64,000 nt of DNA from an uncultured Clostridia bacterium. GTDB taxonomy: Bacteria > Bacillota > Clostridia > Christensenellales > Aristaeellaceae. The stretch spans positions 124,001 through 188,000 of the forward strand of contig CAMKNZ010000001.1 in assembly GCA_946414315.1 (NCBI GenBank), given 5' to 3'. Positions 1 through 64,000 of the stretch are shown one piece after another. Each line of letters starts with the position of its first letter. The first letter of the stretch is position 1. The position numbers were made by a program, and so were the translations under genes. Under the pieces are notes generated by a model. It was not told where the DNA came from and searched no databases. It was given only the letters and a program-made list of their open reading frames with translations.

Positions 1-261
1 GCTGCCGGTAAAGGACAGCGAATTGGAAATGCTGCCTGTTGTCGCCGTATAGGGATCATAAGTGATTTTGTATTCCGCCTTCAGCTTGCTGTAGATTGAC
101 CAGACAGCCACGCCGACCACCAGAAGGATCACCAGCATCCAGATCAGCCGTTTTACGATCCTGCGTTTCCGGCCTTTCTTTTTCTTCTTTCCTTCCGTTT
201 TTTCAGCCGTCACGGCTATTTCTTCCGTTTCGGCTGTTTTCTTTTCCAGCTTTTCCGCCAT
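1..261 (-). CDS. N-terminal fragment of a membrane-anchored efflux adaptor (HlyD/MacA-like), truncated by window edge
   Basis: Hand translation from ATG at 261: MAEKLEKKTAETEEIAVTAEKTEGKKKKKGRKRRIVKRLIWMLVILLVVGVAVWSIYSKLKAEYKITYDPYTATTGSISNSLSFTGS; basic stretch, one TM helix, then a 'tGsIsnslsftG' motif typical of adaptor N-termini. Confidence 0.5.
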   Translation of the reverse strand, partial: MAEKLEKKTAETEEIAVTAEKTEGKKKKKGRKRRIVKRLIWMLVILLVVGVAVWSIYSKLKAEYKITYDPYTATTGSISNSLSFTGS

Positions 262-344
262 CTTTCAGTCATCCTTTCCTTGTGTACCTCTTTGACGGTA
301 TCCATGATACAAAGCCAACTTAAAACGAAACTTAAAAAAACTGC

Positions 345-376
345 AAAAAATCCCGGTTTCCTCATGGAAACCGGGA
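345..376 (-). terminator. Rho-independent terminator of gyrA
   Basis: Perfect 11-bp stem tcccggtttcc/ggaaaccggga, 4-nt loop, T6 tail on minus strand, directly after gyrA stop. Confidence 0.85.
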
Positions 377-395
377 AATGGATGATTCTTTCCTG

Positions 396-2945
396 TTACG
401 GGATTTCTTCAGGTGCGGGGCTTTCCGTCTCCGGCGCGGATGCGCTTTCGACAGCTTCTGCGGCCGTTTCCGGTGCTTCCGCGGTCTCGGACGGCTGGAT
501 GTCTTCCGGAACTTCTTCCTCTTCTTTTTCCGCCCTGCAGACGCCGACGACGGTGCTTCCCTCCGCCAGCCGCATAATCCGGACGCCCTGGGTTGCGCGG
601 CCGCACAGGCGGACGTCCGCAGCCCTGGCCCGGATAATCGTGCCGTCATCGGTGATCAGCAGGATATCCTCGTCTTCATGCACAAACATCAGCGCAGCAA
701 GATCGCCGGTCTTTTCCGTCAGCTGCATGGCCTTGATCCCCATGCCGCCGCGGCCCTGTTCACGGTATTCGTCCGGATCGGTCCGCTTGCCGTAGCCGCC
801 GGTAGTGATCGCCAGCACGGTCGTCTCCGGTTCCACTGCGGCGATGTCGATCACTTCGTCGCCTTCCGCAATCCGCATGGAGCGGACGCCGATGGAGTTA
901 CGGCCCACGTTGCGGACGTGCCGCTCGTTGAAGCGGATGCACTTGCCCTTCCGTGTGGAAACGAGCATTTCGTCGTCTCCGTTGCTCAGCCGTACGCCGA
1001 TCAGTTCGTCTTCCTCCTTCAGGGCAATGGCGATCAGGCCGTTCTTGCGCAGGTTGCGGAACTCTTCCAGTGCTGTCTTCTTGATCATACCCCTGCGGGT
1101 CGCCATAACCAGGTTGTGTTCCTGCTCCGTTTCCTTCGGCATGGGCAGCATCGTGGAGACCTTTTCCCCGCCGGCAATGTGCAGCAGGTTGATGATCGCC
1201 GTACCGCGGGCCTGGCGCCCGGCCTCGGGGATCTGGTAGCATTTCAGACTGTAGACCCGGCCGAGATTTGTGAAGAACATGATCTCCTGATGGGTGCTGA
1301 CCACGAACATCTGGGTCGTGTAGTCGGTATCCTTCACATTCATGCCGCTCACGCCGCGGCCGCCGCGGTGCTGCGCCCGGTAGACGGAGGAAGCGACCCG
1401 CTTCACATAGCCGTCGTGCGTCAGCGTAACCACCATGTTCTCTTCCTGGATCAGATCCTCGATATCGATATCGTCTTCCGCGATGGTCAGTTCACTGCGC
1501 CGTTCGTCTCCGAACTTGTCCCGGATCTCGCTGATCTCGGTTTTGATGACTTCCATCAGAAGATGCTCGTCCCCGAGGATCGCGGTCAGCCGTGCAATGG
1601 TTTTCTCCAGCTCCTGGTATTCCTCCTGGAGTTTCTCGCGTTCCAGGCCGGTCAGGCGGGCAAGACGCATGTCCAGGATTGCCTGGGCTTGTTTGTCGGA
1701 AAACTCAAAGCGGAGCATCAGGGCTTCCTTGGCGGTGTTGGTATCCTTGCTGGCCCGGATGATGGCGACGATCTCGTCGATATGATCCAGCGCTTTCAGC
1801 AGGCCTTCGACGATATGTGCCCTGGCCTGCGCCTTGTTCAGCTCAAACCGGGTCCGGCGGGTAACGACATCCTTCTGGTGCTCCAGATAGAAGTAGATCA
1901 TTTCCCGCAGGTTCAGCACCTGCGGCTTTCCGTCTACCAGCGCCAGCATATTCGCGCCGAAGTTTTCCTGCATGGGGGTATGCTTGTAGAGCATGTTCAG
2001 CACAACCTGCGGCTGGACGTCACGCTTCAGTTCGATCACGATGCGCATGCCCTGGCGGTCATTGGATTCGTCCCGGATGTCGCTGATGCCTTCGATCTTC
2101 TTCTCATGTACCAGATCGGCGATCTTCTTGACCAGAACGGATTTATTGACCTGATAGGGAATCTCCGTCACAATGATACGGCTGCGGTTGGAGCCCATCT
2201 CCTCAACGTTGGTCTTGGCCCGGACCGTGATCCGGCCGTGGCCGGTATGATAGGCGGCCCGGATGCCGCTGCGTCCCATGATAAGGCCGCCGGTAGGGAA
2301 ATCAGGCCCCTTGATGTGCTGCATCAGGTCGTCAACCGTGCATTCCGGATTGTCGATCATGCAGATGACGCCGTTGATAACCTCCGTCAGGTTATGCGGC
2401 GGGATGTTCGTCGCCATACCGACGGCGATACCGCTGGAGCCGTTCACCAGCAGGTTCGGGAACCGTGCCGGCAGCACGGAGGGCTGCTGCATGGTCTCGT
2501 CGAAGTTGGGGTAAAAATCCACCGTGTCCTTGTCGATGCCGTCCAGCAGATGCATTGTCAGCTTCTGCAGGCGGGCTTCCGTATAACGCATGGCGGCGGC
2601 GCCGTCACCGTCCACGGAACCGAAGTTGCCTTGTCCTTCAATCAGCGGATAACGGATGTTGAAGGGCTGCGCCAGGCGGACCATGGCGTCGTACACGGAA
2701 GAGTCTCCGTGGGGATGGAATTTACCGAGAACGTCGCCGACCACACGGGCGCTTTTGCGCGTCGGCTTGTCCGGCGTCATGCCCAGTTCTTCGGACATAT
2801 CATAAAGAATCCGTCGGTGGACCGGCTTCAGACCGTCCCGTACGTCCGGCAGGGCCCGGTCCACAATCACCGCCATGGCATAGGCGATGAAGCTTTTTTT
2901 CATTTCCTGTTCCAGATTGACTGGGATCAGCTTATCCTGAATCAT
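396..2945 (-). CDS. gyrA: DNA gyrase subunit A
   Basis: Full-length GyrA; active-site region [10 protein letters not shown], GyrA-box-like QHRGGRG, adjacent to gyrB; acidic C-terminal tail. Confidence 0.97.
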
Positions 2946-2960
2946 CTTCTCAATTCCTCA

Positions 2961-5045
<2,085 letters not shown>

Positions 5046-5047
5046 TT

Positions 5048-5076
5048 ATTATATCACTTTTTTGCCCAAAAATAAA
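5048..5076 (-). promoter_or_regulatory. Predicted sigma-A promoter of gyrB
   Basis: Minus strand TTTATT-17 bp-TATAAT, upstream of gyrB. Confidence 0.55.
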
Positions 5077-5168
5077 GCTTTTTTGCGATTTTTTCTTTCC
5101 TATATATATAGACGGGATTATTTGTCCGCACAAACCCGCAAGCCCTTTTCATTGTCCGTAAGATACAC

Positions 5169-5194
5169 AAAAACCGGAGCATGACACCCCGGTT
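5169..5194 (-). terminator. Rho-independent terminator of the GGDEF gene
   Basis: Minus strand aaccgg...ccggtt stem followed by tttttg, just after stop of 5218..6276. Confidence 0.65.
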
Positions 5195-5217
5195 CTCCCG
5201 CATTGAAAAGCTATTTC

Positions 5218-6276
5218 CTATTCCAGTTTTTCTCCGTCAATCCGGATACTTGCTGCAATCATTTTCGACAGGAAATAAAGGATCGCGCATTCGGCTTCCT
5301 GCCAGATCCGGCGGTTTCGCTTCTCTGCGCAGATCAGATACCCGTTTGTTTCCATCCCGTAACCGATCCGCAACACGCAGAGTGTTTCCATTTCAAACCT
5401 GTTTAGTGTTGTATGGAACCCGGGACTTCTCCTTCTCACTTCCTCCATATCATTTCCGGCAAACAGATCGTCATTCTGAAGCAGCAGGTCCAGTCCTGTC
5501 ACCGGTTCATTCATCTCCGGATTTCTGATCGCTCTCATAACGCCTTCCGATCCCACATAATACAGATCGGAGATCTGAAGCTCTTCCATCAGCAACGGCA
5601 TGACGTTCCGGAGTTTATTGATCAATCCCGGCGCAAACTCAAACTGGCGAATCATCCCGCTGAAAGCGGTATACAATCCGTGTTTTGCGATCTGCCGGAT
5701 CTCGATATCCCGGTGTTTCTCTTCCACATAGATGATGTGGCAGTTCCGGCCTTTGGACTTTCCGCGGTACAGCGTTTTGTCGATCAGTTCAAAAAGGCGG
5801 GTATAGTTCTGCGCGTCTTTCGGGTAGCTCGCGCACCCTACCGTTCCGGTAACAAACGGGCTGCAGTCCTCCAGACGGATATTCCTGCGCAGGACCTTTC
5901 CTTGATACATTTCCGAAAAAAACGCTTTATTCGCGTCATAGGTTATATCCCGGAGATTGACGATCAGGAACTCATCCCCTCCGAACCGGCCGACCAGGCC
6001 GTTCCCGTCCAGCATCGCCGTCAGGTCCTCCGCTACACGCACCAGAATCTGATCCCCGGCAAAATGACCGTAGGTATCGTTGATAAACTTGAAATTATCC
6101 AGGTCCAGCATGGCAAAGGAAAACGGGATCTCATGTTCGATCAGCCACTGGGCAAACCAAAGAATATGCCCGCGGGATACGACGCCGGTCAGATAATCCG
6201 TCAGCGCTTCCGGAGCGGTATCCTTGATCCTCTCCGCGAAATACGGATACTTTGTCAGTTGTTCCACTGTATACAT
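5218..6276 (-). CDS. Diguanylate cyclase: N-terminal GGDEF domain plus C-terminal GAF-like region
   Basis: Intact GRFGGDEF, DLDNFKFINDTYGH; no TM or signal peptide. Confidence 0.85.
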   Translation of the reverse strand: MYTVEQLTKYPYFAERIKDTAPEALTDYLTGVVSRGHILWFAQWLIEHEIPFSFAMLDLDNFKFINDTYGHFAGDQILVRVAEDLTAMLDGNGLVGRFGGDEFLIVNLRDITYDANKAFFSEMYQGKVLRRNIRLEDCSPFVTGTVGCASYPKDAQNYTRLFELIDKTLYRGKSKGRNCHIIYVEEKHRDIEIRQIAKHGLYTAFSGMIRQFEFAPGLINKLRNVMPLLMEELQISDLYYVGSEGVMRAIRNPEMNEPVTGLDLLLQNDDLFAGNDMEEVRRRSPGFHTTLNRFEMETLCVLRIGYGMETNGYLICAEKRNRRIWQEAECAILYFLSKMIAASIRIDGEKLE

Positions 6277-6307
6277 GTTCTTCCCCTTCCGTGTCGCAAT
6301 CCCGTTT

Positions 6308-7288
6308 TCATGCCATCGCCTGATCCGGGCGCCAGCCGTCGTCTCTGCCCAGTACCCTGACCAGGGTAATCTCTTCTGCTTCCTTGTCCGTCAGCCGTTT
6401 CTGTTCCGGATGCCGCGTTTGCTGATTCGCCCGCGCCCCTGCGGTTCGCCATTCTCCGCAGCGTTTGGTCACAATCCGTTCTTCGTCCCAGTCGGCAAAC
6501 CCTTCCGGAGCCACATGATCATCCATTTCGCATTCAAGGAAAAGTGTGCAGGAATGCTTCCGCCACGGACGTCCAAGGAATCCTGCTCCCGGTTTGCATT
6601 CCCCCGTCAGGCGGCATCGGTGGAACACAAAACCGAAAGGCTGGTTTTCATTCGTGTTCGTCGCTGTATACCATCCTCCGCGTTCATTCATGAACAGCGT
6701 ACAGTTCTCAAACCAGCACCGGTACGGGCCGAAAATAAAATCAACATCTCCGCGAATCAGGCAGTTTTCGAAATACTGCCGGCTGCCGGTCAGCGGTCCG
6801 TCTTCAACCCGTGCCGCCTGCTCCGCACAGCCGGTCCGGCTGCCGATATCCGCTTTCACATTGGGCAGCCGGATCGGTCCGCAGAACAGCGTATCCTGAT
6901 GAGCAATCAGTCTGCAGTTCCGCCATATACCCCGGTCTCCAGCCGCGTAAACCGCTACGGCCTGTCCGACCTCCCGGCCGTCTCCGGCGTCATTCACAAC
7001 AGTCAGGTTTTCGACGGTAATGTCTTTGCCGGTAGTCATCACCGTAGCGGAAAGAAAGGTGCCCTTCTCCGTTCCGTCTTCATAACGGTCCTTCGCGCAG
7101 CCGTTCCAGGCGATTACTGTCCGATCCCGGTCTTCTCCCTTCAGGAAAACATGATCTCTATGAACCACAATCTTTTCCCGGTATTCCCCGGCACGGATCA
7201 GAACCTGTCCGCCTGTTTCCGGAAGCGCGTCGACAGCGGCCTGAACACCGGTATAATCGCCGCTTCCGTCTTTTGCCACAATCACCAT
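6308..7288 (-). CDS. Pectinesterase (CE8), cytoplasmic (no signal peptide)
   Basis: CE8 motifs AHQDTL, GDVDFIFG, LGRPW; N-terminus MVIVAKDGSGDYTGVQAAVDALP. Confidence 0.92.
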   Translation of the reverse strand: MVIVAKDGSGDYTGVQAAVDALPETGGQVLIRAGEYREKIVVHRDHVFLKGEDRDRTVIAWNGCAKDRYEDGTEKGTFLSATVMTTGKDITVENLTVVNDAGDGREVGQAVAVYAAGDRGIWRNCRLIAHQDTLFCGPIRLPNVKADIGSRTGCAEQAARVEDGPLTGSRQYFENCLIRGDVDFIFGPYRCWFENCTLFMNERGGWYTATNTNENQPFGFVFHRCRLTGECKPGAGFLGRPWRKHSCTLFLECEMDDHVAPEGFADWDEERIVTKRCGEWRTAGARANQQTRHPEQKRLTDKEAEEITLVRVLGRDDGWRPDQAMA

Positions 7289-7336
7289 ATAATCCTAATC
7301 CCGCTTTTCTGTATTGTCCCGGTTCAGTTACGGTAT

Positions 7337-7366
7337 ATTGTAACAAACCGCAGCTTACTCCGTCAA
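7337..7366 (-). promoter_or_regulatory. Predicted promoter of the pectinesterase gene
   Basis: Minus strand TTGACG-18 bp-TACAAT. Confidence 0.6.
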
Positions 7367-7392
7367 TTATTTGTCCGTGTAATATAATACCA

Positions 7393-7403
7393 ATCCGTTT
7401 TAC
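7393..7403 (+). promoter_or_regulatory. Putative AraC-regulator half site (ATCCGTTTTAC) abutting the araC promoter
   Basis: Shares ATCCGTTTT with motif copies at 20579, 24011 and 31365; ends at the -35 box. Confidence 0.4.
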
Positions 7404-7432
7404 TTGTCTTCTGCCGGGTCCCATGATACAAT
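7404..7432 (+). promoter_or_regulatory. Predicted promoter of the AraC-family regulator
   Basis: TTGTCT-17 bp-TACAAT, 70 nt before the start codon. Confidence 0.6.
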
Positions 7433-7501
7433 CTCAATATAAGTTTTCTCTGTTTCCCATAATTCGACAATCCCTGACAGAACCAATACCGGGAGGGTTA
7501 T

Positions 7502-8296
7502 ATGAACGATATTACCTATGTCGGCAAGCACACGGTTATTTACACCGTTTCCCGGCATGCCCATGAAAGCTGGGAATTTGTATACTGCACTTATGGGTCC
7601 GGCACCTTCCTTTTCGACGATTGCAGTCTGGATTACCGGGAGGGTGATATTGTTATCATCCCGCCCATGACACCCCATTCCAACGCCAGTGCGGACGGTT
7701 TTCAGAATATCCATATCAACATGGTCTCGCCGGCCCTGTCCTTTGTTTCGCCACTGGTCATCTCGGATGACTCCAATCATTTCCTGCTGGATGCATTCAA
7801 TGCGGTATTCTTCCATTTTTACTCTGACCGGAAAGAAACCGCTCCTCTTCTGTCTGTTTACGGCGATCTGATCAGCTGTTATCTGGTCGCGTACCGTACC
7901 GGCACAACCCTCACTCCGATTGTCGCCCAGATCGAGAACAACATCATTTCAAACTATGCTGACTGCACCTATGAGCTGGATGCCTACCTGCATTCCCTGC
8001 CCTTCAGCTATGATTATCTGAGAAAGCTCTTCCAGAAGGAACTGGGTGTGACCCCTCACCGCTACCTGACGGACAAAAGGCTGAAAATGGCGGCGGAGCT
8101 GCTCATCAGCGATGCCAATGCCGGCGCCCGGACCATCGCGGACATCGCCCCGCTGTGCGGATTCCACGATCCGTTGTATTTTTCCAAAATGTTCAAGAAA
8201 AAATACGGAACAGCTCCCCGGTATTATCTGGAATCCCGGCTCAGCAGCACTGTGCCCGAACAGGACAGCGAGCGGATGAAAGTCCGCCTGGATTGA
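7502..8296 (+). CDS. AraC-family transcriptional regulator (cupin sensor + HTH_18)
   Basis: N-terminal cupin (HAHESWEFVYCTYGSGTF, PPMTPHSN); C-terminal double HTH (TIADIAPLCGFHDPLYFSKMFKKKYGTAPRYY). Confidence 0.92.
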   Translation: MNDITYVGKHTVIYTVSRHAHESWEFVYCTYGSGTFLFDDCSLDYREGDIVIIPPMTPHSNASADGFQNIHINMVSPALSFVSPLVISDDSNHFLLDAFNAVFFHFYSDRKETAPLLSVYGDLISCYLVAYRTGTTLTPIVAQIENNIISNYADCTYELDAYLHSLPFSYDYLRKLFQKELGVTPHRYLTDKRLKMAAELLISDANAGARTIADIAPLCGFHDPLYFSKMFKKKYGTAPRYYLESRLSSTVPEQDSERMKVRLD

Positions 8297-8359
8297 TTCT
8301 CCTGTTTATCTGTTTCCCGACTCTCCCGGAACCTTTTGTCTGATCGGAGGAATCATCTG

Positions 8360-9739
8360 ATGCATAACCCGAAGGAACTGACGATCGCCTATATCGGCGG
8401 CGGCTCCAGGGGCTGGGCCTGGGGGTTCATGACAGACCTGGCCATGGACCCGGATCTGTGCGGCTGTATCCGCCTGTATGATATCGACATTGAAGCAGCG
8501 GAAAGAAACAGGATCATCGGCGAAAAGATCAGTGCCCATCCCGATGCAGTCTCCCGCTGGCACTATGAAGTCAGCCGGACGCTGGAGGAAGCGCTTTCCG
8601 GAGCGGATTTTGCTGTCATTTCCATCCTTCCCGCCACCTTCCGGGAAATGGCCTCCGACGTTCATCTGCCGGAACGTGCAGGCATCTGGCAGCCTGTCGG
8701 CGATACCGTCGGCGCAGGCGGGTTCATGCGCGCCATGCGCACCGTTCCCATGTTCGTAACCATTGCAGAAGCGATCCGTGACTATGCCCCGGACGCCTGG
8801 GTGATCAATTATACCAATCCCATGTCCCTGTGTGTCCGGACGCTTTACAAAGTCTTTCCGGGCATCAAGGCATTCGGCTGCTGTCATGAAGTGTTCGGGA
8901 CCCAGAACCTCCTGTGCAGCATGCTGGAAACCGAAGAAGGCCTTCCCGGCATCCGTCGTCAGGATCTGAGAACCACCGTCACCGGGATCAATCACTTTAC
9001 GTGGATCACACAGGCGTCCTGCGGCAGCACGGATCTGTTCCCGCTTTACGCCCGTTTTGCGGAGAAATATGCGGAAAGCGGCTATGAAGCTTCACCGGAC
9101 CAGAACTGGATGAATTCCCATTTCAACTGTGCGCATCGTGTGAAATTCGACCTTTTTCTCCGCTACGGCGCAATTGCCGCCGCGGGTGACCGGCATCTGG
9201 CGGAATTCGTTGCACCCTGGTATACGAAAGACCCGGAAACTGTCCGTTCCTGGAAATTCAGCCTGACGCCTGTTTCCTGGCGGGAACAGGATCTGAAAGA
9301 ACGGCTCGCCCGCTCGGACCGGTTGATCTCCGGGGAAGAAAAACCCACCCTGAAGCCTTCCGGTGAGGAAGGGCATCTGCTGATCAAAGCACTGCTGGGG
9401 CTGGGCGACCTGATCTCCAACGTTAATGTGCCCAATCTGGGCCAGGTCCCCGACCTGCCCGCTGATGCAATCGTGGAAACCAACGCCTTCTTCAGCCGTA
9501 ACCGGATCGATCCGCTCTTTGCCGGAGAAACACCCCGCAGCATCCTTCCGCTGATCACCCGACATGTGCTGAATCAGGAAAACACGCTTACCGCAGCCCT
9601 GAACTGCGACAGGCATCTGGGATTCACCACCTTTATGAACGACCCCCAGCTTGCAGCAATTTCTCCGGAAGAGGGTGAAAAGCTGTTTTTTGACATGCTT
9701 GAAAACCAGCGCGCATATCTGCCTGCTGCCTGGTTCTAA
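8360..9739 (+). CDS. GH4 family NAD/metal-dependent glycosidase, probable alpha-galacturonidase (LplD-like)
   Basis: NAD fold AYIGGGSRGWAWGFMTDLA, CHEV motif, metal-binding GINHFTW; ggagg RBS before ATG 8360. Confidence 0.85.
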   Translation: MHNPKELTIAYIGGGSRGWAWGFMTDLAMDPDLCGCIRLYDIDIEAAERNRIIGEKISAHPDAVSRWHYEVSRTLEEALSGADFAVISILPATFREMASDVHLPERAGIWQPVGDTVGAGGFMRAMRTVPMFVTIAEAIRDYAPDAWVINYTNPMSLCVRTLYKVFPGIKAFGCCHEVFGTQNLLCSMLETEEGLPGIRRQDLRTTVTGINHFTWITQASCGSTDLFPLYARFAEKYAESGYEASPDQNWMNSHFNCAHRVKFDLFLRYGAIAAAGDRHLAEFVAPWYTKDPETVRSWKFSLTPVSWREQDLKERLARSDRLISGEEKPTLKPSGEEGHLLIKALLGLGDLISNVNVPNLGQVPDLPADAIVETNAFFSRNRIDPLFAGETPRSILPLITRHVLNQENTLTAALNCDRHLGFTTFMNDPQLAAISPEEGEKLFFDMLENQRAYLPAAWF

Positions 9740-9754
9740 GCAGAAGGAGTCTTT

Positions 9755-11134
9755 ATGAATCGATCCGGTCTTTCCGAATGCGTTCTTCGTTTTACGCAAC
9801 GTCTTCAGAAAGAAGATGTCAATATGCATGGCTTCCTTCTTTCTGTCCGCGGCAAGAAAATCGCCGAGGCTTACTATGCTCCTTTCCGTGAAGGACAGCC
9901 CCATCGTCTCTATTCAGTCAGCAAGACCTTCACCGGGATCGCCGTCGGTATGCTGGCGGATAGCGGGAGTCTTACCCTGGATCAGCATATCACTGACTTT
10001 TTCCAGGACTGGCTGCCGGATAATCCTTCCCCGTATTTACTTCATCTGACAATCAGCGATATGCTCCGCATGTCTACCTGTTATCGACGGACAGCCTATC
10101 GTGAAGGGATTGATTCAGACTGGGCACGTTCGTTTTTTACCGGTTCTCCGGATCATGAGCCCGGCATGGTGTTCGCTTATGATACCGGTTGTTCACAGGT
10201 TCTGGCAGCTCTGGTCAGGCGAATCAGCGGTATGGAAGTGATGGATTATCTGGAAGAACACCTGTTTCACCCTTTATCTTGTCAGGATCAGCGGTACTGG
10301 CTCCGGGATCCCTCCGGATGCTGTCAGGGAGGAACCGGCTTATGTATGAGTCTGCGGGATTTGCACCGAATTGCAGAATGCCTGCTTCGCGGCGGTGATG
10401 GGATCATTCCCCGCTGGTATGCTGAAAACATGGGAAAGAAGCACATCGATACTTCTCTGCAGGACAAGGAAGAAGAACGATACGGTTATGGCTGGCAATG
10501 CTGGCGCACCCGGGCCGGTTGGTCTCTCTATGGAATGGGCGGTCAATTATCTATTCTCTGTCCCGATAAGCAAACTGTCTTGTCCACAATCGCCGATACA
10601 AGGTTGGATCCATTTGGAGTACAACGAATCTATAACGCTTTTTTCGATGAAATCTGGCCCTTCCTGCCAGGAGACGGCGGGATTCCGGAAGGCACTCCTG
10701 ATCAGCCGCTCATCCTGAGCCTGTCCGTGCCCGGCCTAAAAGACTGCCCCGCAGCCGGATTCCTCGGAAAAGGCTGCTATGTCTTTCCCGGCAGTAACTC
10801 TCTCGGCCTGAAAGCGCTCACATTGTCCGATACAGAACTGAAGATGTCCAGGACCACATGCTCTGTTTCACTTCCCTATGCCCGGGGAAAAACTCTTGAG
10901 ATCCCCTGGCCCGGCTATTCGGATATCCCCGCGCTGGTCTCCGCAGGCTGGATCGAAGACAGGGTTTTGCGTCTGCGCTGCCATGCGGTCGGGAATGCTC
11001 CCTGTGGGTTTGATATGCTTATCAGCCTGTCGAAAGACCGTATTACAGTTCAGAGCAGGTGTTCGTCCGATCCCCTGACAATCGGCTATGACGGAATCGC
11101 CTCCGGCTTCCTGCAGAAAGGAGACTGCCAGTGA
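9755..11134 (+). CDS. Serine hydrolase, beta-lactamase/transpeptidase-like fold, with C-terminal extension
   Basis: SxxK motif SVSKTFTG, YDTG motif, MLRMSTC; sits between GH4 and GH43 genes. Confidence 0.8.
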   Translation: MNRSGLSECVLRFTQRLQKEDVNMHGFLLSVRGKKIAEAYYAPFREGQPHRLYSVSKTFTGIAVGMLADSGSLTLDQHITDFFQDWLPDNPSPYLLHLTISDMLRMSTCYRRTAYREGIDSDWARSFFTGSPDHEPGMVFAYDTGCSQVLAALVRRISGMEVMDYLEEHLFHPLSCQDQRYWLRDPSGCCQGGTGLCMSLRDLHRIAECLLRGGDGIIPRWYAENMGKKHIDTSLQDKEEERYGYGWQCWRTRAGWSLYGMGGQLSILCPDKQTVLSTIADTRLDPFGVQRIYNAFFDEIWPFLPGDGGIPEGTPDQPLILSLSVPGLKDCPAAGFLGKGCYVFPGSNSLGLKALTLSDTELKMSRTTCSVSLPYARGKTLEIPWPGYSDIPALVSAGWIEDRVLRLRCHAVGNAPCGFDMLISLSKDRITVQSRCSSDPLTIGYDGIASGFLQKGDCQ

Positions 11135-12960
11135 TCCCTGAGCATGCATTGGAAGCAGTCCGTTCCGGCTGCTGCGATCTCATAGACCGAATGGCAGAAA
11201 ACGGCGTTTTTGAGAATATCACCGTGGAAGGTAAATCCCTTTTAGTCAGAACTGCGGCGGAAACAGGACAAAGTGTCATGCTGCGCTTTCTTTTTGAAAA
11301 TCATCACCTTTATTCTGCAGATCCGGACCATCGGGGCCGGAATCTGCTGCATGCTGCTGCTTCCTCCGGAGATGCGGATACAGTTCGGTTCGCGATGGAC
11401 GTCCTGGGCTTTGATCCACTCAGCGGAGACCTTCAGGGCATTACACCGCTGGATCTCGCACAGCAGGCCCGGAATCAGGACGCTTTCTGCCTGCTGTCCG
11501 CCCGTCTGGATTTTACGCCGGACCGGGGTTACCGCAATCCGGTTCTGAGGGGATGCCATCCGGATCCTTCTGTATTACGGGTCGGGGAGGATTATTATCT
11601 GGTCAATTCTTCCTTTGTATTCTTTCCCGCCCTGCCGGTTTATCATTCCCGGGATCTTGTGCACTGGCGGGAAATCAGCCATGCCGTTCATGACCTGGAA
11701 TCGTCCGGGTTGGCCGGACTTCCCGGCGGATTCGGATACTGGGCTCCGGATATTTCTTTTTTCCAGGGAAAGTACTGGGTCGTCGCCACCCTGAGAAGAA
11801 ACACCAAACCGTATCGGCTTCAGATGATCACCTCCGCCGCAGATCCCCGCGGGCCATGGGATCCGCCGAAATTTCTGCCGCTGGACGGCATTGATCCTTC
11901 CCTCTTCACCGACAAGGACGGCCGACGGTATATCCTGCTGAATCCCGGTGCCATGATTGCTGAAATCAGCGATACCGGAGAACTGCTTTCGAAGCCCCGG
12001 CTTCTTTCTTTCGGTTCCGCACATATCAAGCCCGAAGGTCCCCATCTGGTCAGAAAAGATGAGTGGTACTATCTTTTTCTGGCCGAGGGCGGCACCGGGG
12101 AAGAGCATATGGAAACCGTGCTGAGAAGCCGCGTTCTGACCGGACCATATGAGAGCTGCCCCTTCAATCCGATCCTCGGCAAAAAGAATTTTCTGTCTCC
12201 AATCCGCCGCAGCGGCCATGGAAAACCTGTGCAGCTTCCGGACGGAAGATGGTATATGGCCTACCTCTGTACACGTCCTGTGGAGGAACGTACCCTGATG
12301 GGCCGTGAAACCGCACTGGATCCGATCGTCTGGACAGCAGACGGCTGGCCTGTGGTCAACAGCCTGAAAGGTCCAAGCTGCCTGCAGGCGCTTCCTTTTC
12401 CGGACACCTGTCCCGATCCTTACACGCCTGATTTTGAAATCTCACCTCGGAACGATCCGGATACATTTACGGACCGTTCCGGCGACAGGGTCAGGCTTCG
12501 CTGCGGGCCGGATCCCGCTTCGCTGCTGCCCTGCAGCCTGCTGCTGCGCCGTCAGTCTGAACCGGAACTGGTCCAGACCGCCAGGGTGGACCTGAGCCAG
12601 GCCTGCGAAGGGGACATCGGTGCGCTCACCGGGTATTACGACGAACAAAGCTTTTATCTCTTTGGGCTTAGAAAGGAGAAAAAAGGATGCTCCCTGATCC
12701 TGACTGAGCAGGTTGGGGACAGCCGGAACACACGAATCCTTGCTGCTTTAGATGTGCTGGATGCCGTACTGTCCGTCCGTGGCGAAGGTCTGGATCGCCG
12801 CCTGCTTCTGCAGGACAGGACCATATCTGTCCTCCGTACGGAGTACCTTTGCGATGAAGGTCTCCCGAACAGCAAGCGCTTTACCGGTGCGATGTACGGC
12901 CTGGCGGCGGTCGGCTCCGGCACCGTGGTTTTTGACGAACCGGAAACCTGTGCCCTGTGA
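11131..12960 (+). CDS. Ankyrin-repeat domain fused to GH43 family glycosidase
   Basis: N-terminal ANK-like repeats (GRNLLHAAASSGDADTVRFAMDVLGFDPLSGDLQGITPLDLAQQA); GH43 signature YRNPVLRGCHPDPSVLRVGEDYYLVNSSF and KPEGPHL; GTG start overlaps previous stop. Confidence 0.88.
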   Translation: MIPEHALEAVRSGCCDLIDRMAENGVFENITVEGKSLLVRTAAETGQSVMLRFLFENHHLYSADPDHRGRNLLHAAASSGDADTVRFAMDVLGFDPLSGDLQGITPLDLAQQARNQDAFCLLSARLDFTPDRGYRNPVLRGCHPDPSVLRVGEDYYLVNSSFVFFPALPVYHSRDLVHWREISHAVHDLESSGLAGLPGGFGYWAPDISFFQGKYWVVATLRRNTKPYRLQMITSAADPRGPWDPPKFLPLDGIDPSLFTDKDGRRYILLNPGAMIAEISDTGELLSKPRLLSFGSAHIKPEGPHLVRKDEWYYLFLAEGGTGEEHMETVLRSRVLTGPYESCPFNPILGKKNFLSPIRRSGHGKPVQLPDGRWYMAYLCTRPVEERTLMGRETALDPIVWTADGWPVVNSLKGPSCLQALPFPDTCPDPYTPDFEISPRNDPDTFTDRSGDRVRLRCGPDPASLLPCSLLLRRQSEPELVQTARVDLSQACEGDIGALTGYYDEQSFYLFGLRKEKKGCSLILTEQVGDSRNTRILAALDVLDAVLSVRGEGLDRRLLLQDRTISVLRTEYLCDEGLPNSKRFTGAMYGLAAVGSGTVVFDEPETCAL

Positions 12961-12983
12961 CTGAACAACCTTCCGGAGGTTTG

Positions 12984-14411
12984 ATGATGCGCTACCAGAA
13001 TCCCATTCTGTATATGGATCTCTCCGACCCTGACGTCATCCGCGTCGGGGAGGACTTTTATATGACAGCGTCCTCCTTTACTTACGTGCCGGGTCTGCCG
13101 GTTTTACATTCCCGGGATCTGGTGCATTGGGAGATCGTCGGATATGCCGCTGACCGCCTCCCTGCCGCGCGGTATGATCGGCCCGCCCATGGCTGCGGTA
13201 TCTGGGCACCGAGCTTCCGTTATCATCAGGGCCTGTTTTATATTTACGCCTGCATGCCTGACGAAGGGTTGTACGCCTGGACCGCGAAGGATCCTGCCGG
13301 TCCCTGGCAATGCCATCTGGTCAAGGCGGTCACCGGTTGGATCGATCCCTGCCCGCTCTTCGATGAAGACGGGGTCTGGCTGATCCATGGCTTTGCGGCC
13401 AGCCGGGTCGGCATCAACAATATTCTGTATATCCATCGTCTGTCTGATGACGGTATGTCAGTCCTGGATAAAGGGCGCAGGGTTTATGACGGTGCGGAAC
13501 ACGGAGATGTCACGGTGGAAGGTCCCAAACTTTACCGCCGCGACGGTATTTACTGGATTCTCTGCCCTGCCGGAGGCGTCCGTACCGGCTATCAGCTGGC
13601 GCTTCGCTCCAACAGCCTTTTCGGCCCCTTTGAGCGACGAATCGTGCTGGAGCAGGGCCCTTCCCCGGTCAACGGACCGCATCAGGGAGGCTGGGTTGAT
13701 GACGGTCACGGCGGGGATTGGTTCATTCATTTCCAGGACGTCGGCCCCTACGGACGGATCCCGCACCTGCAGCCGGTAGACTGGTCGGACGGCTGGCCTG
13801 TCATGGGCAATCAGGGAATACCTGTCGCTGAGTGGGATACAGGGCTTCCGGCTGTTCCTGTTTCTGTTCCTCTCTCAGATTTTTTTGAGACGGCGATCGG
13901 GCCAGCCTGGCAGTGGCAGGCTAATCCGGATCCTTCCTGGTTCACCCTGCTCAGACCCGGCCTGCGTCTCCACGCCGTACCGGCAGACCGCCTGTATGAA
14001 GCCGGTTCCTTCCTTTCCCGGCTGATGACCAGCCGTAATTTTGATATGGATGTCCGGCTGACCGTCCCCCGATCCGATACGGCTGTCACGGGAATCGGAC
14101 TCATGGGGAACAATTATTTCTATGCCGCTCTGCGCAATGGGGCTGTCCGACTTGTCAGCGGCAGTGCGGAAGAAGCGGAAAAAGAACTGCTCTCTTTCCC
14201 GTATAAAAAAGCAGAGCTCCTGCTCCGCCTTCGGGTCCGCAATGGATTTGTTTCTTTCTTCTTTGGCACGTTCGGCTGTGATCCCGAGCCGCTCGGCGGA
14301 CCCTTCCCGATGGTTCCGGGAGGATGGACCGGCGCCCGTCCGGGAATTTTCTGCACCGGGAACAACGGGTATGCGGACTTTCATTCCGTGCTGATCACTG
14401 AATACCGATAA
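12984..14411 (+). CDS. GH43 family glycosidase (xylosidase/arabinofuranosidase type)
   Basis: YQNPILYMDLSDPDVIRVGEDFYMTASSFTYVPGLPVLHSRDLVHW, TVEGPKLYRR; ggagg RBS before ATG 12984. Confidence 0.9.
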   Translation: MMRYQNPILYMDLSDPDVIRVGEDFYMTASSFTYVPGLPVLHSRDLVHWEIVGYAADRLPAARYDRPAHGCGIWAPSFRYHQGLFYIYACMPDEGLYAWTAKDPAGPWQCHLVKAVTGWIDPCPLFDEDGVWLIHGFAASRVGINNILYIHRLSDDGMSVLDKGRRVYDGAEHGDVTVEGPKLYRRDGIYWILCPAGGVRTGYQLALRSNSLFGPFERRIVLEQGPSPVNGPHQGGWVDDGHGGDWFIHFQDVGPYGRIPHLQPVDWSDGWPVMGNQGIPVAEWDTGLPAVPVSVPLSDFFETAIGPAWQWQANPDPSWFTLLRPGLRLHAVPADRLYEAGSFLSRLMTSRNFDMDVRLTVPRSDTAVTGIGLMGNNYFYAALRNGAVRLVSGSAEEAEKELLSFPYKKAELLLRLRVRNGFVSFFFGTFGCDPEPLGGPFPMVPGGWTGARPGIFCTGNNGYADFHSVLITEYR

Positions 14412-14417
14412 TACCGG

Positions 14418-15542
14418 TCATTTCCCGGTCCTGAGCAATTCCGTATAGCACAGCACAAAAGGCGCGACGCCCTTGGCATCATTGGCTACCACCGGTTCCG
14501 AAACATAGTATTCAAAGCTGCCGTCCCGGCGCCGGTTATTTTCCGGGCCCAGGCCCGCAACCAGGCAGATACCGCCAAGTTCCGGCTCGCCATCTTTCCA
14601 GATCAGTCGGTCTGCCAGCGCCTGGAAGGTCTTTCTTCCCTTTGTTGCAAAGTCCTTGTCCAGGACGCCGAGCCGGGTGCCTTTCAGCATACCGCAGGCA
14701 ATCATGGAGCTGCCGCTCGATTCCAGATAATTTCCTTCCCGGCCGCCCTGGTCCACCACCTGCCAATACAGGCCGGTCTCAGGATCAACAAATCGGGCAA
14801 CACTTCCAGCCAGATCTGTGAAGATTTCAGCGATCTCCTTCCTTTCCGATCCTTCCGGCAGGATTTCGCACAGATCCGCCAACGCCATGAAAAACCAACC
14901 CAGTGCCCGCAGCCAGAAGCAGCGGCTCAGACCGGTTTCCGGATTTGCCCAGAAAGCTTTCCTGCTCGCATCATAGCCATGATAGTACAATCCTGTTTCA
15001 GAATCCCGCATCCTCGCTCTTACGATCCGGACCTGCTTGAGGATATCCGACATATCGCCGTTTCCGAAATGTCTTTGATACAGCGCTTCAAAGGGCTGCG
15101 CCATATAAATCCCATCCAGCCAGACCTGATCCGGGTATATTTTTTTATGCCAGAAGGAACCTTCCGATGTGCGTGGCTGCTGTTCCAGTGTTCGATGCAG
15201 CATCTCCGCCGCCTTCCGGTATTTCTCCTTGCCGGTCATTTGATATACGAGAAACAGCACCCGGCCTTCATTGATATCATCCAACTGGCGTTTCTCCGAA
15301 TCAAAGGTCAGGATCTCACCGTTTTCCCGGACAAAATAGTCTGTAACCCGTTCGGCAAAAGATGCATAACGCAGATCACCCGTAATATCTGTCATGGAAA
15401 ACAGTGCTGTCAGCATACAGCCGTCGATATAATTCCAGGTCGTCGGCTTCCCTTCCCGGATCTTTTCCAGATTCCATGCAGTTCTATCCGGTGTGCTTTT
15501 TTCCACCAATCGCAGAATATACTGCTCAATACGGTCATTCAT
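14418..15542 (-). CDS. GH105 unsaturated rhamnogalacturonyl/galacturonyl hydrolase
   Basis: YteR/RhiN-like TWNYIDGCMLTAL, VWLDGIYMAQPF, RALGWFFMALAD, YLESSGSSMIACGM. Confidence 0.88.
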   Translation of the reverse strand: MNDRIEQYILRLVEKSTPDRTAWNLEKIREGKPTTWNYIDGCMLTALFSMTDITGDLRYASFAERVTDYFVRENGEILTFDSEKRQLDDINEGRVLFLVYQMTGKEKYRKAAEMLHRTLEQQPRTSEGSFWHKKIYPDQVWLDGIYMAQPFEALYQRHFGNGDMSDILKQVRIVRARMRDSETGLYYHGYDASRKAFWANPETGLSRCFWLRALGWFFMALADLCEILPEGSERKEIAEIFTDLAGSVARFVDPETGLYWQVVDQGGREGNYLESSGSSMIACGMLKGTRLGVLDKDFATKGRKTFQALADRLIWKDGEPELGGICLVAGLGPENNRRRDGSFEYYVSEPVVANDAKGVAPFVLCYTELLRTGK

Positions 15543-16941
15543 CGTCTGTTGCCTTTTCCTTTCCCTTTTCAGCCCTTCCAGTTTTCACCCGGTTCTTCCG
15601 CCATATTCCGCATCGATACAGGATATACAGCACAAGCGCTGCGATTCCGTTGCTGATCACCACGCTCAGCCACACACTCCGTACGCCGAGATGCAGTACA
15701 CTCTCACAGAACCAAAGAGTCGCAAAACGATATATCCACAATCGGGATGCATCACTGAGCATCGTGATCTCCGTATGCCCGGTTCCCTGAAACAACCCGG
15801 TCAGATTGTTGTAAAACCCGTTTGTCCACGCCCAGAATGCCATCAGCGCCAGGAAATCCGCCGCCATGTCGATCACTTTCTCATCGGCAGAGAAAACACT
15901 CACCAAGCCGCGGGAAATTGTTGGACGGCTGATGATCAGTCCCCCGACAAACAGGAATAGTACACTGCAGGCAATAGAGAGGCGGCATCCTTGCCGGGCC
16001 CGGTCCGGTTTCCCTGCACCGACATTCAACGCTGTGATGGTCGCTGTAGCAGATCCCATGGCGTTGGACGGCATGGAAATTAAGCCATTAATCTTGTTGC
16101 CGATACCGTATGCTGCCATCGCCTGACTCCCGTAAGTCAGCACTGTGCGGCTCATCAGCAGAAAACCAACCTGCATCATACTGGAGCCCATCGCCGTGGG
16201 CAGGCCGATATAAATGATCTGACGGACCTGATTCTTCCGCGGCCGGAGTTCACTACGTTCCAGATGAAGTTCACCTCTCCGGCTCACCAATGCACTCAAC
16301 GCCACACCGGCTGCAGCTGCTTTGGCCCCGATTGTTGCAAGCGCAGCGCCGGTGGCTCCGAGATTTAGAACAACCATCAGGAGCGGATCAAGAACCATAT
16401 TGATCAGCACGCCTAAAAGATTGATCAGCATTGGCCGCACCGTATTGCCCCTGCTCTGGCTTACAGCCTGAAACACACTCATCGTAAAGAGAAACGGCAT
16501 GTCCAGGATCACCAATCGCAGATAGCTGATTCCGGCATTCAGCACACCGTTTTCCGCTCCAAGCCAACGCACCATTGCAGGCGTAATCAGACAGATTAAT
16601 CCTGCACAAACGCAGGCAAACAGAATCGCGCAGGAAAAAACCTGATTGACCATCCGGTTGGCTTCGTCCTTCTTTCCCGCACCAAGATACTGGCTGATCA
16701 GTACGGAACCGGCTACACTGATACCGCCGCCGAAGTTGATCACAATGTTTTGCACTGGCGTCACCAGATTGATTGCCGCCAATGCATCTGTTCCGACTTT
16801 GCCGAGCCAGTAGGTATCAGTCAAATTGTAGCAGGTCTGGATCATACTGTTGATCACCACTGGTACGGCAATTACCAAAATTGCCCGCATCAGGCTTCCT
16901 TCCAGCACCTGTTTCCGTACATCTTCGCTGATCCGTTTCAA
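15535..16941 (-). CDS. MATE family efflux transporter, probable TTG start
   Basis: MATE fold, PVVINSMIQTCYNLTDTYWLGKVGTDALAAI; gggagg RBS 6 nt before TTG at 16941 (LKRISEDVRKQ). Confidence 0.85.
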   Translation of the reverse strand: MKRISEDVRKQVLEGSLMRAILVIAVPVVINSMIQTCYNLTDTYWLGKVGTDALAAINLVTPVQNIVINFGGGISVAGSVLISQYLGAGKKDEANRMVNQVFSCAILFACVCAGLICLITPAMVRWLGAENGVLNAGISYLRLVILDMPFLFTMSVFQAVSQSRGNTVRPMLINLLGVLINMVLDPLLMVVLNLGATGAALATIGAKAAAAGVALSALVSRRGELHLERSELRPRKNQVRQIIYIGLPTAMGSSMMQVGFLLMSRTVLTYGSQAMAAYGIGNKINGLISMPSNAMGSATATITALNVGAGKPDRARQGCRLSIACSVLFLFVGGLIISRPTISRGLVSVFSADEKVIDMAADFLALMAFWAWTNGFYNNLTGLFQGTGHTEITMLSDASRLWIYRFATLWFCESVLHLGVRSVWLSVVISNGIAALVLYILYRCGIWRKNRVKTGRAEKGKEKATDDE

Positions 16942-16953
16942 GAGGCTCCTCCC

Positions 16954-16984
16954 AAAAACTTTCCTGCGCATATTTGCGCAGGAA
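16954..16984 (-). terminator. Rho-independent terminator of the lplABC-like operon
   Basis: 10-bp stem ttcctgcgca/tgcgcaggaa followed on minus strand by gtttttg; downstream of 17009. Confidence 0.7.
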
Positions 16985-17008
16985 AGCAGAATCATCCGGT
17001 GTCCGGGA

Positions 17009-17917
17009 TCATTCCTTTACGGCACCGATATTGATACCTTTGACAAAATACTTCTGGAGGAACGGATAGAGAATCATGAACGGCAGAATTGCCGTAATGA
17101 CACATGCGTTCCTGATCGTGTTCTCCGTGGCTCCTCCCACAGATTCCGGAAGGTCGGAGGACTGGATCATATCACGCAGCTTCATCTGGAAATTGTACAG
17201 ATTCCGGTCGGTGATATAGAGCTTAAAATTGGTATAATCATTCCAGTAAGCCACGGCAAACATCAGACCGATAGATGCCAGCGCTGCTTTGGACAGGGGC
17301 AGTGCGATCCGGAAAAAGGCTCCCATTGGGGTACAGCCGTCCAGGTCAGCGCTCTCAAAAAGCGACTTCGGGATACCTTCAAAAAAGTTACGCATCAGTA
17401 CCAGGTTGTACACGTTGATCGCCGGCAATAGAATAGGCCCGAGCGGGTTGTCCGTCAGTCCGATTCCGCGCATAACCAGATAGCTCGGAATCATCCCGCC
17501 GGAAAAAATCATCGTGAACAGCAGAATATTCGCAAACATCGTCCGGAACGGCATGTCCCACTGGATCAGCACATAGGCGCCCATCGTAGAGAGTGTCAGG
17601 CCGAGGAAAGTTCCCGCTACAGTGGTATAGATGCTCACCCACAGGGGCCGCAGCAGGCTCTGATTACTGAAAATGGATATATAACCGTCCAACCCGAATT
17701 TGGTTGGCAGGATTTTCATACCATAACCCGTTGTCAGATCCAGAGAGTCAATCAGCACCTTCCAGATCGGAACAATAATAAGCAAGCAGATAATAACAAA
17801 GACGAAGCCGTTCAGAAAGTTGAAGAATGTATACTGACTCTTCGGTTTGTTCAGGTGCGGCGGTCCCTGTACCTTCAGACCTGCGGGTGTGGTGTACTCA
17901 GCATTTTGTTTTGCCAT
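17009..17917 (-). CDS. CUT1 carbohydrate ABC transporter permease (LplC/YtcP-like)
   Basis: EAA motif region ESADLDGCTPMGAFFRIALPLSKAALASIGLMFAV; end VKGINIGAVKE. Confidence 0.9.
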   Translation of the reverse strand: MAKQNAEYTTPAGLKVQGPPHLNKPKSQYTFFNFLNGFVFVIICLLIIVPIWKVLIDSLDLTTGYGMKILPTKFGLDGYISIFSNQSLLRPLWVSIYTTVAGTFLGLTLSTMGAYVLIQWDMPFRTMFANILLFTMIFSGGMIPSYLVMRGIGLTDNPLGPILLPAINVYNLVLMRNFFEGIPKSLFESADLDGCTPMGAFFRIALPLSKAALASIGLMFAVAYWNDYTNFKLYITDRNLYNFQMKLRDMIQSSDLPESVGGATENTIRNACVITAILPFMILYPFLQKYFVKGINIGAVKE

Positions 17918-17932
17918 AATGCGTTTCCCCCT

Positions 17933-18883
17933 TTACACAATTCCGCGTCCGCGTACTTTCTTGGACGCATAATTGCAAATCAGCATCAGCGCCAGACCCA
18001 CCAGAGACCTGAACAGTCCGATCGCTGTTGTATAACCATAATCCGCGGAAGCTCCTGCATTGAACGTCTGATAGTAGACATAGGTCTGCAATACGTTGGT
18101 AGCACGCTTCACACTGTCATTCTGCAATACAAACACACTTTCGAACAGGTTCATGATTTTGGCAAGGTTCAGGATCAGCACGGTAATGATGGTATTCCCC
18201 AGTGCCGGGAATGTTACGTACCGCATCTTCTTCCAACGTCCGGCACCGTCAATGGAAGCAGCCTCATAAATTCCAGGATCAATGCCTGTCAGGGTTGCCA
18301 TAAAGATAATCGTCTGCCAGCCTGTTTCACGCCATACGTTGATAATATAGTACCATATCCGCCACCAGCCTTTGTCTGCCAGGTAGTAGACCGGTTCGCT
18401 GATCACGCCCATCTTGATCAGCAGCTGGTTAATCAGTCCGCTGTTTGACGGGGATAACAGCAGACTGAATACGGAAGCTGTCACAACCCAGCTCATAAAG
18501 TGAGGCAGGTAGATGATTGTCTGACTCAATTTTTTGAATTTCAGAGAAATCATCTCATTCAGCAGCAGAGAGATAATTACGGCAAACCCGGTATTCAGCA
18601 ACAGCTTCACGACCGAAAAAACAATCGTGTTCGTAAAAGATACAGAGAACTGAGACTGACTGAACAGTTTTTCAAAGTTTGCCAGTCCGACCCATTTAGG
18701 ATCGCCGATGATCTTCCAGGAATAAAACGCATACCGGATACCGAACATCGGCGCATAATGGAAAACCGCCACAAATACAAGTACGGGGATAAACATCAGA
18801 TAAAAACCCCAGTATTTGGACATCCGCTTCAGCAACGGTTTTTTCCTTGCCCTGATCGTCCCGTTGGAAGTAACAGAGGCCAT
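17933..18883 (-). CDS. CUT1 carbohydrate ABC transporter permease (LplB-like)
   Basis: YEAASIDGAGRWKKMRYVTFPALGNTIITVLIL; start at ATG 18883 (MASVTSNG). Confidence 0.9.
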   Translation of the reverse strand: MASVTSNGTIRARKKPLLKRMSKYWGFYLMFIPVLVFVAVFHYAPMFGIRYAFYSWKIIGDPKWVGLANFEKLFSQSQFSVSFTNTIVFSVVKLLLNTGFAVIISLLLNEMISLKFKKLSQTIIYLPHFMSWVVTASVFSLLLSPSNSGLINQLLIKMGVISEPVYYLADKGWWRIWYYIINVWRETGWQTIIFMATLTGIDPGIYEAASIDGAGRWKKMRYVTFPALGNTIITVLILNLAKIMNLFESVFVLQNDSVKRATNVLQTYVYYQTFNAGASADYGYTTAIGLFRSLVGLALMLICNYASKKVRGRGIV

Positions 18884-18976
18884 GTTAAGCACACCTTTCT
18901 GCTTCTGTCTGGTCACAAGAAGATAAGCGGGGGCGGCGGTTTTACCGCCGCTCCCGTTGTATCAGTACTTACAGGA

Positions 18977-20467
18977 TTATTTGTTGAGTTCGTTCAGGCT
19001 CGCGACGATCTCGTTGGACATTTCCAGGCCGCCTTCGTTCTCAAACTTGGCAAAACCTTCCTCAACAGAGAGGTTACCCAGTGCGATGTCAGCGATAATC
19101 TCGCCCTTCAGGGTGGTCAGCTCGCCGTTCAGTTCGCTCAGCGTGGGAGTTGCCGGGACAATCGCGGCCAGACGGCTGTTTTCATTAAACAGTTCAGCGG
19201 CGGCTTTTGCTTCCGGCTTTACGCTGTCTTCCTTGGGATCATAGTAACCGTCTGCGAAAGATGCCAGGCTCAGCATGGGATCAATATGGTTCTTGGTATA
19301 CAGGGTGCCTTCTTTTTCCAGGTTCTCCAGCATATGGAACTGACCGTCTTCATAGGTCTTTTCTTTTTCAGTACCGGCCAGTACGGTACCGGCGCTCTTG
19401 GACCAGTGTACGCCTTCCACACCATAGGTCCACAGCATCTGGCAATCTCCGCCATCAAGCATAGTATCGATAAAGGCATCGAAAACCTTCTGAGGATCGG
19501 AGCACTTGGAAGTGATACACCATACCGGAGGTACGCGGTCGTAGTATGCCGGCAGGCCTTCCAGGGGTTTCAGGGCGATCAGTTCGCCGTCCTTGCCGTT
19601 GGCTTCCAGATTGGTCTTCAGGTTAGTTGCCCAGGTACCCGCCCAATAGGTGAACACGCCGAACTTGTCGTCATAGAATTTGTTGCGGGCGTCCGCAGTG
19701 GTATTGGTCAGGGTTTCCTTGTCAATCAGGCCGTCCTTCACGGCATCCTGAATCCGCTGCATAGCAGCTTTCATGTTATCCTGCGTGAAACCGTCCACCC
19801 AGCTGCCATCTTCCTGCTGGATAAAATAGGGATATGCATCCTGATAGAATTCAGGCAGATAATTGACAAAGGGCGCTTCATTCCCGACAAAGCCGGCCGC
19901 TGCCACTGCATAGGTACCGTACTTGGCGGTGAAAGCTTTCAGCATCTCAATGTAAGCATCGTAGGTAGTGGGGGCTTCAGTGATACCGCAGTCATCCATC
20001 CAGGCTTTCTTCACATAGGTCACACAGCCGTTGCCGCGATAGGGAGCAAACCCGTAAAGTTTTCCGTCAATCTTCAGGCCTTCGAAAACATTGTCGCCGT
20101 TAAAGCGTCCGCTGTTTTTGGTCTGGCTGTTTTCCCACGCCTCAGTCATATCCCACAGGGCGCCGTTTGCTGCGTAGTCAGCATAATAAGTGGAAGAAAG
20201 GATCAGTACATCCGGCCAGTCTCCGGAAGACATGCGCTGCTGCATAACATCATAATAAGCGCTGTGGTCCGGCTGGATGATCTCCAGGTCAAAACCGGGA
20301 TGCAGTTCTTCCCAGCGGGCTTCAAAAGCGTCCCGTCCGTTGTTCTGATCGACGACAGTCGTGTCAACCATCATCACAATCTTGAAAGTCTCCTCCGCGG
20401 AAGCGGAGATGACAACCATGCTCATGCACAGGGCAAGAGCCAGCATCAAGGCTACCAGTTTCTTCAT
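18977..20467 (-). CDS. Extracellular solute-binding protein (LplA-like)
   Basis: Signal peptide MKKLVALMLALALCMSMVVISASAEE; SBP fold; followed by two permeases. Confidence 0.9.
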   Translation of the reverse strand: MKKLVALMLALALCMSMVVISASAEETFKIVMMVDTTVVDQNNGRDAFEARWEELHPGFDLEIIQPDHSAYYDVMQQRMSSGDWPDVLILSSTYYADYAANGALWDMTEAWENSQTKNSGRFNGDNVFEGLKIDGKLYGFAPYRGNGCVTYVKKAWMDDCGITEAPTTYDAYIEMLKAFTAKYGTYAVAAAGFVGNEAPFVNYLPEFYQDAYPYFIQQEDGSWVDGFTQDNMKAAMQRIQDAVKDGLIDKETLTNTTADARNKFYDDKFGVFTYWAGTWATNLKTNLEANGKDGELIALKPLEGLPAYYDRVPPVWCITSKCSDPQKVFDAFIDTMLDGGDCQMLWTYGVEGVHWSKSAGTVLAGTEKEKTYEDGQFHMLENLEKEGTLYTKNHIDPMLSLASFADGYYDPKEDSVKPEAKAAAELFNENSRLAAIVPATPTLSELNGELTTLKGEIIADIALGNLSVEEGFAKFENEGGLEMSNEIVASLNELNK

Positions 20468-20500
20468 AGTCTTTTTCTCCTTTTTTTATTTTTGCTTTAT

Positions 20501-20518
20501 TTGAACCATCTGGTTCAA
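20501..20518. promoter_or_regulatory. Palindromic operator-like sequence TTGAACCA-TC-TGGTTCAA
   Basis: Perfect 8-bp inverted repeat, 2-bp spacer, just downstream of the predicted -10 of lplA. Confidence 0.55.
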
Positions 20519-20529
20519 TTTCTGCCATT

Positions 20530-20559
20530 ATTATACATGCAGTTGTACAGGAAAGTAAA
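20530..20559 (-). promoter_or_regulatory. Predicted promoter of the lplABC-like operon
   Basis: Minus strand TTTACT-18 bp-TATAAT. Confidence 0.65.
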
Positions 20560-20578
20560 TACCTGAAATCGGCCACTA

Positions 20579-20596
20579 TATGGACAAAACGGATAT
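20579..20596 (-). promoter_or_regulatory. Pectin-locus motif copy A (ATATCCGTTTTGTCCATA on minus strand)
   Basis: 18 nt identical to 31365..31382; about 20 bp upstream of the lplA -35 box; flanked by a second ATATC half site. Confidence 0.55.
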
Positions 20597-20617
20597 TTCA
20601 CGATATCCTGCATCCGG

Positions 20618-21415
20618 TCAGGGCTGTTTTCCGATATAAGCCAGAATGCCGCCATCCACATAGAGAATATGGCCATTTACGAAATTACTGGCATCGGAAG
20701 CCAGGAAGACTGCCGGGCCCTGCAGATCTTCAGGGGTACCCCAGCGGGCAGCAGGCGTCTTGGCAATAATAAACTGGTCAAAAGGATGCCGGCTGCCATC
20801 CGGCTGCTTCTCCCGCAGCGGCGCGGTCTGGGGTGTGGCGATATAACCCGGCCCGATCCCGTTGCACTGAATGTTGTGTTCGCCGTACTCAGAGCAGATG
20901 TTGCGAGTCAGCATTTTCAGACCGCCCTTCGCTGCGGCATAGGCGGATACGGTTTCCCGTCCCAGCTCACTCATCATGCTGCAGATATTGATGATCTTGC
21001 CATGTCCCTTCCGGATCATGGACGGAATCACTGCTTTGGCGCAGATGAACGGTGCGTTCAGGTCCACGTCAATTACCTTGCGAAACTCTGCCGCGCTCAT
21101 TTCGATCATCGGAATCCGGCGGATAATGCCGGCATTGTTCACCAGAATATCGATCACGCCGACTTCCGTTTCGATCTGCTTTACCAGAGCCTGCACTGCT
21201 TCCTCATTTGTTACATCGCAGACATAGCCTTTTGCATCAATGCCTTTGTCTGTATAGGCCTTGAGGCCTTTATCCACCAGTTCCTGGTTAATATCGTTAA
21301 ACACAATTGTCGCGCCGGCAGCAGCGTAGGCTTCCGCAATTGCGAATCCAATCCCGTAGCTCGCGCCTGTAATCCATGCGATTTTTCCTTTCAGACTGAA
21401 AGCATTCATATTCAT
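20618..21415 (-). CDS. kduD: 2-dehydro-3-deoxy-D-gluconate 5-dehydrogenase (SDR family)
   Basis: SDR motifs TGASYGIGFAIAEAYAAAGA, NNAGIIRR, YAAAKGG; adjacent to kduI. Confidence 0.88.
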   Translation of the reverse strand: MNMNAFSLKGKIAWITGASYGIGFAIAEAYAAAGATIVFNDINQELVDKGLKAYTDKGIDAKGYVCDVTNEEAVQALVKQIETEVGVIDILVNNAGIIRRIPMIEMSAAEFRKVIDVDLNAPFICAKAVIPSMIRKGHGKIINICSMMSELGRETVSAYAAAKGGLKMLTRNICSEYGEHNIQCNGIGPGYIATPQTAPLREKQPDGSRHPFDQFIIAKTPAARWGTPEDLQGPAVFLASDASNFVNGHILYVDGGILAYIGKQP

Positions 21416-21433
21416 TCCTGTTTCCTCCTTGTT

Positions 21434-22276
21434 TTATCTCAGTTCCGCAGTCGGAATATTGTCCATATCATCAAAAGCCTGATTCTCTCCGCCCATTGCC
21501 CAAATGAACGTGTAATTGCTCGTCCCGGCGCCGGCATGGATCGACCAGGACGGCGAAATGACCGCCTGTTCATTTTGCATGACGATATGGCGGGTTTCCT
21601 GACCTTCGCCCATCATGTGGAATACAACATTGTCCTGCGGCACTTCAAAATAGAAATATACTTCCATCCTGCGCTCATGGGTATGGGCCGGCATCGTATT
21701 CCAGACGCTGCCGGATTCCAGCACGGTCATTCCCATACTCAGCTGGCAGGTTTTCAGTACCGACGGATGAATAAACTGATTGATCACCCGTTTATTGCTG
21801 GTGGCTGCGTCGCCGCACGGCTTCTTCGCCGCATCTGCAATCCTGATCAGCCGGTTTTCGCAGCTGCAGTGCGCTGGTGCAGAAACAATATAGAATTTAG
21901 CAGGGTCAGCCCCGTCAATGCTCTCAAAATAAACTTCCTTCGCGCCTCGGGTCAGGTACAGGCAGTCCTTATAGTCCAACTCATACACTTCTCCGTCGAC
22001 CGTCACCTTTCCGGCGCCACCCACGTTGAACATGCCGCATTCCCGCCGTTCCAGGAAGTACTCCGTACCGAAATTGTGCCAGATATCGATTCCCTTGTCG
22101 ATGGAAACCTGCTCCTTTACCGGCATCACGCCCAGTGTTACCATCCGGTCCACATGGCTGTAAACCGCGGTCACCTGATCCGCTTCAAACAGCTTTTCAA
22201 TCAAAAACTCTTTCCGGATTTCCTCTGTGGTGTAGCGTTTAAAGTCTCTCTGGTTGCAGCTGTACCGAATATCCAT
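21434..22276 (-). CDS. kduI: 5-dehydro-4-deoxy-D-glucuronate isomerase
   Basis: MDIRYSCNQRDFKRYTTEEIRKEFLIEKLFEAD, PAHTHERRMEVYFYFEVP, WSIHAGAGTSNYTFIWAMGGEN. Confidence 0.95.
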   Translation of the reverse strand: MDIRYSCNQRDFKRYTTEEIRKEFLIEKLFEADQVTAVYSHVDRMVTLGVMPVKEQVSIDKGIDIWHNFGTEYFLERRECGMFNVGGAGKVTVDGEVYELDYKDCLYLTRGAKEVYFESIDGADPAKFYIVSAPAHCSCENRLIRIADAAKKPCGDAATSNKRVINQFIHPSVLKTCQLSMGMTVLESGSVWNTMPAHTHERRMEVYFYFEVPQDNVVFHMMGEGQETRHIVMQNEQAVISPSWSIHAGAGTSNYTFIWAMGGENQAFDDMDNIPTAELR

Positions 22277-22294
22277 CTGTATTCCCTCTTTCCC

Positions 22295-23845
22295 TTATTG
22301 TTCTGCAATCTCTTCAACATTGAACGTCTCAAGGCGTTCTCCCTGTATCCCGTCCATGCGCACATGATCCAGCGTGAGCCTCCGGATGAACTTGGCGATG
22401 ATTCCGCGTCGGCAACACTCTTCCACTCCCAGCGCCATAGCTGGGATCATGGGTTTTGCCTCCGGGTCAAAATCAAACCGGCAGTCCCGCAGGATCAGAT
22501 GCTCCATGGGCTTCTCCGGCAGGCCCATGGCATAGGCCGCACAGGCTTTGCACCCGGAAGCGGCAACCCGCTCAAAGATCACCTTTCCGATCTCTGGAGT
22601 GGTTTCATCCACCGGAAGCTTTTCCCGGCTTTGCACCCGTTCCGTTTTCCCATCTTTATCACAGAAATAGAAGCTGTTGACCACCAGGGGCATCTTTACC
22701 CCATCCATCCGAATATCTTCAAACCGGATTCCGTCAACCACACCGTCCCTGCCCCGGTCCCTCCGGGTCTTGATCCGCAGCGCGCGGTCATTTCCCTTCA
22801 TATAACAATGATGGGCGTAAACCTGTTTGACGCCGCCGGCCATCTCGCTGCCGACCGTCACGCCGCCATGGCCGTCCAGCAGTGCGCACCAGCCGATCTC
22901 CAGATTCTCACAAGCCCGTTTGTATTTTCTGCCCAGATCTATTTTCCCGCTTTTGATAGCGATACAGTCATCCCCCACGGAAATCTCCGCGCCGAGCAGC
23001 CTGACGTTCCTGCAACTCTCCGGATCAAAGCCGTCTGTATTCGGACTGTCCCAGGGCGCCTGGATCCGGATATCAATGAAATCCAGGTCCTCGCTGTAGG
23101 CAGGATGCAGATTCCAGCTCGGACTGTTCGTAAAGGTCAGTCCCTGGATCAGCATGCCTTTGCAGCGCTGGGTATACAGTAGGTTCCCACGGCTGGCAAT
23201 CCGGATCTCCTTGGGATTGACCCACCAGTCGCCTTCCTGTGCACGTCCGTCAACCACACCTTCACCGATGACTGCTGTATCCGTCAGATCGATACCATTC
23301 AAGGCCGCGGCAAACCCGTCTGTCGCACAGCCCTCAAACAGGCCGAGCAAAATCTCACCATTCGCATTGTCCGCTGGCGCCTCTCCCGGCAGAACCGGGA
23401 AGCGATTCCGGTCTGTCAGCAGCTTCAGCACCGCTCCGTCCGCGATTTCAAGCATCATATAGCTTTTCAGGAACAGCGGTCCGGTTACATATTCACCTGC
23501 GGGAATCAGAACCCTGCCGCCTTCCGGGCAGCAGAGGATCGCCGCCTGAAGCATGGCGGTATCTTCTGTTTCGCCGTCGCCTTTCGCGCCGAAACTTCTG
23601 ACATCCAGCGTACAGGTTTCCCGCTTTGTGCGGAATGTGAGCGTTTCTCTTCCATCCTGCTCTGTGCGGCTCTCCAGAATATAATCCGTATCCGGTTCCA
23701 GATCGAACAGGGAAGTGATCGACCGGTATTCCTCTCCGAGACGCTCCCCATCGAGAAACAACTCATGCTTTCTCCGGGCTTCATACAGTCCTTCCGGATC
23801 CAGCAGCACACTGCAGCTGCGAGATGTAACGCACAATATTTCCAT
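22295..23845 (-). CDS. GH28 polygalacturonase-family glycosidase (cytoplasmic, N-terminal Fn3-like region)
   Basis: GH28 motifs NTDGFDPE, GDDCIAIKSG, GHGGVTVGSE, RIKT; no signal peptide. Confidence 0.93.
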   Translation of the reverse strand: MEILCVTSRSCSVLLDPEGLYEARRKHELFLDGERLGEEYRSITSLFDLEPDTDYILESRTEQDGRETLTFRTKRETCTLDVRSFGAKGDGETEDTAMLQAAILCCPEGGRVLIPAGEYVTGPLFLKSYMMLEIADGAVLKLLTDRNRFPVLPGEAPADNANGEILLGLFEGCATDGFAAALNGIDLTDTAVIGEGVVDGRAQEGDWWVNPKEIRIASRGNLLYTQRCKGMLIQGLTFTNSPSWNLHPAYSEDLDFIDIRIQAPWDSPNTDGFDPESCRNVRLLGAEISVGDDCIAIKSGKIDLGRKYKRACENLEIGWCALLDGHGGVTVGSEMAGGVKQVYAHHCYMKGNDRALRIKTRRDRGRDGVVDGIRFEDIRMDGVKMPLVVNSFYFCDKDGKTERVQSREKLPVDETTPEIGKVIFERVAASGCKACAAYAMGLPEKPMEHLILRDCRFDFDPEAKPMIPAMALGVEECCRRGIIAKFIRRLTLDHVRMDGIQGERLETFNVEEIAEQ

Positions 23846-23954
23846 ACCGGTCTCCTGTGATCTCTCCTGAGTTGTTCGGACAATTTCGCCATATTATACA
23901 GGATCAATTATATGCTTTCCATTACACTTCTTATCTTCGTTGACAGTATATATG

Positions 23955-23985
23955 AAAAGCCGGACAGGATTCAAGGCTTTCCGGC
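23955..23985 (-). terminator. Possible terminator of the uxa operon
   Basis: Minus strand gccgga...tccggc stem followed by ttttcat. Confidence 0.35.
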
Positions 23986-24010
23986 CAATCTCTCCGTATC
24001 CGGCTATATC

Positions 24011-24028
24011 GTATCCGTTTTATCCATG
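24011..24028 (+). promoter_or_regulatory. Pectin-locus motif copy C (GTATCCGTTTTATCCATG)
   Basis: 15/18 match to copies A and B, inverted orientation; in the GH28 upstream region. Confidence 0.45.
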
Positions 24029-24859
24029 TCATTTCACTTGGCCTTCCAGCCAGCGGCGGGTCGCTTCCGCATTGTCCGGGGTCGTATTCTCCAGGGTCAT
24101 TGGCAGGTTCTTTCCGCACGCCAGTTTCAGCAGGCCTTCGTATCTCATATGTCCCTGCCCGCAGGGTACCGGTCTGGGTCTGGGCGCATCCGGCTGCGGA
24201 ACAAAATCTTTCATGTGCAGTACACACACTTGGTCCCCCAGTCTCCGGACCGCTTCACTGATCAGTGTGTCCGCTTGATCCGTATGGGCGGAATCGATCA
24301 GGTTCACCGCGTCCAGAATGATTCGCACCCGCTCACTCTTCAGGTCTTCCAGCATCCGCTCCGCCAGTACGGAATCATGGACGATATGGCTGCACACCGG
24401 TTCGACCGCCAGCGTCACACCCAGTTCTTCAGCTTCACGGGACACCGGCTTTACCCGGTCCAGGAATAGCCGATAATGCTCTTCCGTATGGCAGGCTGTC
24501 CCTTCCGGTCCCGCTGCCGGAGGCGTTTCTGTTCCGACGCAGCGTGCACCGATCCACGAGGCGAAGCGCAGATGTGCAAGATAGATCTCCCTGACCCGGA
24601 GCGCTTCTTCCTCATCCTGATGAGCCAGCTTCAGGTAACAGCCCAGCACAGCGCATTCCATCCCGGCCCGTTTCAGTTCTTCTTTTACCTCCGCGGCCAG
24701 CTCTTCTGTCAGCAGGTTTGGCGCGTCATCCATCCGGAAATCCGGCACAGCTTTACTCATGGCCAGCTGCACACAGCTGAATCCCTGTCCGGCGGCGCAG
24801 GCCAGCCGCTCCCACAGCGTGCCCGGCCGGGTGTCATGCAATCTGATTCCGATATTCAT
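24029..24859 (-). CDS. TIM-barrel sugar phosphate isomerase/epimerase-like protein
   Basis: AP-endonuclease-2-like TIM barrel: VTLAVEPVCSHIVHDS, RIILDAVNLIDSAHTDQ, VCVLHMKDF. Confidence 0.78.
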   Translation of the reverse strand: MNIGIRLHDTRPGTLWERLACAAGQGFSCVQLAMSKAVPDFRMDDAPNLLTEELAAEVKEELKRAGMECAVLGCYLKLAHQDEEEALRVREIYLAHLRFASWIGARCVGTETPPAAGPEGTACHTEEHYRLFLDRVKPVSREAEELGVTLAVEPVCSHIVHDSVLAERMLEDLKSERVRIILDAVNLIDSAHTDQADTLISEAVRRLGDQVCVLHMKDFVPQPDAPRPRPVPCGQGHMRYEGLLKLACGKNLPMTLENTTPDNAEATRRWLEGQVK

Positions 24860-24876
24860 TCCTGCCCTCCCGAAGT

Positions 24877-24903
24877 AAAAGGCACCGGAACTGTTCCGGT
24901 GCC
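24877..24903 (-). terminator. Terminator/attenuator-like hairpin downstream of uxaC
   Basis: gcaccggaa/ttccggtgc stem followed on minus strand by cttttac. Confidence 0.5.
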
Positions 24904-24910
24904 CGGCTGA

Positions 24911-26326
24911 TCAGATCTTTTTCTCTTCAAACGCAAAATACCGTTTTGCGTTGCGGTAGCTGATATCCGCCACAATCTCCTTCAGCGTGTCAAAATCTTC
25001 CGGATAAAAGCCTTCTTCCACCCATTCGCCGAAGATCCGGCACAGGATGCGGCGGAAATACTCATGCCTCGGATAGCTCAGGAAGCTCCGGCTGTCGGTC
25101 AGCATTCCCACGAACCCCGCCAGGTAGCCCAAGGATGCCAGGCTCTTCAGCTGCTCGCTCATCCCGTCAAAGTGATCGTTGAACCACCAGGCCGATCCGT
25201 GCTGGATCCGGCCCACAGCCGTATCGTTCTGGAAGCAGCCCAGAATCGTGTCGATCGCGGCGTTGTCGTTGGTGTTCAGGCTGTAAAGGATCGTTTTCGG
25301 CAGATTTCCCGCTTCCTCCAGCGCGCCGAGGAATGCCGCAGTCTGGGCGCTGGGCGCATAATTATCCACACAGTCAAAGCCGGTATCCGGGCCCATCGCG
25401 CGGAACGTCACGGGATTGTTATCCCGGCGGCAGCCGTAGTGCAGCTGCATGACCCAGTCCCTGTCCCTGTATTCAGCCGCCATGGCGGTCATGAACGCAT
25501 ACTTGAACTTCGCTTCTTCTTCCGTGCCGGGAAGATTCCCCGCCATCCGATCCCGGAAAATGGTTTCGATCTCCTCTTCAGCAGCCGGGGCATACACGAC
25601 ATAGTTCAGCGCGTGGTCGCTCAGTTTGCAGCCGTGTGCGGCAAAGAAATCCAGCCGACTGTGCAGCGCTTTTTTCAATTCTTCAAAGCTGCCAATTTTC
25701 ATACCGGCGGCCTCTTCCAGCGAGACGATATATTCCGGATAAGTCGGTTTTTCCAGGTTCATCGCCTTGTCCGGGCGCCAGGCCGGCAGCACCGTCACCG
25801 GGAAGGTCCTGTCCGCCGCCAGCTTTTCATGCCATTTCAGGGTATCCGCGGGATCGTCCGTTGTGCAGATCGTATCCACGTTGCTCATCATGATCAGTCC
25901 GCGGGCGGAGTATCCCTCGCTCCGCAGCTTCGCATTGGCTGTATCCCAGACTTCCTTCGCGGTCTGCTTGTTGAGGATGCCCTCATAGCCGAAGAACCGG
26001 CGAAGCTCCAGATGGCTCCAGTGATGCAGCGGATTGCCGATCGCCTTTCCCAGCACTTCCGCGTATTTCTCGAATTTCTCCCAGTCATCCGCATCGCCGG
26101 TGATATACTTCTCCGGTACGCCGGCGGAGCGCATCAGCCGCCACTTGTAATGGTCCCCGCCCAGCCAGACCTGCGTGATATTGTCATACCGGATATCCTC
26201 CCAGATCTCCCGGGGGCTCAGGTGGCAGTGATAGTCGATGATCGGCTGATGTTCCGCCGCCTCATGGTAAAGCTTCCTCGCCGCTTCCGTGTTCAGCAGG
26301 AAATCCCTGTCCAGAAACTGTTTCAT
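24911..26326 (-). CDS. uxaC: Glucuronate (uronate) isomerase
   Basis: MKQFLDRDFLLNTEAARKLYHEAAEHQPIIDYHCHLSPREI; FNDHFDGM, LTDSRSFLSYPRHEYFRRILC. Confidence 0.96.
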   Translation of the reverse strand: MKQFLDRDFLLNTEAARKLYHEAAEHQPIIDYHCHLSPREIWEDIRYDNITQVWLGGDHYKWRLMRSAGVPEKYITGDADDWEKFEKYAEVLGKAIGNPLHHWSHLELRRFFGYEGILNKQTAKEVWDTANAKLRSEGYSARGLIMMSNVDTICTTDDPADTLKWHEKLAADRTFPVTVLPAWRPDKAMNLEKPTYPEYIVSLEEAAGMKIGSFEELKKALHSRLDFFAAHGCKLSDHALNYVVYAPAAEEEIETIFRDRMAGNLPGTEEEAKFKYAFMTAMAAEYRDRDWVMQLHYGCRRDNNPVTFRAMGPDTGFDCVDNYAPSAQTAAFLGALEEAGNLPKTILYSLNTNDNAAIDTILGCFQNDTAVGRIQHGSAWWFNDHFDGMSEQLKSLASLGYLAGFVGMLTDSRSFLSYPRHEYFRRILCRIFGEWVEEGFYPEDFDTLKEIVADISYRNAKRYFAFEEKKI

Positions 26327-26367
26327 CGTCCTTCTCCTTCTCCGTTCGTCGCGTTGGGAATACCGGA

Positions 26368-27465
26368 TCACCGTTTGACCCGGGCGCTGCCGTTCTTCAT
26401 GATGGACTCCACTTCTTCCCTGCTGGCCATACTGGTGTCGCCGGGGGTGGTCATGGCCAGCGCGCCGTGGGCGGCGCCGTAGTTTACGGCCAGTTCGGGA
26501 TCGCCGGTGGTCATCAGGCCGTAGATGAGGCCCGAGGCGAAGGAATCGCCGCCGCCGACGCGGTCCAGGATTTCCAGTCCGTCATAGGCCTTGGACATGT
26601 ATACTTTCCCGTCCGCCCAGCAGATTGCTTTCCAGTCGTTCACCGTAGCAGTCTTCACAGTGCGCAGCGTGGTGGCGATGGCCTTGAAGTTGGGATACTG
26701 CTTCGCGGCTTCGGCGATCATCTTGTAATACCCGTCCAGGTTCAGTTCCTTCAGGTTCTCGTCGTTGCCTTCCACCTGCAGCCCCAGGCAGGCCGTAAAG
26801 TCTTCCTCGTTGCCGATCATCACGTCCACGTACTTCGCGACTTCCCGGTTGACCTCGCGGGCTTTCTCCAGGCCGCCGATCGCCGACCACATGGAAGGAC
26901 GGTAATTCAGGTCGTAGGAGACCAGGGTGCCGTATTTCTTCGCGGTCCTGCAGGCAGCAATCACCGTCTCGCAGCTCTGTTCGGACAGCGCGGCGTAAAT
27001 GCCGCCCGTATGCAGCCACCGGACGCCGAGCTCTCCGAAGAGATGATCGAAGTCAAAGTCGTCAGGGGTGGCTTTGGAGATGGCGGTGTTGGCACGGTCG
27101 GAGCAGCCCACGGCGCCCCGGATGCCAAAGCCGCGTTCCGTGAAATTCAGGCCGTTCCGGCAGACTCGGCCGATACCGTCCGTCTTTTTCCAGCAGATCA
27201 GGCTTGTGTCCACGCCGCCCTGCTCGATCAGGTCCTTCAGCAGTTTGCCGACCTCGTTGTCCGCGAAGGCGGTCAGCACGCCGGTCCTCAGACCGAAGCA
27301 CTTGTGCAGGCCCCGGACCACGTTGTATTCACCGCCACCTTCCCAGGCTTTGAACTCCCGGGCGGTGCGGATCCGGCCCTCGCCGGGGTCCAGGCGCAGC
27401 ATGATCTCTCCCAGGGATACCGCGTCATAGCGGCACGCTTCAGCGGATTTCAGATTCAGTTCCAT
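26368..27465 (-). CDS. kdgK: 2-keto-3-deoxygluconate kinase (PfkB family)
   Basis: PfkB fold with RVGGGDSFASGLIYGL; located between uxaC and eda. Confidence 0.88.
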   Translation of the reverse strand: MELNLKSAEACRYDAVSLGEIMLRLDPGEGRIRTAREFKAWEGGGEYNVVRGLHKCFGLRTGVLTAFADNEVGKLLKDLIEQGGVDTSLICWKKTDGIGRVCRNGLNFTERGFGIRGAVGCSDRANTAISKATPDDFDFDHLFGELGVRWLHTGGIYAALSEQSCETVIAACRTAKKYGTLVSYDLNYRPSMWSAIGGLEKAREVNREVAKYVDVMIGNEEDFTACLGLQVEGNDENLKELNLDGYYKMIAEAAKQYPNFKAIATTLRTVKTATVNDWKAICWADGKVYMSKAYDGLEILDRVGGGDSFASGLIYGLMTTGDPELAVNYGAAHGALAMTTPGDTSMASREEVESIMKNGSARVKR

Positions 27466-27470
27466 TTCTC

Positions 27471-28109
27471 TTACCCCCTGATCTCTTTCACGATGTCCGC
27501 GGCTTCCCGCACCAGTTTCCCGATCTCGTCAAATTTTCCTTCCTTGACCAGCTTACCGCTGACCATCCAACTTCCGCCGCAGGCCACGATCCGGTTATAA
27601 GCCAGGTATTCCCGCACGTTCGCCGCGCTGATTCCGCCGGTCGGCATGAAATTCAGCCCCACATACGGCGCTGCCAGCGCCTTGATCATCTTCAGGCCGC
27701 CCGCCGGCTCTGCCGGGAAGAATTTCAGCACATCCAGATCAAATTGCAGCGCGGCCTCAATTTCTGTAGGCGTGCAGACACCGGGAGTCATTGGCACGCC
27801 TTTCTTCAGCACATATTCAGTAACTTTCGGATTGAATCCGGGGCTGACGATAAACGTCGCACCGGCGTCAATCGCCCGGTCAGCCTGTTCCGTCGTCAGC
27901 ACGGTGCCTGCACCGATAATCATTTCAGGAAAAGCTTTCGCCATCCTGCGGATGGATTCTTCCGCGGCGGCTGTGCGGAAAGTAACCTCCGCGCAGGGCA
28001 AACCGCCTGCCATCAGCTGTTCCGCCAGCGGCAGTGCGTCCTCCGCGCTGTCCAGTACCACCACAGGTACAATGCCGATCTTTTGCAGTTTTTTCATCAT
28101 TTCCGTCAT
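27471..28109 (-). CDS. eda: KDPG/KHG aldolase
   Basis: AEVTFRT, IGAGTVL, PGVCTPTEIEAAL, LKFFPAE, FMPTGGI. Confidence 0.95.
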   Translation of the reverse strand: MTEMMKKLQKIGIVPVVVLDSAEDALPLAEQLMAGGLPCAEVTFRTAAAEESIRRMAKAFPEMIIGAGTVLTTEQADRAIDAGATFIVSPGFNPKVTEYVLKKGVPMTPGVCTPTEIEAALQFDLDVLKFFPAEPAGGLKMIKALAAPYVGLNFMPTGGISAANVREYLAYNRIVACGGSWMVSGKLVKEGKFDEIGKLVREAADIVKEIRG

Positions 28110-28185
28110 TTCAGTGTTCCCCCTTTTCCGTTTATATCAAACTTTTCATCATATGATGCGCCATCTTCATTACGTGACGCCTGTA

Positions 28186-29667
28186 TTACAATGTGATCCC
28201 CTTCTTGAAGATTGCCAGATCATGGAATCCGTTTTCCTCGCTTCGGGTCTTCTCTCCGGAAGCCACCCGCAGCACGAGGCTCAGCAGATCCTCCCCGAGT
28301 TCTTCCAGGGTCATCCCGTCCAGCAGCCGGCCCGCGTCAAAGTCGATCCAGTTCTGCTTTTTCCGCGCCAGCGGACTGTTTGACGAAATCTTTACCGTGG
28401 GCACCGGACAGCCGAAAGGCGTTCCCCTCCCGGTGGAAAACAGCACCATCTGAGCGCCGGATACGGCCAGTGCGGTGGAAGCGACCAGATCGTTTCCGGG
28501 GGCGGACAGCAGGTTTAGTCCTGCCGTCTCCGCGTGTTCCCCGTAGGCCAGCACGCCTTTCACAGGCGAGCTTCCGCTCTTCTGGGTGCATCCCAGCGCT
28601 TTGTCTTCCAGCGTCGTAATCCCTCCGGCCTTGTTTCCGGGAGAGGGGTTTTCATATACCGGCATATGGTAGCTCTCGAAATATGCCTTGAAATCGTTGA
28701 TCAGGCTGACTGTCTTCCGGAACAGTTCCTCCGTTTCGCACCGGTCCATCAGGATCGTCTCCGCCCCGAACATCTCCGGAACTTCTGTCAGGATTGTTGT
28801 TCCGCCCATGGCGGTCAGTTTGTCGCTGAACACGCCGATCGTCGGGTTGGCTGTAATCCCGGACAGTCCGTCTGATCCGCCGCATTTGAGGCCGATTGTC
28901 AGCTGGTCTGCGGGGCAGGGTGTCCTGTGATCCTCCTGCATGCGCGCCGCCAGTTCCTCCAGCAGCTTCATGCCGGCCTCAAGTTCATCCTCACACTCCT
29001 GGCAAACCAGGAAGCGGACGCGGCTCTCGTCAAAATCGCCCATATACGGCCTGATCTGCGCAATTCCGCTGTTTTCGCATCCGAGGCCAAGCAGCAGCAC
29101 GCCGCCCGCGTTTGGATGGGTTGCCAGGGCAGCCAGCGCTTTGCGGGTGTTGTCCTGGTCGTCTCCCAGCTGGCTGCAGCCGTAAGGATGCGTGAATGTG
29201 TATACGCCTTCCACGCTTCCGCCCGCCAGTTTCTGCGCTTCCCGGGCCAGGGCCTTTGCCACGTCGTTCACGCAGCCCACTGTCGGCAGAATCCACAGTT
29301 CGTTCCGTATGCCCGGTTTGCCCTGCTTCCGCGGATAGCCCAGGAACGTGGCGGGCTCGCGTTTCTCCTGTCCCGGAAAGGACGGATGCCATTCGTATTC
29401 TTTTTCGCCGGACAGCAGGGTATGCAGGTTGTGTGTATGTACATGTGCCCCGGCAGGGATATCTTCTGTTGCCTCACCGATCGGGAAACCGTACTTGATC
29501 ACAGCTTCCCCTTTTCGGATGTCCCGCAGTGCGGTCTTGTGGCCCATGGAAAGGTCTTCCTTCAGGGTGATCTCTCCCGTCCCGAAGGAAACCGTTTCCC
29601 CCGCTTTCAAGGGTTTCAGGGCAACCGCCACCATATCCCGCGCTGTGATCCTTACCATTTCGTTCAT
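28186..29667 (-). CDS. uxaA: Altronate dehydratase
   Basis: UxaA N-terminal SAF domain plus catalytic domain (GYPRKQGKPGIRNELWILPTVGCVN, GLKCGGSDGLSGITANP). Confidence 0.95.
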   Translation of the reverse strand: MNEMVRITARDMVAVALKPLKAGETVSFGTGEITLKEDLSMGHKTALRDIRKGEAVIKYGFPIGEATEDIPAGAHVHTHNLHTLLSGEKEYEWHPSFPGQEKREPATFLGYPRKQGKPGIRNELWILPTVGCVNDVAKALAREAQKLAGGSVEGVYTFTHPYGCSQLGDDQDNTRKALAALATHPNAGGVLLLGLGCENSGIAQIRPYMGDFDESRVRFLVCQECEDELEAGMKLLEELAARMQEDHRTPCPADQLTIGLKCGGSDGLSGITANPTIGVFSDKLTAMGGTTILTEVPEMFGAETILMDRCETEELFRKTVSLINDFKAYFESYHMPVYENPSPGNKAGGITTLEDKALGCTQKSGSSPVKGVLAYGEHAETAGLNLLSAPGNDLVASTALAVSGAQMVLFSTGRGTPFGCPVPTVKISSNSPLARKKQNWIDFDAGRLLDGMTLEELGEDLLSLVLRVASGEKTRSEENGFHDLAIFKKGITL

Positions 29668-29723
29668 GTCTGTCTCTCCTTCGTCACAGCGTTTGCCTGT
29701 CGTTCTGAATCACAGCCGGCGAA

Positions 29724-31211
29724 TCATAAGCACGCCTTATATGCCGCCAGCGCGCCTTCGCTCCGGATCTGCTTCAGAATACGGACAACCGCCGTCTCAA
29801 AGCCCGGCACCGCCGTCAGGTCCTGCCCCCACATTTCCGTATTTGTCATCACGGCGTGCACCAGTTCCTCGGGGCTGTCTTCCTTATGGTCGCGATAGAA
29901 TTCCAGCACGTACCGGTCGTCGCTTACGGTGTAGTCGTTTCCCTTCGCCCGGCGGCAGACCAGGCCCTTGTCGTTCAGTTCCTGTATCTCGCTGGAGTAG
30001 AAGGCGATATACGCCGCGAAGCTGGTGGTAAGGCAGGCCGGCAGTTCTCCCTTTTCCTGCACGTAGTCCAGGATTGTCGGCATGTTCCGGGCCCGCCATT
30101 TGCTGGTGGAATTCAGGCTGATGCTCATCAGCTCGTGGTTTACGAAAGGATTGTTGAACCGGTCCTGCACGGCCTTTGCGAATGCTTCCAGGTCTTTTTT
30201 GTCCAGCGGAAGCGTGGGGATTACTTCGTCGTAAAGCATCTTGTTCATATAGCGCAGGATGGTGTCGTCATACATGCAGTCCCGCACGATGTCATACCCG
30301 GCAAGATATGCTCCGAGTACAAAGCCTGTATGGGCGCCGTTGAGGATGCGGACCTTACGTTTCTTGTAGGGAGTGACGTCCGGCACGACGATTACCGGAA
30401 CGCCCGCCCGTTTAAACGGCAGCCGGTCTTCCAGCCCTTCCGGCCCTTCGATGACCCAGATGCCGAACACTTCGCCCACATCTGTCAGCGGATCGTCATA
30501 TCCGTTTGCCGCGGCCAGCGCCTCGACTTCCTTCGGATCGCGGATCCGGCCCGGAACGATCCGGTCCACCAGCGTGGAGCAGAAAATGTTTTCCTCATTC
30601 ACCCAGCGGCGGAAATCGTCGCTCAGTTTCCAGTCTTCGATGTACTGGTTGACGCACTTCAGCAGTTCTTTTCCGTTATTGTCAATCAGTTCGCAGCTGA
30701 GCATTACGATTCCCTTCTGCCCGGCGGTAAACCGTTCATACAGCACCCGGGTCAGCTTGGCGGGAAAGGAAACCGGCGGAATCTGGTCAAAGGCGCTTTC
30801 CGTATCATGTACGATACCTGCCTCGGTCGTATTGGACACGATGATTTCCAGATCTCCGCTTCTTGCCAGTTCAAGCACTTTATCCCATTCTCCGTAGGGA
30901 TTGATGCAGCGGCTTACCGCGGAAATGACCCGTTTGTCATCCACCTTGACGCCGTTTTCGCTTCCCCGGAGATACAGCGTATACAGGCCTTCCTGTTTGT
31001 TGATCAGATCCGTCAGGCCCTGAGCGATAGGCTGCACCAGCACAACCTTGCCGTTGAACCCGGCCTTTTCATTGGCAATATCGAAAAAATCATCCACGAA
31101 GGCACGCAGGAAGTTCCCTTCGCCGAACTGCATGACTTTTTCGGGTGCCGTTTCCAGAATATAGCCGTCATAACCTGTCTTTTTCAGTACATCATAGTTC
31201 AGCTGTTCCAT
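29724..31211 (-). CDS. uxaB: Tagaturonate reductase (mannitol dehydrogenase family)
   Basis: QFGEGNFLRAFVDDFF, LNGAHTGFV, NPFVNHELMSISLNSTSKWRAR; ggagg before ATG 31211. Confidence 0.93.
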   Translation of the reverse strand: MEQLNYDVLKKTGYDGYILETAPEKVMQFGEGNFLRAFVDDFFDIANEKAGFNGKVVLVQPIAQGLTDLINKQEGLYTLYLRGSENGVKVDDKRVISAVSRCINPYGEWDKVLELARSGDLEIIVSNTTEAGIVHDTESAFDQIPPVSFPAKLTRVLYERFTAGQKGIVMLSCELIDNNGKELLKCVNQYIEDWKLSDDFRRWVNEENIFCSTLVDRIVPGRIRDPKEVEALAAANGYDDPLTDVGEVFGIWVIEGPEGLEDRLPFKRAGVPVIVVPDVTPYKKRKVRILNGAHTGFVLGAYLAGYDIVRDCMYDDTILRYMNKMLYDEVIPTLPLDKKDLEAFAKAVQDRFNNPFVNHELMSISLNSTSKWRARNMPTILDYVQEKGELPACLTTSFAAYIAFYSSEIQELNDKGLVCRRAKGNDYTVSDDRYVLEFYRDHKEDSPEELVHAVMTNTEMWGQDLTAVPGFETAVVRILKQIRSEGALAAYKACL

Positions 31212-31364
31212 CTGCTTTTCCTCCAATATGGAATTTCTATACCAAATTTACACCAGATCTCTCATCTCCGTCAAGGATCGTAAAACCCGTCAAACGCCTG
31301 TCAAAAAAGAGAAAATCGCTCATAACGTGAGGAATTTCAAAGCTTCCGTCTCGTCCGTACATCT

Positions 31365-31382
31365 TATGGACAAAACGGATAT
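31365..31382 (-). promoter_or_regulatory. Pectin-locus motif copy B (ATATCCGTTTTGTCCATA on minus strand)
   Basis: 18 nt identical to copy A at 20579; in the uxaB upstream gap. Confidence 0.5.
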
Positions 31383-31418
31383 CATTCCAGATGATTCGGA
31401 GAGAAATACGTTTTTCGT

Positions 31419-32216
31419 TCACAAACGGATCGTTTTCCCGCCTGGAATGCATATCGGCTCATCGTTTACCGAAATCCAGCAGTCTGTTGCGCTGGGGTTA
31501 TGGACAAAGCTGTTGTCCGCCGCGAACTGCAGCCGGCCGAAGTTGTCCAGGCAGTCCATCAGCTCGATGTTGGTACAGTACCATATATCCTCTTTGCCGC
31601 CCATTTTCCCGCAGAACGTTTCCATCAGGTCCCAGTTGTCCCGGTCGTCAAACTCATAGCTGTGTCCCCACACGTACATCAGGTACAGGTACTGCTTCTT
31701 GAACAGCGCGAGAAACTGATCCCCCAGCTCCAGCAGATTATGGTTATGGTGGCAAGTTGCCTTCCACCGGTAGGGATTCTCCGGCAGGGTGAAAGCGTCG
31801 GAATTACCGGTGATTCGGGAATAACGGATCCCGCATCCCGGCAGCAGCTTCTCGATTTCCTCCGAAACGGATCCGTTCGGATAGCTCATGCCGCGCACCG
31901 GACAGCATGTGATTTTTTCCAGCGCTTTCCGGTCTTCAAGCACTTCCGCCGCCACTTCCGGCAGCGGACAGCGCGCGATGGTCGGATGCGTCACCGTATG
32001 GCAGGCCACCTCGTGGCCGCGGTACAGTTCCGGAATCTCCTCCGGATGAATCCTGTTTTCCTCCGCGAACCTTCCGCTGTTCAGGTGGAACGTTCCGCGG
32101 ATCCCGTTGTCATTGAAGATCTTCACCAGCCGGCGGTCCTGGGTCCGTCCGTCGTCATAGCTCATCGTCAGCGCTTTGTGTTTTCCGCCCGGATAGCAGC
32201 AGTACACTTTGTTCAT
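31419..32216 (-). CDS. NodB-like polysaccharide deacetylase, no signal peptide
   Basis: TMSYDDGRTQDRRLVKIFNDNGIRGTFHLNSG, HTVTHP, GMSYPNG; start at ATG 32216 (MNKVYCCYPGG). Confidence 0.85.
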   Translation of the reverse strand: MNKVYCCYPGGKHKALTMSYDDGRTQDRRLVKIFNDNGIRGTFHLNSGRFAEENRIHPEEIPELYRGHEVACHTVTHPTIARCPLPEVAAEVLEDRKALEKITCCPVRGMSYPNGSVSEEIEKLLPGCGIRYSRITGNSDAFTLPENPYRWKATCHHNHNLLELGDQFLALFKKQYLYLMYVWGHSYEFDDRDNWDLMETFCGKMGGKEDIWYCTNIELMDCLDNFGRLQFAADNSFVHNPSATDCWISVNDEPICIPGGKTIRL

Positions 32217-32274
32217 ATTAATTTCTCCTCTTCGTTCAGGATTTCTGAACATACTCTTTTATCTTTTATATGAA

Positions 32275-32288
32275 GGATATCATTTCAG
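32275..32288 (+). promoter_or_regulatory. Pectin-locus half site F (ggatatcatttcag)
   Basis: 13/14 match to the flank of copy B (31377..31390 ggatatcattccag); upstream of the deacetylase gene. Confidence 0.3.
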
Positions 32289-32420
32289 TCCGTATCCGGT
32301 CAATGAAGGGAACGGCTTTGTTTTTGCCTGTTTCGGAGATTGATTTTACCCCGCCGCTTTGATATACTTGATCCAGATAAAAACATTCATATCACTGGGA
32401 TACCAAAGGAGGAAAAATGT

Positions 32421-34121
32421 ATGAAGAAACTGCTTGCCCTGATCCTGGCGCTGCTAATGGCGCTGACCATGACTGCCGCTTTTGCCGAAGGCGCGGAGGA
32501 AGCCGACTGGACCGCCGCGGATTATGCCAAGGCTGCGGATATCCGCTATGAGCTGGCCGGAGACTACACCGGTAAGACGGTTATCCTGCAGTCCGGCGAC
32601 GTGCACGGCCAGATCAATGGCTACGCCTATATTGCCGGCCTGCGCGACTACTTTAAGAGCCTGGGCGCCGAAGTGCTCCTGGTCGATACCGGCGACTTCA
32701 GCCAGGGCGATGTATATGCCTTCTCCAGCAAAGGCGCCTCTGCGGTCGAAATGATGAACGCCGCCGAATACAGCGTTGTATCGCTGGGCAACCATGAGTT
32801 CGATTTCGGCTATACCCAGCTCATGGAAAACCTTTCCAAAGCAACCTTCAAAACAATCTGCGCAAACGTCACCCTGGACGAGACCGGTGAAACCATTCTT
32901 CCCGGTTCCGTCGTCGTTTCCACCGAAGGCGGCCTGAAAATCGGGTTCGTCGGCGTTGAAACGCCCGAAACCGCCACCAAGGTCAACCCCGGCCTGGTAA
33001 ACATGATCTCCTTCGCCGCCTTCGACAAGCTCACTGAAACCACCCAGAAAGCGATCGACGATGTACGGGAAGAATCAGACCTCGTAATCGGCCTGTTCCA
33101 TCTGGGCGTGGATAACGAATCCAAGGGGAACGGTTACCGTTCCGTGGATGTCCTCCCGAAACTCACAGGTATTGACTTCGTTCTTGACGGCCACAGCCAC
33201 ACGGTCATGACTGCCGGCCAGCACGGTGAACCCATCCAGTCTACCGGCACCAAGTTTGCCAACATCGGCGTCGTGGTCATTGATAACGAAGCCAAGGGGA
33301 TCGAAGCCAACTTCCTGATCCCGACCTATATTGCTTCCAAGCTCTATGGCTTCAAGTTCATTAACGAAGATGTCATGGCCAAAGCGCAGGAAATCATGGA
33401 TGCGGTCAATGCGGAATACGACGCGGTGTTTGCCACTTCCGAAGTCCTGCTCAACGGCGAAAAAGCCCCTGGCAACCGGACCGAAGAAACCAATTTGGGC
33501 GATCTGATCACCGACGCCATGGTCTGGTCCGTCGTCAAGGAAGGCGGCATCGAGCAGGTTGAGCTCAATGCGGTCGTCGGCATCACCAACGGCGGCGGCA
33601 TCCGTGCCACCATCCCGGCGGGCGATGTCTCCAAAAAGAACATCAACACTGTACTGCCCTTCGGCAACACCGTCGCCGTGGTGTATGTGACCGGCGCCGA
33701 ACTGCTCGAAGCCCTCGAAGCCTCCACCTTCTGCACGCCGGATCCGGTCGGCGGATATCCCCAGACTTCCGGCATCGAGTGGTCCCTTGATACCACCAAA
33801 GCCTTTGACCAGGGTGACGTATATGTCCTCGACGGTAAAGAGACCAGCTACTACGCTCCCAAATCCATCAACCGTGTAACCATCACCGCGATCAACGGCG
33901 AGCCTTTCGATGTGAATGCAACCTACGCGGTCATCACCAACAACTTCTGCGCGGTCGGCGGCGATACCTACAACGTATTCGCCCGTTCCTCCTCCAGCTT
34001 CGACACCGGCATCCCGATGGATGAAGCGGTCATGGCCTTTGTCACCGAAGTACTGGAAGGCAAGATCACCGAGGAAGCCTACGGTCAGCCCCGCGGTTCC
34101 GTAACCATAATCACTGAATAA
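32421..34121 (+). CDS. Secreted 5'-nucleotidase / bifunctional metallophosphatase
   Basis: Signal peptide MKKLLALILALLMALTMTAAFAE; LGNHEFDFG, DGHSHT, NGGGIRATIPAG; aaaggagg RBS. Confidence 0.92.
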   Translation: MKKLLALILALLMALTMTAAFAEGAEEADWTAADYAKAADIRYELAGDYTGKTVILQSGDVHGQINGYAYIAGLRDYFKSLGAEVLLVDTGDFSQGDVYAFSSKGASAVEMMNAAEYSVVSLGNHEFDFGYTQLMENLSKATFKTICANVTLDETGETILPGSVVVSTEGGLKIGFVGVETPETATKVNPGLVNMISFAAFDKLTETTQKAIDDVREESDLVIGLFHLGVDNESKGNGYRSVDVLPKLTGIDFVLDGHSHTVMTAGQHGEPIQSTGTKFANIGVVVIDNEAKGIEANFLIPTYIASKLYGFKFINEDVMAKAQEIMDAVNAEYDAVFATSEVLLNGEKAPGNRTEETNLGDLITDAMVWSVVKEGGIEQVELNAVVGITNGGGIRATIPAGDVSKKNINTVLPFGNTVAVVYVTGAELLEALEASTFCTPDPVGGYPQTSGIEWSLDTTKAFDQGDVYVLDGKETSYYAPKSINRVTITAINGEPFDVNATYAVITNNFCAVGGDTYNVFARSSSSFDTGIPMDEAVMAFVTEVLEGKITEEAYGQPRGSVTIITE

Positions 34122-34143
34122 TACTCATTCGTGTTTCCCCGGT

Positions 34144-34171
34144 CGGGCAGTTTCAGACTGCCCGGCTTTTT
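34144..34171 (+). terminator. Rho-independent terminator of the 5'-nucleotidase gene
   Basis: cgggcagt/actgcccg stem, 5-nt loop, gcttttt tail. Confidence 0.85.
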
Positions 34172-34266
34172 GTATCCCCCGGCCGGTATTGCTTTTTTCC
34201 AGTTCCTGCTATAGAATATCTTCGTTATACGTCATTATTCTACTTCGTGCCGAAGGAGGCTATCCC

Positions 34267-35142
34267 ATGGAACAGACTTATGTGTTCATGACCGACAGCG
34301 ACAGCGATCTGCCGTTTCACCTGAAACAGGAATATGATATTCCGGTCGTCTACATGCCCTACGCACTGGACGGCAAGGAATACTTCGACGATCTCGGCCA
34401 GATGCTGGATCATAAGAGTTATTACGACATGATGCGCAGCGGCGCGGCTCCCGTAACCTCCGCCCTGAACGAAGCGGCATATATGGATTATTTCGAGCCG
34501 GTCCTGAAAGAAAAGGATCTGCTCTTCGTCGCCTTCTCCAGCAAGCTCAGCTGCACCCTGCAGGCGGTTTACAGCGCCCGTGAAAAGCTCCTGGCCCAGT
34601 ATCCGGAGCGGAAGTTTATCGTGGTTGACACCCTGCGGATCTCCGGTCCCATGACCCTGCTGGTCCTGAAAGCCCATGAGATGTACCGTGCCGGCAAGCC
34701 TATTGAAGAAGTCGCCTCCTGGCTGGAAGAAAATAAGCTCCGCGCCCAGGCCTACTTCATCGTGGACGACCTGAAGTACCTCAAGCGCGGCGGACGTATC
34801 TCCGCCACAGCCGCCACCGTCGGCACCATGCTGGACCTCAAGCCCATCATCTCCGAAGCGGCTGACGGCACCCTGACCGCCAATGACAAGATCCGCGGCC
34901 GGAAAAAGGCCATTGCTTTCATCGTGGATAAGATGCTGGAGTTCGCTCCCGATCCAGCGGAAAGCCCCATCCTCGTCCTGAATGCCGACAGCATGGAAGA
35001 TGCTGAGCGCACCAAGGCCCTGGTTGAGCAAAAGCTTCCCGGCGCCAATGTCATGATCGAGAACGTCGGCCCCGTTATCGGCGCCCACGCGGGTCCCGGC
35101 ACCATTGCGCTGTGCTTCATCGGCAGCAGGCCCCTGGCCTGA
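34267..35142 (+). CDS. DegV family fatty-acid-binding protein
   Basis: MTDSDSDLPFHLKQEYDIPVVYMPY, VAFSSKLSCTLQAVYSAR, AHAGPGTIALCFIG; start at ATG 34267. Confidence 0.93.
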   Translation: MEQTYVFMTDSDSDLPFHLKQEYDIPVVYMPYALDGKEYFDDLGQMLDHKSYYDMMRSGAAPVTSALNEAAYMDYFEPVLKEKDLLFVAFSSKLSCTLQAVYSAREKLLAQYPERKFIVVDTLRISGPMTLLVLKAHEMYRAGKPIEEVASWLEENKLRAQAYFIVDDLKYLKRGGRISATAATVGTMLDLKPIISEAADGTLTANDKIRGRKKAIAFIVDKMLEFAPDPAESPILVLNADSMEDAERTKALVEQKLPGANVMIENVGPVIGAHAGPGTIALCFIGSRPLA

Positions 35143-35156
35143 AAGTAAAGAGAACA

Positions 35157-35188
35157 GCAAAAAGCGGTTCAAACGAACCGCTTTTTTT
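35157..35188. terminator. Bidirectional rho-independent terminator
   Basis: aaagcggttc/gaaccgcttt stem, 4-nt loop, T tract on both strands; between convergent genes. Confidence 0.85.
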
Positions 35189-35206
35189 GTTGGCTTGATC
35201 AATCAT

Positions 35207-36133
35207 TTATTGCAGGAATCCGTTGATGATCTGCTCTTCCGCTTCTGCCGCGGTCAGTCCCAGGGTCATCAGTTTGATCAGCTGCTCCCCGGCAATCTTG
35301 CCGATGGCCGCCTCATGCACCAGCGCGGCGTCCACGTTGTTCGCCTCCAGTGCCGGGACTGCCAGGATCCGGCCTTCGTCCATGATGATGGAATCGCATT
35401 CCGTATGCCCGTGGCAGGCGGCGTTGCCGACGATCTTCGCGTCAAACTTCTGGAAAGAGTGATCCCTTGCCACCGAACGGGATACCACGTCCGCGCTGGC
35501 GTTTTCGCCGTTCAGTTTTACCTCATAGGTGCTGATTGCCCGCTGGTCCCCGTGGGTCATCAGCCGTTCCCGCACAACCAGTTTCGCGCCGGCGGCCAGT
35601 TCCGCCGTGGTGGTGCGTTCCGTATCGTCCACGCCTTTGATCTGGACCATTTCCATTTCGGCGTAGCTGCCCTCTTCCATATATACTTCCGTGCCCGGAT
35701 TCAGGATTCGTTTTCCGCTGCCCGTACCGGAACCGTAGTGCTTTTCCACATATCTGATCCGGGCGTTCTTCCCGACAAAGAAGCGATGGATACCGTCATG
35801 CTGGGAATCCTGGTTTCCGCAGTTGTCGATTCCGCACCCTGCGACAATCACCACGTCCGCGCCTTCGCCGATAAAGAAATCGTTATATACCACTTCTTTC
35901 AGGCCGCTCTGGGTCATGACAACAGGAATGTGCACGCTCTCGTTCTTCGTGCCCGGTTTGATCCGGATCTCCAGGCCGCTCACATCTTCCTTGGAAACAA
36001 TCTCAATATTCGCCGTGGACTGCCGCCCGGCGGACGCGCTGTTGGAACGGATATTATAAGCGCCTTCCGGTACTTCATGAAGATCAGCCACTTCCCGCAG
36101 CAGCCGCTTCTGGATCTCATCCAGTTTCAGCAT
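35207..36133 (-). CDS. SufB/SufD-family Fe-S cluster scaffold protein (short, SMS-type)
   Basis: SufBD fold; TAELAAGAKLVVRERL, GHTECDSIIMDEG, ALVHEAAIGKIAGEQL; overlaps sufC by 7 bp. Confidence 0.88.
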   Translation of the reverse strand: MLKLDEIQKRLLREVADLHEVPEGAYNIRSNSASAGRQSTANIEIVSKEDVSGLEIRIKPGTKNESVHIPVVMTQSGLKEVVYNDFFIGEGADVVIVAGCGIDNCGNQDSQHDGIHRFFVGKNARIRYVEKHYGSGTGSGKRILNPGTEVYMEEGSYAEMEMVQIKGVDDTERTTTAELAAGAKLVVRERLMTHGDQRAISTYEVKLNGENASADVVSRSVARDHSFQKFDAKIVGNAACHGHTECDSIIMDEGRILAVPALEANNVDAALVHEAAIGKIAGEQLIKLMTLGLTAAEAEEQIINGFLQ

Positions 36134-36882
36134 TCCGCATCCCCCTTTCCGGCAGGTTTGTACGGCCCTTCGCACACTTCGGCAATCTCAGCCCTCATCA
36201 GGTGCGGATAGACGTCCTCCCGGCTTCCCTGCTTCTCCACCACGCCGCCCTTGATCACAATGATCTCATCGGCGATATTCAGGATCCGTTCCTGGTGGGA
36301 GATAATCAGGATCGAGCTGTCCCGGATATCTTCACGCATCTGCTGGAACACTTCCGTCAGGTTCCGGAAGCTCCACAGGTCGATGCCGGCTTCCGGTTCG
36401 TCAAAGACCGACAGCACCGCTTTGCGGGCCAGCACCGTCGCAATCTCGATCCGTTTCAGTTCGCCGCCGGACAGACTGGCGTTCACTTCCCGGTCCACAT
36501 AATCCCGGGCACAAAGTCCTACGGAAGACAGATACTGACAGGCGTCCGACACCGACAGCGTCTTCCCGGCCGCAATCCGGATCAGATCCAGCACCCGGAT
36601 GCCCTTGAAACGCACCGGCTGCTGAAACGCGTAAGCGATCCCCTTCTGTGCCCGCTCCGTAATGCTCAGGTCCGTAATGTCTTCGCCGTTGAAAAAAATA
36701 CGCCCGGCCGTGGGCTTCTCAATTCCGGCAATCAGCCTGGCCAGCGTGGATTTCCCGCCGCCGTTCGGTCCGGTCACAACAACCAGCTTCCGGTCCGGAA
36801 CCGTCAGGCTGACGTCCCGGATGATTTCTTTATCTTTTCCTTCGTCATCCACAAGGAAGGAAACGTTTTTCAGTTCAAGCAT
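36127..36882 (-). CDS. sufC: Fe-S cluster assembly ATPase SufC
   Basis: Walker A GPNGGGKSTLA, SLSGGELKRIEIATVLAR, DEPEAGIDLWSF. Confidence 0.93.
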   Translation of the reverse strand: MLELKNVSFLVDDEGKDKEIIRDVSLTVPDRKLVVVTGPNGGGKSTLARLIAGIEKPTAGRIFFNGEDITDLSITERAQKGIAYAFQQPVRFKGIRVLDLIRIAAGKTLSVSDACQYLSSVGLCARDYVDREVNASLSGGELKRIEIATVLARKAVLSVFDEPEAGIDLWSFRNLTEVFQQMREDIRDSSILIISHQERILNIADEIIVIKGGVVEKQGSREDVYPHLMRAEIAEVCEGPYKPAGKGDAEC

Positions 36883-36890
36883 TGTGTCTC

Positions 36891-37805
36891 CTATGATTCT
36901 TTCTCACAAAAATATTTATGGAAATATCCATCCAGGTTTCCCCATTCGCTGACGGTGATCCGATCCATGCCGAGACGTTCCATAACGCCCAGCAGGATAC
37001 AGATGCCGTGGACCACGATATCCGCGCGGCTGGGCTGAAGGCCCGGAAGCTTGATCCTCTCTTCCACCTTCATCCCCGCCAGCTTTTCACCGATGTCACG
37101 GATCTCCGTGGATGTGATCGACGTCCCGTGTACATGGGTCCTGTCGGTCCAGGGCTGTTCCAGCACCATTGCCGCCAGGGTCGTAAAGGTTCCGCCGGTA
37201 CCGACCCAGGCTTTCGGCAGCTCCAGTTCCCGGAACGACCTGAGATGTTCGTCCAGGATCTCCGCCGCGGCCACTTCCACCGGTTTCATATCATCCGGAT
37301 GTTCCAGCCGCAGCCTCCGGTACAGCCGCACGGCGCCCATCTGGCAGGAGAAAGCGCACTCAATCCCGGCCCGCGTACCGATGGCAATCTCCGTGCTGCC
37401 GCCGCCGATGTCGATCATCCCGCAGCGGTCCGCCGACAATGCTGCCGAAGCGCCCAGGAAGCTGAGTTCCGCTTCTTCTTCACCGGAGATGATCCGGAGC
37501 GGCACGCCTGCCTCCCGTTTCACCTCTTCCATGAACTTCTGTCCGTTCGCCGCGTCCCGGGCAGCACTCGTCGCAAAGATCGCCAGCTCTTCTGCGCCCT
37601 TCTGCCGGACCTCGGAAGCCATCCGTCGGACAGCGGAAACCGTCTTGTCCATCGCATCCCGGTTCAGGTTCCCTGTCCCGTCAAGGCCGGCAAACAGACG
37701 CGTACCTTCCCGGTCCCGCCACAGGCGCTGGAAATCAGCGCCGCTGACGTCCGCCAGAAGGCTTCGTACCGAATTGGACCCGATCCCGATCACGGCAGCT
37801 CTCAC
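36891..37805 (-). CDS. Ppx/GppA family phosphatase
   Basis: IGIGSNSVRSLLADV, MIDIGGGSTEIAIG, GTGGTFTTLAAM. Confidence 0.92.
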   Translation of the reverse strand: MRAAVIGIGSNSVRSLLADVSGADFQRLWRDREGTRLFAGLDGTGNLNRDAMDKTVSAVRRMASEVRQKGAEELAIFATSAARDAANGQKFMEEVKREAGVPLRIISGEEEAELSFLGASAALSADRCGMIDIGGGSTEIAIGTRAGIECAFSCQMGAVRLYRRLRLEHPDDMKPVEVAAAEILDEHLRSFRELELPKAWVGTGGTFTTLAAMVLEQPWTDRTHVHGTSITSTEIRDIGEKLAGMKVEERIKLPGLQPSRADIVVHGICILLGVMERLGMDRITVSEWGNLDGYFHKYFCEKES

Positions 37806-37816
37806 GGTAAACCTCC

Positions 37817-38155
37817 TCAGTCGTTCATCTCGTCCATTAATATCTGCAGTTCGGACTCCGAATAGGCGTAGAGGACCTCCGGGTTGGTGAACTCAAAGCG
37901 GATTGCGTCTTTCTTGACGTAGGAATAATCCTTTACCGCGCTGGACATGATGTATTCGTCCGTTCCCACCACGTTCAGCTCCCGGTTCAGGCGCTTGAAT
38001 TCCTCTTCCAGCTTTGTTTTCTGTACCCGCAGGAGTTTTTCTTCCTCCGCCTTTTCATTTGCGGTGCCCCGCAGGGCGCTGTGAAGGATCAGGAAAACTG
38101 CCAGCATAACGCCCAGAATCAGCAGAAAACCCTTCAGGTTCATGGACTTGTACAC
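37817..38155 (-). CDS. Septum formation initiator-like (DivIC/FtsL-type) protein
   Basis: Single TM then coiled coil and 'DEYIMSSAVKDYSYVKKDAIRFEF'. Confidence 0.75.
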   Translation of the reverse strand: MYKSMNLKGFLLILGVMLAVFLILHSALRGTANEKAEEEKLLRVQKTKLEEEFKRLNRELNVVGTDEYIMSSAVKDYSYVKKDAIRFEFTNPEVLYAYSESELQILMDEMND

Positions 38156-38231
38156 GCCTGTTTTCCTCCTTCTCCGTTTCCTTATACATTTCGCTGTTCT
38201 TTCGCGCGATTCCTTCTGACTGTTTTACGTC

Positions 38232-41200
38232 TCAGAACATACTGATCTGGTTCGTCTCGCTCAGTCCCTGCAGTGCCCCCTGGGCCCGCAGCGTTTCGAT
38301 CACGCTGGAGCCGACCTTGCCCCGTTTCTGCAAGTCCTCAATGCTGAGGAACGGTCCGTCTTTCCGCGCTTCCGCGATCGGGATTGCCGCGCTCTCGCCC
38401 AGGCCCGGCAGGCTGATAAACGGACAGCGGATGTTTCCGTCCTCAATCAGGAAGCGCCTGACGTCGCTCTTATACAGATCCACCGGCAGGAATCTGATTC
38501 CGCGCAGGTTCATCTCCAGCACCAGTTCCAGGCAGGTAGCGGTATCCTTATCCCGGGCGCTCGGCGAATCCATGTTCCGGATCTCCCTGATCTTCCGTCT
38601 TGATTCCTCCGGCGGCAGGATCATTGTCGTCGCGTCAAATCCGTCTCCGCGGACCGTGAAATACGCGCAGTAATAAGCCAGCGGCTCATGGACCTTGAAC
38701 CACGCCACCCGCAGGGCCATGGTCACATACGCAACGGCATGTCCCTTGGGGAACATGTATTTGATCTTTTTGCAGCTGTCCAGGAACCAGTCCGGCACCT
38801 GTGCGTCCACCATGGCCTGTTCCATTTCCGGTTTCAGTCCGCGACCTTTCCGGACGCTTTCCATGGTCGTAAACGCCAGCTTGGGTTTCACACCCTTGTC
38901 GATCAGATAGTTCATGATATCGTCACGGCAGCAGACGCATTCGCTCAGCGTTGCGGTTCCGGAAGCGATGATCTCCTGCGCGTTGCCAAGCCATACGTCC
39001 GTTCCGTGGCTCAGGCCGGAAATGCGCAGCAGTTCCTCCATTGTATGCGGCTTGGTCTCTTCCAGCATGCCCCGGACAAATCCCGTACCGAACTCCGGCA
39101 CGCCGTAGGTTCCGGTATTGCACAGGATTTCCTCCGTCGTCACGCCCAGCGCCTCCGGTGAAGAGAAGAGGCTCCGCACCGGCTGGTCGTCCAGCGGCAC
39201 ATCCTTGAAGTTGATGCCTGTCAGCAGTTCCAGCTCATGCAGCATCGTCGGATCATCATGGCCGAGGCAGTCCAGTTTCACCAGGATGTCGTGCATGCTG
39301 TTGAAGTCGAAGTGGGTCGTGGTAAAGTCGCTTTCCAGGTCGTCCGCCGGATGCTGTACCGCGGTAAAGTCATAGATCTCGTATTCCAGGGGTACGACGA
39401 CCATGCCTCCCGGATGCTGGCCTGTCGTGCGCTTGACGCCGGTGCATTTCAGCGCCAGCCGGTCCTTCTCGGCGTTGCCGGCCTGGATCCCGCGCTCTTC
39501 CAGGTATTTGAGCACATAACCGTAGGCCGTCTTGTCCGCCAGGCCGGAAATGGTGCCCGCGCGGAATACATGGTCATGCCCGAACAGCTCTTCCACATAG
39601 TGGTGGGCCCGGTTCTGATACTCGCCTGAGAAGTTCAGGTCGATATCCGGCACTTTGTCTCCCTCAAAGCCAAGAAACACCTCAAAAGGAATATCAAAGC
39701 CGTCCTTGGTCAGCTTCTGTCCGCAGTCCGGGCAGTTCCTGTCCGGCAGGTCCACGCCGACGTGATACTGACTCTTGTCCACGTCGAAAAAACCTTTATG
39801 GCAGCGGGTGCAGCGATAGTGCGGCGGAAGTGCGTTCACTTCGGTGATCCCGCACATCCGGGCCACCAGGCTGGAACCCACGCTGCCGCGGCTGCCTACC
39901 AGATAACCGTCCTCCAGCGAACGGGAAACCAGTTTCTGGGCAATGGAATACAGCGTGCAGTAACCGTATCCTACAATGGATTTCAGTTCTTTCCGCAGCC
40001 GTGCTTCCACAATCTGCGGCAGCGGGGAACCGTACATTTCCTCCGCCGTATCCCAGGTCATCTGCTGGATCCTGTCTTCCGCGTCGTCCCAGAAGGGCTG
40101 GAAGGTATCCTCTCCCTTCGGATGTTTCGGGAACAGCTTGATCTCTTCCACCTGCTCCGCGATCTTCCGAGGGTTGTCGATGACGATCTCTTTCGCTTTG
40201 TCCGCACCGAGATAGGAAAACTCCTCCAGCATCTCGTCCGTCGTCTTGAAATAGAGCGGGGGCTGCTGGTCGGCGTCAGTATACTTCATACCGGCCTGGA
40301 TGATGGCCCGGCCTATGGCGTCGTCCGGATCCAGGAAATGTACGTCTCCCGTGGCCACCACGGGAATATTCAGCTCTTCGCCCAGCTTTACAATCTGCCG
40401 GTTCAGGTCCCGCAGTTCCTCTTCGTCCGCAGCCTGGCCTTCCCGGATCAGGAAGGCGTTGTTCCCGACCGGCTGGATCTCCAGATAGTCGTAGAAGGAT
40501 GCGATCTGTTTCAGCTTTTCATGGTCCTCCCGGTTCAGCACCGCCCGGAACAGTTCGCCGGCTTCGCAGGCGCTGCCCAGGATCAGCCCGTCCCGGCACT
40601 TCTGGATAATCTGCCGCGGCATATGCGGCACACGCTTGAACCAATCCAGATGGCTGATGGAGACCAGCCTGTTCAGGTTCACCAGGCCGGTCCGATTCTT
40701 CGCCAGCAGGATGATATGCCAGCTTTCCCCGATGGCGCCGCCCGTCAGCACCCGGTTCAGGTCCAGCTCGCTGACGGCGTCCGGATATGCCTGACGCGTT
40801 GCCTCAAACATATGTTTCAGGCACAGCGCCGTGGCCCGGGCGTCATGAACTGCCCGGTGGGCGTTCTTCAGGCTCACGCCGAGATGTTTGCACAGCGCGG
40901 CCAGACGGAAGGATTTCAGCTCCGGATACAGTTTCCGGGCATAGGCCAGCGTATCCAGCACAGGCATGGACATATCCATACCCAGCCGTTTCAGTTCCGC
41001 CTTCATCAGGCTTGCGTCAAAATGCGAGTTATGCGCTGCGATCGGCGCGTCCCCGATAAACTCCAGCAGTTTCGGCAGCGCCTCTTCCGCTTTGGGCTGC
41101 CCCTGCAGCATCGCGTCGCTGATCCCTGTCAGCTCCGTGATTTCCGGTCCCAGCGGCTGCCCCGGATCCACCAGCTGAGAAAAGTCTTCAATAATCTCCC

Positions 41201-42707
41201 CGCCTTCCAGCTTCACCGCTCCGATCTCGATGATCCGCGCCTTGCCGGTGTTCAGTCCGGTGCTCTCAAAGTCCAGTACGACCACCGGTCCGTCATAAGG
41301 CCGGTCGTCCGCGTTTTCCACAATCGCTTTTTCGTCGATCAGATAGCCTTCGCAGCCGGGAATCAGTTTGATTTTGCCCTTGGCTGCCCGGAAAGCTGCC
41401 GGGAAAGACTGCAGTACGCCGTGATCTGTCACGGCAACCGCGGGATGGCCCCACTTTGCCGCGCGCTCGATCAGTTTTTCCACAGGCGTCAGCGCGTCCA
41501 TCGTGGACATGTTGGTATGCATGTGGAGCTCGACCCGCTTCTCCTCCGCGGTATCGACCCGCTCCTCTTTTTCCGTTTCAACCATGTCGCGCACGCTGAT
41601 GCACAGATCCCGCGCGTAACTGTCATACAGGCATTCGCCCCGGACCCGGACGCACATGCCGTCCTTAATCCGGTCCGTTTTCTCCTTCACCGCCGCGCGT
41701 TCCTCGTCGGTGATCGGCGTCGCTTCCGCTTCTTCCTTTTTCATGAAGCGGCTGCGGTACCGGAAGAAAATCTTGCACATCACGGAGCTGGTTCCGTCGG
41801 TCACTGCGAAGGTCACCAGCAGCGTTTCGCCGCCCTTCAGTTCCTTCTGCTCCAGATGGAAGATCTCGCCCTGGACAACTACCAGGCCGCTCTCCCCGGT
41901 CAGTTCCCGGATCTCCACCGGCCGGTCCGCAATGCTCCGGCCCATGATCGGCTTCCCGACGGGGGACGCCGGGGCTTCAGGCACCGCTTCTTTCGCTTTT
42001 CCGGCCTGCTCTTTCCGGGGTTTCGCCGGTTTCTTTTCCCCGGCCGGTTTGGCAGGCGCGGCGTTTTCTTCTTTGGCGGTGCTGACCCCGGTTCCGTAGC
42101 GCTCTGCCATTTCCTGAGCTGTCACGGTGATCGCGGCGTCCCGGCGCTCTTCCATCATTTTGCGCAGGCGTTCCTCACGGGTGCCTTCCACGGTCATCTC
42201 CACCCGGATCTTTGCCGTAAAGATATCATAGACTGCCCTCGCAAGCCTTGTTCCGACGTCGCTCTGCCGCATGACCCTCAGACTGATCTCGTCCGGAAAC
42301 ACCAGCGTCAGCAGGCCGTCCATGTCCTCCCCGCCGGTCATTTCGGTTGAATCCGTCAGCTGGTTCTTTTCCATCTGCCAGCCGATCCGGCCGATCCACC
42401 CGCGGGCCATCGGATAATTCCTGCGCAGAAAATCATCCAGCACCCCGCGGTAGGGCGCCGGATCTTCCAGGAAATCTGCCTTCAGGTCCGGGGAACAGAT
42501 CCTGACCGCCAGCGGCCGTCCGGGAAACATTTCCCGCAGAATGGCCTCCAGCTTCAGAAACTGCTTCTCTCCCGCCAGCACGGTGCTGTTGAATGTGATA
42601 TAGGTTTTTCTGGAAGATTTGACATAAGTCACCCGCGGTGCTGACAGTTTCCCCGCCAGTTCCGGGATTTCCCGCGCGATCCGCGCCATCAGATCTTCGT
42701 AGCTCAT
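38232..42707 (-). CDS. polC: DNA polymerase III alpha subunit, Gram-positive PolC type
   Basis: OB domain, PHP (ELHMHTNMSTMDA), DnaQ-like exonuclease (VVLDFESTGLN), polymerase region VPDIDLNFSGEYQ. Confidence 0.97.
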   Translation of the reverse strand: MSYEDLMARIAREIPELAGKLSAPRVTYVKSSRKTYITFNSTVLAGEKQFLKLEAILREMFPGRPLAVRICSPDLKADFLEDPAPYRGVLDDFLRRNYPMARGWIGRIGWQMEKNQLTDSTEMTGGEDMDGLLTLVFPDEISLRVMRQSDVGTRLARAVYDIFTAKIRVEMTVEGTREERLRKMMEERRDAAITVTAQEMAERYGTGVSTAKEENAAPAKPAGEKKPAKPRKEQAGKAKEAVPEAPASPVGKPIMGRSIADRPVEIRELTGESGLVVVQGEIFHLEQKELKGGETLLVTFAVTDGTSSVMCKIFFRYRSRFMKKEEAEATPITDEERAAVKEKTDRIKDGMCVRVRGECLYDSYARDLCISVRDMVETEKEERVDTAEEKRVELHMHTNMSTMDALTPVEKLIERAAKWGHPAVAVTDHGVLQSFPAAFRAAKGKIKLIPGCEGYLIDEKAIVENADDRPYDGPVVVLDFESTGLNTGKARIIEIGAVKLEGGEIIEDFSQLVDPGQPLGPEITELTGISDAMLQGQPKAEEALPKLLEFIGDAPIAAHNSHFDASLMKAELKRLGMDMSMPVLDTLAYARKLYPELKSFRLAALCKHLGVSLKNAHRAVHDARATALCLKHMFEATRQAYPDAVSELDLNRVLTGGAIGESWHIILLAKNRTGLVNLNRLVSISHLDWFKRVPHMPRQIIQKCRDGLILGSACEAGELFRAVLNREDHEKLKQIASFYDYLEIQPVGNNAFLIREGQAADEEELRDLNRQIVKLGEELNIPVVATGDVHFLDPDDAIGRAIIQAGMKYTDADQQPPLYFKTTDEMLEEFSYLGADKAKEIVIDNPRKIAEQVEEIKLFPKHPKGEDTFQPFWDDAEDRIQQMTWDTAEEMYGSPLPQIVEARLRKELKSIVGYGYCTLYSIAQKLVSRSLEDGYLVGSRGSVGSSLVARMCGITEVNALPPHYRCTRCHKGFFDVDKSQYHVGVDLPDRNCPDCGQKLTKDGFDIPFEVFLGFEGDKVPDIDLNFSGEYQNRAHHYVEELFGHDHVFRAGTISGLADKTAYGYVLKYLEERGIQAGNAEKDRLALKCTGVKRTTGQHPGGMVVVPLEYEIYDFTAVQHPADDLESDFTTTHFDFNSMHDILVKLDCLGHDDPTMLHELELLTGINFKDVPLDDQPVRSLFSSPEALGVTTEEILCNTGTYGVPEFGTGFVRGMLEETKPHTMEELLRISGLSHGTDVWLGNAQEIIASGTATLSECVCCRDDIMNYLIDKGVKPKLAFTTMESVRKGRGLKPEMEQAMVDAQVPDWFLDSCKKIKYMFPKGHAVAYVTMALRVAWFKVHEPLAYYCAYFTVRGDGFDATTMILPPEESRRKIREIRNMDSPSARDKDTATCLELVLEMNLRGIRFLPVDLYKSDVRRFLIEDGNIRCPFISLPGLGESAAIPIAEARKDGPFLSIEDLQKRGKVGSSVIETLRAQGALQGLSETNQISMF

Positions 42708-42710
42708 CTG

Positions 42711-43754
42711 TTATCCTTTGATCATTTTCTTCACTTCAGCAATCAGGATCTCCGCCAGGTCTCCCTGGACCTTCCGGGGTTCCCGGCCCTTCACAAACAG
42801 CGCGCCGCCGTCCTTCCCGCCGGCGATGCCCACGTCTGCTTCCCGGCCCTCGCCCAGGCCGTTTACGATACAGCCCATCACCGCCACCTTCAGCGGCACC
42901 GTCACATCGGACAGTTCCGCTTCCACCCGCCGGGCAATCTGCTCCACCGGAATGCAGGTCCGCCCGCAGGTCGGGCAGGCGATCAGCTGAACGCCCCGGG
43001 TCCGCAGGTTCAGCGCCCGAAGGATATCCCAGGCCGCTTTCGCCTCCGGCAGCGGATCCCCGCTCAGGCTCACGCGGATCGTGTCGCCGATACCGTCCGC
43101 CAGCAGCGCGCCGATACCGATGGCGCTCTTCACCGTACCCTGTCCCGGAAGACCCGCTTCCGTAACGCCCAGGTGCAGGGGATAATCACAGCGTTCATGG
43201 GCCAGCCGGTAGGCGTCGATGGTCAGCTTCACATCGCTGGATTTCATGCTCAGCACGATGTCGTAAAAACCTGCCTTCTCCAGCATCCGAGCATGTCCCA
43301 GCGCGCTCTCCACCAGGCATTCCGCTGTCGGTCCGCCGTACTTTGCCAGCAGGTCCTTCTCTGCGGATCCGCTGTTCACGCCGATCCGGATCGGAATACC
43401 GTGGGCTTTCGCACAGTCCGCCAGTTCGCGCACCCGGGCTTCCCCGCCGATGTTGCCTGGATTGATCCGCAGTTTCGCAATCCCGTTCTCAGCGGAGCGG
43501 ATCGCCAGCTTATAGTCAAAATGGATATCCGCAACCAGCGGCACGGGGCTTTTCGCCGCCAGCGTCTTCACGGTTTCGGCACAGGCTTCGTCATATACGC
43601 TGACCCGCACGATGTCGCAGCCCGCGTCGTGCAGCGCGCAGATCTGCTTCAGCGTCGCTTCCGCGTCCCGGGTGTCCGTATTCGTCATGCTCTGCACCAG
43701 TACCGGATTCCCGCCGCCCAGCTGCAATCCGCCGACATTCACCGTTTTTGTCAT
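42711..43754 (-). CDS. ispG: 4-hydroxy-3-methylbut-2-en-1-yl diphosphate synthase
   Basis: VGGLQLGGGNPVLVQSMTNTDTRD, CPTCGRTCIPVEQIA, VAVMGCIVNGLGE. Confidence 0.96.
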   Translation of the reverse strand: MTKTVNVGGLQLGGGNPVLVQSMTNTDTRDAEATLKQICALHDAGCDIVRVSVYDEACAETVKTLAAKSPVPLVADIHFDYKLAIRSAENGIAKLRINPGNIGGEARVRELADCAKAHGIPIRIGVNSGSAEKDLLAKYGGPTAECLVESALGHARMLEKAGFYDIVLSMKSSDVKLTIDAYRLAHERCDYPLHLGVTEAGLPGQGTVKSAIGIGALLADGIGDTIRVSLSGDPLPEAKAAWDILRALNLRTRGVQLIACPTCGRTCIPVEQIARRVEAELSDVTVPLKVAVMGCIVNGLGEGREADVGIAGGKDGGALFVKGREPRKVQGDLAEILIAEVKKMIKG

Positions 43755-43764
43755 TGCTTTTCTC

Positions 43765-44835
43765 CTAACCGAACAGTCTCATAATGTCCTTGAATGTAAA
43801 GAAGATCATCAGACCGAACAGGAATACCATTCCGATCAGATGCACCATGGCTTCTTTTTCCGGCGGCACAGGTTTGCGCCGGATCACCTCCACGATCCCG
43901 AATACCAGACGGCTTCCGTCCAGTCCGGGAATCGGCAGCAGGTTCATCAGCCCCAGGTTGATCGAGATCAGCACCAGCAGCTGAACATATGCGCTCAGAC
44001 CGCCTTCCTGAACTTCCGTGGATACCAGGCTCACGATCCCCACCGGTCCGGACGTCTGATCCAGTCCTTTTCCGGTCGTCACCAGGTCTTTCAGCGCGCC
44101 GAGGATCGCTCCGGAAGCGTTCGCGCACCATTCCCAGGAATGCTGAAAACCGCCCAGGAAGGTTTCCGGCTGTGTCTCCAGCCGGTATACGCCGCCGATC
44201 GTCACGCCGATCCGCATCTTGTTCTCTTCCGCGTCCCAGATCGGCGTCATTTCGGTTTCGAAGGTCTCTTCTCCGCGCCGGATCGTCATCCGCAGCGGAG
44301 CGTCTCCTTCCTTCCAGCCGCCGATTGTATCCAGCAGCGTTCCCATTGTGCCGTCCAGCATGTTCACGCCGTTGATTTCCGTCACCACGTCTCCCGCCTG
44401 CATCCCGGCGGAATAGGCCGGCCCGGCGGCCATCACCTCAGCGATATAGGGATCGATCCCCTTCACCGTGCTGACGCCGTTCGCCCAGAAAAAGACCGTA
44501 GCCAGCACAAACGCCAGCACAAAGTTCATCATCGGCCCCATCAGGATTACGAACAGCCGTTTCCACACATTCTGCTTCGGGAACGCGCGGGGATCATCCT
44601 TCGAAACGCCCTTGGTATCGTCTTCGCCGTAGAAGGCGCAGAAACCGCCCAGGGGGATCGCCCGGATGCTGAAATCCGTCTCGTACTTTTTGCTCTTCCA
44701 CTTTACAAGTTTCGGACCCATCCCTACCGCAAACTCCCGGACTTCGATCTTCATCGCCCGGGCCGCCAGGAAATGGCCGAATTCATGCACCGTGATCAGG
44801 ATCGCCAATAGCAATATCGCTAAAAGAATATACAC
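43765..44835 (-). CDS. rseP: Site-2 protease / RIP metalloprotease
   Basis: VHEFGHFLAARA, PDZ, MNLLPIPGLDGSRL. Confidence 0.94.
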   Translation of the reverse strand: MYILLAILLLAILITVHEFGHFLAARAMKIEVREFAVGMGPKLVKWKSKKYETDFSIRAIPLGGFCAFYGEDDTKGVSKDDPRAFPKQNVWKRLFVILMGPMMNFVLAFVLATVFFWANGVSTVKGIDPYIAEVMAAGPAYSAGMQAGDVVTEINGVNMLDGTMGTLLDTIGGWKEGDAPLRMTIRRGEETFETEMTPIWDAEENKMRIGVTIGGVYRLETQPETFLGGFQHSWEWCANASGAILGALKDLVTTGKGLDQTSGPVGIVSLVSTEVQEGGLSAYVQLLVLISINLGLMNLLPIPGLDGSRLVFGIVEVIRRKPVPPEKEAMVHLIGMVFLFGLMIFFTFKDIMRLFG

Positions 44836-44864
44836 TCCGTCTTTGTCCTTTTCTTAATTCTTTA

Positions 44865-46013
44865 TCACGCCCGTGCGGCTTCGCGTGCACGCCGGTCCGC
44901 TTCCCAGATATCCTCAATGCAGTCCGCAGGCAACCCGGCCAGTTTATCCAGCGCCCGCTCCACGCGCACGGCGATCTCCCCGAAGGAAATCTCTTCCCGC
45001 AGGAACGCGGCAACCGCCTCTTCATTGGCGCCGTTGAACACGGTGCAGGCCGCGCCGCCGTCGCGCAGGCACTCCCTGGCCATCCGTAATGCGGGGAACT
45101 TTTCCTCGTCCGGCTTTTCAAAAGTCAGGCTGCCCAGCGCAAACAGGTCCGGCGCCGGGACTCCCGTTTCGATGCGTTCCGGGAACGCCATAGCGTATCC
45201 GATCGGCACCCGCATGTCCGGCTCACCGAGCTGGGCCAGCACGGCCCCGTCTTTGAAGACGATCGCGCTGTGTACAATGCTCTGGGGATGAACCACGACC
45301 TCGATCCGGTCCTCCGTCATATCAAACAGCCACCGGGCTTCCATGATCTCCAGGCCCTTGTTGAACATGCTGGCGCTGTCCACGGTGATTTTCGCGCCCA
45401 TGTTCCAGTTGGGATGTTTCAGGGCCTCAGCTCTTGTGGCTTTCTCAATCCGGGCCTTCTCCCAGGTCCGGAAGGGGCCGCCCGATGCGGTCAGCAGGAT
45501 CTTTTCGGGTTTGTTTCCGCCCGCCGCCTGCAGGCACTGGAAAATCGCGCTGTGCTCACTGTCCACCGGCAGGAGCGGTTTCCCGGCTTTCCGGGCCAGT
45601 TCCGTCACCAGGTGGCCGCCGGTCACCAGCGCTTCCTTGTTGGCAAGCAGCACCTGCTTCCCGGCGTTCAGGGCATCCATCACACCCTGCAGCCCGGCGA
45701 TGCCCACAATGCTGACCAGCACCATCTCCGCGTCCGTTTCCGCAGCGGCAGCGTGCAGCGCTTCCCTGCCGGCAATAAAGCGGCAGAACTTCAGGTCTTC
45801 CGGGATCTCCTTCGGATCAAAGCCTTCCGTCAGTCCGGCGATCTCCGGCCGGAATTCCCGTACCTGTTCAAAAAGCTTCTCCCGGCTTCCCCGGGCGGTC
45901 AGCGCCGTAACCTGAAACCGGTCCGGATGCCGCCGGCACAGGTCCAGCGCCTGCGTCCCGATGGATCCGGTCGATCCCAGTATTGCAATCTTTCTCATCT
46001 GGCCCTCTCTCAA
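44865..46013 (-). CDS. dxr: 1-deoxy-D-xylulose-5-phosphate reductoisomerase
   Basis: ILGSTGSIGTQALDL, LLANKEALVTGG, LPVDSEHSAIFQCL, LTASGGPF. Confidence 0.96.
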   Translation of the reverse strand: MREGQMRKIAILGSTGSIGTQALDLCRRHPDRFQVTALTARGSREKLFEQVREFRPEIAGLTEGFDPKEIPEDLKFCRFIAGREALHAAAAETDAEMVLVSIVGIAGLQGVMDALNAGKQVLLANKEALVTGGHLVTELARKAGKPLLPVDSEHSAIFQCLQAAGGNKPEKILLTASGGPFRTWEKARIEKATRAEALKHPNWNMGAKITVDSASMFNKGLEIMEARWLFDMTEDRIEVVVHPQSIVHSAIVFKDGAVLAQLGEPDMRVPIGYAMAFPERIETGVPAPDLFALGSLTFEKPDEEKFPALRMARECLRDGGAACTVFNGANEEAVAAFLREEISFGEIAVRVERALDKLAGLPADCIEDIWEADRRAREAARA

Positions 46014-46023
46014 TACGTCTCTG

Positions 46024-46869
46024 TCAGCCGATCGGTGTCATGATCAGCGTGCGGAAGAACAGCAGGTAGCAATACATCAGCACCGCCATAAACAACACGC
46101 TGTCCAGCCGGTCCAGCATGCCGCCGTGTCCGGGAAACAGGTTGGAAAAATCCTTGATTCCGCTGTGGCGTTTGACCAGGCTGGCAAACAGGTCGCCGAT
46201 CTGTCCGGCGATTCCGCCGAAAAAGCCCAGCAGCAGGTAATGCCACCAAACCGGCAGTTTTGCCAGTGTCGGTGCGTCACAGAATACATGGCTCAGTCCG
46301 AACACCGCCATCGCCGCGACCATGCTTCCCACCAGTCCGCCGACACTTCCGGCGATCGTCTTTTTCGGGCTGACCGCCGGACAGAACTTCGGTCCGCCGA
46401 TCGTACTGCCGGCATACAGGGCGAAGACGTCTCCCAGCAGCGGCACGCTGAAAGTCAGGCAAAGCAGCACAACCTCCACCGCCTTCTGCCCGGGCAGCAG
46501 GCTCAGCGCCACCAGGCTCAGCCCCGGCAGGGCCACCGTCAGCAGCGGCAGCGCGCTCATACTCAGGTCTGTCAGCTCCGGTTCCGTGCGGAAAAGAATC
46601 TGCGTTACCATGAAGAAAAGGGCGGCCGCCAGCAGCGGCACAATGACTTTCTCGCCGAACAGGATCGTCAGCGGCACAGACGTGGCCATGATCACCCAGG
46701 TCGGCCAGGAAACCACCTGGTGTCCCGCCGTTACCAGGGCATGATACTCTTCCCATACCGCAAAGCTGACGCAGATCAGGGTCGCCAGCGCCATGCACCA
46801 GTTCGGCGCCCAGAGATTGATCGCCAGAAACGCGGTCAGCGCCAGTCCCGTAATCAGTCTTTGTTTCAT
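46024..46869 (-). CDS. cdsA: Phosphatidate cytidylyltransferase
   Basis: GQIGDLFASLVKRHSGIKDFSNLFPGHGGMLDRLDS. Confidence 0.94.
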   Translation of the reverse strand: MKQRLITGLALTAFLAINLWAPNWCMALATLICVSFAVWEEYHALVTAGHQVVSWPTWVIMATSVPLTILFGEKVIVPLLAAALFFMVTQILFRTEPELTDLSMSALPLLTVALPGLSLVALSLLPGQKAVEVVLLCLTFSVPLLGDVFALYAGSTIGGPKFCPAVSPKKTIAGSVGGLVGSMVAAMAVFGLSHVFCDAPTLAKLPVWWHYLLLGFFGGIAGQIGDLFASLVKRHSGIKDFSNLFPGHGGMLDRLDSVLFMAVLMYCYLLFFRTLIMTPIG

Positions 46870-46871
46870 CG

Positions 46872-47633
46872 TTATCTTCCTCCAAAGCGCCGCTCCCTGT
46901 GCGCATACGCTTCCAGCGCCTCGTCATAGTCATGCACCGTAAAGTCCGGCCACAATACCGTCGGAAACAGGAATTCCGCATAGGCGTTCTGATACAGCAT
47001 AAAGTTGCTCAGCCGCTGTTCCCCGCTCGTGCGGATCAGCAGATCCACATCCGGCTGGCCCCGGGTATACAGGTGATCGGAGATCGTCTGCTCGTTGATC
47101 TCCTCTTCCCGGATCGTCCCGTTCCGGACCAGGGTCGCGATCTCTTTCGCTGCCCGGACCAGTTCCGCCTTTCCGCCGTAGTTCACGGCGATGTTCAGCC
47201 GCAGGCCGGTATTCTTCCTGGTACGGTTCTCCGCTTCAATCAGCGTCTCCCGCTGTTTTTCCGGCAGGCCGCCCTTGTCGCCAAGGATCAGGATCCGTAC
47301 GTTCTTCGCGTCCAGCTCGTCAATCTCGGAAGCAAAGAAATCCAGGATCAGCTGCATCAGAGCGGCCACTTCTTCCTCCGACCGGCTCCAGTTCTCCGTT
47401 GAGAAAGCATACAGGCTCAGCGCGCCGATGCCCAGGTCATCCGTATGGCGGATGATCTCCCGCAGGGTTTCCGTTCCCTGGCGGTGTCCCTTGGACACGC
47501 TCAGCTTGTGTTTCTTTGCCCAGCGGCCGTTTCCGTCCATGATGATGGCCACATGTTTCGGCAGCCGGTCAAACTCGTCCGATGTCCGCGGCGGCTTCTT
47601 CAGTGCCAGGGATAACGCCGTCTTCAGCTTCAT
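46872..47633 (-). CDS. uppS: Isoprenyl (undecaprenyl) diphosphate synthase
   Basis: HVAIIMDGNGRWAKK, LSLYAFSTENW, DLLIRTSGEQRLSNFMLYQNAYAEF. Confidence 0.96.
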   Translation of the reverse strand: MKLKTALSLALKKPPRTSDEFDRLPKHVAIIMDGNGRWAKKHKLSVSKGHRQGTETLREIIRHTDDLGIGALSLYAFSTENWSRSEEEVAALMQLILDFFASEIDELDAKNVRILILGDKGGLPEKQRETLIEAENRTRKNTGLRLNIAVNYGGKAELVRAAKEIATLVRNGTIREEEINEQTISDHLYTRGQPDVDLLIRTSGEQRLSNFMLYQNAYAEFLFPTVLWPDFTVHDYDEALEAYAHRERRFGGR

Positions 47634-47762
47634 TCTTTTTCCCCTTCATCGTCCTGCCGGAATCCGCCTTCCGGCGGTCGGAATTCAGCCATGGTTAACA
47701 GATATATTTTATCATATTTCCCGCTTTCTGTCATTGACTTATCGTTCCAGCCGGCATGAATG

Positions 47763-47786
47763 AAAAACCCGCCTCTCGGCGGGTTT
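47763..47786 (-). terminator. Rho-independent terminator of frr
   Basis: aaacccgcc/ggcgggttt stem, 4-nt loop, ttttt tail on minus strand. Confidence 0.8.
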
Positions 47787-47808
47787 GCGTGTCCGGCGGA
47801 GCGCTCCG

Positions 47809-48366
47809 TCAGACCTCCATGATTTCTTTTTCTTTCTTTGCGTAGATCTCGTCCACTTCTTTGACTGCCTTGTCCGTCAGCTTTTGCATATCCTCTTCGG
47901 CGTCCCGCTGATCGTCCTCGGTGATCTCGCTGTTCTTCTTCAGCTTCTTGATCTGCTCGATGGCGTCCCGGCGGATGGAACGGATCGCGACTTTCGTCTC
48001 CTCGGCACCCTTGGAGGCCACCTTGGTCAGATCCCGGCGGCGTTCCTCGTTCAGTTCCGGGAATACCAGGCGGATGATCTTGCCGTCGTTGGACGGATTA
48101 ATGCCCAGCTCGCTCTTCTGGATCGCTTTCTCAATCTGGGGGATCAGCTTGGCTTCCCAGGGAGCAATCACCAGCAGCCGGGGTTCCGGAGAAGAGATGT
48201 TGCCGATCTGGGGGATCGGCGTCGGCGTGCCGTAATAGTCCACCATGATCCGGTCCAGCAGTTTCGGATTGGCGCGGCCCGCGCGCAGGCCCATCATATC
48301 CCGCTCGTACACCTCGCAGGATTTCTTCATTTTTTCTTTCGCGGTGTCCAAAATATCCTGAAGCAT
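47809..48366 (-). CDS. frr: Ribosome recycling factor
   Basis: GLRAGRANPKLLDRIMVDYYGTPTPIPQIGNI, NDGKIIRLVFPELNEERRRDLTK. Confidence 0.97.
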   Translation of the reverse strand: MLQDILDTAKEKMKKSCEVYERDMMGLRAGRANPKLLDRIMVDYYGTPTPIPQIGNISSPEPRLLVIAPWEAKLIPQIEKAIQKSELGINPSNDGKIIRLVFPELNEERRRDLTKVASKGAEETKVAIRSIRRDAIEQIKKLKKNSEITEDDQRDAEEDMQKLTDKAVKEVDEIYAKKEKEIMEV

Positions 48367-48458
48367 GGGGTTTCCTCCTTAATGCTTTATTCGGTCGCAA
48401 AAAATGTCTGCGGATATTATACCGTTTTTTGTCCTCTCTGGCAACAGATTTTTCCGGA

Positions 48459-49259
48459 TTAACTGCCTGTTGACCGATAGAATCTCATTGCTTTCCGGAA
48501 CAACAGGTACATGATCCCGAATAGTACCAGACCGGACAGCGGCGTCACATACGCGACCCACTCCGGCCAGCCGTACAGCGGCTTGTCCAGAATCATCGAA
48601 GCCGGCACATGCATAACCAGCGCGAAAGGCGCAATCACCGTAAACAGCACCCGCAGCGCCCGGGGATAGATATCGCTCGGATACTCGCAGGCGCTCCGCC
48701 CGCCGTAGGTCAGCGTGTTCGCCAGTTCCACGGATTTCACGCTGTGGATGCACAGGATCGCCACGATCATGAACAGCCCCAGGATCAGCCAGAAGCTGAA
48801 GAAGATCGCTTCGATGAACAGCAGGACCTTCGGCAGCGTCCAGGCGATCTTTGAAAGATTGCTGCCCAGCACCAGGCTCACGACACCGACGGCGATACAG
48901 GTAATCCGCCGCGGGTCCGCCGCGCTGCACAGCACCTGCGTCAGTACGCCCCTCGGCCGCAGCAGCACCGTGTCCAGCTGGCCGGTCCGTACCATGTACG
49001 GGAAATTGCCGGTCACTCCCCGGCCGAAGATCTCCGTCAGGTAAAAGGAAACCGACATCAGGCCGAAAAAGAAGTACAGGTCGCCCGGTCCCCACTGGTT
49101 CAGCCGGTCAAACCGGTCGATCAGCAGGATCAGCGCCAGCATTTCCCCGCCTTCCATCACCAGCTGGGCAATGGTCTGCATCAGGAAAGAAAGCGGATAC
49201 TGCAGCTGGCTCTTGATCAGGATCGCCATGGACCGGCCATACAGACGAAGTGTGTTCAT
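48459..49259 (-). CDS. ABC-2 family exporter permease (COG3694-like)
   Basis: Six-TM permease; adjacent permease and ATPase. Confidence 0.85.
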   Translation of the reverse strand: MNTLRLYGRSMAILIKSQLQYPLSFLMQTIAQLVMEGGEMLALILLIDRFDRLNQWGPGDLYFFFGLMSVSFYLTEIFGRGVTGNFPYMVRTGQLDTVLLRPRGVLTQVLCSAADPRRITCIAVGVVSLVLGSNLSKIAWTLPKVLLFIEAIFFSFWLILGLFMIVAILCIHSVKSVELANTLTYGGRSACEYPSDIYPRALRVLFTVIAPFALVMHVPASMILDKPLYGWPEWVAYVTPLSGLVLFGIMYLLFRKAMRFYRSTGS

Positions 49260-49263
49260 TCCG

Positions 49264-50055
49264 TCAACCTCCCTGTATGATCAGTTTTCGCTGGTTTGTC
49301 CGCCAGAACGTGCAGCCGATGAAAACCAGCAGCGCCGTCCAGCAGATCTGGATCAGCAGCGCCTCCGGCGCCTGGGAAACCGCGTACTCACCCGTATACA
49401 GCCGGATCGGCGTATCCAGCAGCTGGGCATAGGGCAGCAGGGTAATCACCCGCTGCCAGCTGTCCGGAAACAGCGTCAGCGGCAGGATATTGCCGGCAAG
49501 CGTCATCATCAGCAGGTTCAGCATTCCCTGCATTCCCCTGGGGTCCAGCGTCCGCATCGTGAACGCCATTGTGATATTTTCCAGCGCTGAAACGCAGAAC
49601 AGGCCCAGGATCAGCCCGAGGAGCGCAAGCAGCAGCGCGGGAACGGACGCGGGCAGGCAGAGTCCCCAGCCTTCCGGCAGCAGCGCGGCGAACACCAGCA
49701 TGGGCAGCGCCCGCAGGACGCTTCCGGTCAGTTTCTGTGCCAGGATCCGGGCGTAGTAATAGCCATACAGATGCAGCGGCCGGCACAGGTCGTAGGCGAT
49801 GGCGCCCGTCCTGATCTTGTCCAGCAGTTCCGGATCCGTTGCCACCAGCATCCGGAAAAAGGCCTGCTGCAGCCAGACGTAGGTCGTCACATGGCTCAGT
49901 GGCATCGTCTGCGGCTTCCCGGCATACAGTGCCCGGTAGATCGCCACCAGCACGATCCCGAAAAAAAGCTGGCAGATGAGACCGCCCAGCACCGCGCCCC
50001 GATACTGGGTCTCCATTTTCCTTCTCATCCGGAAGATCGATAAATATGCTCTCAT
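49264..50055 (-). CDS. ABC-2 family exporter permease (COG4587-like)
   Basis: Six-TM permease; start at ATG 50055 (MRAYLSIFRMRRK). Confidence 0.85.
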   Translation of the reverse strand: MRAYLSIFRMRRKMETQYRGAVLGGLICQLFFGIVLVAIYRALYAGKPQTMPLSHVTTYVWLQQAFFRMLVATDPELLDKIRTGAIAYDLCRPLHLYGYYYARILAQKLTGSVLRALPMLVFAALLPEGWGLCLPASVPALLLALLGLILGLFCVSALENITMAFTMRTLDPRGMQGMLNLLMMTLAGNILPLTLFPDSWQRVITLLPYAQLLDTPIRLYTGEYAVSQAPEALLIQICWTALLVFIGCTFWRTNQRKLIIQGG

Positions 50056-50056
50056 C

Positions 50057-50866
50057 TTATATCCCCAGATCCCGATACATGTCGGCAATCACATGGTCGA
50101 TATTCCGATGTTCCTCCACCTGCACGGTCCGCTTCGTATCGTATTTCGACAGCATCTCCTGCAGGCCGCCGTCATACAGCTTTTCCCCGTGCCCGATCAC
50201 CATCACCCGGGGACACAGGGCGGCGATATCCTCCATGTCGTGAGTCGTCAGCAGGATTGTGGTGCCTTTCTCCTGGTTCTCCCAGAGAAGGAAATCCCGC
50301 AGCGCCAGCTTGCTCACCGCGTCCAGGCCGATGGTCGGCTCGTCCAGGAACAGCAGCTCGGGGCTGTGAAGCAAGCTGCCGCACAGTTCCGCCCGCATCC
50401 GCTGGCCCAGGCTCAGAAGCCGCAGCGGCGTCCGCAGCAGGTTGCCCAGCTGCAGCGCCTCGGTCAGCTCGTTCAGCCTTTTCTGATAGTCCGCCTCGGA
50501 TACCCGGTAGATATCCCGCAGCAGGGAATAGCTGTCCAGCAGCGGCACGTCCCACCACAGCTGGCTCCGCTGGCCGAAGACCACACCGATCCGGCGCACA
50601 TGCGCTTTCCGGTCTGTCCAGGGCGTCATCCCGCCGACGGATACTTTTCCGTTCTCCGGCACCAGAATCCCCGACAGGATCTTGACCGTGGTGGATTTGC
50701 CGGCGCCGTTCGGTCCGATATAGCCTACCAGTTCACCCTTTTCGATCTCAAAGGAGACATCCTTCAGCGCATGGATCGTCTCTTTTTCGCGCATCAAAGA
50801 ACCCTTCTCCCGCTTTTTTCGGACGGTAAAGGTCTTGCAGAGATGGTCGACGGAAATATAGCTCAT
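50057..50866 (-). CDS. ABC transporter ATP-binding protein (COG4586-like)
   Basis: GPNGAGKSTTVKILSGIL, LSLGQRMRAELCGSLLHSPELLFLDEPTIGLD. Confidence 0.93.
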   Translation of the reverse strand: MSYISVDHLCKTFTVRKKREKGSLMREKETIHALKDVSFEIEKGELVGYIGPNGAGKSTTVKILSGILVPENGKVSVGGMTPWTDRKAHVRRIGVVFGQRSQLWWDVPLLDSYSLLRDIYRVSEADYQKRLNELTEALQLGNLLRTPLRLLSLGQRMRAELCGSLLHSPELLFLDEPTIGLDAVSKLALRDFLLWENQEKGTTILLTTHDMEDIAALCPRVMVIGHGEKLYDGGLQEMLSKYDTKRTVQVEEHRNIDHVIADMYRDLGI

Positions 50867-50991
50867 GAAAAATCCTCCGGATGATATCCTGAGTATGGTC
50901 AGGAGTCTTTCCTTGCAGCGGATTATTCTGATTCTGGATCCTAATCAATACAAGCAGGGTAAGAATGTATCATATCTGCCTGCAGAAATCA

Positions 50992-51017
50992 AGCCCTGCG
51001 GTTTATACCGCAGGGCT
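50992..51017 (-). terminator. Terminator-like hairpin after the M3 peptidase gene
   Basis: agccctgcggt/accgcagggct stem, 4-nt loop, moderate T-rich tail. Confidence 0.5.
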
Positions 51018-51039
51018 AAGGGTATGCCAATGCTCCCTG

Positions 51040-52746
51040 TCATTCAATCCCGGCCAGGTCAAAGTTTTCGAGCCATCTGGTCGCGGTTTCGCAGACCTCT
51101 TTCAGGCATGCCTCGTCAAAGGGTGTCTTCAGATCAGCATTTTGCAGCAGGCCGGTAAACGTACGGCTGCCGCCCTGTTCGGTATACGCCATATAATGCT
51201 TCCACGCGTCTTCGGGATCCTTTTGGATCATTGCCCAGATCTCCAGGGCAACCGTCTGCGCCAGGCAGTAATCGATATAGTAGAAGGGCATCCCGTAAAT
51301 ATGGAGCTGGCGCTGCCAGCCTTCGCCCTCGCTGTAGAAGGGAATCTCCCCGTCCAGTTTCATCCAGGGCATATAGATCCCAAGCAGCCGTTTCCACTCC
51401 GCGTGACGTTCAGCTGGCGTCATCCCGGGTTTTTCATAAACGATATGCTGGAAGTGGTCCACCATCGTCCCGTAGGGAATAAACGTGATTGCGTCGGAAA
51501 GATGGCTGTAGACAAATTTCTTCGCGTCTGCGCCGAAGAATCCTTCCGCGTTCTTCCATCCGAAGAACTCCATGCTCATGGAGTGTACTTCGCATGCTTC
51601 CATGCTCGGGTCCGCGTACTCAGTGGGAATTCGCCTGCGGTTCATCCAGTATGCAAAGGCATGGCCCGCTTCGTGGGTCACCACCTCAACGTCATGCTGG
51701 GTGCCGTTGAAATTCGCAAAAATGAACGGACGCTCATACTGCGGAAGACTGGTACAGTAACCGCCCGCCTGCTTCCCTTCCGTAGAAAGCACATCCAGAA
51801 GCTGTTCATCAAGCATTGTCCGGAAAAACTCGCTCGTTTCCGGTGAGAGCGCGTCATAGAACTTTTTCCCCTGCGCCAGAAGATCGTCCGGCGTTCCGAC
51901 GGGGCGCGGATTGCCGCTTCGAAAACTCAACGCGGCGTCCGCGAAGGTCAGCGGATAGGTTTTCCCAAGCCGCTTCGCCTGCTCGCGCATGATTGAATCC
52001 GCTACCGGGACGAGATACTTCCGTACGGCCGCACGGAACTTTTCAACGTCTTCTTTCGTGTAACAGTTCCGTCCCATCCGGTAGTAGCCCAGCCGGGTAT
52101 ATCCGTCATAGCCGAGCTTTCTCCCCATCCCGTCCCGCAGGCGGGTCAGCTCGTCATAAATCCTGTCAAGCTGCTCCTGGTGCTCCTTGTACCACTGCCC
52201 GTCAGCCTTCCAGGCGGCAAGGCGCCGCGCGTCATCCGCATCGGTCCGGAACGGTGCAAGCTGGGAAAGGGTATAAACGCCGTCTTCGAACGGGATCTGG
52301 GCCGAGGCGATCAGATCGTCATATGCTCTGACCAGCTCGTTTTCCTTCTGCATATCGGAAATAATGTCGGGAGAGAAGGTTTTTCGCTGGATTTCGGCAT
52401 TCACAAACAGCAGATCGCCGTACTCTTTTTCAAAATCCTTGCGGAAAGTCGACTGAAGCATCGCTTCAAGCCACGCTTGTTTATATTCTTCAATTTCCGG
52501 TCCGAAGTTGTCCCAGAATGCTTTTTCTCTGCTGTAAAACTCGTCCCGCGTGTCGATGGACTGGCGGATATACGCCAGCGTTCCCGCCGTTTCCACAGCC
52601 TTTGACCGTTCCTCTTCCTCCAGGAATACCGCCCGGGCTTCCTCGTAGCTTTTTGCGTTCCTGAGTTTTTCGGTCGCTTCCTTTATCTCTGCGGTCACTT
52701 CTTCAGGATCCGGCCTTTTGTAGGGCATTTCGCTGAATGTCATCAT
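51040..52746 (-). CDS. M3 family oligoendopeptidase
   Basis: HEAGHAFAYWMNRRR zinc motif; start at ATG 52746 after aaaggag. Confidence 0.92.
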   Translation of the reverse strand: MMTFSEMPYKRPDPEEVTAEIKEATEKLRNAKSYEEARAVFLEEEERSKAVETAGTLAYIRQSIDTRDEFYSREKAFWDNFGPEIEEYKQAWLEAMLQSTFRKDFEKEYGDLLFVNAEIQRKTFSPDIISDMQKENELVRAYDDLIASAQIPFEDGVYTLSQLAPFRTDADDARRLAAWKADGQWYKEHQEQLDRIYDELTRLRDGMGRKLGYDGYTRLGYYRMGRNCYTKEDVEKFRAAVRKYLVPVADSIMREQAKRLGKTYPLTFADAALSFRSGNPRPVGTPDDLLAQGKKFYDALSPETSEFFRTMLDEQLLDVLSTEGKQAGGYCTSLPQYERPFIFANFNGTQHDVEVVTHEAGHAFAYWMNRRRIPTEYADPSMEACEVHSMSMEFFGWKNAEGFFGADAKKFVYSHLSDAITFIPYGTMVDHFQHIVYEKPGMTPAERHAEWKRLLGIYMPWMKLDGEIPFYSEGEGWQRQLHIYGMPFYYIDYCLAQTVALEIWAMIQKDPEDAWKHYMAYTEQGGSRTFTGLLQNADLKTPFDEACLKEVCETATRWLENFDLAGIE

Positions 52747-52906
52747 GGTTTGTTCTCCTTTCAGACCAACCTGTTTATTGTAAAGCCTTCTTTCTATAGG
52801 CCTTCTCCGTTTTCCTGCATGATCTTTCCGGGATTCATCATCCGGTTGGCCTCTTATCGTATCCATCTGCTGAAAATCCGGCGTCATTTTCTACTGCACA
52901 AATATG

Positions 52907-52935
52907 TTGCCTGCTGCAGACAATAATGGTATCAT
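52907..52935 (+). promoter_or_regulatory. Predicted promoter of the moxR operon
   Basis: TTGCCT-17 bp-TATCAT. Confidence 0.5.
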
Positions 52936-52994
52936 AAATTCGAAATACTGCCGTTAATATATTTACCTGATATTCTCAACATGGAGGCTCATCC

Positions 52995-53936
52995 ATGCAA
53001 ACGCAGCCTTTTGTCGATCTGAAAGAGAAGATCCTGAAAAACTGCAGCCGAATCATTGTCGGCAAGGAAGAAGTGATCGAACAGATCGTTGTCTGCCTGA
53101 TCGCTTCGGGGCACATTCTTCTGGAGGATGTGCCTGGAACCGGCAAAACCATGCTGCTGCGTGCTTTTGCCCGGAGTATCGGCGGCGAGTTCCGACGGAT
53201 TCAGTTCACGCCTGATCTGATGCCCTCGGACTTAACAGGCATCAATTTTTTCAATCAGAAGAAAAGCGAATTTGAATTCCGTCCCGGCCCGCTCTTTGCC
53301 CAGGTCATCCTGGCGGATGAGATCAACCGGGCCACCCCCCGCAGCCAGTCGGCGCTGCTGGAGGTCATGGAGGAAAAGCAGATCACGGTGGACGGCGTCT
53401 CCTATGCCATGAAAGAACCGTATCTGGTCATGGCCAGCCAGAACCCGCTGGAATCCTACGGCACATTCCCCCTGCCCGAAGCTCAGATGGACCGCTTCTT
53501 CATGCGGCTGAAATTGGGATACATGACGAGAGAACAGGAGATCAGCGTGCTGCGCCGTCCGGATACGCGTGTACTGCTGGAGGAACTGCAGCCGGTTGTG
53601 CAGCCCGAAGAACTGGAATCCCTACGGGAAAGCTATCCCCAGGTCCGCGTCAGCGATGACATCGCCGCCTATATGATGGATCTGATAGACGCCACCCGGC
53701 GCAGTGAGATGCTGATCAGCGGTATATCCACCCGCGGCAGTCTTGCGCTGTTCCGTGCATGCCAGATCATCGCAGCACTGCGGGGGCGGGATTATGTGAT
53801 CCCGGAGGATGTGAAGCTGGAAGCCCTGTGCGTCCTTCCCCACCGCCTGACCCTGATCAACCAGAGCCATCTGGACACGGTTCAGTTTCTTCAGAACCTG
53901 CTGGACGAAATCCCTGTTCCGCTGGAGAAGTTATGA
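52995..53936 (+). CDS. MoxR family AAA+ ATPase
   Basis: EDVPGTGKTMLLRAFARSIGG, DEINRATPRSQSALLEVMEE. Confidence 0.95.
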   Translation: MQTQPFVDLKEKILKNCSRIIVGKEEVIEQIVVCLIASGHILLEDVPGTGKTMLLRAFARSIGGEFRRIQFTPDLMPSDLTGINFFNQKKSEFEFRPGPLFAQVILADEINRATPRSQSALLEVMEEKQITVDGVSYAMKEPYLVMASQNPLESYGTFPLPEAQMDRFFMRLKLGYMTREQEISVLRRPDTRVLLEELQPVVQPEELESLRESYPQVRVSDDIAAYMMDLIDATRRSEMLISGISTRGSLALFRACQIIAALRGRDYVIPEDVKLEALCVLPHRLTLINQSHLDTVQFLQNLLDEIPVPLEKL

Positions 53937-55003
53937 TCCCCGCTGTTCTGCTGCTTACGGTCATGATTCTTGCGCTGTTTGAGATCGCCAGCCGCCGGGC
54001 GGATCTCCGGAATCTTCATGTACATTTTTCCATCGACACAAAACTGTCGGAGCCGGGTGAAACTGTTACCCTTCGGTATACTGTGCGCAACAGCAGCCCC
54101 TTGCCCGTCATGTATGCCGGACTCTCCCTGCGGCTGGATACTGCCTTTACTCCGGAAGAGGATGAGGAATTCATGCGGAAGCATGCCGTCTCCGACTTTG
54201 CCGGCACCCTGATCTCCCATAATTTCTATCTGGCGCCGAAGCGGCAGTTCTCAGGAAAACTGCGGTTCTCTGTCCGACAGCGGGGTTTGTATGACCTGGG
54301 CCGGTATTATCTGGAATTCGGTGATTTCCTTGGTCTGAAGCCCCGCGTGCTCTCAGAGGATACCGGCATCCGGATCATCTGCACCGCAGCGTCCTGCGAT
54401 ACGCCGTCCATCCGTGCCCTGGGCGGGGAACTGGGAGCTGTTTCCGTCCGGCGTTTTCTGTATGACGACCCGACTATGGTCCTGGGATACCGTGATTATT
54501 CCGGCCGGGAACCGCTGAAACAGATTTCCTGGAACCAAAGCGCCAAAGCGGGCCGGCTGATCGTGCGGCAGCATGACTTCACCACAGACCGTGCCGCCGC
54601 GGTCATCGTGAACATTGATCCCTCCTCCCGCCGGCTGATGGAGCACTGCCTTTCCCTGACAAGCAGCGTATGCAAAATCCTGGAAAAAGAGCAGATTCCC
54701 TATGCCATGATGAGCAACGGTGATCTTCAATCCCTGACGGAAGGGCTCGGCGCAAGCCATCTCTTTTTCATTCAGCGGCGCATCGGTTTATCCCGTCTCA
54801 CCGGCTATACCGGATTTGCTTCCGTAATCGAGAACTGCCTGCGCCGGAAAAAGCCAGGCTGCACCCACATCGTCATAACCCCTTCTCTGGACGAGGCCAC
54901 ACAGGCCGCCATCAGCCGGCTCACCCGCCATATTGACCGGAAACCTGTTATTCTCTGCGCAGAAGATGATCTGGTACAAACAGAAAGGAAGAGCGCTTCA
55001 TGA
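53933..55003 (+). CDS. DUF58 domain protein
   Basis: RRFLYDDPTMVLGYRDYSGREPLKQISWNQSAKAGRLIVRQHD; start at ATG 53933, overlaps moxR by 4 bp. Confidence 0.88.
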   Translation: MIPAVLLLTVMILALFEIASRRADLRNLHVHFSIDTKLSEPGETVTLRYTVRNSSPLPVMYAGLSLRLDTAFTPEEDEEFMRKHAVSDFAGTLISHNFYLAPKRQFSGKLRFSVRQRGLYDLGRYYLEFGDFLGLKPRVLSEDTGIRIICTAASCDTPSIRALGGELGAVSVRRFLYDDPTMVLGYRDYSGREPLKQISWNQSAKAGRLIVRQHDFTTDRAAAVIVNIDPSSRRLMEHCLSLTSSVCKILEKEQIPYAMMSNGDLQSLTEGLGASHLFFIQRRIGLSRLTGYTGFASVIENCLRRKKPGCTHIVITPSLDEATQAAISRLTRHIDRKPVILCAEDDLVQTERKSAS

Positions 55004-56226
55004 AACATACTTTCGTTCTCCGGATAACTGCCGGGATCTGCTTTTATTTCTCCGTGCTGAACATTTTCGAAGCATTGCATGTATGGCGTCTGCCCATGGC
55101 TTTGTTTACGGCGTTCAGTCTGCTGCTGGGTATGATCATCGTCCGTTTCAGGAACCAGGCAATCAGAGGCATCCTTTCGATTGTGCCTGCTCTCTGTTTC
55201 CTGGTCGGCCCTTTCAGTCTCATGATAATCCTCCCGTTGCTGGCATGCTTCTGGTATTTCTGCATGATGGTCCGGGGAAACTATGCCATGCCCCTGGAAG
55301 AATACCGCAGAGTTTATATCCTGACGTTACTCGTCAACCTGGTTTTCCTGGCCGCCAACATCGCGGACTCGACCATTTATTCAAACCATGCTGTTTCCAT
55401 AGACAGCCTGGTCTATACTGCTGTGTTCCTGTTTTTGGGTGTATTCGCTATGCGGCGTATGCAGATGGGAGCCGAAATGAGCATGAACTGGCAGTTGCGG
55501 AACCTGCTGTCCATGATCGGCATCCCTTTGCTTTCTGTAGGTGCTGCCCTGATCATATTCCTGGTATTGCGTTACAGCCACCAGGCACTGACCGTTATAC
55601 TTACACCCATAGGACGTTTTTTTATATGGCTGTTCAGCAGGCTGTTCCCTTCCGGGAATCTGCCCATCGAAGAAATGTCTCTGGAGGAGTATGTCTGGTC
55701 AAAGAGAATTCCTCAGGTTGTGGAGATGGAATTCGGTGCCAATACTGAAATCGAAACGCTCACGCCTTCCAATGCTGACACAATGATTGTCGAACGCGCA
55801 GCTGCAATCGGCGGATGGATTCTGTTGGGGATCCTGCTGATCCTTGTGCTGGTGCTAATCTGGCGCAGGACAAAGCGGGATTACGCTGTCAAAGATCCGG
55901 AACTGTTTTATGACGAAACCGATCCGTCCGCCGCAGACGGAAGGCACAGCCGCCGTCGCAAACGTGTCCCGCTTACCGCAATCAACGCCCGCCAGCTTCG
56001 CCGGATCTATAAAACCTATCTGGAATACAGAAAAGATAAAGGAACAAACATACACGCTTCCGACACTTCCGCGGAAATCCTGGAGCGTGACCGGGAAATG
56101 AATGAAAGTGAAGACGCAGTTAAACTTCGCCAGCTGTATCTGGCTGCCCGCTACGGAAATCCCTCAGCCGTGACAAACGCCCAGGTACAGGAAGCTCAAG
56201 CCTGTCTGGAACGGATTATCGGATGA
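55000..56226 (+). CDS. Polytopic membrane protein with DUF4129-like C-terminus (transglutaminase-operon partner lacking a TGc domain)
   Basis: About 7 predicted TM segments; C-terminal soluble domain; overlaps DUF58 gene by 4 bp. Confidence 0.6.
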   Translation: MKHTFVLRITAGICFYFSVLNIFEALHVWRLPMALFTAFSLLLGMIIVRFRNQAIRGILSIVPALCFLVGPFSLMIILPLLACFWYFCMMVRGNYAMPLEEYRRVYILTLLVNLVFLAANIADSTIYSNHAVSIDSLVYTAVFLFLGVFAMRRMQMGAEMSMNWQLRNLLSMIGIPLLSVGAALIIFLVLRYSHQALTVILTPIGRFFIWLFSRLFPSGNLPIEEMSLEEYVWSKRIPQVVEMEFGANTEIETLTPSNADTMIVERAAAIGGWILLGILLILVLVLIWRRTKRDYAVKDPELFYDETDPSAADGRHSRRRKRVPLTAINARQLRRIYKTYLEYRKDKGTNIHASDTSAEILERDREMNESEDAVKLRQLYLAARYGNPSAVTNAQVQEAQACLERIIG

Positions 56227-56266
56227 TCATCGGATCATCCCTCTGCCCGGTTTGTACTGAAGAAGA

Positions 56267-56294
56267 AAAGCTGATCCTGTCCGGGATCAGCTTT
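56267..56294. terminator. Hairpin between convergent genes
   Basis: aaagctgatcc/ggatcagcttt 11-bp stem; weak T tail on minus strand. Confidence 0.5.
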
Positions 56295-56302
56295 CATGTT
56301 CA

Positions 56303-57448
56303 TTATTTCCCGCCCTGATAAACCGTCCGGGCGGGATCCTTTTGCAGTATCCAGCGGCCCTTTATATTGTCCGGCCAGCTTACGTTTTCCGGATCTTCCG
56401 CGCAGTTCAGCAGCACCAGCTGCCAGACCGCGTCTTCCGCTGTAATCCCGCTTCCGGCGATCACAGCGTCCTCGATCCGGTTCCGGAAATCTCCGGTGCG
56501 CACGTCATAGTACGCATGCCGTTTCAGTCCGGCTGTTTCATAGGCGCCGTATCCTTCGCTGTCAGGAAGCGAAGCGGAAAAACGCGCAGTGACCGCCGGG
56601 CCGCTGACAGTCAGGGATGTTTCCGGACGTTCGTCCTCCTTGGGAAAAACTGTCAGGGTCCGGCCCTGCCCGAGCAGCATGCTCAGTCCGCTTTTGCTGA
56701 AAAGCACACCCTCTGTGAACCCCGCTCCCCGGAGGTCCTCCGCCACCAGATCAATCAGCACCGCGTCCCTTAGCACACCAAGATCCAGCACAGGCGCAGT
56801 GATCTCCATTTCTTCGATCCCTTTTTGATACGCCGGTGAAACACGGAGACAGATCTCCGCTTCCTCGCCCTTTTCCGTGATCTCCAGTGAAAAAGTCCCG
56901 GAGGTATTGATCAGCGCGGTCAGTCTTGCAATCCGATCCGCCTGGTCCGCGTTCACGGCCGGGTCAAAATCCTGCGGATCCTCCAGATAAAGAAGCGTCT
57001 GCCATTCGCTGTTCAAAGCTCCCGCAAAAACACTGTACCCGGCGTTTTCTTCCGTTTTTGCCAGGGCTTTCGCCAGTACCCTTGCCAGCGTTTTTGAAAC
57101 AGTAACCTTTCGGCCTTCCTGCTCGTTCAGGGAGGCCAGATTGACAGAATCTTCATAAGTGTTCCGGGCATCCAGCAGTTCAACATTCCGGTACAGGGAA
57201 TCGCTGTATACTTTTTTTACGCGTTCGGTCAGGTCACGGATCTCAGCGCCGCTGCCCTCTGCCCAGTACTGCAGCGTCAGACCGGCTGTGTAGGTTACAT
57301 GCCCCTTTTGGACGTCTGCTTCAATGGTTTGCCAGCCCGGATCTTTGTGCCCGATCATTTTCACGCCGTATGTAAAGGAGAACACAGCCAGTGCAGCGGC
57401 AAAGAGAAAGAGGACCAGCCGGATCACTTTTTTCGGTTTCCGCAGCAT
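56303..57448 (-). CDS. Membrane-anchored degenerate ApbE-like (FAD:protein FMN transferase fold) protein
   Basis: N-terminal TM; pattern 'NLASLNEQEGRKVTVSKTLARVLAKALA', 'LDLGVLRDAVLIDLVAEDLRGAGFTEGVL', 'HAYYDVRTGDFRNRIEDAVIAGSGITAEDAVWQLVLL' resembles ApbE topology but lacks canonical motifs. Confidence 0.5.
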   Translation of the reverse strand: MLRKPKKVIRLVLFLFAAALAVFSFTYGVKMIGHKDPGWQTIEADVQKGHVTYTAGLTLQYWAEGSGAEIRDLTERVKKVYSDSLYRNVELLDARNTYEDSVNLASLNEQEGRKVTVSKTLARVLAKALAKTEENAGYSVFAGALNSEWQTLLYLEDPQDFDPAVNADQADRIARLTALINTSGTFSLEITEKGEEAEICLRVSPAYQKGIEEMEITAPVLDLGVLRDAVLIDLVAEDLRGAGFTEGVLFSKSGLSMLLGQGRTLTVFPKEDERPETSLTVSGPAVTARFSASLPDSEGYGAYETAGLKRHAYYDVRTGDFRNRIEDAVIAGSGITAEDAVWQLVLLNCAEDPENVSWPDNIKGRWILQKDPARTVYQGGK

Positions 57449-57474
57449 GGTCCTCTTCCTTTCGAATGGTTTAC

Positions 57475-58416
57475 TCAGCCGAAGCGCTTCTTTTTCGCTG
57501 CCTCGATCTCGTCCGGTGTTCCGTAAAGCCAGTGTCCGTTTCCCAGGTCAACCAGCGCCGGCTTTTCGTTCTCACCGTATTCCTTCGGTTCATACACAAA
57601 CAGCTTCTTTTTCTTTTCCAGGATCGGATCCGGAATCGGAATCGCGCTCATCAGGGAATGGGTATAGGGATGCAGCGGATAAGCGAACAGTTCTTCCGTC
57701 TCCGCAACTTCCATGATCCGTCCCTTGTAGATGACCACGATCCGGTCGGAAATGAACCGGACGATGGACAGATCGTGCGCTATGAACAGATAAGTCAGTC
57801 CGCGTTCCTGCTGGAACTTTTTCAGCAGGTTCAGCACCTGGGCCCGGATGGACACGTCCAGGGCGGAGATCGGCTCGTCCGCCACGATCAGTTCCGGCTC
57901 CATGACAATGGAGCGGGCCAGACCGACGCGCTGGCGCTGCCCGCCGGAAAACTCGTGCGGATAACGCGTCAGATGCTCGGGCAGCAGGCCGACGTCATTG
58001 ATGGCCCTTTCCACTTTTTCCATCCGGTCCCTGTCGTTCTTGAACAGATGGAAATTATACAGGCCTTCGGAAATGATGTATTCGATTGTAGCGCGTTCGT
58101 TCAGCGAGGCCGCGGGATCCTGAAAAACCATCTGGATCTTGCGGATCACTTCCCGGTCCTTTTTCCTGCTCAGCTTGCCGGAGATTTTCTCGCCTTTGAA
58201 ATAGATTGCCCCTTTGCTGCAGGGATTGATCCGGACGATCGCGCGGCCGATGGTTGTCTTTCCGGAGCCGGATTCTCCCACCAGTGAAAGCGTCTCTCCC
58301 TTATAGATATCAAAACTGACGTCGCTGACTGCCTTGAAACTGTTCTTGCCCTGCTTGAAGACAACATCCAGGTTCTGGACGGAAAGCAGTACTTCCCGGT
58401 TGCTCTGATTATCCAT
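57475..58416 (-). CDS. Oligopeptide ABC transporter ATP-binding protein (OppF-like)
   Basis: [49 protein letters not shown]. Confidence 0.94.
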
Positions 58417-58419
58417 GCT

Positions 58420-60225
58420 TTACTCTCCCTCGCCTTCAAAGTCACCGTAGATCTGAACCATCTTCTCATGCAGGTTCTGGATGTTCTTCGGCGCTTCGGT
58501 TTTCGGTGCCCGGGGATCCAGCAGCCAGGTCTTGGCGAAATGGGTGTCGCTGACCTGGAACATGGGCGGTTCTTCCTTCAGATCAATACCCATAGCATAC
58601 TGATTCCGCGGTGCGAAAGCATCGCCAACAATCTTGTTGTACAGAGACGGCGGCGTGCCGGGAATGGAAAACAGGTCCGTTCCCCGTTCCGTCAGCTGCG
58701 GCAGGGAGGACAGCAGCGCCCAGGTATAGGGGTGCTTCGGATCATAGAAGATTTCCTCCACCGTGCCCAGTTCAACGATCTGGCCGGCGTACAGCACGGC
58801 GACACGTTCCGCCACGTTGGCCACAACGCCCAGGTCGTGGGTGATGTAAACCGTGGTGAATCCAAGTTCACGCTGCAGGTCTTTGATCAGCCGGATAATC
58901 TGCGCCTGGATAGTCACATCCAGCGCGGTTGTCGGTTCGTCGCAGATCAGGATCTTCGGCTGACAGCTCAGCGCAATCGCGATAACGATCCGCTGGCGCA
59001 TACCGCCGGAATACTGGAAGGGATAATCGTCAAAGCGTTTCTCCGGCTCAGGGATTCCGACCTTGGCCATGATATCCAGGGTGCGTTCCTTTGCCTCTGC
59101 CTGAGAGCATTTCTGGTGTTTCAGCACCACGGTCATGATCTGCTTGCCGATGGTAATGACCGGGTTCAGGCTTGTCATGGGATCCTGGAATACCGTCGCG
59201 ATCTTGCAGCCGCGGATCTGCTGCCAGTCCTTGGTGTATTTCACGTGGGCGCAGTCGATGATGGCGTAGCCTACAACCTCTTCCTTTTCCTCATCAACGG
59301 AACGGTATTCCACATAGAAGGCGCAGGTCTGGAAGATCCGGTTCAGAACGCCCTGATCGCGCAGGTCTTCTCCGGCTTTCATTGCGTCCCTGAAAGCCTT
59401 CCGGAGTTTCGGCATAAAGCTGATCTGGGAGCGAAGCGGATACCGGCCGATCGACAGCAGCGTCTCATAAGCCAGGATCTTGTTGCGCTCGATTACTTCG
59501 TCCTTCAGCCCGTACGGGTTGCCAGCCTGATCGGCTGCCGCGATCTTTTGCTGGCGCAGCGCTTTGAGTCTCTCAAGTTCTTTTGTGTCTTCCGCTGCTT
59601 CCGCGCTGTTGCTGTAAGCAGACGAACGGGTTCTGACAGCTTCATTCTTCCCGGCTTCCAGCGCCTTGAGTTTTGCGTCGATCTCTGCCAGAGTCTGCTC
59701 ACATTTTGTAATCTCAGCCTGGTCAGTCTTCGAATGCTTATCCAGCGTCTGGATGTAGTTTCTTGTATCGATCGCGGCGTCTTTCAGTGCTTTGGCTTCG
59801 GCTTCGTATTGTTCCTCATCCGCCGTACTCATGCCCTTTTTATGCCGGATCTCCTGTTCTTTGGCAAGGATCTGCATATACTCGGCGGAACCCCGTTCCA
59901 GCACAGAGTACCTGTTCAGCATTTTGGTAACGTCATTCACCATACGGCGGTTCCGGCTGGTCAGTTTTACACGGGTGTCTGACAGTTCGTCATCTGCAAA
60001 GATGATGCTGCCTTCCGGAATAAATCCGTTGTTCTCCAGCATACCGGCGAATGTCTTGGTCAGCACGGATTTGCCGGAGCCGGATTCACCGACGATGGCG
60101 ATGGACTCATTTTCAAAGATGTCCAGGGATACGTTGCGGATCGCTGTCAGGATGCGGCCGCGTACGTTAAACTTGACCGTAACATTTTTCAGGGAGAGGA
60201 GGATCTTTCTGTTCTCGTTAGCCAT
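58420..60225 (-). CDS. Oligopeptide ABC transporter ATP-binding protein (OppD-like) with ~245-aa coiled-coil insertion
   Basis: GESGSGKSVLTKTFAGML, VFQDPMTSLNPVITIGKQI, YSGGMRQRIVIAIALSCQPKILICDEPTTALD; start at ATG 60225. Confidence 0.94.
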   Translation of the reverse strand: MANENRKILLSLKNVTVKFNVRGRILTAIRNVSLDIFENESIAIVGESGSGKSVLTKTFAGMLENNGFIPEGSIIFADDELSDTRVKLTSRNRRMVNDVTKMLNRYSVLERGSAEYMQILAKEQEIRHKKGMSTADEEQYEAEAKALKDAAIDTRNYIQTLDKHSKTDQAEITKCEQTLAEIDAKLKALEAGKNEAVRTRSSAYSNSAEAAEDTKELERLKALRQQKIAAADQAGNPYGLKDEVIERNKILAYETLLSIGRYPLRSQISFMPKLRKAFRDAMKAGEDLRDQGVLNRIFQTCAFYVEYRSVDEEKEEVVGYAIIDCAHVKYTKDWQQIRGCKIATVFQDPMTSLNPVITIGKQIMTVVLKHQKCSQAEAKERTLDIMAKVGIPEPEKRFDDYPFQYSGGMRQRIVIAIALSCQPKILICDEPTTALDVTIQAQIIRLIKDLQRELGFTTVYITHDLGVVANVAERVAVLYAGQIVELGTVEEIFYDPKHPYTWALLSSLPQLTERGTDLFSIPGTPPSLYNKIVGDAFAPRNQYAMGIDLKEEPPMFQVSDTHFAKTWLLDPRAPKTEAPKNIQNLHEKMVQIYGDFEGEGE

Positions 60226-60241
60226 TTCTGCCTCTCCTTTC

Positions 60242-61201
60242 TCACATATGCGTCCTGGGGTCGGTGGCATCCGCCAGATGCTGTCCCAGAACGTACAGGA
60301 TAATTGTGATCGCCGCGGCGATCGCAACCGGAGGCCAGAAGGCCCACGGGAAAGTCAGGAATGCGTTCTGCGCTTCCTGGATCATACGGCCCAGGGAGGG
60401 CACGTCCGCGCTCAGACCGATGCCGATGTAGCTCAGGAATACTTCCATGCTGATATACATGGGCAGCTCCGTGGCCAGCTGCGTCACGATCACGCTGGTC
60501 AGGAACGGCAGCATGTTTTTGCTGATCATGCGGTTAATCGGCGTACCCAGGCAGCGGGACGCCAGGGAATATTCCCGGTCACGGATGATCATTACCTGCG
60601 TACGGAAGAAATAGGCAATACCCAGCCAGCCGGTCACCGTCAGCGCGAACACGAAGCTCCAGAAGCCGGAGCCGATGATGTAGACCAGCACGGAGATCAG
60701 CAGGATATAAGGCACGTTGGCGATGATGTTGTAGATCACCAGCAGGATCTGGTCCGCCTTTTTGCTGTATCCCCAGAAAGCACCGATAATAATGCCGATC
60801 GACATGTTGATCGCCGCGCAGATAACCGCCAGCAGCAGACTGGTCCGGGCGGAAGCCCAGATGCCGGCAAAGATGCTGTTCCCTTGTGTGCCGGTTCCGA
60901 ACAGCCATTTGAAGCTGAACCCGCCGAAATAGTCCATGGCAGCCGCCGGGCTCAGGTTATAGGTCTTGGCGTCCGTAACGTTTTCATAAGGATTGTAGGG
61001 AATCAGCATCGGAATGATGAAGCTTCCCGCGATCAGCAGGATAAACAGGCAGATCAGCAGAATATTGATCTTTTTCCGGAAGAAGACCCGGAATACGCTG
61101 GCCCAGTAGGAATATCGGGGTGCGGTAATCTTCTCCGCCTGGATCGAATTGATATCAATAAAACTGAAATCGCTATTGACGTTCTTGACGTTCTCAGACA
61201 T
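60242..61201 (-). CDS. Oligopeptide ABC transporter permease (OppC-like)
   Basis: LFGTGTQGNSIFAGIWASARTSLLLAVICAAINMSIG; ATDPRTHM end. Confidence 0.93.
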   Translation of the reverse strand: MSENVKNVNSDFSFIDINSIQAEKITAPRYSYWASVFRVFFRKKINILLICLFILLIAGSFIIPMLIPYNPYENVTDAKTYNLSPAAAMDYFGGFSFKWLFGTGTQGNSIFAGIWASARTSLLLAVICAAINMSIGIIIGAFWGYSKKADQILLVIYNIIANVPYILLISVLVYIIGSGFWSFVFALTVTGWLGIAYFFRTQVMIIRDREYSLASRCLGTPINRMISKNMLPFLTSVIVTQLATELPMYISMEVFLSYIGIGLSADVPSLGRMIQEAQNAFLTFPWAFWPPVAIAAAITIILYVLGQHLADATDPRTHM

Positions 61202-62784
61202 TACCGGCCACCTCCTTTACTGGTGGTAAGCGAGATCCGCGGGTCTTTCTTGGCCAGCAGCAGATCACCCAGGATCACGGAAATGAGTGAGAGCGTGGTA
61301 TAGAAAAGCGTACAGGCCACAATTATACCGTTGTCATGGCCGGACAGCGCGGTTGTCAGCAGGTTGCCGACGCCGGGAACAGAATAAACGCGCTCCGTAA
61401 TAATGGCGCCGGTCAGGCAGCCCAGGATGCTGGCCGGAATACCGTGAACCAGGTAAATCATCGCGTTCGGAGAGATATGCTTGCGATAGATTTCTTTTTC
61501 GCTCAGGCCCTCCGCCCGGGCAAACTTGACATAATCGCTGTTCATCTGATCGATCATGTAGCGCCGCATCCACTTCATCAGGCCGCCGATATCGCGCAGC
61601 GCGAGCGAGACCGTCGGCAGCACGTAGGCCAGGATCTTTACCTGCGCGTTGGCAAATTTGTACGGCAGGTTAAACACGGTGGTACCGACGGTGGCAAACA
61701 GGAAAATGTAGGCCAGGGCCGGCACAGCCATGATGAAGATGATATAACCGTTGCCGATCTTGTCCAGCAGGCCGTCCTTGTGCCGCGCCATGGCGATGCC
61801 CAGCGGCAGACCCAGCAGATAAGCGATCAGCGTGGCGATCAGACCGATGATAAAAGAGTTTTCAATCATGGCCAAACCGTCGAAATTATAGGAATAGGTC
61901 GTGTATTGATCTGGAAACTGCTTTTCTTCTGTCGCGGTCCGTTTGTTGTAGTTATAGGTCAGGGAATGGAAATCGATCGCCGTCTCCACATATTCGTCCG
62001 TCCCCAGCTGTGCAGGATACTGAGACCGTTTTTTGATCTGTTCTCCCACCGGGCGGTGAATAACGTCCGTGATTTCCTGTCCCCGGTACTTAGTATAGGA
62101 AGTCCCCAGATTCAGATGAAGGAAGTTCTGGTGAATGAACGGGAATCGCCCGTCCACATAGAGCAGGTATTTATGGGTGGTTCCGGAACCCACCAGGGCA
62201 TAGAAGCCACTGTAAGGATCCTTCTCCACCCGGATATAACGCTCCGTCAGTGCGGGATCGGTGACGTCGCCGGTTGTTTCCAATGTTACAAGATGCGTGA
62301 AATAATGCCAGACGCGGCTGAACACGCTCTTTTCATGAACGGCCAGCAGGTAGCCGTTGCCGCCTGTCTTGACCTTGCCCGACTTGGCCCGGGCGGGAGC
62401 CACATAGGTCGTTTTGTATCCTTTCGCCTCATTTTCGGCGATAAACTCCTGCACAGAAGCGTTCTCCAGATACGTGTTTTCGTCCTGGATAGCATCCTTG
62501 TCCGCCTTATAATCGGCATTCTTGGTATATTCGCTGCCGTACAGCGTTTCATACTTGTTTTTCAGAAAATTCGCATAATCTGTAAATTCCAGATAGCCGT
62601 ACTTCGAATACATGGTGTATTCGTAAAAAATCCGGTCATTATTGCTTTTTTTGTTCCATGTATCGTCCATCTGGAAAATGACGTTGCGGTTGATCACGCT
62701 GAATACCAACAGCATGACCGTCGCCACCACAACAATCAGGGAAAAGATGGAGAACAGGATCCGTTTCCCCAGATATCTTTTCAT
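61201..62784 (-). CDS. Oligopeptide ABC transporter permease (OppB-like) with large extracellular insertion
   Basis: C-terminal BPD_transp_1 core (YVKFARAEGLSEKEIYRKHISPNAM, ITERVYSVPGVGNLLTTAL); 527 aa with ~275 aa between TM1 and TM2. Confidence 0.92.
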   Translation of the reverse strand: MKRYLGKRILFSIFSLIVVVATVMLLVFSVINRNVIFQMDDTWNKKSNNDRIFYEYTMYSKYGYLEFTDYANFLKNKYETLYGSEYTKNADYKADKDAIQDENTYLENASVQEFIAENEAKGYKTTYVAPARAKSGKVKTGGNGYLLAVHEKSVFSRVWHYFTHLVTLETTGDVTDPALTERYIRVEKDPYSGFYALVGSGTTHKYLLYVDGRFPFIHQNFLHLNLGTSYTKYRGQEITDVIHRPVGEQIKKRSQYPAQLGTDEYVETAIDFHSLTYNYNKRTATEEKQFPDQYTTYSYNFDGLAMIENSFIIGLIATLIAYLLGLPLGIAMARHKDGLLDKIGNGYIIFIMAVPALAYIFLFATVGTTVFNLPYKFANAQVKILAYVLPTVSLALRDIGGLMKWMRRYMIDQMNSDYVKFARAEGLSEKEIYRKHISPNAMIYLVHGIPASILGCLTGAIITERVYSVPGVGNLLTTALSGHDNGIIVACTLFYTTLSLISVILGDLLLAKKDPRISLTTSKGGGR

Positions 62785-62906
62785 GAAAGCACCAACTTAA
62801 TCTTCATATTTGCCGGTTCAAAAAAAGGACAGGTGGGGAAGCGGTATTTCGCCGCTTCCCCATCCCTTCTGTCTTAATGACATCTTTGGATCAGAATAAT
62901 CCGGAA

Positions 62907-64000
62907 TCAATACAGACCGATCACCTTGGTCATATAGCCGGCGCCGCCGCCCAGGAAGGTGTTCAGGTAAGTATTGGGATCGCCGTAGTCAGGACCCCAA
63001 CCGGAACCGTAGAACATATCGAAGTTACCGGCTTCGCCGTTGCTGGCGCGATAGCCGCAGGCATAGAAGTCTTCAGGCGTGGTCGCTTCGATCAGGTTCA
63101 CGATGACGTTCTCGGCACCCAGGGTTTCTTCAATCTTCTGCTTGTAGGCCTGAGCCTGAGCAGCCTGGGAAGCGGAAGCTCCGTAGTAGACATCGTCGAT
63201 CTGGATCGGCCAGGACACAGTGTCGCCCAGCTCTTCCTTCGCCTTGGCCAGGTATTCCTTGGCAGCGTCAGGATTGAACCAGCCGTCGATCGCATCGGCG
63301 ACCTTGACTTCGCAGCCCATCTGATCGAGATAGAACTGCACGATCTCGCCGTACATAGTACCAGCCTTGAATTCATTGCCGTCCGCGTCCTTGGCGTCCG
63401 CGCTCAGCTGCACGAATTCGGGGTGAGTGTACATATTGCGCAGGGAAGCGTACTTCAGGTCTTCGCCGCGGGAAACCGCATTGTAGGTGCCCTTGTCGAA
63501 AGCATACTGCAGAGCCTTGCGGAAGTTCTTGTTCCACAGAGCGGTCTGCGTGTCGATCTTCTGCTGCTCGGTCTTCGGGGACTTGCAGGCACCGCTGGCC
63601 AGCTCGAAAGTGCCGCGGTTCATGTTCAGGCCACCGAAGTAAGAGGTGGAAGTGGTGTCGGTCACGAAGGCATACTTATCAAAGTTGCCGTCGTCCTTGG
63701 CCAGCTTCAGGATACCGGTGGACTCGGTCAGAGCTGCCGCAACATATGTGCCGGCGACGGTATCAGCATAGTACTGGGTGGGATTCTCGCCGTTGTCATA
63801 GATCCAGGTGATGCTGTCCAGCTTGATCTTGTCAGCGTCGTAGTAGTTTTCGTTCTTCTTCACTACGATCTCGGAATCAGCAACCAGCTTCTGGAGCAGG
63901 AACGGTCCGCAGTAAACCTGGGAGGATACATCCGTGTTCTGTCCGTAGGTGTAGGTGCTGGTGTCAGCGGAAGCCGCGACAAATTCCTCGCCGCCGAACA
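62907..64000 (-). CDS. Oligopeptide ABC transporter substrate-binding protein (OppA-like), 5' end beyond window
   Basis: SBP_bac_5-like: VVKKNENYYDADKIKLDSITWIYD, DMFYGSGWGPDYGDPNTYLNTFL; frame stays open to 64000. Confidence 0.9.
   Translation of the reverse strand, partial: FGGEEFVAASADTSTYTYGQNTDVSSQVYCGPFLLQKLVADSEIVVKKNENYYDADKIKLDSITWIYDNGENPTQYYADTVAGTYVAAALTESTGILKLAKDDGNFDKYAFVTDTTSTSYFGGLNMNRGTFELASGACKSPKTEQQKIDTQTALWNKNFRKALQYAFDKGTYNAVSRGEDLKYASLRNMYTHPEFVQLSADAKDADGNEFKAGTMYGEIVQFYLDQMGCEVKVADAIDGWFNPDAAKEYLAKAKEELGDTVSWPIQIDDVYYGASASQAAQAQAYKQKIEETLGAENVIVNLIEATTPEDFYACGYRASNGEAGNFDMFYGSGWGPDYGDPNTYLNTFLGGGAGYMTKVIGLY

Follow-up and report, generated by a model that had tools for sequence, protein, structure and literature searches.

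An enzyme that joins four ankyrin repeats to a GH43 glycosidase propeller and a C-terminal X19 beta-sandwich is, with near certainty, encoded by a 609-residue open-reading frame in the window (the whole 64,000-nucleotide stretch of Clostridia DNA analysed here). The ankyrin domain was gained once by an ancestor of the enzyme and then kept in every relative sampled, and its fixation throughout a GH43 clade makes a clean natural case of a protein-interaction fold inside a glycosidase. We give about even odds (roughly 0.5) that the domain would be integral to the enzyme and self-directed in its role, at the approach to the active site or in a contact between identical subunits; docking to one fixed pathway partner appears less likely.

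The ankyrin-GH43-X19 protein

The frame runs from a GTG start at 11131 to 12960 on the + strand, the span given by an earlier sequence-only reading, and is supported by Pfam matches, the starts of orthologues and an AlphaFold2 model. It overlaps the upstream gene by 4 bases and the downstream gene by 4 bases, and a Shine-Dalgarno-like GGAG, read directly from the sequence, lies 7 nt 5' of the start (11120–11123, +). Orthologue starts, picked by distance and codon, nearly all fell 129–135 residues before the YRNP motif, with three at 119–122, and most are preceded by a Shine-Dalgarno-like sequence. A wrong start, or an assembly artefact fusing two genes, was rejected because dozens of orthologues in separate genomes have a matching span and a similar Shine-Dalgarno position. 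No signal peptide was evident by direct reading, the N-terminus entering the first ankyrin helix without a hydrophobic stretch, which fits the earlier view that such a peptide is lacking; the enzyme is presumably cytoplasmic.

The same reading had proposed an ankyrin domain fused to an apparently complete GH43 catalytic domain, and this observation is confirmed by the Ank_2 and GH43 profiles, by ankyrin matches in the PDB and by the predicted structure. Its description of the N-terminal part as a periodicity was correct as to the presence of repeats but too loose, as four defined repeats occupy residues ~3–127 (11137–11511, +), judged from Pfam, the model and homologues. Pfam Ank_2 matches residues 42–123 at E = 6e-12, with a score above the gathering threshold, and reaches E = 3.8e-15 when given just the first 135 residues; a phmmer search of the PDB with this part recovers ankyrin-1 and designed ankyrin proteins. 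The AlphaFold2 model places helix pairs at 4–12/15–23, 32–44/48–56, 72–79/82–91 and 106–112/117–126 (model numbering plus one), followed by the propeller; together with the Ank_2 match these give the two or more consecutive helix-turn-helix repeats of ~33 residues that define the fold. Chance periodicity as the source of the signal was rejected on the Pfam and phmmer matches and the modelled helix pairs. Ankyrin repeats are classic protein-binding modules, and they are joined to soluble metabolic enzymes in mammalian glutaminase and iPLA2beta, both eukaryotic and of other catalytic folds, with no homology implied.

The catalytic domain, a five-bladed propeller at residues 134–407 (11530–12351, +), covers the whole PF04616 profile (positions 1–288 of 288, E = 9.8e-76), and its completeness is thereby upheld. 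A C-terminal X19/GH43_C2 beta-sandwich, omitted from the sequence-only reading, follows at residues 449–597 (12475–12921, +), where a PF17851 match (E = 1.8e-10) and sandwich strands in the model give the protein the type III GH43 layout of propeller plus X19. Built on 40 orthologues, the model has a pLDDT of 94.5 and a pTM of 0.91, the size of the latter suggesting a fixed arrangement of the three domains. The last ankyrin helix ends ~7 residues before the first propeller strand in this model, with no low-confidence segment and no flexible linker at the junction. A model of the Monoglobus-type protein, made from a shallower alignment of 20 sequences, shows the same four helix pairs (pLDDT 84.6, pTM 0.79).

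Active site and relatives of known structure

The window enzyme is predicted from its sequence to be active. D145 in HPDPS (11563–11565, +), the predicted general base, D255 in GIDPS (11893–11895, +), the predicted pKa modulator, and E302 in PEGPH (12034–12036, +), the predicted general acid, are invariant over 40 aligned homologues and align with the triad of BoGH43A, Asp34 (base), Asp140 and Glu189 (acid)(PMC4967831). The LPGGFGYWAPDIS loop (residues 197–209, 11719–11757, +), drawn from the alignment and from comparison between clades, contains W204-A205, which align with the −1 subsite residues Phe93-Ala94 of BoGH43A. That enzyme and BoGH43B, alpha-L-arabinofuranosidases of Bacteroides ovatus described in the same study, are two-domain GH43 proteins like the one in the window, but they lack ankyrin repeats and act on xyloglucan oligosaccharides, and the +1 residue Tyr187 of BoGH43A corresponds to K300 here. 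The substrates of the window enzyme are probably oligosaccharides taken up in pectin use, from which it would cleave terminal arabinofuranose or xylose.

Foldseek against the PDB returned two-domain GH43 enzymes, and none of the 50 matches listed was an ankyrin-GH43 structure. The best of them, BlXynB of Bacillus licheniformis (6ms3; 33% identity, TM normalised to the target 0.86), is also the best PDB sequence match (6ms2/6ms3, E = 1.6e-88) and shares the propeller, the C-terminal sandwich and the catalytic motifs, but has no ankyrin domain. Though not among the rows of the trees described below, BlXynB bears the motif forms of the ankyrin-less sister clade, GIWAP and KGHTG, against GGxGYWAP and KRFTG in the ankyrin-bearing clade. 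Among the residues that mark off the ankyrin-bearing clade from that sister, G199, G200, Y203 and S209 adjoin the WAP loop, and D504, E505, F584 and A587 belong to X19 motifs. This pattern fits an active site whose surroundings have changed; a link to the ankyrin domain as its cause is only possible, and a change of substrate alone may explain these residues. A weak alignment pairs F584 (KRFTGA) with GFTG in 5z5d, a GH43_12 enzyme (PMC6887791), and on that footing the residue sits in an FTG motif similar to that of the X19 loop which supplies an active-site Phe in known type III beta-xylosidases (PMC6887791). Those beta-xylosidases, of GH43_11 and GH43_12, carry X19 as here, but their described layout has no N-terminal ankyrin domain (PMC6887791). 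Solved relatives include 5z5d and 7jvh, the latter also labelled GH43_12.

Origin and spread of the fusion

Trees were built on the GH43 and X19 part of the protein and the ankyrin domain was mapped onto them as a label. A single change accounts for the label both in an 87-row tree (support 100/100, and in all 200 bootstrap trees) and in a 99-row tree with 52 ankyrin-bearing rows (SH-aLRT 99), and repeated gains were rejected on the rows sampled in both. No loss was found among the 48 ankyrin-bearing rows of the 87-row tree or the 52 of the 99-row tree, nor did any ankyrin-less row fall within the fused clade. Low-scoring GH43 matches of the family search were partly absent from the tree, and their scores suggest a more distant position. 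Among the members of the nearest ankyrin-less clade are paralogues from those Monoglobaceae genomes that also have the fused form, together with enzymes of further families in the phylum; the paralogues, with BlXynB as a solved close relative, are ready controls for the fused enzyme. In the genus of the window, one locus (L154, G006:C42:76000-90000) holds a 1071-residue open frame with two tandem GH43 catalytic domains, one of the ankyrin-less sister clade and one of another clade.

A one-genome curiosity was rejected, the fusion being present in many genomes of the family and class. The host family has the fused form in 46 of 308 genomes, counted as rows whose match begins inside the ankyrin domain, and a class-wide sample added two further families, Monoglobaceae (f48) and f58. 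A pattern scan of genome contigs gave only four close loci, and no fused form was found outside the class in the phylum sample at E ≤ 1e-110. Across 45 genomes of the genus there were 14 matches, 11 of which lie within the ankyrin-GH43 enzyme by open-frame length and coordinates, and the Ank_2 model found no other ankyrin protein in the window genome (60% complete).

One class-level protein, from genome G815, is 99% identical (632/637) to that of Monoglobus pectinilyticus NZ_OY725742.1, which puts the fused enzyme in a cultured pectin specialist of the human gut, hidden by its annotation label: the copy, WP_320691383.1, has the plain annotation "family 43 glycosylhydrolase", and Pfam finds the ankyrin domain there too. 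G815 also has an ankyrin-less sister paralogue elsewhere (L147). NZ_OY725742.1 is filed as a plasmid, yet its genes lysA, scpAB, recO and era are chromosomal in kind. A fusion that was widespread and had been characterised before would have undone the sequence-only reading; among Clostridia the fusion is fairly widespread, but we found no characterisation of it. The open-access literature searched contained no report of the ankyrin-GH43 architecture, prior notice in subscription papers, CAZy or InterPro being possible.

Two departures from the usual form were seen. The most diverged fused protein (L127/L140, genome G902) has a shortened ankyrin part, with ~108 residues before YRNP, and a long branch. 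In another genome a second ankyrin-GH43 copy (G148:C87:6420-7945) is split over two frames, and is therefore probably a frameshift or an assembly error.

Gene settings and the role of the ankyrin domain

The window locus is a pectin-use locus. The enzyme is directly preceded by a serine hydrolase of beta-lactamase fold (9755–11134, +; PF00144, E = 1.1e-27) and followed by a second, ankyrin-less GH43 from a different clade (12957–14411, +; PF04616, E = 1.5e-61). Around them lie a pectinesterase (6308–7288, −; PF01095, E = 7e-48), a GH88-type unsaturated uronyl hydrolase (14418–15542, −; PF07470, E = 4.6e-85), an ABC importer with two permeases and a solute-binding protein (17009–20467, −; PF00528 at 17933–18916 and PF01547 at 18977–20467, with 17009–17917 assigned by clustering only), a GH28 polygalacturonase-like gene (22295–23845, −; PF00295, E = 1.1e-36), and KduI-like, AraC regulator and GH4 genes. 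The serine hydrolase has no obvious role in pectin use; its best NCBIfam match is far below the cut-off. A GGDEF diguanylate cyclase gene (5218–6276, −) flanks the locus.

Such a setting suits the proposal of the sequence-only reading that the enzyme may be scaffolded to another cytoplasmic protein of its pathway, the ankyrin domain in that case tethering it to a pathway enzyme or to a component of the importer at the inner face of the membrane: the gene overlaps both the serine hydrolase and the second GH43, and two importer permease families (22 and 20) are, with the second GH43, the commonest neighbours over 50 ankyrin-bearing loci, whose genes were called by codon-usage scoring. These counts, like those for the second GH43 (21 of 50) and the serine hydrolase family (12 of 50), are lower bounds because contig ends cut some stretches. 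No gene family, however, was common to more than 22 of the 50 neighbourhoods, and a dedicated, operon-encoded partner is unlikely because no neighbour covers all of the loci. In M. pectinilyticus (L162, NZ_OY725742.1) and at L118 the gene stands solitary among housekeeping genes, in the former between lysA and a DUF2520/yhbY pair with scpAB near, and this downstream pair recurs beside related Monoglobaceae copies; the Monoglobus copy has none of the candidate neighbours. The ligand-contact positions of the ankyrin fold, taken as in designed ankyrin proteins, gave no sign of a shared partner either, their mean relative entropy of 1.73 bits lying below the domain mean of 1.91 (52 sequences) instead of showing preferential conservation, although conservation over so broad a group can overlook lineage-specific partners. 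The scaffolding proposal therefore lacks a conserved candidate partner gene as well as a preferentially conserved binding face, and we consider it unlikely.

Faces were assigned from the canonical repeat register, as general knowledge, and not from model coordinates. On the outward side of the second helices the mean is 1.97 bits, with R52 and E56 at 3.0, and certain ligand positions (S79, V91, A113) are conserved among the 13 members of the clade to which the window protein belongs. Accessory domains of glycoside hydrolases often bind carbohydrate, those of GH43 usually being carbohydrate-binding or beta-sandwich modules, and the ankyrin groove might by that precedent act as a binding module or sensor for substrate or a metabolite. 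We think this very improbable, as the homologue alignment shows no conspicuously conserved aromatic platform on the ligand face, and a cytoplasmic enzyme acting on soluble oligosaccharides would gain little from it.

Repeat 3 (residues 66–99, 11326–11427, +) is the most conserved repeat in the profile, at 2.5 bits, with repeat 4 at 1.9, repeat 1 at 1.3 and the catalytic domain at 3.2. Weak conservation of repeat 1, lower conservation than in the catalytic domain and a single origin without loss would all suit a folding cap, by which the ankyrin domain serves only to stabilise the propeller or to cover one of its edges, having become fixed through dependency after a chance fusion. Relatives lack the domain, however, including the closest solved one (BlXynB, 6ms2), and several of the residues specific to the clade are close to the active site; we hold such a cap to be improbable.

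The self-directed role preferred here would start from a cytoplasmic, exo-acting two-domain GH43 enzyme of propeller and X19, whose ancestor gained an N-terminal four-repeat ankyrin domain once; ending about a dozen residues before the strand of the catalytic base, that domain may shape the approach to the pocket or form a homo-oligomer contact. Arguing for it are the confidence of the model (pLDDT and pTM) with an ankyrin helix running almost directly into a propeller strand, and the matching helix pairs of the Monoglobus-type model; one gain and no loss, with retention in very different gene settings, solitary copies included; ligand positions slightly below the domain mean, together with the clade-specific residues near the WAP loop and within X19 motifs; and the pectin setting of the locus. 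It is weakened by the modest conservation of the ankyrin domain (1.9 bits against 3.2) and of repeat 1 in particular, by the chance that a partner gene lies elsewhere in the genome, where a comparison of neighbourhoods would miss it, and by the indirect bearing of pTM on ankyrin-propeller and subunit contacts. More tentatively, at somewhat below even odds, the domain would be a catalytic accessory that arose once in Clostridia, as part of the substrate approach or as an obligate homo-oligomer interface. If so, a protein-interaction module would have turned into a specificity element, marking a distinct, uncharacterised enzyme clade.

One large group of loci has a setting of its own, in which an FMN oxidoreductase, an SDR and a FAD-binding protein precede the ankyrin-GH43 gene, mostly followed by a Gfo/Idh oxidoreductase and a binding protein (each family in 11–13 loci; Pfam assignments are for the FMN, FAD and Gfo/Idh proteins). 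These loci (L074, L076, L077, L078, L079, L080, L081, L083, L086, L048, L049, L050 and L066) have the appearance of an uncharacterised operon for breaking down glycosides, in which redox chemistry may act on the aglycone or the sugar.
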